Assembly: GCF_003634825.1 (NCBI RefSeq)
Contig: NZ_RBXD01000001.1
Coordinates: forward strand, 1,386,501 to 1,450,500
Direction of reading: 5' to 3'
DNA: 64,000 bases
Source of the DNA: Flavobacterium sp. 123
Lineage (GTDB): Bacteria; Bacteroidota; Bacteroidia; Flavobacteriales; Flavobacteriaceae
Shown here: positions 1-64,000 of the stretch, one piece after another
Layout of the letters: each line of letters begins with the position of its first letter
How positions within the stretch are numbered: position 1 is the stretch's first letter
Position numbers and translations under genes: made by a program
Notes under the pieces: model-generated
Told to the model about the DNA's origin: nothing
Seen by the model: the letters and a program-made list of their open reading frames with translations, nothing else
Database searches by the model: none

Positions 1-1
1 A

Positions 2-877
2 TTATTTGAAAATTCATATTTAGATTCTGCTGAAACAAAAGCAATTGTAGGTAAACCTGAGTTCATGAAAGCGGGTTATGAAGCACAATTAAAATCGGTT
101 GTGTTGATTAAAAATCAAAATAAAACATTGCCAATACAAAAAGGAAAGACCGTTTATATACCAAAAAGAGTTACTCCTGCAGGAATCAACTTTTTTGGGC
201 AACCTTCTCCTGAAAAAATTGAGTATCCAGTTAATTTAGAATTAATTAAAAAACATTATACGGTAACGGATGACCCTAATAAAGCTGATTTTGCAATTGT
301 ATTTATTAAAAGCCCAATAAGTGGAGGATATAGTAGAGCAGACAGAGAAGCTGGAGGAAATGGATATGTGCCAATTAGTTTGCAATTAAAAGAGTATACA
401 GCAGTTGATGCACGAGCGCAAAGTATAGCAGCTGGAGATCCTGTGGTAGACCCAACAATTACAAACAGATCGTATTTGAATAAAACATCTAAATCAAATT
501 CATACCCAGATTTAAATACGATTCTTGAAACTAAAAAAGCAATGAATGGTAAACCGGTTATTGTGTCAGTGAATATTTCAAATCCAATGGTTTTTGGAGA
601 GTTCGAAAAAGATGTTGATGCAATAGTAGGTGAATTTGGAGTTCAAGTAGAAGCAATGATGGATATTATATCTGGTAAAACAGAACCTTCAGGATTGTTG
701 CCTTTACAAATGCCTTTAAATATGTCTACTGTTGAAAAACAAATGGAAGACGTTCCTCATGATATGATTCCATATAAAGATGCTAATGGAAATGTATATG
801 ATTTTGGTTTTGGATTAAACTGGAAAGGTGTAATTAAAGATGCTAGAACTGAAAAATATAGTGTTAAAAAACAGTAA
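2..877 (+). CDS. Glycoside hydrolase family 3, C-terminal part (partial)
   Basis: This is the 3' end of a longer gene cut by the window start; the frame is open from base 2. The visible 291 residues begin with text typical of the GH3 C-terminal domain (a run ending in SVVLIKN, where the second domain starts) and end with a P-Y-K-D...YDFGFGL block common near the C terminus of beta-glucosidase-like GH3 enzymes. The catalytic nucleophile would lie in the missing N-terminal barrel, so substrate cannot be judged. GH3 enzymes of this kind remove terminal glucose or xylose from oligosaccharides, often in the periplasm. A GH63-like glycosidase and a ROK kinase follow, which suggests a small sugar-use neighbourhood. 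Family call is firm, specificity is not. Confidence 0.85.
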   Translation, partial: LFENSYLDSAETKAIVGKPEFMKAGYEAQLKSVVLIKNQNKTLPIQKGKTVYIPKRVTPAGINFFGQPSPEKIEYPVNLELIKKHYTVTDDPNKADFAIVFIKSPISGGYSRADREAGGNGYVPISLQLKEYTAVDARAQSIAAGDPVVDPTITNRSYLNKTSKSNSYPDLNTILETKKAMNGKPVIVSVNISNPMVFGEFEKDVDAIVGEFGVQVEAMMDIISGKTEPSGLLPLQMPLNMSTVEKQMEDVPHDMIPYKDANGNVYDFGFGLNWKGVIKDARTEKYSVKKQ

Positions 878-892
878 GAATAATAAATTATT

Positions 893-927
893 AAAAAAGA
901 CCATCAGCAATGATGGTCTTTTTTTTT
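893..927 (+). terminator. Rho-independent terminator after the GH3 gene
   Basis: An 8-bp perfect stem GACCATCA/TGATGGTC (899-906 and 911-918) with a GCAA loop is preceded by A6 and followed by T9. It lies 15-50 bases after the GH3 stop codon. Confidence 0.9.
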
Positions 928-974
928 GGTTTAAAACGATTTGTTTGCTAGAATTGCTACTAATCAATAAAATT

Positions 975-1017
975 ATCTTTCTGAAATCACCGTTGTTATC
1001 TGTGATTTCAGAAAGAT
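975..1017 (-). terminator. 16-bp inverted repeat, probable terminator of the minus-strand glycosidase gene
   Basis: Arms 975-990 and 1002-1017 are perfect reverse complements (ATCTTTCTGAAATCAC) with an 11-nt loop. On the minus strand the hairpin follows the glycosidase stop and is followed by a moderately T-rich stretch, so it fits a terminator. It sits beside the plus-strand terminator in the convergent gap. Confidence 0.7.
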
Positions 1018-1027
1018 ATTAAAGAAA

Positions 1028-3676
1028 CTATTCTGGTTTTACATATAATTGCCTAATAATTTCTGATATAAGACCTGTCCAACCCGTTTGGTGATTGGCA
1101 CCTAAACCTTTTCCAGTATCACCATCAAAGTATTCAAAAAACAAGTGGTTTTTGTTGAAAATTGGATCTTTTTGAAATTTTTCATATTCACCATACATCG
1201 GAATTTTTTTGTTAGCATCAGGAATGAAAAGTGACAATAATCGTTTAGAAACGCCCTCGGCAGCTTGTTTTATACTCATCATTTCCCCTGAATTAGTTGG
1301 GAATTCAACTTCGTATTCATTGCCATAATAACTAGAGAATTTCTCCAAAGAATCTAAAATCAAATAGTTCATTGGAAACCAAATAGGACCTCTCCAGTTC
1401 GAATTTCCACCAAACATATCACCTGTTGCTTCGGCTGGGGTATAATCAACCTGAACAGTTCCGCCTTCGTAATTAAATTTATAAGGATGGTCTTTATGGT
1501 ATTTAGATAGAGAACGAATTCCAAAATCAGATAAAAATTCTGTTTCATCAAACATGCGTTTCATGATCATTTTCATTCGGTGTCCTCTAAGAATTGCAAG
1601 TAAACGACTTTCGCCTTTACCAGGATTATCCCAACTAGAGATTAAGCTAGCAAGGTCTGGACGATTATTTAAAACCCATTCTACACGACGCTTGAAATCG
1701 GGTAATTTCTCTAATAATTCAGGAGTTAAAATTTCAACCGCAAATAAAGGGATTAAACCTACCATAGAACGAACTTTTAGAAGTTCAGCATCACCATTTT
1801 CTTTATGAAGCATATCATAATAAAACTGATCATCTTCGTCCCAAAGATTTAGTTTGTCACCACCAATTGCCTGCATGGCTCCAGCAATGTGCAAGAAGTG
1901 TTCAAAGAACTTAGAAGCCATATCCTGATAAACAGGATTTTCAAGAGCAATTTCGCAAGCAATACGCAACATGTTTAAGCTATACATAGCCATCCATCCT
2001 GTTCCATCAGCTTGTTCTAAATGTCCTCCAGTAGGCAAAGATGCAGAGCGATCAAATACACCAATGTTGTCCATTCCAAGGAACCCACCTCCAAAAATAT
2101 TATTTCCGCCTTCGTCTTTTAGATTTACCCACCAAGTAAAATTCAATAGCAGTTTATGGAAGATACGTTCTAGGAAAACAACATCTCCTTTTCCGCCATT
2201 CATTTCTTTATCAATTTCGTATACTTTCCAAGTTGCCCATGCGTGAACTGGCGGATTTACATCCGAAAATGACCATTCATAAGCAGGGATTTGACCATTT
2301 GGATGCATGTAGTATTCCCTTAGAATTACTGACAATTGTCTTTTTGCAAAATCAGGGTCTAAACGAGCTAGTGGTAAGGTATGAAAAGCTAAATCCCATG
2401 CTGCAAACCAGGGGTATTCCCATTTGTCAGGCATGGATAGAATATTAGCAGTATATAAGTGTTTCCAGGTACTATTTCTTCCGTTTTTTCTGTTTTCATC
2501 AGGTTTTGGCATGGATGGATCTCCTTTTATCCATTCAAATACATTGTAATAATACCATTGTTTTGTCCAAAGCATACCAGCATATGCTTGACGTTGAACA
2601 GATTTTAATTTTTCGTCTTCAATGCCTTTTTGAAGGGTCTCATAAAATTCATCTGCTTCAATGCCGCGTTTTTTGAAAATTTCGTCAAAATCAACAAAGG
2701 CATCGGTAGGCGTTGTATTGGTAAAACGTAGGCGAAACACCTTTTTTCCATTTGCAGGAATTACTGCGCTGTATTTTACCGATGCTTTTGTGCCAATGTG
2801 GTTTGGATTTACAGCATCTTTACGTTTGTTTACGATGTAATCGTTAATACCATCTTTTGTATATTGTGTAAGATTTGGAGAATCATATAATCGCTCAAAA
2901 TTGGTTTCATTATCGCAGAACAAAAACTCATCTGCATGTTCAGCATATAGTTTATAACGTCCTACCAATCGATGATTTACTTCAATCATGGAGTTTCCAA
3001 TTCCAGTTAGTATAGGTTTATGTTTGTAATTGTCATATCCCCAACACCAAGTATTTCTAAACCAAATAGTCGGTAAAACAGTTATTGGAGCGGCAAGTTT
3101 TGATCTGTTTTCAACAGTAACTTTAATTAAAAGGTCTTGTTCATCAGCTTTGGCATATTCGATAGAAATATCAAAATAAGCATCTTTATCAAAAATTCCA
3201 GTATCTAATAATTCATATTCTGGCTCAAGTCTAGAACGTTTTTTACTTTCCTCTACCAGTTTTGCATAAGGAAAAGCACCCTGAGGATACTTGTAAAGCA
3301 TTTTTTGGTAGGAATGAGTAGGAGTTGAATCTTGGTAAAAATAGATTTCTTTTACATCTTCACCATGATTAGATTCGCTTCCTGTTAAACCAAAAAAACG
3401 TTCTTTTAAGATGTGATCTTTGTGGTTCCAAAAAGCAAAACCAAAACAAATATGTTGTTTGTTATCAGAGATACCACCAATTCCTTCTTCACCCCAACGA
3501 TACGCTTTTGAACGAGCCATATCGTGAGTAATATTATTCCAGGCATCTCCGCTTTGAGAATAATCTTCTCTAACAGTTCCCCATTGTCTTTCTGTTAAAT
3601 AAGGACCCCATTTTTTCCAACCTTTATTATCCTTCCTTAATTTTAGTCTTGATCTCTCTGCATTGTTTTCTGACAT
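1028..3676 (-). CDS. GH63/MGH1-like glycosidase
   Basis: An 882-residue protein if started at the ATG at 3676 (MSENNAERSRLK); an upstream in-frame ATG at 3709 adds 11 residues and looks less likely. It resembles the bacterial 'glucosidase' branch of the MGH1-like/GH63 (alpha,alpha)6-barrel family. The N-terminal third is a beta-rich domain (WGTVREDYS, SHGEDVKE), followed by a toroid with W-E-Y-P-W-F-A-A-W-D near residue 430 and P-A-Y-E-W-S-F-S-D-V-N near 470. The C terminus has NHQTGWTGL, typical of the family. No signal peptide is seen, so it is probably cytoplasmic. The family hydrolyses alpha-linked glucosides or mannosides; the substrate here is unknown. It is divergent from a ROK sugar kinase, which could act on the released sugar. 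Confidence 0.85.
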   Translation of the reverse strand: MSENNAERSRLKLRKDNKGWKKWGPYLTERQWGTVREDYSQSGDAWNNITHDMARSKAYRWGEEGIGGISDNKQHICFGFAFWNHKDHILKERFFGLTGSESNHGEDVKEIYFYQDSTPTHSYQKMLYKYPQGAFPYAKLVEESKKRSRLEPEYELLDTGIFDKDAYFDISIEYAKADEQDLLIKVTVENRSKLAAPITVLPTIWFRNTWCWGYDNYKHKPILTGIGNSMIEVNHRLVGRYKLYAEHADEFLFCDNETNFERLYDSPNLTQYTKDGINDYIVNKRKDAVNPNHIGTKASVKYSAVIPANGKKVFRLRFTNTTPTDAFVDFDEIFKKRGIEADEFYETLQKGIEDEKLKSVQRQAYAGMLWTKQWYYYNVFEWIKGDPSMPKPDENRKNGRNSTWKHLYTANILSMPDKWEYPWFAAWDLAFHTLPLARLDPDFAKRQLSVILREYYMHPNGQIPAYEWSFSDVNPPVHAWATWKVYEIDKEMNGGKGDVVFLERIFHKLLLNFTWWVNLKDEGGNNIFGGGFLGMDNIGVFDRSASLPTGGHLEQADGTGWMAMYSLNMLRIACEIALENPVYQDMASKFFEHFLHIAGAMQAIGGDKLNLWDEDDQFYYDMLHKENGDAELLKVRSMVGLIPLFAVEILTPELLEKLPDFKRRVEWVLNNRPDLASLISSWDNPGKGESRLLAILRGHRMKMIMKRMFDETEFLSDFGIRSLSKYHKDHPYKFNYEGGTVQVDYTPAEATGDMFGGNSNWRGPIWFPMNYLILDSLEKFSSYYGNEYEVEFPTNSGEMMSIKQAAEGVSKRLLSLFIPDANKKIPMYGEYEKFQKDPIFNKNHLFFEYFDGDTGKGLGANHQTGWTGLISEIIRQLYVKPE

Positions 3677-4116
3677 ACCCCTATTTTCAATATTAATTCT
3701 AAATCGCAATTTATATAAATATGAAACAATATCAGCTAATTATTCTTTAAAAATCCAATGATATAATTGAAAATTATTTATTTTTTCCCTTTTTCATTTT
3801 CATTATATGAATTGAGCAATTTCTAAAATATGATTTTTTTTCGACTTTATTTTGAACGTTAAGTTTGGTTTAAAGCAATAAATCGAACAAGATAATAAGT
3901 GTTTTTTGTTCAAAATAGATTAGGTTTGAAATGTAAATAATTAATTTAGTGTTTGTTGTTTGAAATGATATGTAATGGCAACATGAAACAGTAAAAAAGG
4001 ATTTTCATAGTGCTTAATGCAAATTAAGAATCCGTATTTACATCTAGAGAATACACAAATATTGAATGTGAAAAACAGGGTTTTATTTGCTAATTTGACA
4101 TCAAAAAAATAGAAAT
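3677..4116. promoter_or_regulatory. 440-bp divergent control region between glycosidase and ROK kinase
   Basis: No open frame of interest. On the plus strand there are perfect TAnnTTTG matches at 3860-3867 (TAAGTTTG) and 3921-3928 (TAGGTTTG), which would leave long leaders of about 190-250 nt for the kinase. No convincing -7 element was found for the minus-strand gene. No strong hairpin seen. Confidence 0.4.
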
Positions 4117-4974
4117 ATGGGCAATGTATTGTTAGGAATTGACATAGGAGGGACTAATATAAAGATTGGGAGAGTAGAAAACAGCGAAATTGTAGCGCAA
4201 ACTTTTATAGGAGTCAATGCAAATGAAACGGAACAAGAAATTCTTTCTGCTCTTTTTGAAGCAATTGACAAAGTCATAACCTCAAATGTTAAAGCTATAG
4301 GAATTGGCGTTCCTGCAGTAGTAAATCCAATATCAGGGATTGTTTATGATGTGCAAAATCTACCAGCTTGGAAAGAAGTTGCCTTGAAAGAAATAGTAGA
4401 AAAGCGCTATAAGATTCCAGTTTATATAAACAATGACGCCAATTGTTTTGCCTTGGGAGAAAAAATATTCGGGAAAGGTAAAGACTTTAAAAATTTTATA
4501 GGGCTTTCCATAGGGACTGGTATTGGTATGGGAATCATAATAAATAACAGTCTTTATAACGGTGTTCTTTGCGGTGCTGGCGAAGTAGGAATGATTCCTT
4601 ACAAAGAGGGAATTATGGAAGATTATTCGAGCGGTTTTTTCTTTACGAATACCTATAAATTAAGCGCAATGGAATTGAGTTTAAAAGCTGCTGAAGGCGA
4701 TAAGAAAGCTTTAGAATGTTTTGCTGAATTTGGTTCGCATTTAGGGGAATGTATCAAGGCAATTTTATACATGTTTGCACCCGAAGCTATTATTTTAGGA
4801 GGCTCAATAAGTAAGTCGTATCCCTTTTTTAAAGAGGCATTAGAAACCTCCTTGCGGTCATTTGCCTACCAAAAGCAAATCCAAAATTTAAAAATTGAAA
4901 CGTCAAATCGAGATAATATTGCAATACTTGGAGCGGCTTCACTCTGCCTTCAAGATACGCTGTCTTCTTTATAA
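4117..4974 (+). CDS. ROK family sugar kinase (glucokinase-like)
   Basis: A 285-residue ROK-fold protein that would phosphorylate a hexose with ATP in the cytoplasm. The N-terminal phosphate-binding loop DIGGTNIK is at residues 9-16, the catalytic aspartate lies in NNDANCFALGE near 108, and the second phosphate motif GLSIGTGIGMG is near 129-139. The usual ROK zinc motif (CxCGxxGCxE) is absent: the equivalent region reads GAGEVGMIPYKEG with no cysteine cluster. Glucose is the most likely substrate but ROK members also use N-acetyl sugars, mannose or fructose. It is divergent from the GH63-like glycosidase and convergent with the threonine dehydrogenase gene. Confidence 0.85.
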   Translation: MGNVLLGIDIGGTNIKIGRVENSEIVAQTFIGVNANETEQEILSALFEAIDKVITSNVKAIGIGVPAVVNPISGIVYDVQNLPAWKEVALKEIVEKRYKIPVYINNDANCFALGEKIFGKGKDFKNFIGLSIGTGIGMGIIINNSLYNGVLCGAGEVGMIPYKEGIMEDYSSGFFFTNTYKLSAMELSLKAAEGDKKALECFAEFGSHLGECIKAILYMFAPEAIILGGSISKSYPFFKEALETSLRSFAYQKQIQNLKIETSNRDNIAILGAASLCLQDTLSSL

Positions 4975-4996
4975 TTTATGTTTAGAAAGTTGAATT

Positions 4997-5950
4997 TTAT
5001 AAGTGATTCTCCTTGCTTAAATGCTCCAGCATATCTTTAGTCATTGATTCTAAATCAAATTTATGTTTCCAGTTCCAGTCTTTTCTGGCTTCGGAATCAT
5101 CAATGCTAGAAGGCCAGCTATCGGCTATTTTTTGACGAAAATCAGGATTGTAAGTAATAGTAAAATCAGGAATGTGTTTCTTGATTTCGGCAGCAATTTC
5201 CGTTGGTGTAAAACTCATTGCGGCAAGATTATAGGAAGAATGAATTTTTATTTGTTCGGTTGGAGCCTGCATAATATGAATTGTTGCCGCTATAGCATCT
5301 TCCATATACATCATTGGCATTTTGGTTTCTGAAGATAAAAAGCATTCATACGTTTTGTCCGTAAGTGCTTTGTGAAAAATATCTACAGCATAATCCGTAG
5401 TTCCGCCACCGGGTGGAGTTGACCAGCTTATTAAACCTGGATACCGAATGCTTCGTACATCTACTCCAAAAACATTGTGGTAGTATTCGCACCATCTTTC
5501 GCCGGCTTGTTTGCTGATTCCATAAACCGTTGATGGTTCCATTATGGTGTATTGTGGCGTATTTTCTTTTGGAGTTGTAGGGCCAAAAACGGCAATACTA
5601 GAAGGCCAGAATATTTTTTTTATTTTTTTGGCTTTAGCCAAATTCAAAACGTGAAACAACGAATTCATATTTAAATCCCAAGCAAAAGCAGGATTTTTTT
5701 CGGCTGTCGCAGATAGTAAAGCAGCCATTAAATAGACTTCGTCAATCTGGTGTATTTCGACCAAATGTTCAATTTGATTAAAGTCTAAAGCATTTACCAC
5801 TTCAAAAGGGCCAGAGTTTACCACATCATTATTTAACTTTCGAATATCCGAAGCAATTACATTTTCTGTTCCGTATAGTTTTCGAAGTTGGTGTGTGAGT
5901 TCTGTTCCAATTTGCCCGCAAGCGCCTATAATCAATACTTTAGTACTCAT
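4997..5950 (-). CDS. tdh: L-threonine 3-dehydrogenase, extended SDR type
   Basis: A 317-residue NAD-dependent SDR that oxidises L-threonine to 2-amino-3-ketobutyrate. The start is taken at the ATG at 5950 (MSTKVLIIGA); an ATG 21 bases upstream would place the TAnnTTTG element inside the gene. With this start the Rossmann motif GACGQIG is at residues 9-15, PSSIAVFG at about 116-123, and the catalytic pair YGISK has Tyr143 and Lys147. This epimerase-like short-chain enzyme, not the zinc-dependent MDR type, is the known threonine dehydrogenase of Flavobacterium and relatives. No partner gene such as glycine C-acetyltransferase is adjacent. The call is close to certain for the family and strong for the substrate. 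Confidence 0.9.
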   Translation of the reverse strand: MSTKVLIIGACGQIGTELTHQLRKLYGTENVIASDIRKLNNDVVNSGPFEVVNALDFNQIEHLVEIHQIDEVYLMAALLSATAEKNPAFAWDLNMNSLFHVLNLAKAKKIKKIFWPSSIAVFGPTTPKENTPQYTIMEPSTVYGISKQAGERWCEYYHNVFGVDVRSIRYPGLISWSTPPGGGTTDYAVDIFHKALTDKTYECFLSSETKMPMMYMEDAIAATIHIMQAPTEQIKIHSSYNLAAMSFTPTEIAAEIKKHIPDFTITYNPDFRQKIADSWPSSIDDSEARKDWNWKHKFDLESMTKDMLEHLSKENHL

Positions 5951-5968
5951 GTCGTCTGTTTTATAGAA

Positions 5969-5976
5969 CAAAGATA
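5969..5976 (-). promoter_or_regulatory. -7 promoter element for tdh
   Basis: Minus strand reads TATCTTTG, a perfect match to the Bacteroidota -7 consensus TAnnTTTG, 18 bases before the tdh start. Immediately upstream the strand reads AACGAAAACGTT, a small inverted repeat (5976-5987). Confidence 0.7.
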
Positions 5977-6145
5977 ACGTTTTCGTTAAATATCACAATT
6001 TAAGAAAAAAAGTTATAAATATCACAAAACAGCAATTGAAATGATGAAAAAAGTCTTAATTTATATTTTTTAAAACATAAAAACAGCCACCAAAATAGTA
6101 GATTGTTAATCTGTAGTCGTAATTCGTTATTGTAAATTTACTTTG

Positions 6146-6153
6146 TAACTTTG
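6146..6153 (+). promoter_or_regulatory. -7 promoter element for the lipoprotein-mfd operon
   Basis: TAACTTTG matches TAnnTTTG exactly. It lies only 7 bases before the first ATG (6161), so transcription would begin almost at that codon. This favours the second ATG at 6173 as the true start. Confidence 0.65.
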
Positions 6154-6172
6154 TACTTTAATGAAAATTCAA

Positions 6173-6790
6173 ATGGCAAATAAAATAACGGTCTTCTTTT
6201 TTATGATATTCATTTTGTTTTCGTGTCAAAACGATAACCAAAAGCGTATTGCTGAAAACAAAAAAGAGATCAAGAAAAGAGAACTCATTTTTTCGAATAT
6301 TGATAAAGGGTGGGTTTTTTATGATGCTCCTATCAATACAACTTCCGAAGCCAGTGTGTCGAGTTGGAATGAACTGCGTTTGTTTTTAGCTGAATTATCT
6401 CAAAAACCCAAAAAAACTATTGGGGCTTTTCAAAAAAAATCAACTGAAATCTCTAAAAAAGCAATGGTTTTAAGAGAAAGTGTTCCTTATCAGTTCAGTA
6501 AACCTCAAATTAAAAGCCGAATTTCAACTCTAATTACTAAAGTTCGATTGTTGGATTTATTCATTCATTTAGATAATATTCCAGATAAAAAAGTAGTGTT
6601 GCTAATTTCACAAATCAATATAGAATTGGTCTCTTTGCAACGACAAATGGATAAGATTGTGGAAAAAAGCAAAATCCCTGTTGAAATGGGTGAGTCTGAA
6701 ATGTTGAAAATGCTGGATACAACGAGAGCCATTCCAAGTACGCCAATCCCGAACAAATCTTTTGACCCAAACACCCCTCGCGTTGAGTAA
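6173..6790 (+). CDS. Small lipoprotein of unknown function
   Basis: A 205-residue protein with a lipoprotein signal: short hydrophobic segment ending in LFSCQN with the lipidated Cys at residue 18 from the 6173 start (an ATG at 6161 adds four residues). The mature part is charged and helical, with KKEIKKRE right after the Cys and no domain I recognise; the C terminus is rich in proline and threonine. It overlaps the next gene, mfd, by 8 bases, so the two are probably cotranscribed and translationally coupled. It is likely anchored in the inner or outer membrane facing the periplasm. No function can be inferred from its link with mfd. Confidence 0.75.
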   Translation: MANKITVFFFMIFILFSCQNDNQKRIAENKKEIKKRELIFSNIDKGWVFYDAPINTTSEASVSSWNELRLFLAELSQKPKKTIGAFQKKSTEISKKAMVLRESVPYQFSKPQIKSRISTLITKVRLLDLFIHLDNIPDKKVVLLISQINIELVSLQRQMDKIVEKSKIPVEMGESEMLKMLDTTRAIPSTPIPNKSFDPNTPRVE

Positions 6791-9700
6791 AATAGCCTTA
6801 TACAACACCTACGATAATTCGCCAAAAACAGCGCAAATCGTAGCCCGTTTGCAAGAAAACAATTCAGTAAAAATGCATCTTGATGGATTGTTAGCTTCGT
6901 CGCTTTCGTTTGTAATTCGGTCTGTATTTAAGAAAGCAGAGCTTCCATTTTTGATTGTTTTAAACAACAAGGAAGAAGCTGCCTATTACTTGAATGATTT
7001 GGAACAAATGATTGGTGATCAAGATGTTTTGTTTTATCCAGGCTCTTTCCGTCGTCCTTATCAAATAGAAGAAACTGATAATGCGAATGTTTTGCTTCGT
7101 GCAGAAGTTTTAAACCGAATTAATTCGCGCAAAAAGCCAGCGGTTATTGTTACCTATCCAGAAGCATTATTTGAAAAAGTGGTAACCCGAAAGGAATTGG
7201 ATAAAAACACGCTGAAGGTTGCTGTGGAGGACAAAATTTCTATTGATTTTATCAATGAAGTATTATTCGAATATGAATTCAAAAGAGTTGATTTCATTAC
7301 AGAACCTGGAGAATTTTCGGTTCGTGGAGGAATCGTAGATGTATTTTCGTTTTCGAATGACAATCCATACCGAATCGAGTTTTTTGGTAACGAAGTCGAA
7401 AGCATTCGAAGCTTTGATGTAGCGACTCAATTGTCTTTGGAAAAACAAAAGAAAATAACAATAATCCCAAATGTAGAGAACAAAGTTTTTCAAGAAAATC
7501 GAGAAAGTTTCTTGGATTATATTTCGGAGAAAACGGTAATTTTTATTCAAAATACAGAAGATTTTTTATCACAATTAGACAAACAATTTGGCAAAGCCGA
7601 AGAAGCTTTCGAGAAATTATCGAAAGAAATAAAACGTTCTACGCCAGAACAATTGTTCTTGAATCAAACAGAATTTATAAAGCGCGCGCTGGATTTTTCG
7701 ATTGTAGAATTGGGTTCAAAAGCCGTTTTTAGAACGACCAAAAAGTTTGAATACCACATTCAGCCGCAACCTTCGTTCAACAAACAATTTGATTTGTTAT
7801 TGAATAATCTGAATGAAAATCATTTTAACGGATACAAGAATTATTTGTTTTGTTCCAATGAAGCACAAGCCAAACGATTTCACGATATATTCGAAACCTT
7901 GGACGAAGCAAATTCTGAAAATATTCGCAAGCAATATCATACCGTTGTTTTGCCTTTGTACCAAGGATTTATTGATGAGGAAAACCAAATAACCTGTTAC
8001 ACTGACCATCAAATTTTTGAACGCTACCATAAATTCAGCATTAAAAACGGCTATTCGAAAAAGCAGAATATTACATTAAAAGAACTGACAACATTATCTG
8101 TTGGGGATTATGTGACGCATATCGATCACGGAATTGGGAAGTTTGGAGGTTTACAAAAAATACAAGTTGAAGGCAAAACGCAGGAAGCCATAAAGCTTGT
8201 TTATGCCGATAATGATATTGTGTATGTGAGTATTCATTCGCTGCATAAAATTTCAAAATACAACGGAAAAGACGGAACACCACCTAAAATTTATAAATTA
8301 GGTTCAAATGCCTGGAAGATTCTTAAACAAAAAACCAAGGCACGCGTCAAACATATTGCATTCAATTTGATTCAATTGTATGCTAAAAGAAGGCTCGAAA
8401 AAGGATTCCAGTTTGCGCCTGACAGTTATTTGCAAAACGAACTAGAGAGTTCTTTTATTTATGAAGATACGCCAGACCAAACTAAGTCAACAGCAGAAGT
8501 AAAAGCCGATATGGAAAGTGATCGCCCAATGGATCGTTTGGTTTGTGGTGATGTAGGTTTTGGGAAAACGGAGGTGGCTATTCGAGCTGCTTTCAAAGCG
8601 GTTGATAATAGCAAACAAGTTGCGGTTTTGGTGCCAACTACAATTTTGGCGTACCAACATTACCGTACTTTTTCGGAACGATTGAAAGATATGCCAGTTT
8701 CTGTTGGCTATTTGAACCGATTCAGAACAGCCAAACAAAAAGCGGAAACGTTGAAATTATTAGCCGAGGGAAAACTCGATATCGTCATTGGAACGCATCA
8801 ATTGGTCAACAAAAATGTGGTTTTCAAAGACCTTGGATTGTTGATTGTAGACGAGGAACAAAAATTTGGTGTCAACGTAAAAGACAAACTCAAAACCATC
8901 GCTGCCAATGTTGATACATTGACATTAACGGCAACGCCAATTCCGAGAACTTTGCAGTTTTCGTTAATGGCAGCGCGAGATTTATCCGTAATTACAACGC
9001 CTCCGCCTAATAGATACCCTATTGAAACAAATGTAGTAGGGTTTAGTGAAGAGTTGATTCGGGATTCAATTTCGTATGAAATTCAGCGTAACGGGCAGGT
9101 TTTCTTTATCAATAACCGAATAGAAAATATCAAAGAAATAGCAGGAATGATTCAGCGTTTGGTTCCAAATGCCAGAGTAGGAATAGGGCACGGGCAAATG
9201 GAAGGCGCCAAACTTGAAGAATTGATGTTGGCATTTATGAACGGAGAGTTTGATGTTTTGGTTGCTACAACTATTATTGAAAGCGGATTAGATGTTCCAA
9301 ATGCGAATACTATTTTTATCAATAATGCGAATAATTTTGGCTTGTCTGATTTGCATCAAATGCGTGGACGAGTAGGGCGTAGTAACAAAAAAGCGTTTTG
9401 TTATTTTATTTGTCCACCGTATTCAGCAATGACGGATGACGCCAGAAAACGAATACAAGCTTTGGAACAATTTTCAGAACTTGGAAGCGGATTTAATATT
9501 GCAATGAAAGATTTAGAGATTCGTGGAGCTGGAGATTTATTGGGTGGAGAACAAAGTGGTTTTATCAATGAAATCGGATTTGACACCTATCAAAAAATCA
9601 TGAATGAAGCCATTGAAGAGCTTAAAGAAAATGAATTTAAGGAATTATATCCTGAGGAAAATAATTTGGAAACCAAAGAATATGTGAAAGATTTACAAAT

Positions 9701-10157
9701 CGACACAGATTTTGAATTGTTATTTTCTGACGAATATATCAACAATGTTTCGGAGCGATTAAGTTTGTACAATGAATTAGGCGCTTTGAAAAACGAAGAA
9801 GAATTGATCCTTTTCCAAAATAAATTAATTGACCGTTTTGGGCCTTTGCCACCAAGAGCCAATGCTTTGATGAACAGTATTCGAATCAAATGGATTGCTA
9901 CCCGAATAGGAATCGAGAAACTAGTGATGAAACAAGGCAAGATGATTGGATATTTTGTGTCAGATCAACAATCGGATTATTACCAATCCAATCGTTTTCA
10001 TCAAGTGTTGCTGTTTGTACAAAAACACAGTTCTATTTGTAAAATGAAAGAAAAACAAACGCCGGCAGGTTTACGACTTTTGCTAACTTTTGACAATGTA
10101 AAAAATACCAGAACCGCTTTGGAACTGATGGAATTGTTGGGAGGAGTTGAAAAATAA
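6783..10157 (+). CDS. mfd: Transcription-repair coupling factor Mfd
   Basis: A roughly 1124-residue ATP-dependent translocase that displaces stalled RNA polymerase and recruits UvrA to damage. In order it has a UvrB-like N-terminal module (GEFSVRGGIVDVFSF), an RNA-polymerase-interacting domain near 435-500 (VGDYVTHIDHGIGKF), a superfamily 2 helicase core with Walker A GDVGFGKTE, DEEQ box VDEEQKFGV, motif III LTATPIPRT, and a QMRGRVGR motif VI, then a C-terminal TRCF domain. There is no ATG near the N terminus: the frame offers TTG at 6762 and TTG at 6783. The second is preferred because the protein then begins MSKIALYNTYDNSPK, like relatives, and overlaps the lipoprotein gene stop by 8 bases. 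Confidence 0.97.
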   Translation: MSKIALYNTYDNSPKTAQIVARLQENNSVKMHLDGLLASSLSFVIRSVFKKAELPFLIVLNNKEEAAYYLNDLEQMIGDQDVLFYPGSFRRPYQIEETDNANVLLRAEVLNRINSRKKPAVIVTYPEALFEKVVTRKELDKNTLKVAVEDKISIDFINEVLFEYEFKRVDFITEPGEFSVRGGIVDVFSFSNDNPYRIEFFGNEVESIRSFDVATQLSLEKQKKITIIPNVENKVFQENRESFLDYISEKTVIFIQNTEDFLSQLDKQFGKAEEAFEKLSKEIKRSTPEQLFLNQTEFIKRALDFSIVELGSKAVFRTTKKFEYHIQPQPSFNKQFDLLLNNLNENHFNGYKNYLFCSNEAQAKRFHDIFETLDEANSENIRKQYHTVVLPLYQGFIDEENQITCYTDHQIFERYHKFSIKNGYSKKQNITLKELTTLSVGDYVTHIDHGIGKFGGLQKIQVEGKTQEAIKLVYADNDIVYVSIHSLHKISKYNGKDGTPPKIYKLGSNAWKILKQKTKARVKHIAFNLIQLYAKRRLEKGFQFAPDSYLQNELESSFIYEDTPDQTKSTAEVKADMESDRPMDRLVCGDVGFGKTEVAIRAAFKAVDNSKQVAVLVPTTILAYQHYRTFSERLKDMPVSVGYLNRFRTAKQKAETLKLLAEGKLDIVIGTHQLVNKNVVFKDLGLLIVDEEQKFGVNVKDKLKTIAANVDTLTLTATPIPRTLQFSLMAARDLSVITTPPPNRYPIETNVVGFSEELIRDSISYEIQRNGQVFFINNRIENIKEIAGMIQRLVPNARVGIGHGQMEGAKLEELMLAFMNGEFDVLVATTIIESGLDVPNANTIFINNANNFGLSDLHQMRGRVGRSNKKAFCYFICPPYSAMTDDARKRIQALEQFSELGSGFNIAMKDLEIRGAGDLLGGEQSGFINEIGFDTYQKIMNEAIEELKENEFKELYPEENNLETKEYVKDLQIDTDFELLFSDEYINNVSERLSLYNELGALKNEEELILFQNKLIDRFGPLPPRANALMNSIRIKWIATRIGIEKLVMKQGKMIGYFVSDQQSDYYQSNRFHQVLLFVQKHSSICKMKEKQTPAGLRLLLTFDNVKNTRTALELMELLGGVEK

Positions 10158-10272
10158 TTTTACTATTTAGTATTTTTTGAAAAGTTGCAATTTCTAAACG
10201 ATTCAAATTCTCGATTGATAGTTATAATTGGTTAATTTTACTTCTGCATTAATTAAAAAACAAACATTTAAG

Positions 10273-11040
10273 ATGGAAATACATAAAAATAAAATAGCAT
10301 TAGTAACTGGTGGCAGTCGAGGATTAGGAAAAGATATGGCCTTAAATCTTGCCAAAAAAGGACTTGATGTAATAGTAACTTACAACAATAAAAACGAAGA
10401 AGCTGAAGCTGTTGTAGCTGAAATTCAAAAATTAGGACAGAAAGCAGTAGCCATTCAACTGAATGTTTCTGAAGTGAGCAGTTTTGATTTGTTTTTTCAA
10501 AAGGTTTCAACGGCATTGAAAAGCACTTTTGATGCTGAAAATTTTGACTTTTTAGTTAATAATGCAGGCGTTGGTGTTCACGAAAGTTTTTTGACAACTA
10601 CCGAATCCCAATTGGATGACATGGTCAATATTCATTTTAAAGGTGCTTTTTTTCTAACTCAAAAAGCATTACAAATAATGAATGACGGTGGTGGAATCGT
10701 AAATATTTCTTCTGGATTAACTCGATTTTCATTTCCGGGTTATGCTGCTTATGCGAGTATGAAAGGCGCAATGGAAACCTTGACTAAATACCAAGCTAAA
10801 GAATTGGGTGCAAGAAAAATTAGAGTGAATATTGTAGCTCCAGGAGCAATTGAAACCGATTTTGGTGGAGGTGCGGTGCGTGACAATGAGCAATTGAATC
10901 AATTTATCGCTTCGGTAACAGCATTAGGACGAGTAGGCTTGCCAGAAGATATTGGAAGTGTGATTGCTTTTTTATGTACTGAAGATGCTAAATGGGTGAA
11001 TGCGCAACGTATAGAGGTTTCAGGAGGGATGAATCTATAA
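10273..11040 (+). CDS. SDR family oxidoreductase (FabG-like)
   Basis: A 255-residue classical short-chain dehydrogenase. The start is the ATG at 10273; the frame is open further upstream to a TTG at 10228 but that text is not protein-like. The NAD(P)-binding motif TGGSRGLGKDMA is near residues 13-24, NNAG near 96, NISSG near 146 and the catalytic YAAYASMKG (Tyr and Lys four apart) near 160-168. The C terminus GRVGLPEDIGSVIAFLCTED...SGG is typical of FabG-like enzymes acting on 3-oxo or alcohol substrates. The substrate is unknown. It stands alone between mfd and a convergent gene. Confidence 0.85.
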   Translation: MEIHKNKIALVTGGSRGLGKDMALNLAKKGLDVIVTYNNKNEEAEAVVAEIQKLGQKAVAIQLNVSEVSSFDLFFQKVSTALKSTFDAENFDFLVNNAGVGVHESFLTTTESQLDDMVNIHFKGAFFLTQKALQIMNDGGGIVNISSGLTRFSFPGYAAYASMKGAMETLTKYQAKELGARKIRVNIVAPGAIETDFGGGAVRDNEQLNQFIASVTALGRVGLPEDIGSVIAFLCTEDAKWVNAQRIEVSGGMNL

Positions 11041-11060
11041 TTTATTATAATATATTAATA

Positions 11061-11097
11061 AAAAAGCTTCCAATCTTCAAAAGTCTGGAAGCTTTAC
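11061..11097. terminator. Bidirectional terminator in a convergent gap
   Basis: A 10-bp perfect stem AAAGCTTCCA/TGGAAGCTTT (11063-11072 and 11086-11095). On the minus strand it is followed by a run of T, serving the ACT-domain gene; it may also stop the SDR transcript. Confidence 0.75.
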
Positions 11098-11118
11098 CTT
11101 ATTTGTAAATAGGAATCG

Positions 11119-11775
11119 TTAGTTTTTCAAATCTTTAATTACTTTGAAAGCCACATCCACTTCATTTTCACTTACTAAAATAGTAAACTCATTTGAAGTT
11201 GAAATTACCTCATTTATGATAATTCCTTCCCAAGCCAAACGTTGGAAAATGAAATAGTAAATTCCAGGAACCACAATGTTTTCTTTAGGTAACTTTACAG
11301 TAATTGAAGCTAGATTTTCTAATTTTTGAATTAGTTTTTCATTAGCAAAATGCTTGTCAACTAAATGATTAACACTGTTGCTTACTACAATATTAGTTTC
11401 ATTTACGCCTCTTGATGAGGTGTAAAAAATATCAGAAAAAGTATTGATGTCCGTAATTAATTCCGCTTGTTTGTTTAAAACCGTATCTGAAGCTGCAAAA
11501 GTGTAATCCGTCAATTCAGAACGAACAGTAATCTCACCAATGTTTTTAATTACTTTGTTGATTTTGTGATTGAGTTTAAAATCCAATTCTTCAGTTAGTC
11601 TTTTAAGTGACATCACTACAGCCCCTTGTTTAACTTCTTTGCCAAATTCACTTTCTAATTCGGTCATTATATTTCTAGATAATGAAGTTAAATTGATGAT
11701 ACCCAGGGACAAGGCATTCAATAAAAAAGGTTTTGTTTTAATGTAATTTTCTACAATTGAAGAAACAGTTTTCAT
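11119..11775 (-). CDS. ACT-domain protein (often annotated aspartate kinase)
   Basis: A 218-residue cytoplasmic protein. It has no kinase catalytic domain, although relatives in Flavobacteriaceae are often labelled aspartate kinase. The N-terminal 75 residues are helical with a possible DNA-binding-like pattern (LNALSLGIINLTSLSRNIMTE). The C-terminal 80 residues look like a paired ACT fold: ASITVKLPKENIVVPGIYYFIFQRLAWEGI followed by a second strand-helix unit with EFTILVSENEVDVAF. ACT domains bind amino acids, so a regulatory role in amino acid metabolism is plausible but unproven. The upstream region carries two TATATTTG elements and a tandem repeat that may be binding sites for a regulator. 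Confidence 0.7.
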   Translation of the reverse strand: MKTVSSIVENYIKTKPFLLNALSLGIINLTSLSRNIMTELESEFGKEVKQGAVVMSLKRLTEELDFKLNHKINKVIKNIGEITVRSELTDYTFAASDTVLNKQAELITDINTFSDIFYTSSRGVNETNIVVSNSVNHLVDKHFANEKLIQKLENLASITVKLPKENIVVPGIYYFIFQRLAWEGIIINEVISTSNEFTILVSENEVDVAFKVIKDLKN

Positions 11776-11798
11776 AGTTGTAAGAGTTTAGTTTTTTG

Positions 11799-11831
11799 GG
11801 TAAATAGTTGTGTTTGGTAAACAGTTGTGTT
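11799..11831. repeat. Two-copy 16-bp direct repeat in the ACT-gene leader
   Basis: GGTAAATAGTTGTGTT (11799-11814) and GGTAAACAGTTGTGTT (11816-11831) differ at one base, period 17. They lie between the ACT-gene start (11775) and its candidate promoter (11843-11850), so they would be in the transcribed leader. Confidence 0.6.
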
Positions 11832-11842
11832 AAAAACCGTGG

Positions 11843-11878
11843 CAAATATAATTAAAAAAACAATTTGTTACAAATATA
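11843..11878 (-). promoter_or_regulatory. Two TATATTTG -7 elements for the ACT-domain gene
   Basis: The minus strand reads TATATTTG at 11843-11850 and again at 11871-11878, both perfect TAnnTTTG matches spaced 28 bp apart. Either could start the ACT-gene transcript. Confidence 0.6.
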
Positions 11879-11894
11879 ACAATAAATTTTTTTG

Positions 11895-12254
11895 TTAAAA
11901 ATGAAAAAATGCATCTATAAGGTGCTCAATAACAAAGGTTTTGTCGTTTTTATGGATGGCAATGATGTCAAAACGGACATTAAGGTCTAGATTTCTTTTA
12001 TTTACAAAGGCATCAACGGCTTTTACAAGAAGTTGAATTTTTTTTGGATTCACAAAATCTTGCGGTAATCCAAATTCTAATGAAGATCTAGTTTTAACTT
12101 CTACAACAGCCAGAGTATCTTCTTTTTGTGCAAGTATATCAATCTCTGCTTTTTGGAAAGTCCAATTGGTTTCTAAAATGGTATAGCCTTTATCTTGAAG
12201 GAATTTCACAGCCTTTTGTTCTCCTAATTTTCCAAGTTCATTGTGTTCGGCCAT
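11895..12254 (-). CDS. YraN family (UPF0102) nuclease-like protein
   Basis: A 119-residue protein of the YraN family. It shows the characteristic ELGKLGEQKAVKFL near the N terminus, AEIDILAQ near residue 41 and VVEVKTRSS near 58-66; the spaced E, D and E-x-K residues match a PD-(D/E)xK nuclease fold. Length is normal for the family. Its cellular role is not established; the fold suggests processing of branched or damaged DNA. It is 22 bases from the LD-carboxypeptidase stop, so the two are probably cotranscribed. Confidence 0.9.
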   Translation of the reverse strand: MAEHNELGKLGEQKAVKFLQDKGYTILETNWTFQKAEIDILAQKEDTLAVVEVKTRSSLEFGLPQDFVNPKKIQLLVKAVDAFVNKRNLDLNVRFDIIAIHKNDKTFVIEHLIDAFFHF

Positions 12255-12276
12255 AAGATTTTGTTTTTATCAACTT

Positions 12277-13251
12277 TTAGTCAAATACAACAGAACTAGA
12301 GGTTTTATCCACATCAATTTTGACTGTATTTCCTAAAATTAATGCTCTATTGTCTTGAATGTGACCAGCTGGAAAATTGTAAATAACCGGAATATCATAT
12401 TTTTTAGTAACGTCGTCTATGATTTCAACTGCATTTTTCCCCCAAGGAATGTCGTTGTCTTTCATTTTTGTCATAGAACCCACAATAATTCCTTTGACGG
12501 CATCAAGACAACCGTTGCGTTTTAAATTCATCATCATACGATCAATATGATAGAGATATTCATCTAAATCTTCAATGAATAAAATTTTATCTGTACAATT
12601 AATTGCGGATTGAGATCCCAAAACACTGTATAAAATGGATAAATTTCCTCCTACCAATTCACCAGTAGCTTTCCCGGGTCTATTCATTTGGTTTCCAGAA
12701 ATTGTATAGAATAAAGGTTCGCCAAAAATAGAAATGCGTAAGGATTCTATAGCTTCAGCAGATGCTTTAGGAATACTGATTGGCATAATTGCATGAATCG
12801 ATTTAAAACCCATAGTGTTCAAATGGTTGTGTAAAACCGTTACATCACTAAATCCTATTATCCATTTTGGGTTTTGTTTGAATGTACTAAAATCAAGTAA
12901 ATCAATCATTCGAACAGTGCCATAACCACCACGAACACACCAAATAGCTTTTACGTTAGGATTGTCCATTTGCTCTTGAAAATCAGAAGCACGTTGTTCG
13001 TCAGTTCCCGCCAGTTGATTGTCATCTAGACCAATACTTTTTCCAATGATAACTTCGAGTCCCCAACTGTGTAATAAGTCAATAGCTGGTTTTAGGTTGT
13101 CATCTATGTTTTTTCGGGCAGTTGCCACAATAGCAATAGTATCTCCTTTTTGTAAAGTAGGCGGTGTAATCATTACGGTATTTGCTTGCATATTGAAGGA
13201 TTGTAAAATAAAAATAAGAAATAGGATTTTATAGGAAACTAAATGGCGCAT
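12277..13251 (-). CDS. LD-carboxypeptidase (peptidase family S66)
   Basis: A 324-residue murein tetrapeptide carboxypeptidase that removes the terminal D-alanine from peptidoglycan stem peptides during wall recycling. The catalytic triad is visible: Ser135 in GFSDVT, Glu227 in FIEDLDEYLYHIDRM and His297 in FPAGHIQDN. CVRGGYGTVRM lies near 105-115. The first 23 residues are hydrophobic and end in NMQANT, so an export signal is possible; many relatives are cytoplasmic, so location is uncertain. The promoter element lies 52 bases upstream; yraN follows. Confidence 0.92.
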   Translation of the reverse strand: MRHLVSYKILFLIFILQSFNMQANTVMITPPTLQKGDTIAIVATARKNIDDNLKPAIDLLHSWGLEVIIGKSIGLDDNQLAGTDEQRASDFQEQMDNPNVKAIWCVRGGYGTVRMIDLLDFSTFKQNPKWIIGFSDVTVLHNHLNTMGFKSIHAIMPISIPKASAEAIESLRISIFGEPLFYTISGNQMNRPGKATGELVGGNLSILYSVLGSQSAINCTDKILFIEDLDEYLYHIDRMMMNLKRNGCLDAVKGIIVGSMTKMKDNDIPWGKNAVEIIDDVTKKYDIPVIYNFPAGHIQDNRALILGNTVKIDVDKTSSSVVFD

Positions 13252-13302
13252 TATAAAAGTGATTTAGAGATCATTTCAGTTTCTTTTTTTGGAATTGAAA
13301 AA

Positions 13303-13310
13303 CAAATATA
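13303..13310 (-). promoter_or_regulatory. -7 promoter element for the LD-carboxypeptidase-yraN operon
   Basis: The minus strand reads TATATTTG, a perfect TAnnTTTG match, 51 bases before the start at 13251. Confidence 0.6.
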
Positions 13311-13381
13311 ATCAAATTGTAAATATTTTGAAGCCGCTTGTTATAAATGTAGTATTTTTATTATATAAATAATTTAAATTT

Positions 13382-14491
13382 ATGAGAATAATTTCGCTTT
13401 TGACAATCTTGTTTCTAATGCCAAAATTAAATGCACAACAAAAGAACTATAGAATACATACGGTAGCATTTTACAATTTCGAGAATTTTTTTGATACTAT
13501 AAATGATCCCAATACGAATGATGATGAATGGACTCCAAAAGGAGCACAGCACTGGACTTCTTCAAAATACCAAATCAAACTTCAAAATTTGTCACGCGTT
13601 TTATCAGAAATAGGTTCTGCTGAAAATATAGAATCACCAACTTTTATTGGCGGTTGTGAAATCGAAAACAGAAATGTTTTGGAGAATTTAATCAAACAGC
13701 CTAAAATGGTACGGGCTGATTATGGAATTATACATTTTGATTCGCCTGACAAACGCGGAATTGATGTGGCTTTATTGTATAGAAAAAAGCATTTTAAGCC
13801 CACTAGCTATGTAAACGTTCCATTATATGTTTATAAAAAAGAAACCAAAATCAAAGAGAATTCAAAAGTTGAATCAGACGAAAAAACAGATGATATTTTA
13901 CAAACGAGTACTAAAAATCATCGTGTTTATACACGCGATCAGCTTTTAGTAACGGGTTTTTTAGATGGTGAAGAAATAAATATTATTGTCAATCATTGGC
14001 CTTCACGATCAGGAGGAGAAAAAAAATCCAGCCCATTTAGAGAAGCTGCGGGTGCTTTAAACTTAAAGATAATTGACTCTTTGCAACATATAAATCCTAA
14101 TGCAAAAGTTATTACTATGGGGGATTTGAATGATGGGCCTTATAACAAAAGCGTAAAGTTTGCATTAGGTGCAAAATCATCAAAAGCGGATGTGAAGCCT
14201 TTTGGAATTTATAATCCGTTTGATGAAATGGCAAAAAAAGGGCAAGGAAGTATTGCACATCGAGATGCTTGGGATATTTTTGACCAAATAATGGTTTCAG
14301 AAACCTTACTCAAAAATGATTTTTCTTCTTTCCGGTATTGGAAAGCTGGAATCTATAACAAATCCTTTTTAATACAAACCAGCGGGCAATATAAGGGGTA
14401 TCCGCTGCGGCATTCTGCAACCGAAGTTGGCTTTAGTGATCATTTTCCCGTTTATATTTATTTGATTAAAGAAAAAACTAAGAATGAATAG
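13382..14491 (+). CDS. Exported endonuclease/exonuclease/phosphatase family protein
   Basis: A 369-residue protein with a signal peptide (MRIISLLTILFLMPKLNAQQ, cleavage after NA likely at 18). The mature part has the metal-dependent phosphoesterase fold: VAFYNFENFFDT at about 29-40, GGCEIENR near 89, RDQLLVTGF, the catalytic VNHWPSRSGG near 201-210, TMGDLNDGP near 246 and a terminal SDHFPVY. All key metal and catalytic positions (N, E, D/H, DxN, DH) appear present. The family includes DNases and phospholipid phosphatases. The exported location suggests scavenging of extracellular nucleic acid or phosphate, but substrate is unknown. Confidence 0.88.
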   Translation: MRIISLLTILFLMPKLNAQQKNYRIHTVAFYNFENFFDTINDPNTNDDEWTPKGAQHWTSSKYQIKLQNLSRVLSEIGSAENIESPTFIGGCEIENRNVLENLIKQPKMVRADYGIIHFDSPDKRGIDVALLYRKKHFKPTSYVNVPLYVYKKETKIKENSKVESDEKTDDILQTSTKNHRVYTRDQLLVTGFLDGEEINIIVNHWPSRSGGEKKSSPFREAAGALNLKIIDSLQHINPNAKVITMGDLNDGPYNKSVKFALGAKSSKADVKPFGIYNPFDEMAKKGQGSIAHRDAWDIFDQIMVSETLLKNDFSSFRYWKAGIYNKSFLIQTSGQYKGYPLRHSATEVGFSDHFPVYIYLIKEKTKNE

Positions 14492-14612
14492 CATCTTTCC
14501 TTAAAGAATTGTTCTATAATTAAAGTAAATTTGGAGTGTTTCTGTTTTAGAAAACAATTATATCCATTTGTAAAATATAGGATACAATGTTTAGTATTTC
14601 ACGCTAAAACAA

Positions 14613-14620
14613 TATATTTG
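14613..14620 (+). promoter_or_regulatory. -7 promoter element for the aldehyde dehydrogenase gene
   Basis: TATATTTG is a perfect TAnnTTTG match, 36 bases before the ATG at 14657. Confidence 0.65.
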
Positions 14621-14656
14621 TAAAATAATATAACAATTTTTAATAAAAAAGTTAGA

Positions 14657-16210
14657 ATGGTAACAATTGCAAATCAATTTGGGATGAAAGAAGCTTTAGA
14701 ACAATTAGGTGTAAAAGCTATAAATGAAGGGACTTCAACTGGAATAAATAATTTTTCATCAGGAGAAATTCTAGAAAGTTATTCGCCAGTTGATGGAAAA
14801 TTAATTGCATCAGTAAAAGTTTCAAGTGCGGCTGATTATGAAAAAGTTATGCAAACTGCAACCGAAGCTTTCAAAACATTTAGACTAATGCCGGCACCAC
14901 AACGTGGAGAAATTGTGCGTCAGTTTGGAGATAAATTACGTAAAAATAAAGAAGTTTTAGGTAAATTAGTTTCTTATGAAATGGGTAAATCATTGCAAGA
15001 AGGCTATGGTGAAGTTCAGGAAATGATTGATATCTGTGATTTTGCGGTTGGTCTTTCCAGACAATTACATGGATTAACTATGCATTCAGAACGTCCAGGA
15101 CACCGCATGTACGAACAATACCATTCAATGGGAGTTGTCGGAATTATTTCGGCATTTAATTTTCCTGTGGCAGTTTGGTCTTGGAACACCGCTTTAGCTT
15201 GGATATGTGGCGATGTTTGCGTTTGGAAGCCGTCCGAAAAAACACCACTTTGCGGGATTGCTTGTCAAAATATAATTGCCCAAGTTATTAAGGAAAACAA
15301 TCTTCCAGAAGGGATTTCTTGTTTGATTAATGGAGATTACAAAATAGGCGAATTAATGACTGCTGATAGACGTATTCCTTTGGTTTCAGCAACTGGTTCT
15401 ACCCGAATGGGGAAAATTGTAGCACAAGCTGTTGCGGGTCGTTTGGGTAAATCATTATTAGAATTAGGGGGAAACAATGCGATAATTGTAACGCCAGATG
15501 CTGATATTAAGATGACTGTAATTGGGGCTGTTTTTGGCGCAGTAGGAACTGCTGGACAGCGCTGCACCTCAACACGTCGTTTAATTATTCATGAAAGTAT
15601 TTATGATAAAGTTAAAGATGCTGTGGTAGCTGCATACAAACAATTGCGAATAGGAAATCCATTAGACGAAAACAATCATGTTGGTCCGCTAATAGACACT
15701 CATGCGGTTGAAATGTATGCGCACGCATTAACAAAAGTAGTTGCCGAAGGAGGAAAAATCCTGGTGGAAGGCGGCGTACTTTCTGGTGAAGGATATGAAA
15801 GTGGTTGCTATGTAAAACCAGCAATTGCTGAAGCAAAAAACTCTTTCGAAATTGTACAACATGAAACTTTTGCACCTGTTTTATATTTAATAAAATATTC
15901 TGGCGAAGTCACAAATGCAATCGAACTTCAAAACGGAGTTGCTCAAGGATTATCTTCTGCAATTATGACTAATAATTTGCGTGAAGCGGAATTGTTTTTA
16001 TCGGTTACGGGTTCAGATTGTGGAATTGCCAATGTAAATATTGGAACATCTGGAGCGGAAATTGGAGGAGCTTTTGGAGGAGAAAAAGAAACTGGCGGTG
16101 GACGGGAATCAGGTTCTGATGCTTGGAAAATATACATGCGTCGTCAAACCAATACTATAAATTATACGACTAGCTTGCCATTGGCACAAGGAATAAAATT
16201 TGATTTGTAA
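14657..16210 (+). CDS. ALDH7-type aldehyde dehydrogenase (alpha-aminoadipic semialdehyde dehydrogenase-like)
   Basis: A 517-residue NAD(P)-dependent aldehyde dehydrogenase. The catalytic Cys303 lies in GTAGQRCTSTRR and the general base Glu269 in LLELGGNN. The cofactor loop SATGSTRMGK is near 244-253 and the conserved FNFP near 167. Overall text is closest to ALDH7/AmaB enzymes, which oxidise 2-aminoadipate semialdehyde (L-piperidine-6-carboxylate) in lysine breakdown. The gene is single, with its own promoter element, and no other lysine catabolic gene is nearby, so the pathway assignment rests on family resemblance only. Confidence 0.88.
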   Translation: MVTIANQFGMKEALEQLGVKAINEGTSTGINNFSSGEILESYSPVDGKLIASVKVSSAADYEKVMQTATEAFKTFRLMPAPQRGEIVRQFGDKLRKNKEVLGKLVSYEMGKSLQEGYGEVQEMIDICDFAVGLSRQLHGLTMHSERPGHRMYEQYHSMGVVGIISAFNFPVAVWSWNTALAWICGDVCVWKPSEKTPLCGIACQNIIAQVIKENNLPEGISCLINGDYKIGELMTADRRIPLVSATGSTRMGKIVAQAVAGRLGKSLLELGGNNAIIVTPDADIKMTVIGAVFGAVGTAGQRCTSTRRLIIHESIYDKVKDAVVAAYKQLRIGNPLDENNHVGPLIDTHAVEMYAHALTKVVAEGGKILVEGGVLSGEGYESGCYVKPAIAEAKNSFEIVQHETFAPVLYLIKYSGEVTNAIELQNGVAQGLSSAIMTNNLREAELFLSVTGSDCGIANVNIGTSGAEIGGAFGGEKETGGGRESGSDAWKIYMRRQTNTINYTTSLPLAQGIKFDL

Positions 16211-16255
16211 TTCAAGAAATAATTCTAAATAAAAAAGAGTATTGTTCAAGTACTT

Positions 16256-16756
16256 TTATAAGTTAAATGAAGCACCAATATTGAACACAAACTGGTTGTT
16301 TAAATGATCAAAACCAGTAATGTTATTATCGTATTTTGCTATTGGCACACCAGCTTCGGTAAAGATGCCAAAACCTTCTGTGAAGAAATAACGAAAGCCA
16401 AGATGCGCTCCGAAATTTCGCAATCCTAAATCAAGTCCTGGATAAATATCCATTTTTTCATCTAGTTTAAATACATTGCCTAAATTAGCATTGAACCTTA
16501 CTTTTGCATCGAATCGATCACCAAATTCTGGTTTGTTGTTTAAAGCATCGGAATTAACAGTTAATAAATAAGAAGCTACAAATCCATATGACATGTTTTC
16601 GCCAAGGCCAAAATCCGATGAAAGACGAATTCCAGATCCTCCATTTTGAATGTTTGCTCCAACATCAAATTTGACATCTCCTTTTCCTTTAAAAGCTACT
16701 TGGGCATGTGTTAAACTGAAGGCGAATAATAGCGATAGTGTAATAATTTTTTTCAT
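16256..16756 (-). CDS. Small outer-membrane beta-barrel protein
   Basis: A 166-residue protein with a signal peptide (MKKIITLSLLFAFSLTHAQ, cleavage after HA). The rest alternates polar and hydrophobic residues with many Gly and aromatic positions and ends in an aromatic/hydrophobic strand (FVFNIGASFNL), as expected for a small beta-barrel inserted in the outer membrane. It resembles DUF6646-type flavobacterial envelope proteins, but this family name is a guess. Function unknown. It has its own promoter element in the 47-base gap after the phosphatase gene. Confidence 0.75.
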   Translation of the reverse strand: MKKIITLSLLFAFSLTHAQVAFKGKGDVKFDVGANIQNGGSGIRLSSDFGLGENMSYGFVASYLLTVNSDALNNKPEFGDRFDAKVRFNANLGNVFKLDEKMDIYPGLDLGLRNFGAHLGFRYFFTEGFGIFTEAGVPIAKYDNNITGFDHLNNQFVFNIGASFNL

Positions 16757-16782
16757 AATCTTGGGGGTTAAAATTTATCCCG

Positions 16783-16790
16783 CAAAACTA
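16783..16790 (-). promoter_or_regulatory. -7 promoter element for the small beta-barrel gene
   Basis: The minus strand reads TAGTTTTG, a perfect TAnnTTTG match 26 bases before the start at 16756. Confidence 0.6.
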
Positions 16791-16803
16791 ATAAAATTAT
16801 ACG

Positions 16804-17529
16804 CTAATTCCTACCTTTTTCATTTGGATATAAAAAATCTAAAGGTTCACTTTGCCAAAATTCTTTCGTGTCAACATCCATAATTGTAAGCGGTCCTTTA
16901 AAGGCAGCTCCAGTATCTACATTCCAAACATTAGCCATAACAACAGGCTTGGTTTCACCAATTCTAGTAACGGGAGTATGACCTATATATACTTCATCAT
17001 ATAAGGTAAGTCTTTTGGGATACATTGGATGATTTCGTTTCATGGTTTTGTCCAATGCTAAAGCGGTTTCCCATAATGTTCGGTCCCAATAGAAAAGTTT
17101 TGGAAAATATTCAAAATCGATGCCGTTCATATTGGTAAAACCAGCATGAATAAACAAACGGTTTTTATCGTCTAAATAATGGTCTTTAAGTGATTGAAGA
17201 AATTCAATATGTCTTTGTTTTATTTCTAAACTAACCGTTTCATATGCTAAAACAGTTGCTTCACCTCCATGTTTGTACCATAAAACATTATCCTTGTTGT
17301 CGTTAAGCCAATGAAGTAATAATTCATCGTGATTTCCTCTGATAAAGTGACAATTATTTGTAGAATTCAATGCTATTAAATAATCGATAACCTGAGGAGA
17401 TTGACTCCAGCCATCTACATAATCGCCTAGAAAAATTAAGATATCTTCTGTAGTGACTTTTGCGCGTTCCATAATTTGGTGTATGGCTCTTAATCCTCCA
17501 TGTATGTCGCCTATGACGAATGTTCTCAT
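16804..17529 (-). CDS. PPP-type metallophosphoesterase (serine/threonine phosphatase-like)
   Basis: A 241-residue cytoplasmic phosphatase with the three signature motifs of the PPP family: GDIHGG at residues 7-12, GDYVDG at 35-40 and GNHDE at about 65-69, plus a later GHTPV near 173 and a histidine-bearing LFIHAGFT near 125. This set binds two metal ions. It resembles bacterial PrpA/PphA or symmetrical diadenosine tetraphosphatase-like enzymes; the exact substrate (phosphoprotein or dinucleotide) cannot be set. A perfect -7 element lies 27 bases upstream. Confidence 0.88.
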   Translation of the reverse strand: MRTFVIGDIHGGLRAIHQIMERAKVTTEDILIFLGDYVDGWSQSPQVIDYLIALNSTNNCHFIRGNHDELLLHWLNDNKDNVLWYKHGGEATVLAYETVSLEIKQRHIEFLQSLKDHYLDDKNRLFIHAGFTNMNGIDFEYFPKLFYWDRTLWETALALDKTMKRNHPMYPKRLTLYDEVYIGHTPVTRIGETKPVVMANVWNVDTGAAFKGPLTIMDVDTKEFWQSEPLDFLYPNEKGRN

Positions 17530-17555
17530 TTGGTTAGTATCAATTTGTTTTCACA

Positions 17556-17563
17556 CAAAAATA
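17556..17563 (-). promoter_or_regulatory. -7 promoter element for the metallophosphoesterase gene
   Basis: The minus strand reads TATTTTTG, a perfect TAnnTTTG match 26 bases before the start at 17529. Confidence 0.6.
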
Positions 17564-17779
17564 AGTGAAAAGTAGTTCTGTTTTTATATTTTTTTGAAGT
17601 TCTGATTGTTAAGTGTGTTTCATAAATAATATCCCGAAGGATTAGACTATTTGCTAGATGTGATTATTTCTTTTTTATGAATCAAGCTCAATTAATTTTA
17701 TCAGAAAAATCATGGTTTTTGGTGATTGTTTCCTGTGTTTTTTTAGAATAATTTTATACAAACTTTAAAGCAATTTATC

Positions 17780-17857
17780 ATGAGTGCAGTTTTGACATTG
17801 TTGTTTTTACTAATTGATTGGATATGTAATTTGCTGAATGCAATTTTATTTGGTTAA
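17780..17857 (+). CDS. Possible 25-residue hydrophobic microprotein
   Basis: Within the 333-base gap 17530-17862, which otherwise shows only AT-rich text and the phosphatase promoter, an ATG opens a 25-codon frame with a long hydrophobic stretch (VLTLLFLLI, then DW, then NLLNAILF) and a TAA stop. It points toward the end of the AlbA_2 gene on the other strand. A single membrane helix of this size could be a small membrane peptide. No clear promoter element was seen. In AT-rich DNA such a frame can occur by chance, so this is a candidate only. Confidence 0.2.
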   Translation: MSAVLTLLFLLIDWICNLLNAILFG

Positions 17858-17862
17858 CATGA

Positions 17863-19002
17863 TTATTGTACATCATACTTCATTTTTCTCAAAATCCGTA
17901 ACGCTTCTTTAAACGAAAGATATACTTGTGTAAAAGGTTTCAAAAGGAGTTTGGCATCAATCAGTTTTTGTTTAGCATCTTCAAAACCGTTTAAGTAACA
18001 AATCATAAAAGTAGAAGGTAGATTTTCTAAATCTTTATACTCTCGGTCAGATAGCACAATTCCTTTTTGAAGTTTGCTGAGTAAAATTATATTTGAATTG
18101 TAAATGTGAAACAGTAATTTTTTATTGAATTCAGGTGGTTGAAACAGTATTTGCCTTTCAATTTTATAATAACCATTATCATGAAAATGAATGGTTTGCT
18201 GTTCCAGAGGATAATAGCTGGTTTTGTCATTTAATCCTAAAGGGACGTATTCAATTATGGTAAAAGTGTCTTCATCATACGTAATTTCTACCACGTCTTG
18301 TGCGGAATAAAAAAGCTTAATTTGTTCATTTATCAACTCAATATCGACTCTTGATAAATAGGTTTTGTCACGAGATTTTTTAGAAATTCCTGCCCAACAT
18401 ATTACAAACAATTCCTTGAAGACTTTATATTTAGGCTCCATGTTTTTATGCCTAAAATTCAAAAAATCAATTACGTTATCAAGGGTATATTGAATGCTGT
18501 TGCGCGAATTATTTTCAATACCAATAACCGTTTCAGTGTTTTGATAATTTTTTTCAATTTCTCCTTCAACTGGCATGGTATTGCTGCCTCGCCTTATAAA
18601 AATGCTGTTTGCTGGAATAGTGTGAATTCCTTTTTTGAAGAAAGAAGTTTTGCTTTTTGGTTTAATCGTAACAAGCCCTATTACTTTGTCCTTTGGTAAA
18701 TTTGGGAAAGGGACATTTTCGTATTGGATTTTAGGCGGATTTTCAAGAAATGCGTTTACTAAATTTTGAATGCGACTATCGTCAAAAAAATCATCCCCTA
18801 CAATTTCATTATCATAATCTTCAACACCCACAACTATGTAGGAATTATTGGTGGGATTAGAGTTTGATAAGGCACAAATGTGTTTTAAAAATTTAGCTTT
18901 TCCTTCCCTTGAATGCAAGTTCAACTGACGCTTTTTGTCATAAAAACTACTCTCGTCATTGTGCGCGAGAAGGTTTTTTATAAGAAGGCGTTTGTTAATC
19001 AT
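17863..19002 (-). CDS. AlbA_2 (Schlafen-like) domain protein
   Basis: A 379-residue protein. The N-terminal 150 residues match the AlbA_2 domain of Schlafen-like proteins: FYDKKRQLNLHSREGKAKFLKHICALSN, then YIVVGVEDYDNEIVG and the typical end IFIRRGSNTMPVE near 137-149. The remaining 230 residues are not recognised and do not contain the helicase or winged-helix region of larger Schlafen-type regulators. AlbA_2 proteins are linked to nucleic acid binding and sometimes transcription regulation or tRNA/RNA cleavage; which applies is unknown. It lies 28 bases after an SDR gene on the same strand and is probably cotranscribed with it. Confidence 0.8.
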   Translation of the reverse strand: MINKRLLIKNLLAHNDESSFYDKKRQLNLHSREGKAKFLKHICALSNSNPTNNSYIVVGVEDYDNEIVGDDFFDDSRIQNLVNAFLENPPKIQYENVPFPNLPKDKVIGLVTIKPKSKTSFFKKGIHTIPANSIFIRRGSNTMPVEGEIEKNYQNTETVIGIENNSRNSIQYTLDNVIDFLNFRHKNMEPKYKVFKELFVICWAGISKKSRDKTYLSRVDIELINEQIKLFYSAQDVVEITYDEDTFTIIEYVPLGLNDKTSYYPLEQQTIHFHDNGYYKIERQILFQPPEFNKKLLFHIYNSNIILLSKLQKGIVLSDREYKDLENLPSTFMICYLNGFEDAKQKLIDAKLLLKPFTQVYLSFKEALRILRKMKYDVQ

Positions 19003-19030
19003 TAGATTGGTTTCAAGGTTTTATGAATAA

Positions 19031-19789
19031 CTAGCTTTTAACACGATTTACAATTGTAGCAGAGGCTTGCGCTGTTGGGTACACAATTAAATCGGCAATG
19101 TTTACATGATAAGCTCTTGACACTACAAAATGAATAATATCAGCAATATCTTCTGCTTGTAAAGCATCTAGACCACTGTAAACTGTTGAGGCTCTTTCTG
19201 AATCACCTTTGAAACGCACTTCACTAAATTCAGTTTCAACCATTCCTGGATGAATTGCACCAACTCTTATTCCGTAAGGATTTAAGTCCATTCGCATGCT
19301 ATTGTTTAGTGCATCAACGGCATGTTTTGAAGCACAATATACATTGCCGTTTGGATATACTTCTTTGCCAGCGATGGAACCAATATTAATAATATGTCCA
19401 GATTTTTGTTCAATCATTTTAGGGATTATGGCTTTCGATACGTATAAAAGTCCTTTTACATTGATATCAATCATGGCATCCCAATCGTCTAAATCTCCAT
19501 TTTGGATGGAATCTAAACCATGGGCATTCCCCGCATTATTAATTAAAATGTCAATTTTTGAAAAAGCTTCGGGTAAAGAATTGATAGTTTCAAAGACGGC
19601 TTTTTTGTCTCGAACATCAAATACTAAGGTGTGAACTTCGGTGCATTCCGAAAGCTCTTTTTTAAGTTGAAGTAATCGTTCTTCTCGTCTTCCGCAAATG
19701 ATAATTTTATAACCGTTTTTAGCTAATAGGATTGCAGTTGCTTTGCCAATTCCGCTAGTTGCGCCAGTAATTAGGGCTGTTTTATTCAT
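19031..19789 (-). CDS. SDR family oxidoreductase (YdfG-like)
   Basis: A 252-residue classical short-chain dehydrogenase. The cofactor motif TGATSGIGKATA is at residues 8-19, NNAG near 85, the serine in INIGSIAGKE near 134-143 and the catalytic YCASKHAV near 152-159. The VRVGAIHPGMVETEFSEVRF block is typical of the YdfG branch, whose members reduce 3-hydroxy acids such as serine or 3-hydroxypropionate with NADP. Substrate is an inference from family. It is the first gene of a pair with the AlbA_2 gene. Confidence 0.85.
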   Translation of the reverse strand: MNKTALITGATSGIGKATAILLAKNGYKIIICGRREERLLQLKKELSECTEVHTLVFDVRDKKAVFETINSLPEAFSKIDILINNAGNAHGLDSIQNGDLDDWDAMIDINVKGLLYVSKAIIPKMIEQKSGHIINIGSIAGKEVYPNGNVYCASKHAVDALNNSMRMDLNPYGIRVGAIHPGMVETEFSEVRFKGDSERASTVYSGLDALQAEDIADIIHFVVSRAYHVNIADLIVYPTAQASATIVNRVKS

Positions 19790-19999
19790 GATTTATTTCT
19801 CTGAGATTTTCTTTTTTGAACATTTTTTCAAATAAAATTTAACATACTGAAAGTGTCGTTTGGTATAAAAATTGCAAATTATTACAAAGGGATAATAAGA
19901 TTTGTTTTTTTGTTAATTGATATGTTAAATTACTTTTTAAAGGCACTAAGCAAGTCTTATTTTTCGTTATGAAATTACTAATTTAAAAAATAACAAGGT

Positions 20000-20806
20000 A
20001 TGAAAAAAGTAAAATTTTATTTAGCAGCGTTTTTTGTAATAGCATTCTTAGGTTTGTTTTTTGCAAGTTGCAGTGATAATGGAGATGGATCTCAAACGTC
20101 GAGAATTTCTGTTAGAATGACTGATGCGCCTGGTGATTATGATGAGGTAAACGTGGATGTGTTAGATGTAATGATTAAAAGTAATTCTAATGCGGATGAT
20201 CAAGGCTGGATAAGTATAGGAAATGTTACACCTGGAATATATAATTTACTTGATTTAACAGGCGGTGTAAATGTAATGTTAGCGGATAATAATGTGCCTT
20301 CTGGTGATTTAGGACAAATCAGATTAGTTTTAGGGGATAGAAATACCGTAGTTAAAGATGGGGTTACCTATCCTTTGAATACACCTAGTGCACAACAATC
20401 TGGATTGAAATTACAAGTTAATCAAACACTTTTAGAAGGTGCTACTTATGAATTTTTGTTAGATTTTGATGTTGAACATTCTGTTGTGGTTCAGGCTGGT
20501 GGTTCAGGAATTTATAATTTGCATCCAGTAATTAGAGTAACAACAAATGCTACTTCAGGAGTTATTAAAGGTGAGATAAGTCCAAATTTAGTTGGGTTTC
20601 AAGTTTTAGCGTCTGTTCAAGTTGGAACAACTACAGTTTCAGCCTATGCAAATGAACAAGGTTTGTTCCAATTAAATGGAGTTCCTGCAGGAACATATAC
20701 GGTTACTTTAACACCAGATGTAGCTTCGGGTAAAACTGTAAAAACAGTTGACGGAGTTGTAGTAGTCAATGGAGTTATAACTGATATGGGTAACATTGCT
20801 TTATAG
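20000..20806 (+). CDS. DUF4382 lipoprotein
   Basis: A 268-residue lipoprotein: hydrophobic segment followed by FFASCSDNGDG, with the lipidated Cys at residue 24. Residues 36-180 match the DUF4382 domain (ISVRMTDAPGDYDEVNVDVLDV, then LGQIRLVLGDRNTV). Residues 185-268 look like a carboxypeptidase-regulatory-type beta-sandwich (GVIKGEISPN...VSAYANEQGLFQLNGVPAGTYTVTL). The protein is exported and probably surface or periplasmic. Biochemical function is unknown. It stands alone and ends at a very strong bidirectional terminator. Confidence 0.85.
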   Translation: MKKVKFYLAAFFVIAFLGLFFASCSDNGDGSQTSRISVRMTDAPGDYDEVNVDVLDVMIKSNSNADDQGWISIGNVTPGIYNLLDLTGGVNVMLADNNVPSGDLGQIRLVLGDRNTVVKDGVTYPLNTPSAQQSGLKLQVNQTLLEGATYEFLLDFDVEHSVVVQAGGSGIYNLHPVIRVTTNATSGVIKGEISPNLVGFQVLASVQVGTTTVSAYANEQGLFQLNGVPAGTYTVTLTPDVASGKTVKTVDGVVVVNGVITDMGNIAL

Positions 20807-20816
20807 AGAAAATTAT

Positions 20817-20862
20817 AATTGCATAAAAAAACAGCTAGTAATAGCTGTTTTTTTATGCAATT
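20817..20862. terminator. Bidirectional terminator with a perfect 21-bp stem
   Basis: Arms 20817-20837 and 20842-20862 are exact reverse complements around a GTAA loop. An A7 tract in one arm and T7 in the other lets it work on both strands, between the convergent DUF4382 and aldo/keto reductase genes. Confidence 0.92.
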
Positions 20863-20872
20863 TATTTAATAA

Positions 20873-21745
20873 TTAAGGAACATCATTCCCCATACTTTCG
20901 GTCCAAATGGCAAACCAATCTTCTTTGTCTAATTTTAATTCGGTTGCTTTCATCAAAGATTGGATTCGGGCAACATTTACAGTTCCTGCAATAGGAATTA
21001 TTTTTGCTGGATGTTGCAAAATCCAAGAAAGTAAAAGTGTATCAGAACCCAATTCATATTTTGAAACCAAAGTCGCCAATAGCTTTTTCAAACGTCTTGT
21101 TTGCTGATTGTCTTCTCTAAAAACACTTCCCAAAGGATTCCATGACATTGGACGTATGTTGTGAACCTGCATATAATCTAGACTTCCATCAAGCATCGGC
21201 TCATAATTTGTAGCCGAAAAAGAAATTTGATTATAACTTACTTCTGTTTTCTGGCTAATCAATGCTGTTTGAGAAGCCGTGAAATTAGAAAGTCCAAAAT
21301 CAATAATTTTCCCTTCTGATTTTAGTTTCAGCACTGCTTCTGCAATTTCATCCGCCTGCATTAATGGGCTTGGTCTGTGTAATAAGAGAACATCTAAATA
21401 ATCCGTCTGTAAGTTTTTTAATGAATTTTCAACAGACCAAATGATGTACTCTTTTGAATAATCATAATGTTTGATTTTGTTACTTCTATTTTCCGTTACC
21501 ATTTGGATGCCGCACTTAGAAATTAACTGCATTTTATTTCTGTCAATTTTGCTTCCGGTTAGCGCTTTTCCAAAATCAGATTCAGTTGTATAGGAACCGT
21601 AAATATCAGCATGGTCAAATGTTGTGATTTTGTTTTCCAAACAAAGATGAATCATGTTTATTATTTCTTTAGTACTGAGATTTTTATCCCAAATACCCCA
21701 ATTCATAGCCCCAGCAATAATAGGAGATAAAGTTGTTTTACTCAT
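20873..21745 (-). CDS. Aldo/keto reductase (YdhF-like)
   Basis: A 290-residue (beta/alpha)8 NADPH-dependent oxidoreductase. The catalytic tetrad is recognisable: Asp and Tyr in TFDHADIYGSYTTE (about 37-50), Lys in QLISKCGIQ near 77 and His in LLLHRPSP near 121. The C-terminal cofactor text IIPIAGTVNVARIQSL near 254 is typical. The overall sequence resembles E. coli YdhF. Substrate is unknown. The gene is monocistronic, convergent with the DUF4382 gene. Confidence 0.88.
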   Translation of the reverse strand: MSKTTLSPIIAGAMNWGIWDKNLSTKEIINMIHLCLENKITTFDHADIYGSYTTESDFGKALTGSKIDRNKMQLISKCGIQMVTENRSNKIKHYDYSKEYIIWSVENSLKNLQTDYLDVLLLHRPSPLMQADEIAEAVLKLKSEGKIIDFGLSNFTASQTALISQKTEVSYNQISFSATNYEPMLDGSLDYMQVHNIRPMSWNPLGSVFREDNQQTRRLKKLLATLVSKYELGSDTLLLSWILQHPAKIIPIAGTVNVARIQSLMKATELKLDKEDWFAIWTESMGNDVP

Positions 21746-21958
21746 GGTTTTTATATTTTATTCAAATTGGTATTTTGTCTATTTCAAAGTCTATTTTTCA
21801 AAGTTCTTAAAAATAGGTAAATTCTATCATAATTCGTCCTTAAAATTAGGGATTTCCCCGAAGTTTTAACCATTTTTTAACATCTTTCTTCTAAAAAAAA
21901 ATTCAATTTGCACTACCAAAAGCAAGGCATTAAATACTTAGGTTTTAAAAATATTAAT

Positions 21959-22963
21959 ATGGAAGAAAATACAACGACTTTAGACATTAGAGCGATTAAT
22001 GAAAAAATAGAGAGAGAAAGTGCTTTTATAGACCTTCTTACAATGGAAATGAACAAAGTTATTGTGGGTCAAAAACACATGGTAGAGCGTTTGTTAATTG
22101 GGCTTTTGGGACAAGGGCATATTTTATTAGAAGGTGTTCCTGGATTAGCTAAAACATTAGCAATTAATACGTTGTCACAAGCAGTTCATGGTTCTTTTAG
22201 TAGAATTCAGTTTACTCCAGATTTATTGCCTGCGGATGTAGTTGGTACGATGATTTACAATATTAAACAGAACGAATTTTCGATTAAGAAAGGGCCTATT
22301 TTTGCCAATTTCGTTCTTGCAGATGAGATCAATCGTGCGCCTGCAAAAGTTCAATCAGCATTGTTAGAAGCCATGCAGGAAAAACAAGTAACTATTGGCG
22401 ATACTACATTTAAATTAGACAGACCTTTTTTAGTTTTAGCAACTCAAAACCCAATCGAGCAAGAAGGAACCTACCAACTTCCTGAAGCACAAGTTGACCG
22501 TTTTATGTTGAAAACCGTTATTGATTATCCAAAAATGGATGAAGAGCGATTGGTTATTCGTCAAAACCTAAAAGGAAGTTATGATAAAGTAAACCAAGTA
22601 GTTTCGGTAGACCAAATTTTGCGTGCGCAAGAAGCGGTTCGTGAAGTTTACATGGATGAAAAAATAGAGAAATATATTCTTGATATTATTTTTGCAACCC
22701 GTTTTCCAGAGAAATATAAATTAGCGGATTTGAAACCATTAATTAGTTTTGGAGCATCGCCACGTGGAAGTATTAATTTAGCTAATGCGGCTAAATGCTA
22801 TGCTTTTATTAAACGTCGTGGTTATGTAATTCCTGAGGATGTACGTGCTGTTGTTCATGATGTTTTACGTCATAGAATTGGAGTGACTTATGAAGCGGAA
22901 GCAGAAAACATCACTTCGGTAGACATTATAAATAAAATCGTAAACGAGATTGAAGTACCGTAA
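21959..22963 (+). CDS. MoxR family AAA+ ATPase (first gene of the Bat operon)
   Basis: A 334-residue AAA+ ATPase. The start is the ATG at 21959 (MEENTTTLDIRA); the frame is open upstream to a TTG at 21908 but that part overlaps a promoter-like TCAATTTG (21903-21910). Walker A GVPGLAKT is at 59-66, Walker B FVLADEIN at 118-125 and sensor-1 LATQNPIEQEGTYQLPEAQ near 160-175. MoxR ATPases act as chaperones that activate von Willebrand factor A (VWA) proteins, and here two VWA proteins lie downstream, fitting the aerotolerance (Bat) system. It opens an eight-gene run on the plus strand. Confidence 0.93.
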   Translation: MEENTTTLDIRAINEKIERESAFIDLLTMEMNKVIVGQKHMVERLLIGLLGQGHILLEGVPGLAKTLAINTLSQAVHGSFSRIQFTPDLLPADVVGTMIYNIKQNEFSIKKGPIFANFVLADEINRAPAKVQSALLEAMQEKQVTIGDTTFKLDRPFLVLATQNPIEQEGTYQLPEAQVDRFMLKTVIDYPKMDEERLVIRQNLKGSYDKVNQVVSVDQILRAQEAVREVYMDEKIEKYILDIIFATRFPEKYKLADLKPLISFGASPRGSINLANAAKCYAFIKRRGYVIPEDVRAVVHDVLRHRIGVTYEAEAENITSVDIINKIVNEIEVP

Positions 22964-22964
22964 A

Positions 22965-23040
22965 AGTGAATAGTAAAAAGTGAATAGTAATTAGCCTTTT
23001 TTGGGTTGCTACTCACCACTCACTTCTCACTAATTACTAT
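22965..23040. repeat. Degenerate heptamer array with an opposite-strand partner
   Basis: Between MoxR and DUF58: four tandem 7-mers AGTGAAT, AGTAAAA, AGTGAAT, AGTAATT (22965-22992), then after 18 bases four 7-mers of the reverse complement type ACTCACC, ACTCACT, TCTCACT, AATTACT (23011-23038). Arms 22984-22994 and 23030-23040 are perfect 11-bp reverse complements, so a stem-loop can form in the transcript. Confidence 0.7.
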
Positions 23041-23044
23041 AAAA

Positions 23045-23908
23045 ATGGATACAAAAGAGCTTTTAAAAAAGGTACGAAAAATAGAAATCAAAACCCGAAG
23101 ATTGAGTGATCATATCTTTTCGGGAGAATATCACACTTCGTTTAAAGGACGTGGGATGACATTCAGTGAAGTGCGTCAGTACCAATATGGAGATGATATT
23201 CGTGCGATTGATTGGAATGTGACGGCTCGTTACAACGAAGCACATGTTAAGGTTTTTGAAGAAGAACGTGAATTGACCATGATGTTGATGGTTGATATTT
23301 CTGGTTCAGAAAGTTTTGGTTCAAAAAACCAATTCAAAAAAGATATTGTTACAGAAATTGCTGCTACCATGGCTTTTTCTGCTACGCAAAATAATGATAA
23401 AATAGGATTGATTTTATTTTCTGATGAGATTGAACTTTATATTCCCCCAAAAAAAGGAAGATCTCATGTATTGCGCATCATTCGAGAACTTATAGAATTT
23501 GAACCTAAGAGCCATAAAACAGATCTTGCACAAGCTTTAAAATTTTTGTCTGGAACCCAGAAAAAGAAAGCTATTGTTTTTGTTATTTCGGATTTCATGT
23601 CGCAAGATTATGAGCAAACCCTAAAAATTGCTTCTAAAAAGCATGATATCACAGGCATTCGAGTGTATGATATTCGGGAAGAAAAAATGCCAAATTTAGG
23701 AATGGTCTCTATGCTTGACGCGGAGTCTGGTGAAATTCAATTGGTTGATACGAGTTCAAAATCTGTCCGAATGAATTATGAGAAATACTATCATGATAAA
23801 GTGAATTATTTCAAAGAAACGTTCAGTAAATCAGGTTCGGGAGTCGTAAACACAAGAGTTGACGAAAGTTATGTGACAAAATTATTAGGCTATTTTAAAT
23901 CTAGATAA
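23045..23908 (+). CDS. DUF58 protein of the Bat operon
   Basis: A 287-residue protein starting at the ATG at 23045 (MDTKELLKKVRK); an upstream in-frame codon at 23006 lies in the repeat array. It has the DUF58 signature YQYGDDIRAIDWNVTARYNEAHVKVFEEER near 44-75, followed by a VWA-like fold with DISGSESFGS near 85-94 (metal site DxSxS). It is presumed cytoplasmic or membrane-associated. DUF58 proteins nearly always follow MoxR, and in the Bat system the module is thought to help assemble or regulate the VWA membrane proteins. The exact role is not known. Confidence 0.9.
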   Translation: MDTKELLKKVRKIEIKTRRLSDHIFSGEYHTSFKGRGMTFSEVRQYQYGDDIRAIDWNVTARYNEAHVKVFEEERELTMMLMVDISGSESFGSKNQFKKDIVTEIAATMAFSATQNNDKIGLILFSDEIELYIPPKKGRSHVLRIIRELIEFEPKSHKTDLAQALKFLSGTQKKKAIVFVISDFMSQDYEQTLKIASKKHDITGIRVYDIREEKMPNLGMVSMLDAESGEIQLVDTSSKSVRMNYEKYYHDKVNYFKETFSKSGSGVVNTRVDESYVTKLLGYFKSR

Positions 23909-23939
23909 GACAAACCTGCCCGGTTTAAATAATAATTAA

Positions 23940-25571
23940 ATGAAAATTAAATTTTACCTACTAGTTCTGCTATTTTCTTCAGCTGTTTTTGCACAACAAA
24001 AACAAGTAGTGACAAGTATTGATACGATTAAAAATAAAATTGGTGCCGAGTTCAAATTAACATTGAAAACTACGGTTGATACTTCGGCTAAGGTAGTTTT
24101 TCCGAAACTTAAAAACATAGGAGCGCTTGAAGTAATTAGGTCTTATCCAATTGATACTGTCAAGAAAAATGATCGCTATGAGCTAATCAAAAAATATGGA
24201 TTAACCCAATTTGATTCTGGTAGATACACTATTCCAAGCATCAAAATTTTAATTAATAAGAAACCTTTTTTATCAGATTCTCTTTTGGTTGATGTGGCCA
24301 ATGTAAAAGTGGATACGCTACAGCAAAAAATGTATGATATTAAGGATATAGTTCCTGTAGAAAACACCACTGGGAATTGGTGGAAATACCTTTTGGCATT
24401 AGTAATAATCTTAGGCATTGTTGCCTTAGTTTATATATACATTAAGAAGCATCAAAAGAAGAAAATTGAGGAAGAAATTTTCAAAACGCCTATAGAAAAA
24501 GCAACGAGTTTGCTTAATAACTTAGAAAAAAAGGAGCTTTGGCAAAAAGGAGAAATCAAAGCATATTATAGTGAATTGACAGATATTGCGAGAAATTATA
24601 TTGAAGAAGCTATTGAAATCCCAGCAATGGAAAGTACTACTTCGGAACTTATTTTAGGACTTCGCGCAGCTTCGGTCAAAAAGAAAATGACACTTTCGCA
24701 AGAAACAATTGAAAATCTAGAACGTGTTTTAAAACAAGCCGATTTAGTGAAATTTGCTAAGTCAAAACCATTAGATTTTGAAATTACCGAGGATAGAAAT
24801 AAAATTCAAAAGGCAATTCTGACTTTGGATAAATCCATCCCTGTAGAAGTTCCTGTAGAAGAAGATGTTTTATTAAACGAAGTACAAAGACAAAATCAAA
24901 TCCGAATTCAATTAAAGAAACAAAGACAAAAACGCATTGTTATAGCACTGTCTTTATTTTTGTTTTTATTGGTTGCAACCACGACATTTTTTATAATTAC
25001 GAAGGGTTTTGATTATTTAAAAGATAACATTATCGGTCATCCTACAAAAGAATTATTAGAAGGAGAATGGGTAAAAAGTGAATATGGAAACCCAGGTATT
25101 TTAATTGAAACACCGAAAGTGCTTAAACGAATGGATGCTCAAAAAACATTGCCTAAACAAACTATGGCTTTGATTAAAGAAATGCAACTTTTTCAATATG
25201 GTAGCATGGTAGACAATTTTTATATTGTTGTTTCGACTAACAAATTTAAAAACCCAGTAGAATTAGATTTATCTAAAGCTCTAGAAGGAAGTTTGAAATT
25301 GATTGAATCTCAAGGAGGACAAAACATCATTGTAAAACAAGAAGATTTTCAAACAGAAGGTGGAGTTGAAGGAATTAAAGGGTATGGAACAATGGATATT
25401 TTAGATCCAATAAGCAAATCAAGCCAAAAAGCATATTATGAGATTTTATATTTCAAGCAAGAGCAAGGCTTACAGCAAATAATGATTTTGCATGCAGAAG
25501 GAGATAAATATGGAAACGAAATAGCAGATCGAATTTTGAATTCGGTTGAATTAAAACAAGCAGGTAAATAA
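23940..25571 (+). CDS. BatD-like membrane protein with two transmembrane segments
   Basis: A 543-residue protein with a signal peptide (cleavage after VFA, residue 18), a beta-rich periplasmic domain at 19-145 similar to the short BatD/DUF4381-type domain, a transmembrane helix at 150-168, a cytoplasmic helical region 170-330 (ELTDIARNYIEEAIEIPAMESTTSEL is typical of proteins in this operon position), a second transmembrane helix at 333-354, and an extra C-terminal domain that I do not recognise. The stop overlaps the next start by one base (TAATG), so it is coupled to BatA. It is distinct from the longer BatD further downstream. Confidence 0.75.
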   Translation: MKIKFYLLVLLFSSAVFAQQKQVVTSIDTIKNKIGAEFKLTLKTTVDTSAKVVFPKLKNIGALEVIRSYPIDTVKKNDRYELIKKYGLTQFDSGRYTIPSIKILINKKPFLSDSLLVDVANVKVDTLQQKMYDIKDIVPVENTTGNWWKYLLALVIILGIVALVYIYIKKHQKKKIEEEIFKTPIEKATSLLNNLEKKELWQKGEIKAYYSELTDIARNYIEEAIEIPAMESTTSELILGLRAASVKKKMTLSQETIENLERVLKQADLVKFAKSKPLDFEITEDRNKIQKAILTLDKSIPVEVPVEEDVLLNEVQRQNQIRIQLKKQRQKRIVIALSLFLFLLVATTTFFIITKGFDYLKDNIIGHPTKELLEGEWVKSEYGNPGILIETPKVLKRMDAQKTLPKQTMALIKEMQLFQYGSMVDNFYIVVSTNKFKNPVELDLSKALEGSLKLIESQGGQNIIVKQEDFQTEGGVEGIKGYGTMDILDPISKSSQKAYYEILYFKQEQGLQQIMILHAEGDKYGNEIADRILNSVELKQAGK

Positions 25572-26572
25572 TGGAAAAAATAACGTTTTTAAATCCAGAA
25601 TTTTTTTGGTTGTTTCTTTTGATTCCAGTCGTTGTGGTCTGGTTATTTTTAAAAAGGAATCACCAATCCGCGACCTTAAAAATTAGTTCTGTTGAAGGAT
25701 TCAAAGGTTCAAATACCTTGTTAGTAAGACTAAAACCTTTCCTGGGAGTGCTTCGATTATTGGCGTTAAGCTCCCTTATTGTGGCTATGGCAAGACCTAG
25801 AACAGTTGATATCAGTAACAAAACAAAAACCACCAAAGGAATTGATATTGTAATGGCAATTGATGTTTCTGGAAGTATGTTAGCCAAGGATTTGAAACCC
25901 AATAGAATGGAAGCGCTTAAAAGAGTTGCGGCTGATTTTGTTGACCAAAGACCAAATGACAGAATAGGACTTGTCGTATATGCATCCGAAGCTTATACAA
26001 AAACACCGGTTACAAGTGATAAAGCAATCATATCAGAAGCTATAAAAAGCATAAAATATGACAATGTTTTGCAAGATGGAACCGGAATAGGAATGGGATT
26101 AGCTACGGCGGTTAACCGTTTGAAAGATAGTAAAGCAAAAAGCAAAGTGATTATTTTATTAACCGATGGTGTAAATAATGCTGGTTTTATTGAGCCTGAA
26201 ACGGCTTCAGATATTGCTAAACAATACGGAATTAAAGTCTATACAATCGGAATTGGAACGAACGGAATGGCTATGTTTCCTTATGCAGTTGCGCCAAACG
26301 GACAATTTTTGTTTCAGATGATGAAGGTTGAAATTGATGAACAATTGATGAAAAGTATCGCTAGAAAAACAGACGGGAAATATTTCCGCGCAACTAGTAA
26401 TGATAAATTAGCTGAAATCTATGCGGCAATAAATAAACTAGAAACTACAGAAATTCAAGAATTGAAGTTCTATGATTATGACGAAAAATTCAGGCCTTTT
26501 GTTTGGTTTGCAGGTTTTTTGGTGTTATTAGAAATTGGATTGCGAAATACAGTTTACAAAAGCTTTATATAA
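25571..26572 (+). CDS. batA: BatA, VWA-domain membrane protein
   Basis: A 333-residue membrane protein with an N-terminal helix at 10-27, a second at about 58-74, a VWA domain at 90-290, and a C-terminal helix near 308-327. The metal-ion-dependent adhesion site is complete: Asp98, Ser100, Ser102 in AIDVSGSML, a Thr further on and Asp in LLTDGVNNAG near 198. The VWA domain faces the cytoplasm or periplasm between helices 2 and 3. In Bacteroides the Bat genes support tolerance of oxygen; the mechanism is unresolved. It begins at the overlapping stop of the upstream gene. Confidence 0.92.
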   Translation: MEKITFLNPEFFWLFLLIPVVVVWLFLKRNHQSATLKISSVEGFKGSNTLLVRLKPFLGVLRLLALSSLIVAMARPRTVDISNKTKTTKGIDIVMAIDVSGSMLAKDLKPNRMEALKRVAADFVDQRPNDRIGLVVYASEAYTKTPVTSDKAIISEAIKSIKYDNVLQDGTGIGMGLATAVNRLKDSKAKSKVIILLTDGVNNAGFIEPETASDIAKQYGIKVYTIGIGTNGMAMFPYAVAPNGQFLFQMMKVEIDEQLMKSIARKTDGKYFRATSNDKLAEIYAAINKLETTEIQELKFYDYDEKFRPFVWFAGFLVLLEIGLRNTVYKSFI

Positions 26573-26580
26573 AAACATTG

Positions 26581-26608
26581 CTATTGGCTATTGGCTAATG
26601 GCTTATTA
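26581..26608. repeat. Degenerate heptamer array between batA and batB
   Basis: Four tandem 7-mers: CTATTGG, CTATTGG, CTAATGG, CTTATTA. It fills most of the 48-base gap between two cotranscribed genes. Confidence 0.65.
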
Positions 26609-26620
26609 CTTTTTTAGAGA

Positions 26621-27652
26621 ATGGAATTAGACGAAAAAAAATATTTATACCTGCTGTTTATACTACCCATTGTAGTGTTGTTTTTTCTATACAATTTATA
26701 TTGGAAAAGAAAAAAACAACGTGAATTTGGAGATTTAGATTTGGTTAAAAAACTAAGCCCAGAAAGCTCTTTTTTTAAACCAATTTTGAAATTAGGAGTA
26801 TTGCTTTTGGCATTGACAGGATTGATTTTAGGATTAGTAAATCCAAAAATTGGAACTAAAATGGAAACTGTAAAACGAGAAGGAATTGATATCGTTTTTG
26901 CCATTGACGTTTCTAAAAGTATGCTTGCCGAAGATGTCGCGCCAAATCGTTTAGAGAAGAGCAAACAAATTGTTTCTCAAATCATAAATCAATTAGGAAG
27001 TGACAGAATAGGAATTGTTGCTTATGCTGGAAATTCCTTTCCGGTTTTGCCTATTACAACGGATTATAGCGTTGCTAAAATGTTTTTGCAAAGTATGAAT
27101 ACGGATATGGTTTCGTCAGTGGGAACATCATTAGACGAAGCAATCAAGCTTTCAGCAACGTATTTTGACGATAAAAAAACGAGTAAGTTATTGATTATGA
27201 TTTCTGATGGAGAAGATCATTCAGAAGGTGCAGAAGCCGCCGCTGAAGAAGCTAATAAGTTAGGAATTAAAATTATCACTATTGGAGTTGGAACTGAAAA
27301 AGGAGGAATGATTCCGTTGAAACAGAATGGAGTTGTTCAAGGTTTCAAAAGAGATAGTAATAATGAAATTGTTATTACGAAACGGAATCAAGAGAGTCTG
27401 ATCGCAATTGCAAAAGCTACAAAAGGGGGATATGTAAAAGGTACAAATACTAAAGATGTTGTTGAGTATGTAAAAAATGCATTGAATAATATTGAGAAAA
27501 CAGAATTTGAAGCAACGCAAATGGCCGATTTTCAATCCCAATTTCAATGGTTTTTAGGCATTGCTTTTATATTATTAGTGTTAGATGTTTTCCTTTTGGA
27601 AAGAAAAACAAAATGGGTTCGAAAGTTGAATTTATTTAACGATAAAGAATAG
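26621..27652 (+). CDS. batB: BatB, VWA-domain membrane protein
   Basis: A 343-residue paralogue of BatA. Transmembrane helices lie at about 9-26, 57-74 and 310-330. The VWA metal site is Asp96, Ser98, Ser100 in AIDVSKSML, with ISDGEDHSEG near 188-197 as the later acidic site. The domain is larger in loops than in BatA (text such as GVVQGFKRDSNNEIVITKR near 240-258). BatA and BatB probably interact through their VWA domains. It sits directly before the TPR protein BatC, the usual order in this operon. Confidence 0.9.
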   Translation: MELDEKKYLYLLFILPIVVLFFLYNLYWKRKKQREFGDLDLVKKLSPESSFFKPILKLGVLLLALTGLILGLVNPKIGTKMETVKREGIDIVFAIDVSKSMLAEDVAPNRLEKSKQIVSQIINQLGSDRIGIVAYAGNSFPVLPITTDYSVAKMFLQSMNTDMVSSVGTSLDEAIKLSATYFDDKKTSKLLIMISDGEDHSEGAEAAAEEANKLGIKIITIGVGTEKGGMIPLKQNGVVQGFKRDSNNEIVITKRNQESLIAIAKATKGGYVKGTNTKDVVEYVKNALNNIEKTEFEATQMADFQSQFQWFLGIAFILLVLDVFLLERKTKWVRKLNLFNDKE

Positions 27653-27703
27653 TTATTTCCTGGAGGATTGAAATCTTCTGGGGATATAAATTAAAAAATT
27701 ATA

Positions 27704-28468
27704 ATGAAAAAATTATTTCTATATGTTTTATTAGCCGTTTCTTTAGCCATTTCGGCTCAAGAAAAAGATGCTTCATTGCCAAAAGCTAATGAGGATTTTA
27801 GCTCAAAAAACTATGCCGATGCCGAAGCTAATTATAGAATTTCACAGTCAAAGTTTCCAAACAGAACGGTAGCTCCTTATAATCTAGGTAACGCTATTTA
27901 CAGACAAAATCAATTTTCAGAGTCAAAGTTCGCTTACGCAAAAGCATTGAAAAATATAAAATCAAGATCTCAAAAACATAAAGCCTTGCATAATTTGGGA
28001 AATGTTTTTATGAACGAGAAAGATTATACACAAGCTGTAGAAGCTTATAAAGATGCTTTGCGTAATGATCCAACAGATGAAGAAACAAGGTATAATTATG
28101 CTTTGGCTAAAAAAATGCTAAAAGAAAATCCGCCTAAAGACGATAAAAATAAAGATAAAAACAAGGATAAGAATAAAGATAAAAAGGACGACAAGAAAGA
28201 CGGCGATAAAGACAAGAATAAAGATAAAGGCGACAAAGACAAAGATAAAAACGACGATAAAGGAGATAAAGATAAGTCGGATAAAAATGGTAAGAACGAT
28301 GATAAATCAAATCAAGATGGGAAGCCAAAACCAAATCCTGGAGGAATTTCTCAAGATCGATTACAAAATTTATTAGACGCCGTAAACAATGAAGAAAAGA
28401 AAGTGCAGAATAAAGTAAATGCACAAAAAATGAAAGGGAAACCAGCCAGAACAGAGAAAGACTGGTAA
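27704..28468 (+). CDS. batC: BatC, TPR protein with a Lys/Asp-rich tract
   Basis: A 254-residue exported protein (signal peptide to about AISA, residue 18) with tetratricopeptide repeats at about 20-140, for example AVEAYKDALRNDPTDEETRYNYA. Residues 145-207 are a low-complexity tract built almost only from Lys, Asp, Asn and Gly (units such as KDKNKDKN), encoded by near-repeating gataaa/gacaaa codons at 28136-28324. The C-terminal 45 residues (ISQDRLQNLLDAVNNEEKKVQ) form a conserved helix found in other BatC proteins. TPRs point to a scaffold for the VWA proteins. The tract is probably a flexible linker whose length may vary between strains. Confidence 0.9.
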   Translation: MKKLFLYVLLAVSLAISAQEKDASLPKANEDFSSKNYADAEANYRISQSKFPNRTVAPYNLGNAIYRQNQFSESKFAYAKALKNIKSRSQKHKALHNLGNVFMNEKDYTQAVEAYKDALRNDPTDEETRYNYALAKKMLKENPPKDDKNKDKNKDKNKDKKDDKKDGDKDKNKDKGDKDKDKNDDKGDKDKSDKNGKNDDKSNQDGKPKPNPGGISQDRLQNLLDAVNNEEKKVQNKVNAQKMKGKPARTEKDW

Positions 28469-28472
28469 TAGA

Positions 28473-28502
28473 ATTTGAAATTTATACAAGATAATTTCAA
28501 AT
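28473..28502. repeat. Perfect 10-bp inverted repeat between batC and batD
   Basis: ATTTGAAATT (28473-28482) and AATTTCAAAT (28493-28502) with a 10-nt spacer. No T-run follows on the plus strand, so it is not a clear terminator; it may affect mRNA stability within the operon. Confidence 0.5.
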
Positions 28503-28535
28503 GGTAAAACAATAAAAAACAGATTAAAACAGGTA

Positions 28536-30293
28536 ATGAAAAGATATTTAATCCTATTACTATTAAGTTTTCAGGGACTTTGGGCTCAAGTACAATTTGA
28601 GGCGAAAGTAAGCAAAACTACGCTTGGACTAAACGAGAGATTGCGTATTGATTTTGTTATGAATGTTGATGGAGATAATTTTGTACAGCCTTCTTTTGAA
28701 GGGTTCAGAATTATTGCAGGACCAAGTCAGCAAGTGAGTCAATCATGGATAAATGGGAAAAGTTCTTTTGAAAAAATTTATTCTTATTTTTTGTTGCCAA
28801 ACCAAAAAGGAACTTTGGTTATTAGATCGGCAGCAATTGAATTTAATGGACAAATTTATAAAACAGCACCAATAAAAATCAATGTTACTGCGGCAATTCA
28901 GCAGCCATATGACCCGAACGATCCTAATGCGCCTCAAATATCTGCGGATGATAATATTTATCTGGTTGCTGATATTTCAAAGACGAATCCATACATCAAC
29001 GAACCGATAACGGTAGTTTATAAATTGTATTTTAGTTACAACATTGGAATTACAAATTGGAGAGAGCTCAATAAACCAAAATACAATGATTTTTGGAGTC
29101 AGAACATAGATATTAAGCAATTAGTTGCGGAAGAAGGAATGTTTAGGGGGCAAAAATACCGTTATGTAGTATTAAGAAAAACGGTTTTATATCCTCAAAA
29201 ATCAGGTAAATTATCTATTGAACCTTTGGCGTTAGATATTGATGTTCAATTGCCAACAAACCGAAGAGATGTTTTTGGTAGGGTTGTAGTAACTGAAGGA
29301 AACAAAAGAGTCTCGGCAGGAACTAAAACAATAGCAGTTAAAGCACTTCCAGAGGCTGGGAAACCAGCAGATTTTTCGGGTGCAGTAGGGAATTTTGATT
29401 TCAAAGTAACTCCGACTAAAACTAATTTGAAAAACGGTGAAAGTTTAGATCTAGTTGTTAGTGTGACGGGAAAAGGGAATATGAAATTGTTTAATTTGCC
29501 AAAACCAGTAGTTCCAAATGCCTTGGAAATGTATGATCCGGTGCATAATGAACAAGTTAATACTGGATTGTCTGGAATGACTGGAAAAATATCGGATAGT
29601 TATACGATTATCCCACAATACAAAGGGAAATATCCAGTTAAACCGATGCAGTTTTCGTATTTTGATTTGGGTTCAGGAACATACAAAACAATTAGTTCTC
29701 CTGAAATAATGATCAATGTACTTGATGGACCTTCGGCAGCTGACACCACAAATGTTGTGGCAAGTGGAGCTAAAAATAAAATTTTGCCAACAGAACAATT
29801 CAAATATATAAAGTTGAAAAGTACGCTTTTGGCAATGCAAAAAGACGATTTTTTAGGTTCTAATTTGTTTTATGGATTACTGCTTTTTCCATTCTTAATG
29901 CTGCCTTTAATCGTGGTGTTCAAAAAGAAAAAAGAATCTTTTGATAGCGATGTTACTGGAAACAGAATTAGAATGAACAATAAATTGGCTAAAAAATATT
30001 TGTCAGAAGCCAAAAAACAAATCAACAACAAAGAACCGTTTTATGTGGCTTTAGAAAAAGCAATGCATAACTTCTTGAAGGCTAAATTACATATTGAAAC
30101 CTCAGAAATGAGTAAAGATAATATTCAAGAACTCTTGTTGTCTAGAAACGCAAATCCAGCAGCAGTAAATGATTTTATTGCATTAACTGAAAACTGTGAA
30201 TTTGCCAGATACGCACCAGCATCAAGCACCTCTATTCAGCAGGATTTTGACAAAGCGGTATTGATTATCTCTGAATTAGAGAAACAGATATAA
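28536..30293 (+). CDS. batD: BatD, large periplasmic membrane-anchored protein
   Basis: A 585-residue protein with a signal peptide (cleavage after LWA near 17), a long beta-rich periplasmic region of several immunoglobulin-like units (for example ISKTNPYINEPITVVYKLYF near 149-168 and KVTPTKTNLKNGESLDLVVSVTG near 289-311), one transmembrane helix near 445-465, and a cytoplasmic C-terminal helical domain. The YPQKSGKLSIEPLALDIDVQ text is a BatD family hallmark. BatD is the large extracytoplasmic partner of BatA/B. It lies between batC and batE. Confidence 0.92.
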   Translation: MKRYLILLLLSFQGLWAQVQFEAKVSKTTLGLNERLRIDFVMNVDGDNFVQPSFEGFRIIAGPSQQVSQSWINGKSSFEKIYSYFLLPNQKGTLVIRSAAIEFNGQIYKTAPIKINVTAAIQQPYDPNDPNAPQISADDNIYLVADISKTNPYINEPITVVYKLYFSYNIGITNWRELNKPKYNDFWSQNIDIKQLVAEEGMFRGQKYRYVVLRKTVLYPQKSGKLSIEPLALDIDVQLPTNRRDVFGRVVVTEGNKRVSAGTKTIAVKALPEAGKPADFSGAVGNFDFKVTPTKTNLKNGESLDLVVSVTGKGNMKLFNLPKPVVPNALEMYDPVHNEQVNTGLSGMTGKISDSYTIIPQYKGKYPVKPMQFSYFDLGSGTYKTISSPEIMINVLDGPSAADTTNVVASGAKNKILPTEQFKYIKLKSTLLAMQKDDFLGSNLFYGLLLFPFLMLPLIVVFKKKKESFDSDVTGNRIRMNNKLAKKYLSEAKKQINNKEPFYVALEKAMHNFLKAKLHIETSEMSKDNIQELLLSRNANPAAVNDFIALTENCEFARYAPASSTSIQQDFDKAVLIISELEKQI

Positions 30294-30350
30294 ATTATAA
30301 AATTGACACACGCTAAGCGAATGAGCAAAGCAATTGATCATTAAAACAAA

Positions 30351-31094
30351 ATGAAAAACATAGTTTATTTAGTAGTATTAATCACTCAGGTATTCTTTGC
30401 TCAAACGGGCTTTGAAGAAGGGAATAAATGGTATCAAAAAGGAGATTATAAGCAAGCAATTCAATCGTATGAAAGCGTTTTGAAAACCAATAAACATTCG
30501 GCTGAATTGTATTTCAATTTAGGAAATTGCTATTATAAACTTAATAAAGTAGCGCCATCCATTTATAATTACGAAAAAGCTTTAGTGCTTGAACCAAACG
30601 ATAAAGAGACAATAAACAACTTGAAGTTTGCTCAAAAATTAACTATTGATGAGGTTAAAGAAGTCCAAAAAGTAGGTTTTGCAAAACTCCTTAGAGATTT
30701 CACCGCTATATACCATTACAATACTTGGGCGTGGATTGCGGTTGTGTTATCTATGGTATTTTTGTTGTTTTTTATAGGATATTATTTTTCGCATTTAGCA
30801 CTCTTAAAAAGAATTTTTTTCTTCGGAATGTTTGTTTTAATCTCGTTGATTTCAATAAGTATTTCGTCAGCTGTTTTTGAAAAAAGCCATTATGAAAACG
30901 AAAGACCAGCCATTGTTTTTGCTGAAATGGCAGAAGTAAAAGCAGAACCTCAAAAGGCAGCTTCGGCTATTTTTATCCTTCACGAAGGAACTAAAGTTTA
31001 TGTGCAACAATCGTTAACAAAATGGAAAAAAATTCAATTGACAGATGGAACGGACGGTTGGATTGAAAGCAATACTATTAAAGAAGTTAAATAA
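30351..31094 (+). CDS. batE: BatE, TPR and SH3-like membrane protein
   Basis: A 247-residue protein with a signal peptide (cleavage after FFA near 17), two to three TPR units at 20-95 (GFEEGNKWYQKGDYKQAIQSYESVL; SAELYFNLGNCYYKLNKVAPSIYNYEKALVLEPN), two transmembrane helices at about 123-146 and 150-172, and a C-terminal SH3-like domain at 185-247 (VFAEMAEVKAEP...LHEGTKVYVQQSLTKWKKIQL...GWI). This is the last gene of the Bat operon. It converges on cvpA with a single base between the two stop codons, and no terminator hairpin is visible. Confidence 0.9.
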   Translation: MKNIVYLVVLITQVFFAQTGFEEGNKWYQKGDYKQAIQSYESVLKTNKHSAELYFNLGNCYYKLNKVAPSIYNYEKALVLEPNDKETINNLKFAQKLTIDEVKEVQKVGFAKLLRDFTAIYHYNTWAWIAVVLSMVFLLFFIGYYFSHLALLKRIFFFGMFVLISLISISISSAVFEKSHYENERPAIVFAEMAEVKAEPQKAASAIFILHEGTKVYVQQSLTKWKKIQLTDGTDGWIESNTIKEVK

Positions 31095-31095
31095 T

Positions 31096-31599
31096 TTATT
31101 TTTTCTTTATGTTATCGTACCATTTTTCTATCGAAGGAAAAAGAAAACCAGCTGTTTTTTGGATAGGATTATAAAATATCGATTTATCTAGTGTTTCTTT
31201 TTTAGCTAAAAAATGGTTGTAATTTATTTTTCCAAAAACATTAAAAACAATACCTAAAACCAAAACGGTTTTTAGCATTCGGAAAAAACCACCGCCAAGT
31301 TTATTTGGCAATCCTAGATAAGCAAAATCAGCTATTTTGGTTAGAAATTTTCCTAAAAATGAAATACCAACAACTACAACTACAAAAGTTAGTATAAAAG
31401 CAATTACTTGGATAGTATAAGGATTCCAATGTAAAAATCCAGATAAAATGCCTTTCATAAAAGACGAAAATTTCACGGCAAAATAAATTCCTGCTAATAG
31501 TGAAACTAAGGAAGCTAATTCAACAAAAAGTCCGTTTCTGATTCCTTTATAAATAGCGTATCCTAATAATCCTCCTAAAACAATATCCAAAAAACTCAT
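31096..31599 (-). CDS. CvpA family membrane protein
   Basis: A 167-residue membrane protein starting at the ATG at 31599 (MSFLDIVLGGLLGYAIYKG). The frame continues 20 residues upstream, but that text overlaps the promoter element. Four hydrophobic segments are seen at about 5-22, 27-45, 62-83 and 100-120, matching the CvpA family (ELASLVSLLAGIYFAVKFS is characteristic). Family members are needed for colicin V production in E. coli and for resistance to bile or detergents in others; the precise activity is unknown. Confidence 0.85.
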   Translation of the reverse strand: MSFLDIVLGGLLGYAIYKGIRNGLFVELASLVSLLAGIYFAVKFSSFMKGILSGFLHWNPYTIQVIAFILTFVVVVVGISFLGKFLTKIADFAYLGLPNKLGGGFFRMLKTVLVLGIVFNVFGKINYNHFLAKKETLDKSIFYNPIQKTAGFLFPSIEKWYDNIKKK

Positions 31600-31624
31600 A
31601 CTAATTAATTTAAAAATAAAAGTG

Positions 31625-31632
31625 CAAATATA
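31625..31632 (-). promoter_or_regulatory. -7 promoter element for cvpA
   Basis: The minus strand reads TATATTTG, a perfect TAnnTTTG match 25 bases before the start at 31599. It is back to back with the element at 31672. Confidence 0.65.
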
Positions 31633-31671
31633 AAAGAATTGTTCGGTATCAATTGCCAATTTTCAAGTTCT

Positions 31672-31679
31672 TATCTTTG
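31672..31679 (+). promoter_or_regulatory. -7 promoter element for the small conserved gene
   Basis: TATCTTTG is a perfect TAnnTTTG match, 42 bases before the ATG at 31722. A TTG at 31653-31655 lies 16 bases upstream, near the -33 spacing. Confidence 0.65.
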
Positions 31680-31721
31680 CTAAAATTATTTCGGTTTTAA
31701 ATCGCAATCAAAAAAATAAAT

Positions 31722-32078
31722 ATGTCTAGAGACACACAACTAAAAGAACGCTGGGAACAGCTTGTAAATATACTTTCCAATCAATTTTCGCAAGGAGAAG
31801 ATTTAGATTTAGATGCCATCATTTATTTAATTGGCGTTCAGGAATTAGGAAAAGTGCATCGCGAATATAAAAAAGACGAAAAATTGAACTTAATGCACAT
31901 CGCCATTTGTAGATTGCTTGAGCCATACGGATTCTATGAATTCGAATTTTTTGACGAAGAAGGCTGGCCACATTATAAAGTAAAAGAGGAATTACCGCCT
32001 TTAAAGGCAGGAGAACAATCGGTTTTGATGAAAGAAGCCATCGTGAATTATTTCCTGGAAAGAGAACTTATAGATTAG
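31722..32078 (+). CDS. Conserved hypothetical protein (Bacteroidota)
   Basis: A 118-residue soluble protein without signal or transmembrane segment, rich in Glu and Lys. Recognisable blocks are DLDAIIYLIGVQELGK near 26-41 and EPYGFYEFEFFDEEGWPHYK near 70-89. The text is typical of a conserved Bacteroidota family of unknown function; I cannot assign an activity. It stands just before pheS with its own promoter element. Confidence 0.75.
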   Translation: MSRDTQLKERWEQLVNILSNQFSQGEDLDLDAIIYLIGVQELGKVHREYKKDEKLNLMHIAICRLLEPYGFYEFEFFDEEGWPHYKVKEELPPLKAGEQSVLMKEAIVNYFLERELID

Positions 32079-32131
32079 GATTTAAAAAGCGGTTCTTTCT
32101 CTAAACAAAATAATCTCACAATAGAGCACGG

Positions 32132-32166
32132 AAACTTTAAACTTTAAACCCTAAACTTGAAACAAA
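32132..32166. repeat. Heptamer array upstream of pheS
   Basis: Five consecutive 7-mers beginning AAAC: AAACTTT, AAACTTT, AAACCCT, AAACTTG, AAACAAA. It ends 6 bases before the pheS -7 element. Confidence 0.75.
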
Positions 32167-32171
32167 TTTTG

Positions 32172-32179
32172 TAATTTTG
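32172..32179 (+). promoter_or_regulatory. -7 promoter element for pheS
   Basis: TAATTTTG is a perfect TAnnTTTG match, 16 bases before the ATG at 32196. It directly follows the heptamer array. Confidence 0.65.
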
Positions 32180-32195
32180 CACTCTCAATTATTGG

Positions 32196-33221
32196 ATGAA
32201 AATGATAGATAAGATAAAAGAATATATTGGCGAAGCACAAAGTTTCACTACTCAAAACGCTACAGAACTAGAAGCATTTAGAATTAAATTTCTAGGTAGC
32301 AAAGGACTTTTAAAAGAGCTTTTTGCTGAATTTAAAAATGTTCCAAACGAGCAAAAAAAAGAATTTGGTCAAGTAATCAATTTGCTTAAAACTTCAGCTG
32401 AAGATAAAGTAAAATCAATACAAGAAGCTTTAGAAAGTAAAGAAGAAAGTAAAGGATTTTATGGTGATTTGACACGGTCTTCAGAGCCAATAACCATAGG
32501 TTCGCGTCATCCAATTTCATTGGTTAAAAACCAAATTATAGATATCTTTTCAAACATTGGTTTCAATGTTTCTGAAGGTCCAGAAATTGAGGACGATTGG
32601 CATAATTTCACTGCATTAAACCTGCCAGAATACCATCCGGCACGTGATATGCAAGATACTTTTTTTATTCAGACAAATCCTGATATTTTATTGCGTACAC
32701 ACACCTCATCCGTGCAAGTGCGTTATATGGAAAACAACAAACCGCCCATCAGAACCATTTCTCCAGGACGTGTTTTCCGTAATGAAGCCGTTTCATCTCG
32801 CTCACATTGTATCTTTCATCAAGTGGAAGGATTGTATGTTGACAAAGATGTTTCTTTTGCTGATTTGAAACAAACACTATTGTATTTTACGAAAGAAATG
32901 TTCGGGAAATCAAAAATCCGTTTGCGTCCCTCTTATTTTCCATTTACAGAACCAAGTGCCGAAATTGACATTTATTGGGGATTGAAAACCGAAACCGATT
33001 ACCGTATTACCAAAGGAACGGGTTGGTTAGAAATAGGTGGATGCGGAATGGTAGATCCTAATGTATTGAAAAACTGCGGTATCAACCCAGAAGAATTCAA
33101 TGGTTTCGCGTTCGGAATGGGAGTAGAACGTATCGCAATGTTGCTATATCAAATTGGAGATATTCGTATGTTTTACGAAAATGATGTTCGTTTCTTAGAG
33201 CAATTCAAATCAATAATATAG
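32196..33221 (+). CDS. pheS: Phenylalanine-tRNA ligase, alpha subunit
   Basis: A 341-residue class II aminoacyl-tRNA synthetase subunit that pairs with PheT. The N-terminal coiled-coil region is at 1-90. The class II motifs are present: motif 2 with GRVFRNEAVSSRSHCIFHQVEG near 191-212 and motif 3 FGMGVERIAMLLY near 307-319; the conserved GGCGMVDPNVL is near 278-288. The start at 32196 (MKMIDKIKEY) could also be the ATG six bases later. pheT is not adjacent, as is common in this phylum. Confidence 0.98.
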   Translation: MKMIDKIKEYIGEAQSFTTQNATELEAFRIKFLGSKGLLKELFAEFKNVPNEQKKEFGQVINLLKTSAEDKVKSIQEALESKEESKGFYGDLTRSSEPITIGSRHPISLVKNQIIDIFSNIGFNVSEGPEIEDDWHNFTALNLPEYHPARDMQDTFFIQTNPDILLRTHTSSVQVRYMENNKPPIRTISPGRVFRNEAVSSRSHCIFHQVEGLYVDKDVSFADLKQTLLYFTKEMFGKSKIRLRPSYFPFTEPSAEIDIYWGLKTETDYRITKGTGWLEIGGCGMVDPNVLKNCGINPEEFNGFAFGMGVERIAMLLYQIGDIRMFYENDVRFLEQFKSII

Positions 33222-33224
33222 TCA

Positions 33225-33290
33225 AAAGTTATAAAGTCTTAAAGTCGAAAGAAATACCTGTTTTAGATTTTCGCTCGACTTTAAGACTTT
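33225..33290. repeat. Octamer array and inverted partner downstream of pheS
   Basis: AAAGT recurs at 33225, 33233, 33241 and AAAG at 33248 (period 7-8). A reverse-complement copy of the same text follows: arms 33233-33247 and 33276-33290 are perfect 15-bp reverse complements with a 28-nt spacer. A T-run follows at 33294-33298, so it may double as a weak terminator. Confidence 0.7.
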
Positions 33291-33316
33291 AAGATTTTTG
33301 ATATTACGACTAACTT

Positions 33317-33724
33317 ATGAAAAAAGATATTGTCATCCCCGAAGTAAAAAACGTATTCCTTGCAGCCGTTCAGGAATGGAGCGATGATTTCATGGAAAAA
33401 GTTTGGTACGCTTATCTAGTAAACGACAGTGATTTTAAGCTAGATGGAGTAATGGTGGTTTCAAAAGCTTTTGGAACAATTGATGGCGAAATGAAAAAAA
33501 CATCTCTTTTGCGTCATGCTTTTGTTGAAGTTCCCGCTGTTTCAGTAGTGAAAATCGAAATGATTGAAAAAAGTGTTTTGGCATTAAATAATGAATTCAT
33601 GGTCACTTTCTTCATCGGAGATACGTTGTACGACAAGAAATTCATTTTTAAGGCAGATTCCATCAACGAAAATAATGTTGAAGAAGTACCTATTTTATTT
33701 GTAGACGGGGTTATTGTAACGTAA
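33317..33724 (+). CDS. Conserved hypothetical protein
   Basis: A 135-residue soluble protein with no signal or helix in the membrane. It is mainly beta-sheet by composition and contains EWSDDFMEKVWYAYLVNDSDFKLDGVMVVSKAFG near 19-52 and LRHAFVEVPAVSVVKIEMIE near 66-85. I do not recognise the family with certainty. It follows pheS on the same strand and converges on a small membrane protein gene. Confidence 0.75.
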   Translation: MKKDIVIPEVKNVFLAAVQEWSDDFMEKVWYAYLVNDSDFKLDGVMVVSKAFGTIDGEMKKTSLLRHAFVEVPAVSVVKIEMIEKSVLALNNEFMVTFFIGDTLYDKKFIFKADSINENNVEEVPILFVDGVIVT

Positions 33725-33725
33725 T

Positions 33726-33944
33726 CTATTTAGTATTTTCTTTTTTATTTTTGGACTTCCAGGTGAAATACCCCAAAACAAAAATTCCTATAGCAATATA
33801 AGCTAGCGCACGAAAATAAAACTCGGGTTTTGATATTTGTTCCGCAAAGGGCACTTGTTTTATATCAAACAAAATCATAAAAACGGTCATAAATACACCC
33901 CAAGTTCCACCGTTTTTAATTTGGTATTTCCATCTTTCGCTCAT
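33726..33944 (-). CDS. Small two-helix membrane protein
   Basis: A 72-residue protein with two hydrophobic segments, about 14-30 (WGVFMTVFMILFDI) and 44-62 (FRALAYIAIGIFVLGYFTW), and a basic C-terminal tail (KSKNKKENTK). The family is unknown. It is 24 bases from gpsA on the same strand and is probably cotranscribed with it. Confidence 0.65.
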   Translation of the reverse strand: MSERWKYQIKNGGTWGVFMTVFMILFDIKQVPFAEQISKPEFYFRALAYIAIGIFVLGYFTWKSKNKKENTK

Positions 33945-33968
33945 ACTGTTTTTTTAACTATTTAGAAT

Positions 33969-34964
33969 CTAATCCAGCTGATCGGTTAGTTTTTTGAAAA
34001 CAGTTTTAGCATTTTTCCCTTCGTATAGAATGCTGTAAACAGCATCAATAATAGGTGTTTTAGCACCATAATCTTGATTTAATTTATAAGCGCTTTTGGT
34101 TGCATAATAGCCTTCAGCTACCATACTCATTTCCATCATGGCTGATTTTACGGTATACCCTTTACCAATCATGTTGCCAAACATTCTGTTTCTTGAAAAC
34201 ACGGAATATCCTGTTACTAATAAATCGCCTAAATAAGCCGAATCATTGATATTACGTTTCATTTTATGGACTTTTCGGATGAATTTTTTCATCTCCCGAA
34301 TACCATTACTCATAAGCACAGCCTGAAAGTTATCGCCATAACCTAGTCCGTGAGCCATTCCAGCTGCAATTGCATAAATATTTTTTAGCATTGCTGCGTA
34401 TTCAGTACCAATAATATCATCCGTAATTTTCGTTTTGATATAATTACTTGATAATTGTTTTGCTACAACAGCCGCTTTTTCAGGATCTCCACAAGCAATT
34501 GTTAGGTAGGATAAGCGTTCTAAAGCAACTTCTTCAGCATGGCAAGGACCAGTAATCACACCAATATTGTCGTATGGAATATCATATTTAAAATGAAAAT
34601 GTTCCCCAACAATTAAACTCGTTTCTGGGACAATTCCTTTGATTGCTGAAAATATAATTTTGTCTTTTAAGGGAACAGTTAATTTTTCTAATTCGGCATC
34701 CAAAAAAGCAGAAGGAATAGCAAAGATGACATAATCTGCACAAGCTATTGCTTCGTTTATATCATTAGTGAGTCTGAGTTTATTAGTGTCAAATTCTACT
34801 GAGCTAAGATAATTTGGATTGTGTTTGTAATTTTTAATATGTTCAACAGCAGCTTCATTACGCATATACCATGATATCTCAGGAAGATTTACACATAACA
34901 TTTTTGCTATAGCTGTAGCCCAACTTCCGCCACCAATTACTGCAAATTTTAAATTTTCGGCCAT
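33969..34964 (-). CDS. gpsA: NAD(P)-dependent glycerol-3-phosphate dehydrogenase
   Basis: A 331-residue enzyme that makes sn-glycerol 3-phosphate for phospholipid synthesis. The start is the ATG at 34964 (MAENLKFAVIGGGSW); an ATG 21 bases upstream is less likely. The Rossmann motif GGGSWATAIA is at about 11-20, the conserved ITGPCHAEEVA near 140-150, and the catalytic lysine in AAMLKNIYAIAAGMAHGLGYGDN near 190-212. Cytoplasmic. The motif set and length are normal. Confidence 0.96.
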   Translation of the reverse strand: MAENLKFAVIGGGSWATAIAKMLCVNLPEISWYMRNEAAVEHIKNYKHNPNYLSSVEFDTNKLRLTNDINEAIACADYVIFAIPSAFLDAELEKLTVPLKDKIIFSAIKGIVPETSLIVGEHFHFKYDIPYDNIGVITGPCHAEEVALERLSYLTIACGDPEKAAVVAKQLSSNYIKTKITDDIIGTEYAAMLKNIYAIAAGMAHGLGYGDNFQAVLMSNGIREMKKFIRKVHKMKRNINDSAYLGDLLVTGYSVFSRNRMFGNMIGKGYTVKSAMMEMSMVAEGYYATKSAYKLNQDYGAKTPIIDAVYSILYEGKNAKTVFKKLTDQLD

Positions 34965-35204
34965 TTTATTATTAAATTTAATCAAAAGTACTTAAAAATT
35001 CAGTAATAATGCAAATAAAATTAATTGTGGAAAAGCCTTTATTCACGAGGGTTTACAATTGAGATTGGGGTAAAACAGCGAACTATTTTCATTTTTTCAT
35101 TTTTCTATACAATAAAAGCTTTGGTTTAACGTTATAACCTATTATAAATTAAGTTTTTAAGAAAAAATGCAGGTTGAATTAGTTAGTTTTGTTTTAGTAT
35201 TTTG

Positions 35205-35247
35205 AAAAGGCGTTCCTAAATTATTTTATAAGAACGCCTTTTTTTAT
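35205..35247. terminator. Bidirectional terminator in the gpsA-yqhD gap
   Basis: The 301-base gap 34965-35265 holds the gpsA promoter region and this hairpin: AAAAGGCGTTC (35205-35215) and GAACGCCTTTT (35232-35242), a perfect 11-bp stem, followed by T-rich text on both strands. On the minus strand it serves the yqhD gene. No other feature seen in the gap. Confidence 0.85.
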
Positions 35248-35265
35248 TTATTCAGTTGAAATTTA

Positions 35266-36429
35266 CTAATAGCTTTTTTCGACAATTGATTTTACTTTAT
35301 CTAAGGTTATATTTTGTTTTTCACCCAAAGCTTTCCAGCCTCTTTCCTCAAATCTTTTTACTATAAAATCAGCTGTTTTTGCAAAGTCTTCTGTGCATTT
35401 AGACAATTCCGTTATCATTCCCATTGTATGATAAAATTCAAGGGTTTTGTTGATTGCTTCATTAGCTATTTCATCCTCAGTTCCAGCCAAATTAAAAATG
35501 CGTTTTCCGTATTGTGCTAATTTTGCTTTTTTGGTTTCAAACATGACTTTGTATAGGTTTGGACCAATGATTGCCAAAGTTCGTGCATGATCAATTTCAT
35601 ACAAAGCAGTTAATTCATGCCCAATCATGTGCGTTGCCCAATCCGAAGGAACTCCTTTTTGGATTAACCCATTTAAAGCCATTGTACAACTCCACATAAA
35701 ATTTGAAGCCAAGGTATAATCAGTAGGATTTTCAACCACTTGAGGACCTACTTGAATCAAGGTTTGTAAAATACTTTCGGCAATACGATCTTGAAGATAA
35801 CCATCATGTGGATAGGTTAAATATTGCTCAAGAACATGAACATAAGCATCAATAACACCATTTTGCAGTTGTCTTTTAGGCAAAGAAGTGATGACGGTGG
35901 GGTCGCAAATAGAGAATTTTGGAAACATAGCTGAACCACCAAAATCTAGTTTCTCCTGAGTTGCTTCAATGGTAATTACTGCACCTGAATTCATTTCGCT
36001 TCCTGTTGCAGGCAAAGTCAAAACGGTTCCAAAAGGAATTACTTTAGCGCCTTCTTTAAAAAGGATTCTTTTTTTGAGTATGTCTACTGGATTTTCTTCA
36101 AAAGGTACTGCTGCCGAGATAAATTTCACTCCGTCAATAACGCTTCCGCCACCAACAGCAAGTATGAAATCGATTTTTTGTTCGCGAATAATTTCCACCG
36201 CTTTCATTAAAGTTTCAAAGTGTGGATTCGCTTCAATTCCTCCAAATTCGATTATTTCAAAACCTTCTAAACTTTTGCGAACTTGCTCATGAACGCCATT
36301 TTTAAAAATACTTCCGCCTCCATAAGCCAGAAGGATTTTTGCATTAGCTGGAACAAGTGTGGCTAATTTTTCTATTTGTCCTTTTCCAAAAACTAATTTT
36401 GTAGGATTGTATAATTCAAAGTTAAGCAT
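35266..36429 (-). CDS. yqhD: NADPH-dependent iron/zinc alcohol dehydrogenase, YqhD type
   Basis: A 387-residue group III metal-dependent alcohol/aldehyde oxidoreductase, the same length as E. coli YqhD. Starting at the ATG at 36429, the four metal ligands fall at Asp194, His198, His267 and His281, the positions known from YqhD. The dinucleotide loop GGGSVIDGVKFI at 93-104 and GGGS at 37-40 fit NADPH use. YqhD-type enzymes reduce short-chain and reactive aldehydes, giving protection against lipid-peroxidation products. Neighbours give no pathway hint. Confidence 0.93.
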   Translation of the reverse strand: MLNFELYNPTKLVFGKGQIEKLATLVPANAKILLAYGGGSIFKNGVHEQVRKSLEGFEIIEFGGIEANPHFETLMKAVEIIREQKIDFILAVGGGSVIDGVKFISAAVPFEENPVDILKKRILFKEGAKVIPFGTVLTLPATGSEMNSGAVITIEATQEKLDFGGSAMFPKFSICDPTVITSLPKRQLQNGVIDAYVHVLEQYLTYPHDGYLQDRIAESILQTLIQVGPQVVENPTDYTLASNFMWSCTMALNGLIQKGVPSDWATHMIGHELTALYEIDHARTLAIIGPNLYKVMFETKKAKLAQYGKRIFNLAGTEDEIANEAINKTLEFYHTMGMITELSKCTEDFAKTADFIVKRFEERGWKALGEKQNITLDKVKSIVEKSY

Positions 36430-36444
36430 GATGTGATTTTTTAG

Positions 36445-36452
36445 CAAAGTTA
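36445..36452 (-). promoter_or_regulatory. -7 promoter element for yqhD
   Basis: The minus strand reads TAACTTTG, a perfect TAnnTTTG match 15 bases before the start at 36429. Confidence 0.65.
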
Positions 36453-36504
36453 TGCATTCACATCTTGGTGCATCGATAAACCAATGTTAATAATTCTAAA
36501 AAAA

Positions 36505-37116
36505 TTACTTTTTGTAAAAATTATTATGATCGATAAATTCCCAAACTTTAAGAGGAAGTAAAGGTTGTACGTTCTTTCCTTTTTTGATGTTTGACCGAAT
36601 AAAAGTAGAAGATATTTCGACTACAGGAGCATCAATCATATGAATTTTTGGATGGTCTTTAAACAATATATTTTCTGTTTCTGCTGAAATTGTTTCGTCT
36701 GTTTTGCCTTTGGCTTCGAGCCTTGGATATACATAAATTTCATGATGTGCCAGAATTGCTTCGTAGTTTTTCCATTTGTGAAGCGACCTCAAATTATCTT
36801 CGCCCATAATCAAAGAAAAATCATAATCAGGAAATTTTTCCTGAAGATGAACTAAGGTATTTACAGTATAATTAGGCTGCGATAATTTGAATTCAATATC
36901 CGAAGGTCTTATTTTAGGGAAATCTTCAGTAGCGAGATGAACCATTTGCAAACGGTGGTAATCATCGAGCAAAGTGCTTTTTTTCTTCAAAGGATTGTGC
37001 GGAGTAACAACCATCCAGACTTGGTCTAAACCGGCATATTCTGCCATATGATTGGCAATGATGAGATGGCCAATATGTATGGGGTTGAATGTTCCGAAAT
37101 AAAGACCTATTTTCAT
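36505..37116 (-). CDS. nadD: Nicotinate-nucleotide adenylyltransferase
   Basis: A 203-residue nucleotidyltransferase that adenylates nicotinate mononucleotide in NAD synthesis. The GTFNPIHIGH motif is at residues 8-17 (catalytic H14-x-G-H17) and the second signature ISSTFIRSNIKKGK lies near 166-179. VVTPHNPLKKK near 36-46 is typical of NadD. It follows gmk and yicC on the same strand, the standard flavobacterial order yicC-gmk-nadD. Confidence 0.96.
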   Translation of the reverse strand: MKIGLYFGTFNPIHIGHLIIANHMAEYAGLDQVWMVVTPHNPLKKKSTLLDDYHRLQMVHLATEDFPKIRPSDIEFKLSQPNYTVNTLVHLQEKFPDYDFSLIMGEDNLRSLHKWKNYEAILAHHEIYVYPRLEAKGKTDETISAETENILFKDHPKIHMIDAPVVEISSTFIRSNIKKGKNVQPLLPLKVWEFIDHNNFYKK

Positions 37117-37125
37117 AGATTAAAT

Positions 37126-37157
37126 TTAACGATTTAAAAATTAAATTATTTAAAGAT
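37126..37157. repeat. Degenerate octamer array between gmk and nadD
   Basis: Four tandem 8-mers TTAACGAT, TTAAAAAT, TAAATTAT, TTAAAGAT. The base composition is very AT-rich, so the periodicity is less secure than in the other arrays. Confidence 0.45.
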
Positions 37158-37184
37158 TACATAAATGGAAGAATCTTTCATTTT

Positions 37185-37760
37185 TTAATCTTTTACAAAA
37201 TTCTTTACTAATTGATAGGCTTCTTCAAGAGCAATTTCTAAATCGTAGTTTTTGATAATTACATCAAATTGAGGCGCCGTTGCTAGTTCTACAGAAGCTT
37301 TGGCAATACGCATATTGATTTTATCTTCACTTTCGGTAGAGCGTTCTTTCAGTCTTCTTTTTAATTCGTCAACACTTGGTGGTTTCACAAAAACAGCCAA
37401 AGTTTCTTCTGGGAATTTATGTTTAATTCTAAGTCCACCAGCAACATCAATATCAAAAATCACATTTTTACCCTTGGCCCAAATGCGTTCTACTTCACTT
37501 TTTAAAGTCCCATAGAAATTATCGCGATACACTTCTTCCCATTCTACGAAATCTTCGTTTTTGATATGACTTTTAAAGTCGGAAAGCGACATGAAATAAT
37601 AATCTTTTCCGTTTACTTCTTCACCACGAGCTTCACGCGTAGCTGCCGAAATTGAAAACTCTAAATTCAAGTCTTCTTTTCCTAATAAATGTCTAACTAT
37701 GGTTGTTTTTCCTGAACCTGATGGTGCCGAAAAAACTATTAATTTTCCTTTTTTACTCAT
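37185..37760 (-). CDS. gmk: Guanylate kinase
   Basis: A 191-residue kinase converting GMP to GDP. The P-loop APSGSGKTT lies at about 12-20, the GMP-binding SAATREARGEEVNGKDYYFM near 37-56 and the DIDVAGGLRIK block near 102-112. Length is normal. It lies 26 bases after yicC and is followed by nadD. Confidence 0.97.
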   Translation of the reverse strand: MSKKGKLIVFSAPSGSGKTTIVRHLLGKEDLNLEFSISAATREARGEEVNGKDYYFMSLSDFKSHIKNEDFVEWEEVYRDNFYGTLKSEVERIWAKGKNVIFDIDVAGGLRIKHKFPEETLAVFVKPPSVDELKRRLKERSTESEDKINMRIAKASVELATAPQFDVIIKNYDLEIALEEAYQLVKNFVKD

Positions 37761-37786
37761 TTTGTTTTTTATTCAGAGCCTACAAT

Positions 37787-38647
37787 CTACAATACATTAA
37801 GGACTTGTTCCTTGATTTTTTCCAATTCGTCTTTCATTTGAACGACTAATTTTTGCATCTGTGCATGATTCGATTTAGAACCCATTGTGTTGATTTCACG
37901 TCCCATTTCTTGAGTAATGAAACCTAATTTTCTTCCGTTAGCTTCGTTTCCTTTTATAGTTTCTAGAAAATAATCCAAGTGATTCGTCAAGCGAACTTTC
38001 TCTTCCGTAATATCTAATTTTTCTAGATAATAAATCAATTCTTGTTCAAAACGGTTCTCGTCAACATTTACTTTAAGTTCAGCTATAGCAGTTTGTAAAC
38101 GATCTTTAATAGCTTGAACACGCTCTGGATCAAGTTCTAAAGCTTCGGTCATGTATTGACGAATATTGCTAATTCTCAATTGAAATTCTTTCTCAAGAGA
38201 TTCTCCTTCGTCTTTACGAAAGTTCAAGATGTTTTGAACCGCTTCTTCTATAACGGTTTGAATTTGAATCCAGTCATTTTCATCAATTTCATCACGTTCA
38301 ATTTTCATAGTATCCGGCATACGAATAGCCATTTTCATTAGTTCCGTTTCATCAGCATCAGCATAAACATTTCTCAATTGTTCCATATATCCTTTTACAA
38401 TTGGCACATTTACTTTAGTTGAAGTTTGCTCAGCAGTACTTTCGATAAAAATAGAAAAATCTACTTTCCCTCTTTCTAATTTTAAAGCAATTTGGTTGCG
38501 AAGACCTAATTCCATTTCGCGGTACAGAGAAGGCATTCTTACATTCAAATCCAGCCCTTTGCTATTTAGGGATTTTACTTCTACTGTTATTTTTTTGGTT
38601 GGTAATTGCAAAGTCGCTTTTCCAAAACCAGTCATTGATTGTATCAT
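37787..38647 (-). CDS. yicC: YicC family endoribonuclease-like protein
   Basis: A 286-residue protein starting MIQSMTGFGKA, the hallmark of YicC. SLNSKGLDLNVRMPSLYREMELGLRN near 27-52 and the C-terminal GRKLGFITQEMGREINTMGSKSNHAQMQKLVVQMK near 240-274 are conserved in the family. E. coli YicC is reported as an endoribonuclease acting on a small RNA. Cytoplasmic. It opens the yicC-gmk-nadD operon. Confidence 0.94.
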   Translation of the reverse strand: MIQSMTGFGKATLQLPTKKITVEVKSLNSKGLDLNVRMPSLYREMELGLRNQIALKLERGKVDFSIFIESTAEQTSTKVNVPIVKGYMEQLRNVYADADETELMKMAIRMPDTMKIERDEIDENDWIQIQTVIEEAVQNILNFRKDEGESLEKEFQLRISNIRQYMTEALELDPERVQAIKDRLQTAIAELKVNVDENRFEQELIYYLEKLDITEEKVRLTNHLDYFLETIKGNEANGRKLGFITQEMGREINTMGSKSNHAQMQKLVVQMKDELEKIKEQVLNVL

Positions 38648-38726
38648 ATAATTTTCTAAAAGTGTCCAAAGATAAGAAAAAAGTTTTCAGTGCTCTTTTT
38701 TCAGAATTCAGTTGTAAACGGTGCGA

Positions 38727-39626
38727 TTAATTTTTTTTCATGGTTACTAAATACACACCGATAAATATTAATGCTGCCGAACCAATTTTGACTAAACTCA
38801 ACTCGTCTTTTCCTAAGCTTATTGCAAAAACGGTTGCAAACAAAGGCTGTAAGTAAATAAAAACAGCCACTGTGGTTGGTTTTAATTCTTTCATCGAAAG
38901 CAAATTTAGTAAGTAAGTCAAGAAAGTTGAGATAACCACTACAAAGGCTATTTTACAGCAAATCGCTATTGGAACTAAAGTCCAATTCACGGCATCAAAT
39001 TGGCTCCAGCCAAATGGCAAAACCATAATGAAACCAAATAAATAAATCCATTTTACAAAGGTAAATGCATTGTATTTATCCATTAATTTTTTCACTATAA
39101 TAAGGTAAAAACCATAGGAAATAGCATTGACCAAAACCAAAAAATTCCCTAATCCTGCATTAGTTGCGCTTCCGATTGATTTTCCGTAAAGAATAAGGAA
39201 AGCGGTTCCGATTAGACCTAAAATTAGCCCAAAAACCATTCTTTTGCGCATGCGTTCTTTTATAATTAATGCAGAAAGAACGAGTACAATCATAGGTGTT
39301 GAAACCATAATTACCGCTGCACTTATTGGCGAAGTTAAGCTCAATCCTTTAAAAAAAGTAAGCATATTAAAAGCCACTCCAAAGAAAGCTGCAGCAATTA
39401 TTCTAGGGAAATCTTGAACTGCAATTTTTTCAGTAAAAGTCTTATGACTTAATTTCATAAAAAGCCAAACCACCCAAAACAAAAGCATTGATCCGCCTGC
39501 ACGCAAGAGTATAAAGCCATAAGCGTCAATGTATTTTGGCATTACGTCTTTGGCAATAGTAAAAGTAATTCCGTAAATTATGGAGACAAAAGTAGCAGCA
39601 ATTAATGCGAGATTTCTTTTAGACAT
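38727..39626 (-). CDS. EamA/DMT family transporter
   Basis: A 299-residue inner-membrane protein with about ten hydrophobic segments in two homologous halves, as in the drug/metabolite transporter superfamily. The start is taken at 39626 (MSKRNLALIAATFV), overlapping the stop of the upstream gene by 8 bases in the arrangement ATGTCTAA; this indicates translational coupling. Typical blocks are SPISAAVIMVSTPMIVLVLSALIIKER near 106-132 and KPTTVAVFIYLQPLFATVFA near 248-267. The substrate is unknown; DMT members export amino acids and metabolites. Confidence 0.88.
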   Translation of the reverse strand: MSKRNLALIAATFVSIIYGITFTIAKDVMPKYIDAYGFILLRAGGSMLLFWVVWLFMKLSHKTFTEKIAVQDFPRIIAAAFFGVAFNMLTFFKGLSLTSPISAAVIMVSTPMIVLVLSALIIKERMRKRMVFGLILGLIGTAFLILYGKSIGSATNAGLGNFLVLVNAISYGFYLIIVKKLMDKYNAFTFVKWIYLFGFIMVLPFGWSQFDAVNWTLVPIAICCKIAFVVVISTFLTYLLNLLSMKELKPTTVAVFIYLQPLFATVFAISLGKDELSLVKIGSAALIFIGVYLVTMKKN

Positions 39627-39975
39627 TGCCCAAAGCAAGCATTACTTGATGCATATTTTGTTGGCTGTTGCCAATATAAATTTTGTCGTTTATGATAAAA
39701 ACCGGACGACTTAAGAAGGTATAATGTTCTAAAATGTATTTTTTGAAATCGTCTTCCGTTAGGGATTTATTTTTCAAATCCATTGATTTATACAACTGTG
39801 CTTTTTTGCTAAACAGTGCTTCGTAACTACCTGAAAGATCTCGCATTTGCTCTAATTCAGAAACGGTAATAGGATCTTGTTTGATATCGTGAAAAACCAG
39901 ATTGTGATTTTTTGGTAATGATTTTATAATTTTTCGGCAAGTATCGCAGGAAGCGAGATAGTATATTTTGTTCAT
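39619..39975 (-). CDS. ArsC/Spx family thioredoxin-fold protein
   Basis: A 118-residue protein starting at the ATG at 39975 (MNKIYYLASCDTC). The redox-type CxxC motif is Cys10-Asp-Thr-Cys13, followed by RKI, as in Spx/ArsC relatives. FHDIKQDPITVSELEQM near 32-48 is the common second block. Arsenate reductase activity is not supported because no other ars genes are near; a YffB/Spx-like role is equally possible. It sits upstream of an EamA transporter with overlapping ends. An 18-bp palindrome lies 13 bases before the start. Confidence 0.8.
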   Translation of the reverse strand: MNKIYYLASCDTCRKIIKSLPKNHNLVFHDIKQDPITVSELEQMRDLSGSYEALFSKKAQLYKSMDLKNKSLTEDDFKKYILEHYTFLSRPVFIINDKIYIGNSQQNMHQVMLALGNV

Positions 39976-39987
39976 AATAAATAGCAA

Positions 39988-40005
39988 TTTCTTTGTACAA
40001 AGAAA
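39988..40005. promoter_or_regulatory. 18-bp perfect palindrome between divergent ArsC-like and DinB-like genes
   Basis: TTTCTTTGTACAAAGAAA is its own reverse complement. It lies 13 bases before the ArsC-like start and 53 before the DinB-like start. Both strands contain TTTCTTTG, one base off TAnnTTTG, so it could be paired promoter elements and/or an operator for a dimeric regulator. Confidence 0.55.
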
Positions 40006-40057
40006 ATCCATTTGATGCTTAAAATGATTATTTTTATCAAAAAAATAAAAATAACAG

Positions 40058-40513
40058 ATGAATCAAACATTCGATATCACTAGAACGAGCAGAAAAATGA
40101 TAGCTCCTTTTTTAGAAAACTATACTTTAGAACAACTTAATGCTATTCCAGATGGTTTTAGCAATAATTTGATTTGGAATATTGCGCATATTGTCGTGAC
40201 ACAACAATTGTTAGTATATAAATTATCTGGTTTGCCTACTAAGGTTTCGGATGAAATGATTGAAAAATTCAGAAAGGGAACTAAGCCAGAACATATTGTT
40301 ACGCAGGCTGAAGTTGACGAAATTAAGTCTTTGTTGTTTGCAACTATCGATCAAACGGAAGTAGATTTTGAAAATAAAATCTTCAAAAATTTTGACGAAT
40401 ACCCAACTTCTACGGGCTTTGTTTTAAAAAGCGCCAAAGATGCGATGATTTTCAATAATTTTCACGAAGGACTTCATTTAGGAATTTTGATGAGTATTCG
40501 TAAGTTTGTTTAG
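40058..40513 (+). CDS. DinB-like protein
   Basis: A 151-residue four-helix-bundle protein of the DinB/YfiT metal-dependent family. The three expected histidines are present: in WNIAHIVVTQ near 46, and in NNFHEGLHLGILMSI near 135-142. LENYTLEQLNAIPDGFSNN is typical of the N-terminal half. Members are putative thiol-dependent transferases acting on small molecules, often bacillithiol or mycothiol linked; the substrate here is unknown. Length and start are normal. Confidence 0.82.
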   Translation: MNQTFDITRTSRKMIAPFLENYTLEQLNAIPDGFSNNLIWNIAHIVVTQQLLVYKLSGLPTKVSDEMIEKFRKGTKPEHIVTQAEVDEIKSLLFATIDQTEVDFENKIFKNFDEYPTSTGFVLKSAKDAMIFNNFHEGLHLGILMSIRKFV

Positions 40514-40537
40514 GAGAATTTCATGTTTTTTCCTTTT

Positions 40538-40573
40538 AAAAAGACCTGTTTTATGTTTGAAACAGGTCTTTTT
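40538..40573. terminator. Bidirectional terminator, overlapping the stop of the next gene
   Basis: AAAAAGACCTGTTT (40538-40551) and AAACAGGTCTTTTT (40560-40573) form a perfect 14-bp stem. It serves the DinB-like gene and, on the minus strand, the DUF3298 gene, whose stop codon (40572-40574) touches the right arm. Confidence 0.9.
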
Positions 40574-41315
40574 ATTTTATAGCTAAGAATTCATTTACTA
40601 CGGTGTACGGGAAAAATAATTCTTTTGGACCATCAGCATAAGAGGCTGCTTCGTATTGATTGTAGTGCAAAAGCAATCCTTTGTCAGTGTAAAAAATGTT
40701 TTGTGGCAATTCAAATTTATCTTCTTCAAATTGAAATCCAGTTGCATTAATTGATCCCTTTTCTGGAATGTTATATTTGGCTCTGAATTTTTTCTCGGCG
40801 AAAGCCTTAAATGCATTTTTGTTTTTGAAAAGCTTGTCATTGGAAATATTTTTTCCAGTATCGGGATCGAAAAGTAAAGATTGCAAACCTTCATAACCGT
40901 GTGCGCCACCCGTAAAGGTATAATGATCAATTCGTATGTTCAAAACACTATCGGATTGATAAATTACATCTCCGTTGATTTCGCCTTCCCAGCCAAAAGT
41001 ATCATTTGGGAACTCTTTTTGTATGTTTTCATAGCTTTGAATAAATGAAGCTAATAATTCATTGTAATTCGTTGAGCGAAATGGTTTTTTGTCTAAATAG
41101 ATGATTTCTTTTAAAACAATAAACACTTTTTTATTAATGCTGTCGGCTACAATGGGAACATCTTTTGCAAAAGGAATTTTCACCTTAATTTCAGGACAGT
41201 TTTCAGTACAAGGCAAAGTAGTTTTCTTTGTAAAGGAGCGTTTTTCGAAAGCCAATTCAGAGGAGCAACCTATAAGTAGAAAGACTAATCCGGATAAAAT
41301 AATAATCTGTTTCAT
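40572..41315 (-). CDS. DUF3298/DUF4163 lipoprotein
   Basis: A 247-residue lipoprotein starting at the ATG at 41315 (MKQIIILSGLVFLLIGCSS), with the lipidated Cys at residue 17; an upstream in-frame start exists but would hide the signal. The N-terminal half fits the DUF4163 (PdaC-like) domain and the C-terminal half the DUF3298 domain (YTFTGGAHGYEGLQSLLFDPDTGKNISNDKLF near 133-164; LLLHYNQYEAASYADGPKELFFPY near 214-237). Proteins of this layout occur with RsiV-type anti-sigma factors and peptidoglycan deacetylases, but no such partner is here. Function unknown. Confidence 0.85.
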   Translation of the reverse strand: MKQIIILSGLVFLLIGCSSELAFEKRSFTKKTTLPCTENCPEIKVKIPFAKDVPIVADSINKKVFIVLKEIIYLDKKPFRSTNYNELLASFIQSYENIQKEFPNDTFGWEGEINGDVIYQSDSVLNIRIDHYTFTGGAHGYEGLQSLLFDPDTGKNISNDKLFKNKNAFKAFAEKKFRAKYNIPEKGSINATGFQFEEDKFELPQNIFYTDKGLLLHYNQYEAASYADGPKELFFPYTVVNEFLAIK

Positions 41316-41380
41316 CGCTATGAAAATGTTAATTATGTACAAAGGTATTAACTTGTGTCTTGCTTTTATCAATAAAACGA

Positions 41381-42184
41381 TTATTGTAAGTAATAAATGT
41401 AGCCAAGATTAAACCAAACCAGCCAGTCATTTGCTTTGTTTTCTTTATAGATTTCAGGATTTGGATTAAGTCCATCAACCCAATTGGAGAAAAAATATTG
41501 AAAACGTAAATCAATCATTGCATCTTGTAACGGGCTTAGTTTATAACGTGTTCCAATACTTGAAACAATTGACCAAACGCTACCACTTTCAGTAGAATAT
41601 CCATGCGGACGACCATCAGAAGGAACTAAATATTTAGGGAAGGTGGTTTCGGGAGTTCCTAAAGGTCCAAGTGTTGACGAAGCTTTAGTATTGTAGTAGC
41701 TAAATTGACCGCCAAGACTTATAAAAGGCCCCCAACTTTCAATAGTTGCTGTAAAGTCACGAATGCTTAAAGGGAAAAACTCTAATTGCATTCCAACATT
41801 CGTTAAGGAGGTATGTCCTCTCATAGTTCTCAATTGCTCTACTCCTAAAGAACCATTGTTTTTATTAACCCATTTTCCAAAATGCTGCAAATCAGTTTGA
41901 TTGTATGAAAGTTCGCTTCTTAATTTAAAGTGATCGTTAAAATAAGTCCCTGGATTGTAGCAGTCACAATCTGCTTTGTATGAAAAATTAAAATAATGAA
42001 TAAGCCCAATTCCTTCTCCTGTATTACCCGCATTTGTTATTAAATCACTGCGCTGTCCGTAATCAGATTGAAAAGCAACTGGCCCAACTATAACTCCTAC
42101 TTCATGAGATAAACCAAATTGTGCATTTATTTTATTTGGTAAACCAATTAAAATAAAAAAAATAAGGGGTATATGTTTGAGCAT
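41381..42184 (-). CDS. Exported beta-barrel-like protein of the THC0290_0291 type
   Basis: A 267-residue protein with a signal peptide (cleavage after NA near 21), alternating aromatic strands and an aromatic end (FNLGYIYYLQ), as in an outer-membrane barrel. A DCDCY cluster at about 73-77 is unusual. It looks like the flavobacterial family named THC0290_0291; this name is from memory. Function is unknown. It is divergent from gdhA. Confidence 0.65.
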   Translation of the reverse strand: MLKHIPLIFFILIGLPNKINAQFGLSHEVGVIVGPVAFQSDYGQRSDLITNAGNTGEGIGLIHYFNFSYKADCDCYNPGTYFNDHFKLRSELSYNQTDLQHFGKWVNKNNGSLGVEQLRTMRGHTSLTNVGMQLEFFPLSIRDFTATIESWGPFISLGGQFSYYNTKASSTLGPLGTPETTFPKYLVPSDGRPHGYSTESGSVWSIVSSIGTRYKLSPLQDAMIDLRFQYFFSNWVDGLNPNPEIYKENKANDWLVWFNLGYIYYLQ

Positions 42185-42410
42185 TTGGAGGTTAAATTTT
42201 CTAAGATTGACAAATATATAAAAAGAACAATCATTTATAGAACGAAAGGTATAAATAAAATATAAGTAGCTAAATACCCCTTTGTTTAATAAAACTATAA
42301 CGATTTCGTAAAAAAAAATATAATAAATGCAATGTTATCTAAAATAGATTAATAATAAGATAAATCTTCCGATAAAATGAAAAAAAACACCTCAATATTT
42401 TTATAACATG

Positions 42411-42418
42411 TATCTTTG
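42411..42418 (+). promoter_or_regulatory. -7 promoter element for gdhA
   Basis: TATCTTTG is a perfect TAnnTTTG match, 44 bases before the ATG at 42463. A 16-bp palindrome follows at 42428. Confidence 0.7.
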
Positions 42419-42427
42419 TATTTGTTA

Positions 42428-42443
42428 AAGAAAACGTTTTCTT
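42428..42443. promoter_or_regulatory. 16-bp operator-like palindrome in the gdhA leader
   Basis: AAGAAAACGTTTTCTT is a perfect palindrome with central CG. It begins about ten bases after the -7 element and ends 19 bases before the start codon, so a bound dimer would block transcription just after initiation. The central CG resembles operators of LacI/GntR-type regulators, but no regulator gene is in the window. Confidence 0.6.
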
Positions 42444-42462
42444 AATTAATTTATTACTGTCT

Positions 42463-43806
42463 ATGTTACTAAAAATAAATGATTTTATGGCTCAAGTTGA
42501 AGCCAAAAATCCAAATGAACCTGAATTTATTCAAGCAGTTAGGGAATTTGCAGAGACTGTGATTCCGTTTATTGCAACGAAGAAAAAGTATGATGGAAAA
42601 AATTTACTTCTAAGAATAGCTGAACCGGAACGTTCGATTATATTTCGTGTTCCATGGGTAGATGATAATGGAGAAATTAGAGTTAATAGAGGATTTAGAA
42701 TTCAAATGAATTCGGCAATTGGTCCATATAAAGGAGGAATCCGTTTTCATCACACGGTTAATTTATCCGTTTTGAAGTTTTTAGCTTTTGAACAAGTATT
42801 CAAAAATAGTTTAACAACTTTGCCAATGGGTGGAGGTAAAGGAGGTTCAGATTTTGATCCTGAAGGAAAATCGGATTCTGAAGTAATGCGATTCTGTCAA
42901 TCTTTCATGACGGAATTATGCAGACATATTGGACCTCAATTAGACGTTCCTGCTGGAGATATTGGTGTTGGTGCTAGAGAAATAGGATATTTATTTGGTC
43001 AATACAAAAGAATCAGAAATGAATTTACAGGAGTTTTAACTGGAAAAGGGTTGGCTTATGGAGGTTCATTGATTAGACCAGAAGCTACAGGTTATGGCGT
43101 TGTTTATTTTACAGAGCAAATGCTACAAACTATTGGTCAAGATATTAAAGGAAAAACAGTTTCTATTTCTGGATTTGGTAATGTTGCCTGGGGAGTTGCT
43201 TTAAAAGTAAATGATTTAGGTGGAAAAATAGTAACTATTTCTGGACCAGATGGATATATTTACGATGAAGAAGGAATTTCTGGTGATAAAATCGAATTCA
43301 TGCTAGAAATGAGAGCTAGAGGGGACAATAGAGCCGAAGCTTATTTAGAGAAATATCCTAAAGCTGTTTTCCACAAAGGAAGAAGCGTATGGGAAGTAAA
43401 AGTAGATATTGCAATTCCTTGTGCAACTCAAAACGAACTTAATGAGGAAGACGCGAAACACCTTATTGATAATGGTGTTATTTGTGTGACTGAAGCAGCT
43501 AATATGCCATGTACATTAGAAGCAATTAAATTGTTCTTAAAAGCAAAAGTTCTTTTTGCTCCTGGAAAAGCAGCAAACGCTGGAGGTGTTGCAGCATCAG
43601 GATTAGAAATGACACAAAATTCTATTCGTTTAAATTGGACAAGTGAAGAAGTAGATTCAAGATTAAAAGACATTATGGTAGGAATACACAATCAGTGTAA
43701 AAAATATGGTGCTGATGACGATGGATATGTGAACTACGTAAAAGGAGCTAATATTGCAGGATTTGTAAAAGTGGCTGACGCTATGCTTGCTCAAGGAGTG
43801 GTATAG
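42463..43806 (+). CDS. gdhA: NADP-specific glutamate dehydrogenase
   Basis: A 447-residue enzyme of the hexameric ~50 kDa class, interconverting 2-oxoglutarate plus ammonia and glutamate. The catalytic lysine region is MGGGKGGSDFDPEGKSD near 124-140, the substrate lysine in NSAIGPYKGGIRFH near 85-98, DVPAGDIGVGAREIGYLFG near 163-181 and the dinucleotide motif SGFGNVAWG near 236-244. Length matches E. coli GdhA (447). Transcribed from its own promoter, with a possible operator in the leader. Confidence 0.97.
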   Translation: MLLKINDFMAQVEAKNPNEPEFIQAVREFAETVIPFIATKKKYDGKNLLLRIAEPERSIIFRVPWVDDNGEIRVNRGFRIQMNSAIGPYKGGIRFHHTVNLSVLKFLAFEQVFKNSLTTLPMGGGKGGSDFDPEGKSDSEVMRFCQSFMTELCRHIGPQLDVPAGDIGVGAREIGYLFGQYKRIRNEFTGVLTGKGLAYGGSLIRPEATGYGVVYFTEQMLQTIGQDIKGKTVSISGFGNVAWGVALKVNDLGGKIVTISGPDGYIYDEEGISGDKIEFMLEMRARGDNRAEAYLEKYPKAVFHKGRSVWEVKVDIAIPCATQNELNEEDAKHLIDNGVICVTEAANMPCTLEAIKLFLKAKVLFAPGKAANAGGVAASGLEMTQNSIRLNWTSEEVDSRLKDIMVGIHNQCKKYGADDDGYVNYVKGANIAGFVKVADAMLAQGVV

Positions 43807-43826
43807 TTTTTTTTAAAATAAATTCG

Positions 43827-43868
43827 AAAATGCCTTCGCTGAAGTTTCAGTTAGAAGGCATTTTTTTT
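43827..43868 (+). terminator. Rho-independent terminator after gdhA
   Basis: AAAATGCCTTC (43827-43837) and GAAGGCATTTT (43854-43864) form a perfect 11-bp stem followed by T-rich sequence. Confidence 0.9.
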
Positions 43869-43910
43869 GTGTAACAAAATTCTAATACTTTCGTTTGCGT
43901 TATATTTGTA

Positions 43911-43918
43911 AACCAATA
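43911..43918 (+). promoter_or_regulatory. -7 promoter element for porZ
   Basis: TATATTTG is a perfect TAnnTTTG match 12 bases before the ATG at 43931. Confidence 0.65.
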
Positions 43919-43930
43919 TTTCTACAAATA

Positions 43931-46237
43931 ATGAAAAAGAGTCTTTTCTGTTTTCTACTGTTACTTTTTATCCAAATGGGTTTTGCCCAAAGTAATTTGT
44001 TGTGGAAAGGATATTTCTCTTATAATGAAATTAAAGATTTGACAGAATCACCAACTACCGTTTTTGCTGCCTCTGAAAACGCTCTTTTTTCTAAAAACAC
44101 AACTACAAATTTAATTAAAACGACGAATACTATTGATGGACTTTCGGGTCAGACTATTTCTTCTTTGTATTACAGTTCCTCCGTTAATAAAACCATAGTT
44201 GGATATGAAAATGGCTTACTTATAGTAATCAACGAAGCGGATGGAAGCATGCTTAAAGTAGTTGATATCATCAATAAAGAGCTTCCGCCAAATCTAAAAA
44301 AGATAAATTATTTCATGGAATTCGAAGGGATAATTTATGTTTCTTGTGATTTTGGAATAGTGCAGTTCAATCTGAATACTATGCAATTTGGAGACACGTA
44401 TTTTATTGGAGATAATGGCGCTGAAATACGAATAAATCAAACGGCTATTTTTGATGGATTTATTTATGCAGCAACAACTAACGGAATTAGAAGAGGTCGA
44501 ATAACCAATCAAAATTTAATTGATTTTAATCAATGGGAAACAATCGCTATTGGAAGTTGGTCAAATATTGAGGTTTTTTCAGAACAACTTCTTGCGGTTA
44601 ATACTTCTGGATTTATATTTAAGTACAATGCCAATTCAAATTCTTTTGTTGGATTGATGGGACTTTCTCAAGAAGTTTTGGATATGAGAGTAAAAGAAAA
44701 TAATTTGATTGTAACTACTTCAAATGCTGTTTTTGTTTACAATAGTCAAATGGCACTAGTGCGTAAAATAAATAGCAGCGGAGTAACGGAGAGCACTCTT
44801 TTTTTTACTTGTGCAACGCAAATTGGAGATGTTCTTTTTATTGGAACAAAAGAAAATGGTTTGTTTTCAACAACAATTTCGTCAACAACACCTTTTGAAA
44901 AAACAACCCCAATAGGGCCTTTAAGAAATAATGTTTTCTCAATTCAAGCCTCTTCATCAGCGCTTTGGGCTGTATTTGGAGGGTATTCGGGTGATTATAA
45001 TCCGTATACGTATTCAGGCAATGTAGGGCCTACATTTTATGGAATAAGCAAATATGCTGCTTCGGGCTGGTTGAATATTCCTTATGAACAAGTTTTAGGT
45101 GCAAGATCAATTTCTCGAATTACGGTCAATCCTAATAATGAAAATGAAATATATGCAAGTTCCTTTTTTTCAGGATTGTTAAAAATACAAAATGATGTTC
45201 CAACTGTTTTGTACAATCAAGACAATAGCGGACTAGAATCAATATCATTTCTTGGTCCAAATTACAAAGATGTTCGTATAAATGGAGCTGTTTTTGACAA
45301 ATCTGGAAATCTTTGGATGAATAATAGCCTTGTTCAAAATGGGCTAAAAGAATTGAAATCAAATGGGCAATGGCAAAGTTATTCTTTGGATGGTGTTTTA
45401 GATAAAAGTATAAATACCAGTATGGGAAGGATGATTATTGATAAAAATAATACCAAATGGTGGTGTACGAACACGGATGGAATTATTGCTTTTAACGAAA
45501 ATGGAAACGTTTTCAAAAAGATAACTTCAGGATCTAATTCAGGGAATTTGCCTTTTACAGACGCAAGAGCGTTAGCAATTGATAATAGAAATCAACTTTG
45601 GATTGGAACCACAAAAGGCTTGCGAATTTTATCTGATGTGAATGATTTTCAAACAGAAGATCAATTGACTACCGCGCCCATTATTATTCTAGAAGATAAT
45701 TTGGCGCAGGAACTATTATACGAACAATTTATTACGGATATTGTTGTTGATGGAGCGAATAATAAATGGATTGGAACTGCTGATTCTGGATTGTTTTTAG
45801 TTTCGCCAAACGGGCAAGAAACCAAGTATCATTTTACGGTAAATAATTCGCCTTTGCCAAGTAATATTATAAATGATATTGATATAAATAGTGCTACTGG
45901 AGAGGTTTTTATTGCTACCACCAAAGGGATGATTTCTTTCAAAGGAACAGCCACAATTGCCAGTGAAGACTTGAGTAATGTTTATGTTTATCCCAATCCG
46001 GTTCGGCCTGAATTTGAAGGGACGGTAAAAATTGCAGGCTTATTAAACAAAGCCAATATTAAAATCACCGATATCGAGGGGAATTTGGTTTATGAAACCA
46101 CTTCTGAAGGAGGAACAATTGAATGGGACACTACAGCTTTTGGCAAATATAAAGTTGCTTCTGGGGTGTATATGATTTTTATTTCGGCACAAGACGGAGT
46201 GGAAACCAAAGTAAAAAAAGTAATGATAATCAGATAA
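43931..46237 (+). CDS. porZ: PorZ-like protein: propeller domain plus type IX sorting domain
   Basis: A 768-residue exported protein starting at the ATG at 43931 (MKKSLFCFLLLLFIQMGFAQ); a frame-open codon at 43895 is rejected as a start because it precedes the signal peptide. The body is a beta-propeller of two-component-regulator type with repeating units such as LAIDNRNQLWIGTTKGLRIL and NNKWIGTADSGLFLV. The C-terminal 80 residues are a type IX secretion sorting domain (YVYPNPV...IKITDIEGNLVYE...SGVYMIFI). PorZ delivers anionic lipopolysaccharide to the PorU sortase so secreted proteins are attached to the cell surface. In flavobacteria it is next to recO, as here. Confidence 0.9.
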   Translation: MKKSLFCFLLLLFIQMGFAQSNLLWKGYFSYNEIKDLTESPTTVFAASENALFSKNTTTNLIKTTNTIDGLSGQTISSLYYSSSVNKTIVGYENGLLIVINEADGSMLKVVDIINKELPPNLKKINYFMEFEGIIYVSCDFGIVQFNLNTMQFGDTYFIGDNGAEIRINQTAIFDGFIYAATTNGIRRGRITNQNLIDFNQWETIAIGSWSNIEVFSEQLLAVNTSGFIFKYNANSNSFVGLMGLSQEVLDMRVKENNLIVTTSNAVFVYNSQMALVRKINSSGVTESTLFFTCATQIGDVLFIGTKENGLFSTTISSTTPFEKTTPIGPLRNNVFSIQASSSALWAVFGGYSGDYNPYTYSGNVGPTFYGISKYAASGWLNIPYEQVLGARSISRITVNPNNENEIYASSFFSGLLKIQNDVPTVLYNQDNSGLESISFLGPNYKDVRINGAVFDKSGNLWMNNSLVQNGLKELKSNGQWQSYSLDGVLDKSINTSMGRMIIDKNNTKWWCTNTDGIIAFNENGNVFKKITSGSNSGNLPFTDARALAIDNRNQLWIGTTKGLRILSDVNDFQTEDQLTTAPIIILEDNLAQELLYEQFITDIVVDGANNKWIGTADSGLFLVSPNGQETKYHFTVNNSPLPSNIINDIDINSATGEVFIATTKGMISFKGTATIASEDLSNVYVYPNPVRPEFEGTVKIAGLLNKANIKITDIEGNLVYETTSEGGTIEWDTTAFGKYKVASGVYMIFISAQDGVETKVKKVMIIR

Positions 46238-46250
46238 TTTAGAGGAATGA

Positions 46251-46290
46251 ATTTTTCAATCTTTAAATTTTTCAATCTTTAAATTAAAAT
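46251..46290. repeat. Octamer array between porZ and recO
   Basis: Five 8-mers ATTTTTCA, ATCTTTAA, ATTTTTCA, ATCTTTAA, ATTAAAAT in tandem. The first four are an exact 16-bp direct repeat. It ends just before the GTG start of recO. Confidence 0.7.
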
Positions 46291-46291
46291 T

Positions 46292-47005
46292 GTGCTCGTA
46301 AAAACTAAAGCTATCGTAATATCTTCGTTGAAATTTCAAGAAAAAAGCTTGATTGTAAAATGCTTTACACAATCGCATGGTTTGAAATCTTACTTTGTTC
46401 GCGATGCGTTTTCTTCGAGAAAATCAAATCAAAAAATCGCGTATTTTCAGCCCTTGAGTATTCTTGAAATCGAAGCGATTCACAAAAACAAAGGCACTTT
46501 GGAGAGTTTTAAAGAAATCAAAATAGCCGAACCTTTTCATTCCATTCACACGGATATTGTAAAGAGTACAATTGTGATGTTTATTTCTGAAATTTTGCAT
46601 CATTCGATTCATGAAGAAGAAAAAAATGAGTCACTTTTTACGTTTATTGAAACAGCGATGCATTGGCTGGATAATCATGACGAAATCACTAATTTTCATT
46701 TAATTCTACTTTTAGAAATTACAAAATATTTAGGGTTTTACCCCGATATTTCGGATATGGATATGCCTTTCTTCGAAATGACGGAAGGGATTTTTACTCC
46801 ATTTCATGCGATTAGTTCACTCACCGAACATGAAACCAATTTGTTCAGGAAACTGATTGATTTGAAATTTGAAAACGATCAAAAAACCTTTCATGTGATA
46901 GAAAGGCAAATTCTTTTAAAGGTATTAATTGATTATTACAGTTTTCATCTGGATGGATTCAAAAAACCAAAATCTTTAGACGTTTTAAAGGAAGTTTTCG
47001 CTTAA
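46292..47005 (+). CDS. recO: DNA repair protein RecO
   Basis: A 237-residue RecF-pathway recombination mediator. It begins with GTG at 46292; the N terminus LVKTKAIVISSLKFQEKSLIVKCFTQSHG is the standard RecO OB-fold opening and no ATG is available in that position. SYFVRDAFSSRKSNQKIAYFQPL near 33-55 and DKIAPHFLLL-like helical C-terminal region (HLILLLEITKYLGFYPDI near 141-158) fit. The zinc-binding cysteines of some RecO proteins are absent. It lies 54 bases after porZ and is probably read from the porZ transcript. Confidence 0.93.
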   Translation: MLVKTKAIVISSLKFQEKSLIVKCFTQSHGLKSYFVRDAFSSRKSNQKIAYFQPLSILEIEAIHKNKGTLESFKEIKIAEPFHSIHTDIVKSTIVMFISEILHHSIHEEEKNESLFTFIETAMHWLDNHDEITNFHLILLLEITKYLGFYPDISDMDMPFFEMTEGIFTPFHAISSLTEHETNLFRKLIDLKFENDQKTFHVIERQILLKVLIDYYSFHLDGFKKPKSLDVLKEVFA

Positions 47006-47103
47006 GATTCCAAAAAGTTAATTTTTATGTATTAATTGCGTAAAAAAATTACTCGTTTTTCTCTTTTTTCTTGCATCTTTTCTCTCATTTACTCAAAAAT
47101 CCT

Positions 47104-47111
47104 TACTTTCG
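47104..47111 (+). promoter_or_regulatory. Candidate -7 element for ileS
   Basis: TACTTTCG matches TAnnTTTG except at the seventh base, 24 bases before the ileS start. It is followed by GCACC, a common extension in flavobacterial promoters. Confidence 0.45.
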
Positions 47112-47135
47112 CACCTCGATTAAGAAAAGGATAAA

Positions 47136-50100
47136 ATGAGTACAAAATTTACTGAATACAAAGGACTTGACTTACCAGCTACGGCATCAGAAGTTCTTGA
47201 TTTTTGGAAGAAAGAAAACATATTTGAGAAAAGTGTAACCACTCGCGAAGGCAATCAGCCTTTCGTGTTTTTTGAAGGTCCGCCTTCGGCAAATGGATTG
47301 CCAGGAATACACCACGTAATGGCGCGCGCTATTAAAGATATTTTTTGTAGATATAAAACACAAAAAGGGTTCCAAGTGAAGCGTAAAGCGGGCTGGGATA
47401 CTCACGGATTGCCTGTTGAGCTAGGTACCGAAAAAGAATTAGGAATTACTAAAGAAGATATTGGGAAAAGCATTTCCATTGAAGAGTATAACGAAGCCTG
47501 TAAAAAAACAGTGATGCGTTACACGGATGTGTGGAATGATTTAACTGAAAAAATGGGCTATTGGGTTGATATGGAAGATCCATATGTTACCTATAAACCT
47601 AAATATATGGAAACGGTTTGGTGGCTTTTGAAACAAATCTATAATAAAGATTTGATGTACAAAGGATATACTATTCAGCCTTATTCTCCAAAAGCAGGAA
47701 CAGGTTTAAGTTCTCACGAAGTAAACCAACCAGGAAGTTATCGTGATGTAACGGATACAACCGTTGTGGCTCAATTCCTTACCCCGACCCTCTCCAAAGG
47801 AGAGGGAGACGAGACTGAAAATACAATAATAAAAGCATTCGAACTCAACTCCCTCTCCTTTGGAGAGGGTCGGGGTGAGGACTTTTATTTCTTAGCTTGG
47901 ACGACAACACCTTGGACTTTGCCAAGTAATACAGCTTTGACCGTTGGGCCAAAAATTGATTATGTTTTGGTTAAAACGTTCAATCAATACACTTTCCTTC
48001 CGTCAAACGTGATTTTGGCGAAAAACTTAGTTGGAAAACAATTCGCAAAAGGATTTTTCCCAAGCTCAGAAGCTGCAGATTTTGAAAATTTCAAAGCAGG
48101 AGACAAGAAAATTCCATACCAAATCCTAGCAGAATGCAAAGGAGCGGATTTAGTTGGGATTCGTTACGAACAATTATTACCGTTTGCTTTACCATACCAA
48201 AATCAAGAGAATGCATTCAGAGTAATTTCTGGAGATTTTGTTACTACAGAAGATGGAACAGGAATTGTACATACTGCTCCAACTTTTGGTGCAGATGATG
48301 CAAAAGTAGCTAAAGAAGCTACTCCTGAAGTACCGCCAATGTTAGTTTTAGATGAAAATGGCACGCCAGTTCCGTTAGTAGATTTACAAGGAAAATTCAC
48401 TTCGCACATGGGTGAATATGCTGGTAAATATGTCAAAAATGAATATTATAACGAAGGCGAAGCGCCAGAACGTTCTATAGATGTGGAACTTGCCATTCGA
48501 TTAAAAGAAGAAAATAAAGCTTTCAAAGTAGAGAAATACGTGCACAGTTATCCGCATTGTTGGAGAACAGACAAGCCTATTTTATACTATCCGCTAGATT
48601 CTTGGTTTATAAAAATCACAGAAGTTAGAGATAGAATGTTTGATTTGAACGAATCAATTAACTGGAAGCCAAAAGCAACTGGTGAAGGTCGTTTTGGGAA
48701 TTGGTTGAAAAATGCCAACGACTGGAATTTATCTCGTTCAAGATATTGGGGAATTCCATTACCAATTTGGAGAACTGAAGACAAACAAGAAGAAATTCTG
48801 ATAGGTTCAGTTGAAGAATTATACAACGAAATTGAAAAATCTATAGCGGCAGGATTTCAAACTACGAATCCTTTTAAAGGGTTTGAAATTGGAAACATGG
48901 ATGAAAGCAATTATGATTTAATTGATTTACATAAAAATGTTGTCGATGAAATTACTTTAGTTTCTGCTTCAGGTAAGCCAATGAAACGCGAGGCTGATTT
49001 GATTGACGTTTGGTTTGACTCTGGTTCAATGCCTTATGCACAATGGCATTATCCTTTTGAAAACAAAGATAAAATTGACGGAAACAAAGATTTTCCAGCT
49101 GATTTTATTGCCGAAGGAGTCGATCAAACCCGTGGTTGGTTTTATACTTTACATGCTATTGGAACTTTAGTTTTTGATAAGATTGCCTACAAAAATGTGG
49201 TTTCTAACGGATTAGTTTTGGACAAAAACGGACAAAAAATGTCCAAACGTTTAGGTAATGCGGCAGATCCATTTGAAACATTGGCAGAATATGGACCGGA
49301 TGCTACGCGTTGGTACATGATTTCAAATGCAAATCCTTGGGATAATTTAAAATTTGATTTAGAAGGAATCGCTGAGGTCCGCAGAAAATTCTTTGGAACT
49401 TTATACAATACGTATTCGTTCTTTAGTTTATATGCTAATATTGATGGTTTCAAATACGATGAGGCAGAAATTCCTTTGAGTGAAAGACCAGAAATCGACC
49501 AATGGATTATTTCAGAATTGAATACTTTGATAAAAGATGTTGATAGCTACTATGCCGATTATGAGCCTACAAAAGCAGCTCGTGCTATTTCAGATTTTGT
49601 ACAAGAAAATTTAAGTAATTGGTACGTTCGTTTGTGTCGTCGTCGTTTCTGGAAGGGTGATTATGCACAAGATAAAATTGCTGCTTATCAAACATTATAT
49701 ACGTGTTTATTAAGCATAAGTAAATTGAGTGCTCCTATTGCTCCATTTTTTATGGATAAACTTTACAGAGACTTAACACAGGCAACACAGACTGAGAAAT
49801 TTGATAGTGTACATTTGGCCGAGTTTCCAAAATACGTTGAAAACTTTGTTGATAAATCTTTGGAGAGTAAAATGCAGAAAGCGCAAACTATTTCATCACT
49901 AGTTTTATCACTGCGTAAAAAGGAAATGATTAAGGTACGTCAACCCTTGCAAAAGGTAATGATTCCAGTACTTGACGAGAATCAAAGGGCAGAAATCGAA
50001 GCGGTTTCTGACTTGATAAAAGCGGAGGTAAATGTTAAGGAAATAGTACTTTTGGATGATGCTTCAGGTGTTTTAGTGAAACAGATAAAACCAAATTTCA

Positions 50101-50594
50101 AAGCACTTGGACCTCGTTTCGGAAAAGATATGGGTCTGATTTCCAAAGAGATACAATCTTTATCTAAAGATCAGATTAATAAGTTAGATAAGGAAGGTAG
50201 CTTAGTCATTGTTATTGCTGGAAATGATGTAACTTTAACATTAGAAGATGTTGAAATAACATCACAAGATATTGAAGGATGGTTAGTGGCAAATTCTAAC
50301 GGAATTACGGTAGCTCTTGATATTACTATCAGTCCTGAATTGAAGCAAGAAGGAATTGCAAGAGAGTTAGTAAATAGAATTCAGAATATCCGTAAGGACT
50401 CAGGATTTGAAGTTACAGATAAAATAAAGGTGTATTTACAAAATAATGCTATATTGCAAGAAGCTGTAAATGCAAATGAAGATTATATTAAATCAGAAAC
50501 ACTTACAGAAATATTAGTTTTTGAAGAGAATATAGCAGATAGTTTAGAAATAGAATTTGACGAAATAAAAACAAGAATAGCAATCACTAAATAA
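47136..50594 (+). CDS. ileS: Isoleucine-tRNA ligase with an in-frame palindromic-element insert
   Basis: A 1152-residue class I aminoacyl-tRNA synthetase. The nucleotide-binding HxxH motif is in PGIHHVMARA near 53-62, the editing (CP1) region begins with YFLAWTTTPWTLPSNTALTV near 251-270, the KMSKR catalytic loop is in DKNGQKMSKRLGN near 698-710, and a C-terminal tRNA-binding domain follows. The protein has a segment at residues 215-249, between TTVVAQF and FYFLAWTTTPW, encoded by the G+C-rich palindrome at 47777-47880; this text (TLSKGEG, then SLSFGEGRGED) does not look like IleS. No stop or frameshift results. The Bacteroidota enzymes are usually near 1130 residues, so about 20 residues extra fit an insertion, partly at the cost of the native loop. 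Confidence 0.97.
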   Translation: MSTKFTEYKGLDLPATASEVLDFWKKENIFEKSVTTREGNQPFVFFEGPPSANGLPGIHHVMARAIKDIFCRYKTQKGFQVKRKAGWDTHGLPVELGTEKELGITKEDIGKSISIEEYNEACKKTVMRYTDVWNDLTEKMGYWVDMEDPYVTYKPKYMETVWWLLKQIYNKDLMYKGYTIQPYSPKAGTGLSSHEVNQPGSYRDVTDTTVVAQFLTPTLSKGEGDETENTIIKAFELNSLSFGEGRGEDFYFLAWTTTPWTLPSNTALTVGPKIDYVLVKTFNQYTFLPSNVILAKNLVGKQFAKGFFPSSEAADFENFKAGDKKIPYQILAECKGADLVGIRYEQLLPFALPYQNQENAFRVISGDFVTTEDGTGIVHTAPTFGADDAKVAKEATPEVPPMLVLDENGTPVPLVDLQGKFTSHMGEYAGKYVKNEYYNEGEAPERSIDVELAIRLKEENKAFKVEKYVHSYPHCWRTDKPILYYPLDSWFIKITEVRDRMFDLNESINWKPKATGEGRFGNWLKNANDWNLSRSRYWGIPLPIWRTEDKQEEILIGSVEELYNEIEKSIAAGFQTTNPFKGFEIGNMDESNYDLIDLHKNVVDEITLVSASGKPMKREADLIDVWFDSGSMPYAQWHYPFENKDKIDGNKDFPADFIAEGVDQTRGWFYTLHAIGTLVFDKIAYKNVVSNGLVLDKNGQKMSKRLGNAADPFETLAEYGPDATRWYMISNANPWDNLKFDLEGIAEVRRKFFGTLYNTYSFFSLYANIDGFKYDEAEIPLSERPEIDQWIISELNTLIKDVDSYYADYEPTKAARAISDFVQENLSNWYVRLCRRRFWKGDYAQDKIAAYQTLYTCLLSISKLSAPIAPFFMDKLYRDLTQATQTEKFDSVHLAEFPKYVENFVDKSLESKMQKAQTISSLVLSLRKKEMIKVRQPLQKVMIPVLDENQRAEIEAVSDLIKAEVNVKEIVLLDDASGVLVKQIKPNFKALGPRFGKDMGLISKEIQSLSKDQINKLDKEGSLVIVIAGNDVTLTLEDVEITSQDIEGWLVANSNGITVALDITISPELKQEGIARELVNRIQNIRKDSGFEVTDKIKVYLQNNAILQEAVNANEDYIKSETLTEILVFEENIADSLEIEFDEIKTRIAITK
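47777..47880. repeat. REP/BIME-like double palindrome inserted in frame in ileS
   Basis: Two 32-nt arms (47777-47808 and 47849-47880) are reverse complements at 31 of 32 positions, separated by 40 bases. Each arm itself contains an 8-bp hairpin: CCCTCTCC-AAA-GGAGAGGG on the left and CCCTCTCC-TTT-GGAGAGGG on the right. The left arm has 20 G/C in 32 bases, far above the surrounding AT-rich gene. The design (two inverted hairpins around a spacer) is that of bacterial interspersed mosaic elements. The peptides it encodes (LSKGEG, LSFGEGRGE) are, from memory, common in proteins annotated from many bacteria, as expected for a mobile palindrome read in different genes. Confidence 0.85.
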
Positions 50595-50601
50595 TTTAGT
50601 T

Positions 50602-50982
50602 ATGGTAGATGAAATGACAAGATACTCTGATGCAGATTTAGCAGAGTTCAAAGAGATAATCCTTAAAAAAATTCAAAAAGCACAAGCAGATTTAGATTTA
50701 ATCAAAAGTGCTTATATGAATGATTTGAATAATGGGACGGACGACACTTCACCTACTTTTAAAGCTTTTGAAGAAGGAAGCGAAACGATGTCGAAAGAAG
50801 CTAATTCACAATTAGCAATCCGTCAAGAGAAATTCATTCGTGATTTGAAGAATGCACTTTTCCGTGTTGAGAATAAAACCTACGGAATTTGCAAAGTAAC
50901 AGGTAAATTAATCGGCAAAGAAAGATTAAAAATCGTTCCTCATGCTACAATGAGTATTGAAGCTAAAAATTTACAACGATAA
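50602..50982 (+). CDS. DksA/TraR family protein with a degenerate zinc finger
   Basis: A 126-residue protein with the DksA layout: N-terminal coiled-coil (KEIILKKIQKAQADLDLIKSAYMND near 16-40, DTSPTFKAFEEGSETMSKEANSQLAIRQEKFIRDLKNALFRVENKTYGICKVTGKLI) and a C-terminal finger. The usual zinc set is four Cys; here only one Cys is left in the region YGICKVTGKLIGKERL, so metal binding is unlikely. Such Cys-poor versions are common in Bacteroidota. DksA relatives bind the RNA polymerase secondary channel and modulate transcription with ppGpp. It is 7 bases after ileS and read from the same promoter. Confidence 0.85.
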   Translation: MVDEMTRYSDADLAEFKEIILKKIQKAQADLDLIKSAYMNDLNNGTDDTSPTFKAFEEGSETMSKEANSQLAIRQEKFIRDLKNALFRVENKTYGICKVTGKLIGKERLKIVPHATMSIEAKNLQR

Positions 50983-51004
50983 TCAACTTTGTTATCTAAT
51001 AATT

Positions 51005-51030
51005 AACGCTCCGTTGGGAGCGTTTTTTTT
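51005..51030 (+). terminator. Terminator after the DksA-like gene
   Basis: AACGCTCC (51005-51012) and GGAGCGTT (51017-51024) with a GTTG loop form a perfect 8-bp stem followed by T6. Confidence 0.85.
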
Positions 51031-51041
51031 GATTTAATTGC

Positions 51042-51049
51042 TATTTTTG
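51042..51049 (+). promoter_or_regulatory. -7 promoter element for lspA
   Basis: TATTTTTG is a perfect TAnnTTTG match just after the terminator and 18 bases before the ATG at 51068. Confidence 0.6.
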
Positions 51050-51067
51050 CCCATTAAATTTTATAAA

Positions 51068-51670
51068 ATGTCATTACGAAAAGCGTATCTCCTTATTTTT
51101 ATTATATTAATTGTTGATCAAGCATCCAAAATCTATATAAAAACAAATTTTATTTTAGGTGAAGAAGTTGAGGTCTTCAAATGGTTTAAGATTCTTTTTA
51201 TTGAAAATGAAGGAATGGCTTGGGGGACAAAAATCCCTGGAGTTTATGGAAAATTATTTCTTACTCTTTTTAGATTAGCGGCAGTTTCTGGTATTGGATA
51301 TTGGTTGTGGGATTCTGTTGAAAGAAAACACAGTTCGAACTACTTAATTGTATCTATTGCATTAATTTTTGCAGGAGCTTTTGGTAATATAATTGACTCT
51401 GTTTTCTACGGAGTTATCTTCGATGATAGCCACCAACAATTAGCCACATTATTTGCTGAAAAGCCTTATGGAACATGGTTTCATGGTCAGGTGGTCGATT
51501 TGTTTTATTTCCCTTTTGTTAAAGACTATCCTATGCCTGATTGGGTTCCTTTTATAGGAGGAAGACCTTTTACCTTTTTTAATGCTATTTTTAACGTAGC
51601 GGACATGTCTATTTCGACAGGAGTTGGGATATTAATTTTCTTCAATAAAAAGGCGTTTCACAAACATTAA
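51068..51670 (+). CDS. lspA: Lipoprotein signal peptidase (signal peptidase II)
   Basis: A 200-residue inner-membrane aspartic protease that cleaves prolipoprotein signals after lipidation. The start is the ATG at 51068 (MSLRKAYLLIFIILI). Four hydrophobic segments are seen. The catalytic aspartates are in GAFGNIIDSVFYG near 103-115 and FNAIFNVADMSISTGV near 175-190. The N-terminal DQASKIYIKTNF is typical. Two large extracytoplasmic loops make it longer than E. coli LspA (164), a common feature in Bacteroidota. Its substrates in the window include several predicted lipoproteins. Confidence 0.95.
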   Translation: MSLRKAYLLIFIILIVDQASKIYIKTNFILGEEVEVFKWFKILFIENEGMAWGTKIPGVYGKLFLTLFRLAAVSGIGYWLWDSVERKHSSNYLIVSIALIFAGAFGNIIDSVFYGVIFDDSHQQLATLFAEKPYGTWFHGQVVDLFYFPFVKDYPMPDWVPFIGGRPFTFFNAIFNVADMSISTGVGILIFFNKKAFHKH

Positions 51671-51691
51671 TTCAATCAAATTATAACCTAT

Positions 51692-51728
51692 AAAAAAGAC
51701 CTATTTCAGTTTTGAATAGGTCTTTTTT
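51692..51728. terminator. Bidirectional terminator after lspA
   Basis: AAAAAAGACCTATT (51692-51705) and AATAGGTCTTTTTT (51715-51728) form a perfect 14-bp stem, between convergent lspA and the next gene. Confidence 0.9.
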
Positions 51729-51758
51729 ATTTTGTGCTGTAATGGATTGAATAAAAAG

Positions 51759-52169
51759 TTATTGATTGTAAAAACTTTTTACTTTCGAAGCAATTTGATT
51801 TATTGTCATCTTATCCGAAGTTTCAACTGCTTTTAATTTTCCAGGAGCAATTAAATTACCGTCTTGAATTATTCGCTCTAATCTTGTTTTGGTTTCTCCA
51901 GGTCCAAAAAAATACAATTCATCAGATTTTTTTACATAGTCAAGAACTTTTTTTATAAAAAAATCAAGTTCCTCTTTTTCTCTTGCATCAAATTTACTTT
52001 CGCTGTTACTATGATGACTACCAGAAAAAGTTCCTTTATTTCCTTCCTTATTGTGATATACGCTGTTTTCTACTTCAGAATCTATTTCGGAAATTTTTTC
52101 TTTACCACCGTCAAGGGAAACAATTATTGCTTTTGAGGTGTCTATCCAAATGCCAGTTTGTTTTTTCAT
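51759..52169 (-). CDS. Uncharacterised small protein
   Basis: A 136-residue soluble protein, beginning GIWIDTSKAIIVSLDG, with ending blocks LYFFGPGETKTRLERII near 84-100 and KLKAVETSDKMTINQIASKVKSFY near 112-135. This layout recalls the release-factor-like (eRF1 domain 3) family of small bacterial proteins, but the resemblance is weak and not certain. The middle part (residues 40-65) is Ser/Asn/His-rich. It is in a patch of small genes with no known function. Confidence 0.55.
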   Translation of the reverse strand: MKKQTGIWIDTSKAIIVSLDGGKEKISEIDSEVENSVYHNKEGNKGTFSGSHHSNSESKFDAREKEELDFFIKKVLDYVKKSDELYFFGPGETKTRLERIIQDGNLIAPGKLKAVETSDKMTINQIASKVKSFYNQ

Positions 52170-52240
52170 GTCTTTATTTTTTAAAAGTTAAAGTGAAATA
52201 TTTTCAAACATTTTATGATATGGGGAGGATTGTAACTTAT

Positions 52241-52651
52241 TTAATTGTAGTCTAGTAGGAGCATTCCCAGTTGACTTACTAAAACGTGTTCTGATTTATT
52301 TTTTCCTGAAAAAGAGGTTGCAATTGCGTTTGCTGTTTTTAGTATTAAGTCATTTACTTCTTTTGTAAATAAGCTTTTGTGTTCATTTCTGAAGCTTTTA
52401 AAATCAGAAAATACAAGTTCAGAATTCCATTTATTTGCTTCGAGCCAATCAAAAACAATTTCGATTTGGTAGGCTGTATCGTCTCCAAATTCATTAAAAG
52501 TATTTTCTAATAGTAGCCATTCGTTTTTGACAATTTCTTTAAGTTGCTCAATTTCTACTTTTTGAACAATTTTATCTACGGCTGCAATGCAATAAAATAC
52601 TCTTCCTAAATGTTCGTAGAAACGAATCATTGTTTGGTGTGAAGGTTTCAT
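52241..52651 (-). CDS. Uncharacterised acidic helical protein (possibly TerB-like)
   Basis: A 136-residue protein without signal or membrane segment, all-helical by composition. The arrangement AAVDKIVQKVEIEQLKEIVKNEWL near 23-46 and the C-terminal ATAFSGK-like text (ATSFSGKNKSEHVLVSQLGMLL near 111-132) recall TerB-type stress-related proteins, but I would not assert homology. It lies 71 bases upstream of the other small gene on the same strand and may be cotranscribed with it. Confidence 0.5.
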   Translation of the reverse strand: MKPSHQTMIRFYEHLGRVFYCIAAVDKIVQKVEIEQLKEIVKNEWLLLENTFNEFGDDTAYQIEIVFDWLEANKWNSELVFSDFKSFRNEHKSLFTKEVNDLILKTANAIATSFSGKNKSEHVLVSQLGMLLLDYN

Positions 52652-52790
52652 TTTTTTAAACTTTAGCTAAAAAGATAACACATAAATTTACAACAAAATA
52701 ATCAATCTTGTTTCTGAATTCCTGTTTTTTCTTTGAAGAATTCTAAATTTAATGAAATGTAATTATTTGGTTTTCAGTTTTAAAGAAATA

Positions 52791-52826
52791 AAAAAGAGGA
52801 TGTCACATTAGCGGCATCCTCTTTTT
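52791..52826 (-). terminator. Terminator after the carboxylesterase gene
   Basis: AAAAAGAGGATG (52791-52802) and CATCCTCTTTTT (52815-52826) form a perfect 12-bp stem; on the minus strand it follows the esterase stop and is followed by T-rich text. Confidence 0.9.
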
Positions 52827-52844
52827 TTTAACTGTTCTTAAAAA

Positions 52845-54488
52845 TTATTTTTTCGAATATTCTTTTTCTAAAAATAAGTAACGAGCATCATTTTCTGCTT
52901 TTTTTGATTTTGATACTAAATCAATAATCATGACTTCGGGTTTTTCTTCCTCTTTTGCCATTTGCCAAACAGGAAGTTTTTCGCCATTAGGATTTCCTGT
53001 TTTAATGAAGTTAGCAAAGTAGTTCATCATTGTTTCCGAAACGCTATAATCAGCTTCTGTCCAAGCATAGTCTTTATTTCCTTCTAAATTACCCATAGCA
53101 TATTCTATTTCGGCAGAGTGAACAGCTCCTTTTGGAATTGGAGTTTTCGGGGTATTTGAATTTTTTTTGATAACGCCTCCTGCAAGTCCTGCTTCTAAAC
53201 TTTTGTCTCGCATTTCTGGTCTAGGATGTGCGTAATAGTACCGATATACAGGCTGAGTGCTGTTTTTTCGATGCAAATCAAACCACTTCCAAGTGCTATA
53301 AGCAATAAATCGGTCTCCTGCTAAATCAGTTGCAGATTGCTCTGTTACTTCAGGGGTTCCTACCGGATATAATTTAAGCACTTCGTCTGCTTTATTGCCA
53401 TATAATTCCTTTACTTTTTGAATATAGATCTCGTTAGTTATGTCTTTTCCGGCGGTCAAAGCACGGTAAGTCATTTCTTCGGAATTCCATCCTAATAATA
53501 AAGGCACCATTGCTTGCTGTTTCGCTTCAAAAGTTTCAGGTAATGTTTTTGTTAAAAAATAGCCGTCAATTGTAGTTTTGAAAACTCCTAAACTTGTTCC
53601 TAGAGATTTTTGATACAATTCTAAAGTTGACATGGAACGAAGGTCTTTTAAAGATGGAGCTCCAATTTTTTGAGCAAATTCAAGACCTGTTTTTTCGGCT
53701 TGAGCCAAAGGAACTGGTGCTAAAGTAGGAAAAATGGAACCTCCGCTTTCGCCAATAGCTCCTGTAATAAGTCCTTTTGATAATGGAGAAGCCATTTGGG
53801 CACTTACAGCTATTGAACCTGCAGATTCACCTGCTATAGTTACGCGTTTTGGGTCGCCGCCAAATTTTGAAATATTAGCTTGTACCCATTTCAAAGCAGC
53901 GTTTTGATCTAATAGACCATAATTACCAGAGGCATGATTAGGGGATTCTTTTGTTAATTCTGGATGAGAGAAAAATCCCCAAATCCCAAGACGGTAGTTG
54001 ACGGTTAAGGTTACAATGCCTTTTTTTGCCATATTTTCGCCATCATAACGGCTTTCTGAACCATCACCAGCTGCAAAACCTCCACCATAGAAATAAATTA
54101 AAACAGGAAGTTTTTCATCAGCAGATTTAGCTGGAGACCAAACGTTTAAATACAAACAATCTTCACTCATGCCGTCACTTCTGAACCCCATATCACCAAA
54201 AACATTAGATTGAATTGCTCTTGGTCCAAATTTTTTGGTTTGTTTTACGCCATTCCAATTCGTAACGGGTTGTGGAGCTTTCCATCGTAAATCACCCACA
54301 GGAGGTTGTGCAAAAGGAATGCCTTTAAAACTTTGAATGTTTGTTTTTATGTCGAATTCACCTTCGACAATTCCACTTGAAATGGTTATTTGAACGGGAA
54401 ATGCATTTTGATTTTCGGCATGTTGCGCTTTCGAAAAGAAAGGAATTATCAGTAGTAGAATTTGAAGACTTAATCTTTTTAGATTCAT
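52845..54488 (-). CDS. Type B carboxylesterase (para-nitrobenzyl esterase-like)
   Basis: A 547-residue exported esterase with a signal peptide (cleavage after KA near 21). The catalytic serine is in the nucleophile elbow TIAGESAGSIAVS near 225-237, and the oxyanion-hole text YFYGGGFAAGDGSESRYDG near 132-150 is complete. A histidine in KGAVHSAEIEYAMGN near 459-473 completes the triad. It hydrolyses esters of alcohols or phenols in the periplasm or outside. It lies 24 bases after radA on the same strand, so it may be read from the radA promoter; a functional link is not apparent. Confidence 0.92.
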   Translation of the reverse strand: MNLKRLSLQILLLIIPFFSKAQHAENQNAFPVQITISSGIVEGEFDIKTNIQSFKGIPFAQPPVGDLRWKAPQPVTNWNGVKQTKKFGPRAIQSNVFGDMGFRSDGMSEDCLYLNVWSPAKSADEKLPVLIYFYGGGFAAGDGSESRYDGENMAKKGIVTLTVNYRLGIWGFFSHPELTKESPNHASGNYGLLDQNAALKWVQANISKFGGDPKRVTIAGESAGSIAVSAQMASPLSKGLITGAIGESGGSIFPTLAPVPLAQAEKTGLEFAQKIGAPSLKDLRSMSTLELYQKSLGTSLGVFKTTIDGYFLTKTLPETFEAKQQAMVPLLLGWNSEEMTYRALTAGKDITNEIYIQKVKELYGNKADEVLKLYPVGTPEVTEQSATDLAGDRFIAYSTWKWFDLHRKNSTQPVYRYYYAHPRPEMRDKSLEAGLAGGVIKKNSNTPKTPIPKGAVHSAEIEYAMGNLEGNKDYAWTEADYSVSETMMNYFANFIKTGNPNGEKLPVWQMAKEEEKPEVMIIDLVSKSKKAENDARYLFLEKEYSKK

Positions 54489-54493
54489 AATAT

Positions 54494-54514
54494 ATTGGTT
54501 ATTAGTTAATGGTT
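54494..54514. repeat. Heptamer array between radA and the esterase gene
   Basis: Three tandem 7-mers ATTGGTT, ATTAGTT, AATGGTT, followed by ATTC. It fills the 24-base gap and touches the radA stop codon. Confidence 0.65.
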
Positions 54515-55874
54515 ATTCAAACAATTCTCTTGCAACATCTTCAATTTTTGCTACTAATCTGATTTTGATTCCTGTATTTTTTAAAGATATTTTATTGTAT
54601 TTCGAAACAAAAATAGTCGAGAAGCCTAGTTTTTCGGCTTCTTGAATGCGTTGATCTACTCGATTTACGGGACGAATTTCGCCAGAAAGCCCAACTTCGC
54701 CAGCAAAACAAAAATCTTTATTTACAGGAATATCTTCATTCGAGGATAAAATTGCAGCAACAACGGCTAAATCAATCGCAGGATCATCTACGGAAATTCC
54801 TCCAGTTATGTTAAGGAAAACATCTTTGGCGCCAAGCCTAAAACCAGCACGTTTTTCTAAAACTGCCAGAATCATATTCAGTCTTTTAGCATTGTAACCC
54901 GTTGTGCTTCGTTGCGGTGTTCCGTAAACGGCAGTACTTACGAGCGATTGGATTTCAAGCATTAAAGGACGCATTCCTTCCAGTGTGGAAGCAATAGCTG
55001 TTCCTGATAATTCTTCGTCTTTGTGTGAAATCAGTATTTCGGAAGGGTTTGAAACTTCGCGCAATCCATTACCCAGCATTTCGTAAATTCCAATTTCGGC
55101 TGTAGAGCCAAAGCGGTTTTTTAGCGAACGCAAAATACGATAAACATGATTTCTGTCGCCTTCAAATTGTAAAACCGTATCCACCATGTGTTCCAAAATT
55201 TTTGGTCCAGCAATGGTTCCATCTTTAGTAATGTGACCAATAAGAATTACTGGAATATTGGTTTCTTTAGCAAATTTTATCAGTTCAGCGGTCGTTTCTC
55301 GTATTTGAGAAATGCTTCCAGGAGTCGATTCAATGTAATCGGTATGAAGCGTTTGGATAGAGTCAATAATGACTATTTCGGGTTCAATAGCTTCAATTTG
55401 TTTGAAAATATTTTGAGTTTTGGTTTCGGTAAGAATATAACAATTGTCTCCACTAGGCGTGATTCTTTCGGCACGCATTTTTATCTGCTTTTGACTTTCT
55501 TCACCCGAAACGTATAAGGTTTTATACGGAAGCTTTAATGAAATTTGGAGCAAGAGAGTGCTTTTTCCTATGCCAGGTTCTCCGCCTAGTAGGATAAGCG
55601 ATCCTGGAACTATTCCGCCACCAAGTACGCGATTGAGTTCGGCATCAGTAGTGTCAAGCCTGATTTCCTGAGTAGAATCAATTTCATTTATTTTCAAAGG
55701 TTTTGGGGCCTTAGAAACTATTGTTGATTCACTTTTCCAAGAAGGTTTTTCTTGTTTTTGAATAATTTCTTCGGCAATGGTGTTCCATTCTTTACACGAA
55801 TTACATTGTCCTTGCCATTTGGCATATTGTGCCCCGCAATTCTGGCAGAAGAAAGAAGTTTTTATTTTTGACAT
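54513..55874 (-). CDS. radA: DNA repair protein RadA (Sms)
   Basis: A 453-residue ATP-dependent branch-migration protein. The N-terminal zinc finger CQNCGAQYAKWQGQCNSCKEW is near 10-30, Walker A LGGEPGIGKSTLL near 96-108, Walker B EIVIIDSIQTLHTD near 168-181, the RadA-specific KNRFG motif near 254-258, and a C-terminal Lon-like domain (GGISVDDPAIDLAVVAAILSS near 357-377). All key residues are present and length is normal. It heads a two-gene run with the esterase. Confidence 0.96.
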   Translation of the reverse strand: MSKIKTSFFCQNCGAQYAKWQGQCNSCKEWNTIAEEIIQKQEKPSWKSESTIVSKAPKPLKINEIDSTQEIRLDTTDAELNRVLGGGIVPGSLILLGGEPGIGKSTLLLQISLKLPYKTLYVSGEESQKQIKMRAERITPSGDNCYILTETKTQNIFKQIEAIEPEIVIIDSIQTLHTDYIESTPGSISQIRETTAELIKFAKETNIPVILIGHITKDGTIAGPKILEHMVDTVLQFEGDRNHVYRILRSLKNRFGSTAEIGIYEMLGNGLREVSNPSEILISHKDEELSGTAIASTLEGMRPLMLEIQSLVSTAVYGTPQRSTTGYNAKRLNMILAVLEKRAGFRLGAKDVFLNITGGISVDDPAIDLAVVAAILSSNEDIPVNKDFCFAGEVGLSGEIRPVNRVDQRIQEAEKLGFSTIFVSKYNKISLKNTGIKIRLVAKIEDVARELFE

Positions 55875-55878
55875 TATT

Positions 55879-55911
55879 TTTAACTTAATTGAAATCCAAA
55901 TTTAAGTTAAA
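55879..55911 (-). promoter_or_regulatory. radA promoter element inside an inverted repeat
   Basis: The minus strand has a perfect TAAATTTG -7 element at 55897-55904, 23 bases before the radA start. It is flanked by arms TTTAACTTAA (55879-55888) and TTAAGTTAAA (55902-55911), a perfect 10-bp inverted repeat that could be an operator, although AT-rich arms can arise by chance. Confidence 0.45.
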
Positions 55912-56012
55912 GTAGGTTCAAAAAAAAGGATTGTCGTTTTTATAGTTAGTGAGAATATGTTAGTTGTGAAATATAAGTTACTTCTTATAATTTTAAAAAC
56001 AGGTGTTTTTCT

Positions 56013-56040
56013 TACATTTGATATTGTAAAACTAATTTTG
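56013..56040 (+). promoter_or_regulatory. Candidate -7 elements for the 255-residue orphan gene
   Basis: TACATTTG (56013-56020) and TAATTTTG (56033-56040) are perfect TAnnTTTG matches 89 and 69 bases before the start at 56110. Confidence 0.45.
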
Positions 56041-56109
56041 TTCAAAACAACTTACGACTGTTAAAAAAAATTCTATTATGAATATTATTATAGCTTTCAA
56101 AAATATTTA

Positions 56110-56877
56110 ATGTCAATGATTAAAAAGCGTAGTGTTTTAAATACGAAAGTACTTTCAATTGGTTTTGGGTTAATTATAGTGCTAATAATTTCATTCTCCT
56201 TTATTGAAAATTCTAAGCAAAAAGAAATTACTAAAACTTTTCTGTACTATAGTTTTCCTGTTTTTAAATCAAATGCCACTTATTTTTTAATAAGCGATAG
56301 TATTGCTTTGATTCGTTATAAAAATTATTTATTGTATGAGTTTAAAGATTTGCAAAATTTTGAAAACGATACTGCAACTGTAAAAGAAGAGGTGAGATAC
56401 AGGTATTTTTTATTCAAAAAAAATGAAAAACATGGGTTTTATTATGATTTTTTAAATGCAAAAATAAGTAAAGAAGTTAGTACAGATTCAATATTAAGTA
56501 ACAGAGCTTTTTGTGGTCAATCACTTTTTACTTCATCAAAAATGAAGTTATTATCTTCTAAAAAAAGCAAATATTCTTTCAGTTTAATTGAAAAATATAA
56601 GTGCAAGACAAAAATTGATGTTACTTATCCAGACACAATGATAGTTTACTACACAAACAAAATGAAAGGCTTAGAGTTGACTTTGTCAAAAGAACTAGAC
56701 TTTATAAAAAAAATGAAAGTTGTAAAGATAAGAGCGATTTATAATTCTCAATTTATAAATGGGAATCCAAATAAATTCCCTAATTACGAGTACAAATTTG
56801 AGTTAAAAGAAGATAAAGTTTCAAATCTTGAAAAATACAGACTTTTTGTTGAGAAGGAAATTAAAGCAAAATACTAA
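56110..56877 (+). CDS. Orphan membrane-anchored protein
   Basis: A 255-residue protein with one N-terminal transmembrane segment at about 13-31 and a charged, Lys- and Tyr-rich extracytoplasmic domain. Two Cys (residues 138 and 163, in FCGQSL and YKCKTK) could form a disulfide. I do not recognise it and the codon use looks more AT-rich than its neighbours. The start may be either of two ATGs six bases apart. It forms, with the next gene, an uncharacterised pair between radA and panD. Confidence 0.6.
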   Translation: MSMIKKRSVLNTKVLSIGFGLIIVLIISFSFIENSKQKEITKTFLYYSFPVFKSNATYFLISDSIALIRYKNYLLYEFKDLQNFENDTATVKEEVRYRYFLFKKNEKHGFYYDFLNAKISKEVSTDSILSNRAFCGQSLFTSSKMKLLSSKKSKYSFSLIEKYKCKTKIDVTYPDTMIVYYTNKMKGLELTLSKELDFIKKMKVVKIRAIYNSQFINGNPNKFPNYEYKFELKEDKVSNLEKYRLFVEKEIKAKY

Positions 56878-56951
56878 TAATTTAGTTTTAATTATTTTAT
56901 CAATTTAAACGATGCGGCCAACAAACGAATTTGTAATTAAAATCAAAACAA

Positions 56952-57404
56952 ATGAAAAAAACAATATTAGTCATTGTTCTATTTGTAACAATCTGTTTAG
57001 GATGTTATTACAAATCGGTTCAAAGAAATAAAAAATTAATTTTTGATTTTGCTTATGAAATGGTTAACGTTTCAATTCCTATTAATAACGTTGTTTCAAA
57101 ACATATAGAATGTGATAAAATAGGAAAAGCAATTTCTGTAATTCTTATTTCTAATTTTAGAAAAGAATATAATAAAAATCCTAAAAAAATTTATGTTTAT
57201 ACTTATTGTGAAGGGTTGTTAAATGGTACTGGTAAAGAAATTGAAAGTCCAAATAAATCTCAAATCTATTTTGTAGAATTTAATGATAGCTTAATTATAC
57301 CAGTATTGTTAAACAATGAAGCTAAAATTGTCGCTTTTTCTTATGGGTTAAAAAAAGGAAAAGAAAATTATTTATTGAGGATTGATGGAATTAAAGAGTA
57401 TTAA
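56952..57404 (+). CDS. Orphan small exported protein
   Basis: A 150-residue protein with a hydrophobic N-terminal segment ending LGCYYKS, a possible lipobox with Cys18. The rest is AT-rich in codons, with Asn, Lys and Ile rich text and no family I know. It is 74 bases after the other orphan on the same strand and ends at a strong terminator shared with panD, so the two may be a recent acquisition or lineage-specific pair. Confidence 0.6.
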   Translation: MKKTILVIVLFVTICLGCYYKSVQRNKKLIFDFAYEMVNVSIPINNVVSKHIECDKIGKAISVILISNFRKEYNKNPKKIYVYTYCEGLLNGTGKEIESPNKSQIYFVEFNDSLIIPVLLNNEAKIVAFSYGLKKGKENYLLRIDGIKEY

Positions 57405-57406
57405 AA

Positions 57407-57444
57407 GCAAGAGGCTGAATAACTTAGCCTCTTGCATTTTTTTT
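57407..57444 (+). terminator. Terminator between the orphan gene and panD
   Basis: GCAAGAGGCT (57407-57416) and AGCCTCTTGC (57426-57435) form a perfect 10-bp stem followed by T8. It overlaps the panD stop by two bases. Confidence 0.9.
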
Positions 57445-57793
57445 AAGTCAAAGAATTATCATTCTCGTTTGGAAAAATAATCCAAGGTTTAAATGTTTTT
57501 GCTTCTTCAAAATCTAAAGTAGCATAAGAAATAATGATGATAATATCGTCTTTTTGGACTTTTCGAGCGGCAGGACCATTTAGGGTTATAGTTCCAGAAT
57601 TTTTTTCGCCTTTGATGGCATAGGTTTCAAAACGTTCTCCATTATTGATGTTTACAATGGATACTTTTTCGCCTTCAATAATATTGGAAGCGTCTAGTAA
57701 TGTTTCGTCAATAGTAATACTTCCGATGTAATTAAGATCGGCTCCTGTTACTTTTACTCTGTGAATTTTTGATTTTACGACTTGGATTTGCAT
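57443..57793 (-). CDS. panD: Aspartate 1-decarboxylase
   Basis: A 116-residue pyruvoyl enzyme that makes beta-alanine for pantothenate. The self-processing site is Gly24-Ser25 in [10 protein letters not shown], and Tyr, Arg and Thr residues around [12 protein letters not shown] and TLNGPAARK near 65-76 fit the active site. It follows panC by 14 bases and is cotranscribed with it. Confidence 0.97.
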
Positions 57794-57807
57794 GCTACAA
57801 AAGTAAA

Positions 57808-58656
57808 TTAATTTAGTGAAATGGTATCAATCAAACGGATGTTATTGATAAATACAGCTATAAAAGCACGGTATTTCTTGTTTTTATTTTTCTTAAAACA
57901 AGGCAGTAGCGTTGCTTCGTCAGCGATTACAAAATATTCTAAAGAGAAAGAAGGGTTTTTTTCAAATGATTTTCGAACCCATTCCGTTACCCATTGCGCA
58001 CTATTTGTTTTGAATTTTTCTTTTGCCGCCGTTAACGTTTGGTAAATTATAGCTGCTTCTGAACGTTCTTGAATTGATAAGCGCTCGTTTCGGGAACTCA
58101 TAGCAAGATTATTTGCTTCTCTAAAAATGGGACAACCAATAATAGTTACGTTTAGGTTGTTTTTCGAAACCATTTTCTTGACAATTTGTAATTGCTGAAA
58201 ATCTTTTTCGCCAAAATAAGCGTTTGTTGGTTCAATAATTTCAAAAAGACGTTTGACAATGGTGCCAACTCCGTTAAAATGTCCAGGTCTGAATTTGCCT
58301 TCCATTTGGTTTTCTAATCCGTCAAAGTCAAAAGATTGAGAAACAGTTTGGCCTTCATAAATGTCTTCAACTGTTGGGGCATACAAGATGATTTCTGGAT
58401 TTAAAGCAGTCATTTTCTTGATGTCTTCTTCTATCGTTCGAGGATATTTTGCAAGGTCTTCAGGATTGTTAAATTGAGTAGGATTTACAAAAATACTTAC
58501 TACTGTATAGTCATTTTCTTGCAATGATTTTTTCATCAAAGCGAGATGTCCTTGATGAAGAGCGCCCATAGTCGGAACAAACCCAATGGTAGAATCTCCA
58601 ATTTTAATAGATTTCAAAAAGGTGATCAAAGGAGCTTTTCCGTAGAAAATGTGCAT
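57808..58656 (-). CDS. panC: Pantothenate synthetase
   Basis: A 282-residue enzyme that joins pantoate and beta-alanine with ATP. The start is taken at the ATG at 58656 ([14 protein letters not shown]); ten more residues are open upstream but do not look like PanC. The HIGH-like motif [17 protein letters not shown] near 25-41, [26 protein letters not shown] near 53-78, [16 protein letters not shown] near 143-158 and MSSRNERLS near 184-192 are present. panC and panD supply coenzyme A precursor. Confidence 0.97.
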
Positions 58657-58718
58657 GGTGGTATTATTAAAATTAAATGCAAACATAATATTTTAGTTAA
58701 TAACTGCATAAAATTTTG

Positions 58719-58726
58719 TAATTTTG
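58719..58726 (+). promoter_or_regulatory. -7 promoter element for the GT5-like gene and the operon to glmS
   Basis: TAATTTTG is a perfect TAnnTTTG match 38 bases before the ATG at 58765. Confidence 0.65.
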
Positions 58727-58764
58727 CATGGTTTTTATTGCCAATAAATTAAGTAAATTACAAT

Positions 58765-59571
58765 ATGAAAGATAAGAGGATATTATATGTATCATCTGAA
58801 GTGGTTCCTTATCTCGCTGAAAATGAGGTTTCTTTAATGTCTTACGACGTGCCGAAAATGATAAATGATCAGGGAGGACAGATAAGAATTTTCATGCCCA
58901 GATATGGAAATATTAACGAGAGAAGACACCAATTACATGAAGTAATTAGACTTTCAGGGATGAATTTGGTAGTGAATGATTTAGATATGCCATTGATTAT
59001 CAAGGTAGCTTCTATTCCTAAGGAAAGAATTCAGGTTTATTTTATTGACAATGATGAGTATTTTAAGCGTAAAGCTACATTTGCAGATGAAGAAGGCGTA
59101 ATGTATCCTGACAATGATGAGCGTGCTATTTTCTTTGCAAAAGGAGTTGTAGAAACCGTTAAAAAATTAAATTGGGTTCCAGATATTATCCATGTTCATG
59201 GATGGATGGCTGCGATGTTGCCAATTTATATGAAACATTTCTATAAAAATGAGGCTTTATTTTCAGAAACAAAAATAGTTACATCAGTTTATAGTCAATC
59301 TTTTGAAGGAACATTAGATGTCGAAATGATTAATAAAGTTAAATTTGATGATGTTCCCTATGATGCTATTTCAGATTTAGAGAACCCAGATTATGAGAAT
59401 ATAATTAAAGCAACCGTTAAACATTCTGATGCCGTAATTATAGCTTCAGATAATCTGTCGCCAAGTTTAACAAAATTTATAGAATCTTCAGGAAAACCTT
59501 TTTTACCTTTCACACCGAAAGATAAATTCGCTGAGGCGTATACTAATTTCTACAAAACCGAAGTTCTATAA
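58765..59571 (+). CDS. Truncated GT5 glycogen/starch synthase-like protein
   Basis: A 268-residue protein that matches only the N-terminal half of a glycogen synthase. LYVSSEVVPYLAENEVSLMSYDVPKMI near 7-33 and PDIIHVHGWMAAMLPIYM near 138-155 are GT5 text. The essential ADP-glucose motif KxGGL near the N terminus is replaced by AENEV, and the entire C-terminal nucleotide-binding domain (about 200 residues) is missing. Catalysis is therefore doubtful. It is often called glycogen synthase in this phylum because of the N-terminal match. It lies upstream of a DUF4270 lipoprotein and glmS. Possible role: regulation or structural. Confidence 0.85.
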   Translation: MKDKRILYVSSEVVPYLAENEVSLMSYDVPKMINDQGGQIRIFMPRYGNINERRHQLHEVIRLSGMNLVVNDLDMPLIIKVASIPKERIQVYFIDNDEYFKRKATFADEEGVMYPDNDERAIFFAKGVVETVKKLNWVPDIIHVHGWMAAMLPIYMKHFYKNEALFSETKIVTSVYSQSFEGTLDVEMINKVKFDDVPYDAISDLENPDYENIIKATVKHSDAVIIASDNLSPSLTKFIESSGKPFLPFTPKDKFAEAYTNFYKTEVL

Positions 59572-59591
59572 ATTAAACTTTTATAATAAAC

Positions 59592-61181
59592 ATGTACAAT
59601 TCTTCTTTTTTTAAGAAAATGCTATTACTAGCAGGAGTTATTTTTTTATACTCTTGTGATAAAGAATACAATGCAATTGGAGGCGATTTAATAGGTGATA
59701 ACCATTTTGATCTTTTAGAATATACTTCAAATGTGATTGCTTACAACCAAAAAATTGGCCCCGTTCAATCTAATAATTTAGCGGTTAATGCACTTGGTAC
59801 ATATGACAATCCAGCTTTTGGTAAAACTACTGCAAATTTTGCAACACAAGTTACTTTAGCAACTGTTGATCCAACCATTGGTGAAGAGGCGGTTATTGAC
59901 AGTGTATATTTAACTGTTCCCTATTTCAGTACTTTAAAAACTACAAATACAGATGGTAGCCATGTTTATGAACTTGACTCTATTTATGGTGAAAGTAAAG
60001 CTAAAATAAAATTGAGTGTTTATGAATCTGGATATTTTATGAGAGATTTGGACCCAATTGGAGGGTTTCAAGAAAGCCAAAGGTATTATACAGATCAAAA
60101 TGCTGATTTTGATAATCTTAAAATTGGAAATCGTTTAAATGATTTAGCAAGTACTGCTAAAGAACAGAATGACGGATTCTTTTTTGATCCAAAAGAAATC
60201 GTTGAAACAACAACAGATGCTGCGGGTAAAGTAACAACAACAAGATCTGTTCCTGCAATGCGTTTAAAATTGAGTACTGCTTTTTTTACAAATAAAATTA
60301 TAAATGCGTCATCTAGTAAATTAGTTACAAATGATGTTTTTAAAGAATATTTTAGAGGGTTGTATTTTAAAGTAGAAGATGCTGATGGAAGCACCGGAAG
60401 TATGGCGATGCTTAATTTTAAATCAGGAAAAATAACTATAAAATACAAAGCTAAAACGGCTATAACAACTGATGCTGAAGATGTAAAAGAACAGAAGTCT
60501 CTAGTTATTAATTTGTCGGGTAATACGGTAAACTTGTTGCAACAAAGTAATACGAATGTGGATTATGCAAATGCTACAAATCCGGCAAATATTAATACTA
60601 CAGTTGGTGACGAAAAATTATACTTAAAAGGAGGAGAAGGCTCTATGTCAGTGATAGAACTTTTTAGCACGCCTGGTGAGTTAGAAACAATGCGAAGTAA
60701 TAACTGGTTAATTAATGAAGCTAATCTTGTTTTTCATATTGATGATACAAAAATGGCGGGTAGTTATGAGCCAAATCGAATTTATTTATACGATTTGAAT
60801 AATGACCGTCCAGTAGTTGATTATTATAATGATGCAACAACAAGCACGGATTCTAAAAAAGCAAAATCAGTATTCGACGGTATTATTAATAAAGAAGCTG
60901 TAACTAACGGTAGAGGTAAAACGTATAAAATTAGAATCACTAATCAGATTCGAAATCTGATTAAAAATGCAGATTCAACAAATGTTAAGTTAGGTCTTGT
61001 GGTAACAGAAGATATTGCAACAAACGTTTGGGATAAATTAAAAACAGCAAATGCTTATAGTTCTTATTTGCCAAAAGCATCAGTAATGAATCCATTAGGA
61101 ACCATACTTTATGGTGGTAATGCGACTATTCCTGAAGATAAAAGGCTAAAACTTGAAATTTATTACACAAAACCTAATTAA
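59592..61181 (+). CDS. DUF4270 lipoprotein
   Basis: A 529-residue lipoprotein with the signal and lipobox LYSCDKE (Cys22). The exported part is beta-rich and fits the DUF4270 family, restricted to Bacteroidota. Blocks include NAIGGDLIGDNHFDL near 27-41, NVIAYNQKIGPVQSNNLAVNALGTYDNPAFG near 48-78, GGEGSMSVIELFSTPGE near 349-365 and a near C-terminal LGTILYGGN near 505-513. Function unknown; it is a surface or periplasmic protein. The gene is 20 bases after the GT5-like gene and 9 before glmS, so the three are cotranscribed. Confidence 0.88.
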   Translation: MYNSSFFKKMLLLAGVIFLYSCDKEYNAIGGDLIGDNHFDLLEYTSNVIAYNQKIGPVQSNNLAVNALGTYDNPAFGKTTANFATQVTLATVDPTIGEEAVIDSVYLTVPYFSTLKTTNTDGSHVYELDSIYGESKAKIKLSVYESGYFMRDLDPIGGFQESQRYYTDQNADFDNLKIGNRLNDLASTAKEQNDGFFFDPKEIVETTTDAAGKVTTTRSVPAMRLKLSTAFFTNKIINASSSKLVTNDVFKEYFRGLYFKVEDADGSTGSMAMLNFKSGKITIKYKAKTAITTDAEDVKEQKSLVINLSGNTVNLLQQSNTNVDYANATNPANINTTVGDEKLYLKGGEGSMSVIELFSTPGELETMRSNNWLINEANLVFHIDDTKMAGSYEPNRIYLYDLNNDRPVVDYYNDATTSTDSKKAKSVFDGIINKEAVTNGRGKTYKIRITNQIRNLIKNADSTNVKLGLVVTEDIATNVWDKLKTANAYSSYLPKASVMNPLGTILYGGNATIPEDKRLKLEIYYTKPN

Positions 61182-61190
61182 CCTAAATTT

Positions 61191-63038
61191 ATGTGTGGAA
61201 TAGTTGGATATATCGGTTATAGAGAAGCATATCCCATTGTTATTAAAGGTCTAAAAAGACTTGAATACAGAGGGTATGATAGTGCAGGCGTCATGTTATA
61301 TGATGGAGAAAATCTTAAGCTTTGTAAAACTAAGGGTAAGGTTTCTGACCTTGAATTAAAAGCGGTTAAGGAAATTACGATGAATGGAACTATAGGAATT
61401 GGGCATACCCGTTGGGCTACCCATGGAGTTCCAAATGACGTAAACTCTCATCCGCATCTTTCTAATTCAGGAGATTTAGCTATAATCCACAACGGAATTA
61501 TTGAAAATTATGCTCCATTAAAAGAAGAGCTTATTAAAAGAGGATATGTTTTCCATTCTGATACGGATTCTGAGGTTTTAGTAAATCTTATAGAAGAAAT
61601 ACAGATTAAAGAAAATTTAAAATTAGGTAAGGCTGTTCAAATAGCCTTAAATCAAGTTGTAGGTGCTTATGCGATTGCGGTTTTTGATAAAAAAACCCCA
61701 AACGAAATTGTAGCTGCCCGATTAGGAAGTCCATTAGCAATTGGTGTTGGTGAAGGGGAATATTTTATAGCATCTGATGCTTCGCCATTTATCGAATACA
61801 CTTCAAATGCTATCTATCTTGAAGATGGAGAAATGGCAAATATTAGGTTGCATAAACCTATGAAAATAAGAAAAATTAAGGATGACTCTCAAGTTGACCC
61901 TTACATTCAAGAGCTCCAAATGAACTTGGAACAAATTGAAAAAGGAGGATACGATCATTTCATGTTGAAAGAGATTTATGAGCAACCTAATGTAATTAAA
62001 GATACCTATAGAGGAAGACTTCATGCTAATGAAGGTCTAATTCAAATGGCAGGTGTTGAAGATAATATTGAAAAATTTCTTCATGCTGACAGAATAATAA
62101 TTGTAGCTTGTGGTACTTCATGGCATGCAGGTTTAGTAGCGGAATATATTTTTGAAGAATTTGCTAGAATCCCTGTTGAAGTTGAATATGCTTCGGAGTT
62201 CAGATATAGAAATCCAATTATAAACAGTAAAGATGTTGTAATCGCTATTTCACAATCAGGTGAAACTGCTGATACTATGGCTGCCATTAAGCTTGCAAAA
62301 GAACATGGTGCTTTTGTATTTGGTGTATGTAATGTGGTTGGGTCTTCTATTTCAAGAGAGTCACATGCTGGAGCTTATACTCATGCTGGACCAGAAATAG
62401 GGGTTGCTTCAACAAAAGCTTTTACAACTCAAATTACGGTTTTGACTATGATTGCTTTGCGTTTAGCTAAAGCAAAAGGAAGTTTGTCTAATTCGGACTT
62501 TCATATGTATTTACAGGAGCTTGAAATAATTCCTGAAAAAGTAAAAGAAGCTTTAGAGACTAATGATAGAGCTAAAGAAATTGCTGCTACTTTCAAAGAT
62601 GCACCAAATTGTTTGTATCTAGGAAGAGGATATAATTTTCCAGTAGCATTAGAAGGAGCGCTTAAATTAAAAGAAATATCATATATACATGCTGAAGGAT
62701 ATCCTGCTGCTGAGATGAAACATGGTCCAATAGCATTAATTGATGATCAAATGCCTGTAGTGGTTATAGCGCCAAAACAAGGTCATTATGACAAAATTGT
62801 AAGTAATATTCAAGAAATAAAATCCAGAAGTGGAAGAATTATTGCTGTGGTTACTAAAGGAGATACTCAAGTTAGAGATCTAGCTGATTATGTTATTGAA
62901 ATACCAGAAACATCAGATGCTTTGTCACCATTAATAACAACAATTCCGTTGCAGTTATTATCATACCATATTGCTGTGATGAGAGGTTGTAATGTTGATC
63001 AACCAAGAAACTTAGCAAAATCAGTTACAGTTGAATAA
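61191..63038 (+). CDS. glmS: Glutamine-fructose-6-phosphate aminotransferase (isomerising)
   Basis: A 615-residue enzyme making glucosamine 6-phosphate for peptidoglycan and lipopolysaccharide. It begins MCGIVGYIG, with the catalytic Cys2 of the glutaminase domain; GHTRWATHGVPNDVNSHPH near 71-89 is its binding motif. Two SIS sugar-isomerase domains follow (ACGTSWHAGLVAEY near 305-318; SQSGETADTM near 355-364; YLGRGYNFPVALEGALKLKEISYIHAEGYPAAEMKHGPIALID near 472-514). The C terminus QPRNLAKSVTVE is standard. No glmS riboswitch is seen in the 9-base gap upstream. Confidence 0.98.
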   Translation: MCGIVGYIGYREAYPIVIKGLKRLEYRGYDSAGVMLYDGENLKLCKTKGKVSDLELKAVKEITMNGTIGIGHTRWATHGVPNDVNSHPHLSNSGDLAIIHNGIIENYAPLKEELIKRGYVFHSDTDSEVLVNLIEEIQIKENLKLGKAVQIALNQVVGAYAIAVFDKKTPNEIVAARLGSPLAIGVGEGEYFIASDASPFIEYTSNAIYLEDGEMANIRLHKPMKIRKIKDDSQVDPYIQELQMNLEQIEKGGYDHFMLKEIYEQPNVIKDTYRGRLHANEGLIQMAGVEDNIEKFLHADRIIIVACGTSWHAGLVAEYIFEEFARIPVEVEYASEFRYRNPIINSKDVVIAISQSGETADTMAAIKLAKEHGAFVFGVCNVVGSSISRESHAGAYTHAGPEIGVASTKAFTTQITVLTMIALRLAKAKGSLSNSDFHMYLQELEIIPEKVKEALETNDRAKEIAATFKDAPNCLYLGRGYNFPVALEGALKLKEISYIHAEGYPAAEMKHGPIALIDDQMPVVVIAPKQGHYDKIVSNIQEIKSRSGRIIAVVTKGDTQVRDLADYVIEIPETSDALSPLITTIPLQLLSYHIAVMRGCNVDQPRNLAKSVTVE

Positions 63039-63064
63039 ATAATTGTTTCTAATTATATAAATTA

Positions 63065-63094
63065 AAAAAGCGAGATTTAGGTCTCGCTTTTTTT
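63065..63094 (+). terminator. Terminator after glmS
   Basis: AAAAAGCGAGA (63065-63075) and TCTCGCTTTTT (63082-63092) form a perfect 11-bp stem with a T-tail. Confidence 0.9.
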
Positions 63095-63154
63095 GTTATA
63101 AAAATTTTATAAAAACGGTATTTTGTTGTGATTAATTCAAATTTTTAAAGTATT

Positions 63155-63180
63155 TAGTATGTGCGCATACTATTTTTTTG
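63155..63180. promoter_or_regulatory. Inverted repeat with T-run upstream of the TonB receptor
   Basis: In the 305-base gap 63039-63343, TAGTATG (63155-63161) and CATACTA (63166-63172) are reverse complements with TGCG between, followed by T7 at 63173-63179. It could be an operator or a weak terminator. The rest of the gap is AT-rich promoter DNA; a TACTTTG at 63308-63314 is one base short of TAnnTTTG. Confidence 0.35.
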
Positions 63181-63343
63181 TAGATGTAACGAATTTATTG
63201 TCAAAAGTTTAAAAAATAAAAATATTGATTAATTAGAAATAGCGTAATTATGTTATTAATTATTAAATTATTTGATATTTTTTTTGCTAATAGCAAATAA
63301 ATATTTGTACTTTGGTCGCATTAACCAACAAAATTTAACCCCA

Positions 63344-64000
63344 ATGAGAGTATATTTACTTTTTTTGTCATTATTTTTTTGCAGCATCTCTTTTGCTCAG
63401 AATTCAGTTTCAGGTTCAGTTACGGACAACAACAACCAACCTATTCCGGGAGCCAATATCAAAATTATAGGAGATAACTTCGGCACGATTACGGAAAATG
63501 ATGGAAAATTTGTTTTAAATTCATCAAAAAAACTCCCTTATGTGATTGAAGTTTCGGCTTTAGGGTATGGATCAAAGAAAGTTACTGTTTCGTCTTACAA
63601 TCAGAAAGTTACTGTTAAGTTAGCTGATCAGGAGACAAAATTAAATGAAATTGTTGTGTCCGCTTCAAGAACACCAGAGCGTGTTTTAGAATCGCCAGTT
63701 ACAATTGAAAGAATGAATATTGCTGATATTAAAAAGACAGCGTCCCCAACTTTTTATGATGGTTTAGAAAACTTGAAAGAAGTTCAAATGAACACAAGTA
63801 GTTTGTCTTTCAAATCGATAAATACTCGTGGTTTTGCGACTGTAGCAAACACACGTTTTATGCAATTAGTTGATGGAATGGACAATTCTTCTCCATTGTT
63901 GAATTTTGTGTTAGGAAATATGATTGGTATTTCTGAAATCGATGTTCAAAGCGTTGAGTTGCTTCCTGGAGCATCTTCTGCTTTATATGGTGCAAATGCT
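63344..64000 (+). CDS. TonB-dependent receptor (partial, 5' end)
   Basis: The frame is open from the ATG at 63344 to the window end, 219 residues. A signal peptide (MRVYLLFLSLFFCSISFAQ) is followed by a carboxypeptidase-regulatory-like beta-sandwich at about 22-105 (GSVTDNNNQPIPGANIKIIGDNFGTITENDGKF), a TonB-box-like EIVVSASRTPERV near 101-113 and the start of the plug domain (RGFATVANTRFMQLVDGMDN near 164-183; SVELLPGASSALYGANA at the end). This is the layout of SusC-like and siderophore-type receptors of Bacteroidota. No SusD gene is visible because the window ends. Substrate unknown. Confidence 0.93.
   Translation, partial: MRVYLLFLSLFFCSISFAQNSVSGSVTDNNNQPIPGANIKIIGDNFGTITENDGKFVLNSSKKLPYVIEVSALGYGSKKVTVSSYNQKVTVKLADQETKLNEIVVSASRTPERVLESPVTIERMNIADIKKTASPTFYDGLENLKEVQMNTSSLSFKSINTRGFATVANTRFMQLVDGMDNSSPLLNFVLGNMIGISEIDVQSVELLPGASSALYGANA

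Follow-up and report, generated by a model that had tools for sequence, protein, structure and literature searches.

The gene for isoleucyl-tRNA synthetase (IleRS), an essential enzyme, carries in Flavobacterium sp. 123 a G+C-rich inverted repeat that is translated as part of the protein, raising the question of how such a repeat came to stand within ileS and what keeps it there. The window analyzed here is a stretch of 64,000 nt from the single-contig genome of this strain (2.92 Mb, labeled G000 below); this genome holds ileS as its only match to IleRS at E ≤ 1e-100, and its relatives with names belong mostly to Flavobacterium. A sequence-only reading had regarded the repeat as an in-frame addition of 104 bp, recently inserted by a mobile element. 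The frame is indeed open over 1152 aa; however, the arm-bearing stretch replaces a 20-aa loop found in most of the relatives read, so that the net gain amounts to 19 aa (1152 vs 1133 aa, the empty ileS form of 3,399 nt serving as reference). Codons 215-253, the whole exchangeable loop (Table 1), encode LTPTLSKGEGDETENTIIKAFELNSLSFGEGRGEDFYFL. An assembly artefact was ruled out as an explanation: identical loops were recovered in P0002 and P0003, which derive from other contigs and have 100% and 99% identity across the searched region.

Table 1. Features of the arm-bearing ileS gene in window coordinates.
Feature	Position	Strand	Description
ileS, isoleucyl-tRNA synthetase, 1152 aa	47136..50594	+	one open frame; Pfam tRNA-synt_1 and Anticodon_1
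Exchangeable loop, 39 codons, VVAQF to AWTTTPW, start of the CP1 editing region	47778..47894	+	empty form of relatives 20-22 codons
Left arm, triplex-type, CCCTCTCC-TTT-GGAGAGGG-TCG-GGGTAAGG	47777..47808	-	7/8 triplets; 8-bp stem; + strand reads LTPTLSKGEG
Core NTIIKAFEL, between the arms	47820..47846	+	ileS-specific peptide family of arm-bearing ileS loops
Right arm, triplex-type, CCCTCTCC-TTT-GGAGAGGG-TCG-GGGTGAGG	47849..47880	+	8/8 triplets; 8-bp stem; reads LSFGEGRGE

The left arm and the reverse complement of the right arm are identical at 31 of 32 positions, and a repeat search widens the pair to 47773-47813 and 47844-47884 (41 nt, 90% complementary). With 62.5% and 65.6% G+C the arms stand out from ileS (35.9%) and from the window (33.2%). 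Both contain the hairpin CCCTCTCC-NNN-GGAGAGGG with an AAA or TTT loop, a pattern matched on average 0.00 times in 100 shuffles of the window; the inverted G+C-rich arms and their 8-bp hairpins had been described correctly from the sequence alone. When the loop was recoded synonymously 1000 times, the two 8-bp stems were never reached (sum 16; recodings mean 5.9, maximum 12), showing that the palindromes are a feature of the DNA and no by-product of the peptide. The inverted-repeat score of 28 compares with a mean of 6.1 in 200 recodings and with maxima of 11 and 12 in loops devoid of arms, i.e., 164 empty loops and 25 of a longer, AT-rich, arm-less form (Y form). The predicted RNA fold of 47770-47890 has an energy of -77.1 kcal/mol (z -12.7). 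Across 17 arm-bearing ileS loci, a stem excess over recodings was found at a fraction ≤ 0.01 in nine, was borderline in three (0.037-0.047) and absent in five (L084, L115, L139, L182, and L201); among the arm-bearing valS loci described below, seven of eight reached ≤ 0.03. Judged from sequences and inverted-repeat scores, the other arm-bearing ileS loops mostly combine two arms of different types, and the arm peptides vary (LSKGEG, PLTPEGG, and others) yet stay arm-like.

Read outward, each arm runs from a pyrimidine strand through a 3-nt loop to a purine strand, and on through another 3-nt loop to a third strand, again of purines and in mirror order to the second. Class II intrastrand triplexes are described as the same succession of a pyrimidine, a purine, and a mirrored third purine strand, with stems of 6-15 nt and loops of 1-6 nt (PMC4666352); the ileS arms fall within this range, having stems of 8 nt, loops of 3 + 3 nt, and 8/8 and 7/8 triplets. 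A third strand of this kind should follow its stem. In 82 distinct arms ending in a G-rich tail, drawn from the loci collected, the tail matched the mirror of its own stem at 0.910; re-dealing the tails 1000 times gave 0.822 on average and 0.862 at most. The 18 arms with a GGAGGGG stem fit their own mirror at 1.00 and the GGGGAGG mirror at 0.71. Because a plain hairpin repeat predicts no covariation between tail and stem, this argues for a triplex-like third strand. Each arm therefore fits a potential intrastrand triplex of the BoxC/PIT/TM class, of which E. coli representatives such as CCCTCTCCCTTCCAGGGAGAGGGTCGGGGTGAGGGT are nearly the same as the arms found here (PMC4666352, Table 1). The exact TMECO pattern of E. 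coli, CCCTCNCCCN3-6GGGNGAGGGN3GGGNGAGGG, has 9-nt stems (PMC4666352) and is missed by the ileS arms with their 8-nt stems, which makes the arms a relative of TMECO within the class and excludes TMECO itself. As to the structure within cells, in-cell footprinting in E. coli is reported to have given no stable triplex (PMC4666352).

The site at which this dispersed palindromic repeat pair is translated in frame looks like a permissive loop, as had been supposed. In the two listed alignments with PDB entries of IleRS, four chain residues lie opposite query residues 216-247, a stretch in line with a permissive turn at the loop site. An AlphaFold2 model of IleS reached a mean pLDDT of 42.6, and the structural claims consequently do not rest on the model. 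Separately, the ileS alignments of L197-L201 (genomes G185, G052, G115, G195, and G055) are broken near query residues 311-324 within a long open frame, which suggests insertions in a second IleRS loop.

Searching the own genome for the arm, as advised by the sequence-only reading, returned the stem of the type present in ileS (type A, CCCTCTCC) at 13 places with up to three mismatches, two of them in ileS, whereas the reversed-pattern control gave none. Two of the 13 places look like terminators; further ones, their frames read by eye, precede genes or stand between them (groEL, argG, and cysG-like leaders). One copy is a single in-frame arm in a heavy-metal P-type ATPase (L005, mid-locus, minus strand), translated in another frame (SAPSPLERVGERT) with GSYDF before and SVHVKIN behind it. 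Another stands at the very start of trpF (L010, near 1501-1519), where an N-terminal extension or a GTG start codon may derive from it.

Within the genus, further arm types were named C (CCCTCCCC), B (CCCCTCC), and D (CCCCC). At up to one mismatch the A stem occurs in 63 of 199 genomes, the reversed control in one; the D and B motifs were detected in 80 and 48 of the 199 genomes, respectively. A control shifted by one base too many matched in 10 of 199 genomes, its own control matching too, and all arm counts are pattern-based and miss decayed arms. Besides dispersed copies, the arms form inverted pairs, and the spacers of 28 such pairs differ from one another. An intergenic pair seems to occupy the same place in three species (L008/L011 in G000, L243 in G007, and L245 in G029) with stem changes on both sides, CCCTCCCC-GGGGAGGG vs CCCTCTCC-GGAGAGGG. 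A NamZ-type exo-muramidase of G138 (L253/L256) contains three in-frame arms of the LTPALSKGEGAE type between the protein start and the NamZ domain.

The ileS loop was read in 140 of the 199 genus genomes, own genome included: 98 are empty (20-22 aa), 21 belong to the Y form, 14 bear arms, and 7 are of other kinds; the 59 genomes outside this reading comprise four fragments lacking the loop and 55 genes at 3,399 nt, the empty length. Relatives with an empty loop were thus found as anticipated (98/140), but arm-bearing forms exist in the genus as well (14/140, own genome included) and are scattered. On trees built without the loop, the arm form requires 11 changes in the genus (132 genomes, 13 arm-bearing) and 13 on a wider tree of 204 rows (16 arm-bearing) when starred branches only are considered. 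The Y form, a second 39-aa form free of arms (e.g., L034 and L126), is scattered too, with 10 changes over 22 rows, five of them forced by starred branches; loop exchange can accordingly do without arms. Among 80 named loci, arm-bearing loops also occur outside the genus in Maribacter flavus and an uncultured Croceitalea. By word patterns, 112 of the 120 closest IleS proteins carry the core and the left-arm peptide, in a list ordered by likeness to the arm-bearing query, hence biased toward arms.

All of these arm-bearing loops share a core. The pattern N-x-[IV]-x-[KRD]-A-F-x-[LIV], allowing for slight deviations at positions 1-3, was found in 19 of 19 arm-bearing ileS loci (three of them second copies) and additionally in four ileS loci without arms. 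Identity of the core is 0.63 among these 23 core-bearing loci and 0.32 to the cores of empty loops. Insertion of arms around a local empty core is unsupported, as the core of the arm form resembles that of the nearest empty relative at 0.350 and all empty cores at 0.324, the codon-shuffled baseline being 0.277 with a maximum of 0.314. The idea of the core as an internal part of a mobile pair was ruled out likewise: KAF codons are present in five of five ileS arm-pair spacers (two on the reverse strand) and, with both strands considered, in none of 23 spacers elsewhere. A common core restricted to ileS indicates that the arm-bearing loop constitutes one allele family and not a fresh insertion each time. 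The recent insertion proposed from the sequence does not agree with an arm form and a common core extending over many species and two further genera. The near-identity of the two arms in the window, taken as a sign of recency, may itself still be recent, given that arms of different types prevail in the other loops.

The paralogous valyl-tRNA synthetase provides a second instance. Among 45 genomes read, eight have in-frame arms in valS just before ATTRPE, a proportion that is no frequency, since 30 of the 45 are the nearest matches and the other 15 were chosen in part by length. Two arms are present in G110, G007 (left arm shortened), G153, G025, G181, and G138, and one arm in G169 and G105. 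In an IleS-ValS profile alignment, ATTRPE lies opposite the TTTPW motif of IleRS, and the inserts of both enzymes immediately precede these motifs. Placed on the ileS tree, arm-bearing valS requires 7 changes for 7 of 40 rows. The valS loops of G078 (L322) and G001 (L323) contain a CAACACC tandem repeat in place of arms, so this loop accepts other repeats too.

Arms in ileS go along with arms elsewhere in the same genome. All 14 ileS-arm genomes have further arms compared with 81 of 185 others (Fisher, p 1.9e-5), and at least five in 13 of 14 vs 44 of 185 (Fisher, p 3e-7); these tests ignore kinship, the 185 include the 59 genomes with the loop unread, and ileS and valS copies were subtracted for the arm-bearing 14 alone, a step that weakens the contrast. 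Kinship limits the count of independent events. In 11 independent pairs at a threshold of five arms, 6.0 differed in the same way, 0.0 in the opposite way, and 5.0 showed no difference (median p 0.031); a threshold of ten gave 7.5 vs 0.4 (p 0.016) and a threshold of three a median p of 0.0625. Genomes whose ileS holds the core without arms reach five arms elsewhere in one of four cases, in comparison to 13 of 14 arm-bearing ones (p 0.019). The left-arm type leans toward the commoner type of its genome (p 0.042), a weak link with 4 of 14 genomes contrary (G106, G138, G047, and G181). G165 has 53 arms elsewhere and an ileS loop without arms. From these data we infer that a resident pool either renews the arms or is needed for them to be kept, copying being the presumed route.

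Divergence next to the loop was compared for pairs of genomes at 2-8% divergence, in which the four loop-discordant pairs represent three arm-bearing loci that are independent. Over the adjoining 30 nt these four pairs differ by 11.7% upstream and 8.3% downstream, vs 12.4% and 12.9% in 24 concordant pairs, while at 60-90 nt downstream the discordant pairs are higher (10.8 vs 6.0%). For arm-bearing pairs at 8-12%, the first 30 nt upstream differ by 15.7% in loop-discordant comparisons vs 11.4%. Compared with each other, L035 and L182 differ at 14 and 11 of the 60 nt beside the loop and at 0-6 and 2-8 per 60 nt beyond.

How the repeat entered the gene can be weighed against these results. According to the sequence-only reading it is a recent REP/REPIN insertion mobilized by a RAYT (Y1) transposase, an idea that suits two inverted, multicopy palindromic units of 20-40 bp with near-identical arms, in a genus where 128 of 199 genomes match Y1 (PF01797, E ≤ 1e-6). 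The tie to the transposase nevertheless did not materialize. Y1 is not associated with the presence of at least five arms (41 of 57 vs 87 of 142 genomes, p 0.19), 12 genomes lack a Y1 match at E ≤ 1e-6 in spite of at least ten arms, and among 51 Y1 loci, a part of all Y1 matches, scanned over 0.9-1.5 kb on each side, 49 revealed no arm and two one stray hit each. Around 34 distinct type A arms, to a distance of 8 nt, the REP tag GTAG was never found and CGTC four times, the left arm of the window, with GACG alongside by eye, being one of the four. Given also that the 28 spacers differ and that the form occurs in many species, such an insertion appears very improbable. The single Y1 match above the cut-off in the own genome (L014, G000 1495941-1496264) has no arm near it; by eye, this gene breaks into two frames at an A-run, with an inverted repeat of another kind, around GCAGAATTGCATTCTG, on its flanks.

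Selection of the inserted peptide for IleRS function, with incidental palindromes in the DNA, draws on the core N-x-[IV]-x-[KRD]-A-F being kept over genera and on the 5 of 17 ileS loci whose stems are no better than recodings. It is unlikely in view of the stems of the window allele, beyond the reach of all 1000 recodings, of arm peptides that change and remain arm-like, and of the same motifs standing outside genes. More weight, though somewhat less than an even chance, goes to an old allele spread between species by short-tract homologous recombination with the arms as passengers. Arm-bearing loops of distant species, such as L139 and L182, share the ileS-only core (0.63 among core-bearing loci), the distribution is scattered, with 11 changes needed for the genus and starred branches forcing 13 on the wider tree, divergence clearly rises next to the L182 loop, and some flank bins are higher in discordant pairs. 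Yet over the 30 nt adjoining the loop, divergence in the four discordant pairs does not exceed that in the 24 concordant ones, and the need for arms elsewhere is left unexplained. Exchange between close relatives would leave no trace, and recombination can hold together with the explanation preferred here.

Our preferred reading, to which we assign a probability of roughly 70%, is a head-to-head pair of potential triplex motifs translated in ileS as part of an old alternative loop form, whose arms are renewed or kept through a resident pool. In this reading the two potential intrastrand-triplex motifs flank a peptide core peculiar to ileS, and the loop as a whole, probably tolerated rather than useful, is one among several forms that alternate at a permissive site where the CP1 editing region begins. 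The arm-bearing form is presumably old; its arms may be renewed and kept canonical by copying from the resident pool, through conversion or template switching at hairpins, and would decay once the pool is lost. As a tentative generalization, rather more apt to fail than to hold, the editing-domain loop of IleRS and ValRS might be a recurrent docking place for triplex-forming repeats, with coding copies kept canonical from the resident pool. If so, an essential gene would join the concerted evolution of a repeat family without a transposase. BoxC/PIT/TM repeats have no known transposase, and a coding copy bears on their spread and persistence: the fixed orthologous address and the empty sites in close relatives make gain, loss, and renewal of arms traceable. 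Moreover, a loop of IleRS and ValRS that accepts some 15-20 foreign residues tests naturally how well class Ia synthetases tolerate insertions.

Among known systems, the BoxC/PIT/TM class comes closest, sharing the pyrimidine-purine hairpin with a third purine strand, the CCCTC..GAGGG..GGGGTGAGG layout, multiple copies, and inverted pairs (PMC4666352). The E. coli triplex motif is described as untied to mobile elements, and at five sites it is reported to form inverted pairs (Holder et al. 2015, PMC4666352). It differs in a stem of 9 nt in TMECO vs 8 nt in the ileS arms and in copies reported as always intergenic in E. coli, in contrast to the translated pair in ileS (PMC4666352). TMECO was counted in 262 proteobacterial genomes, and the terms “flavobacter” and “bacteroidetes” are absent from the main text of that study (PMC4666352). 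REPIN/BIME elements with their RAYTs likewise consist of an inverted pair of palindromic units (PMC6006769), whereas the present arms lack an association with RAYT, end in a triplex-like tail, and enclose varying spacers. REPs inside reading frames are known, tRNA synthetases included (Xanthomonas oryzae and two others), as are the RPEs of Rickettsia, and recB was struck at about the same site in two Xanthomonas (PMC3733652). The likeness to the Rickettsia elements perceived in the sequence is borne out, by description, as an in-frame repeat in an intact protein: RPEs and intragenic REPs are short palindromes read in frame, adding 20-30 aa for dimers and groups (PMC3733652). Set against these accounts (PMC3733652), the arms here lack GTAG and have CGTC in 4 of 34, and they occupy the same loop of two paralogous enzymes in many lineages around a common core. 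No report of a translated triplex motif in ileS or valS was found in titles and abstract openings of the triplex, REP, and palindromic-element literature. The class of the motif is known; its setting, a recurrent address in two paralogous enzymes, is new.
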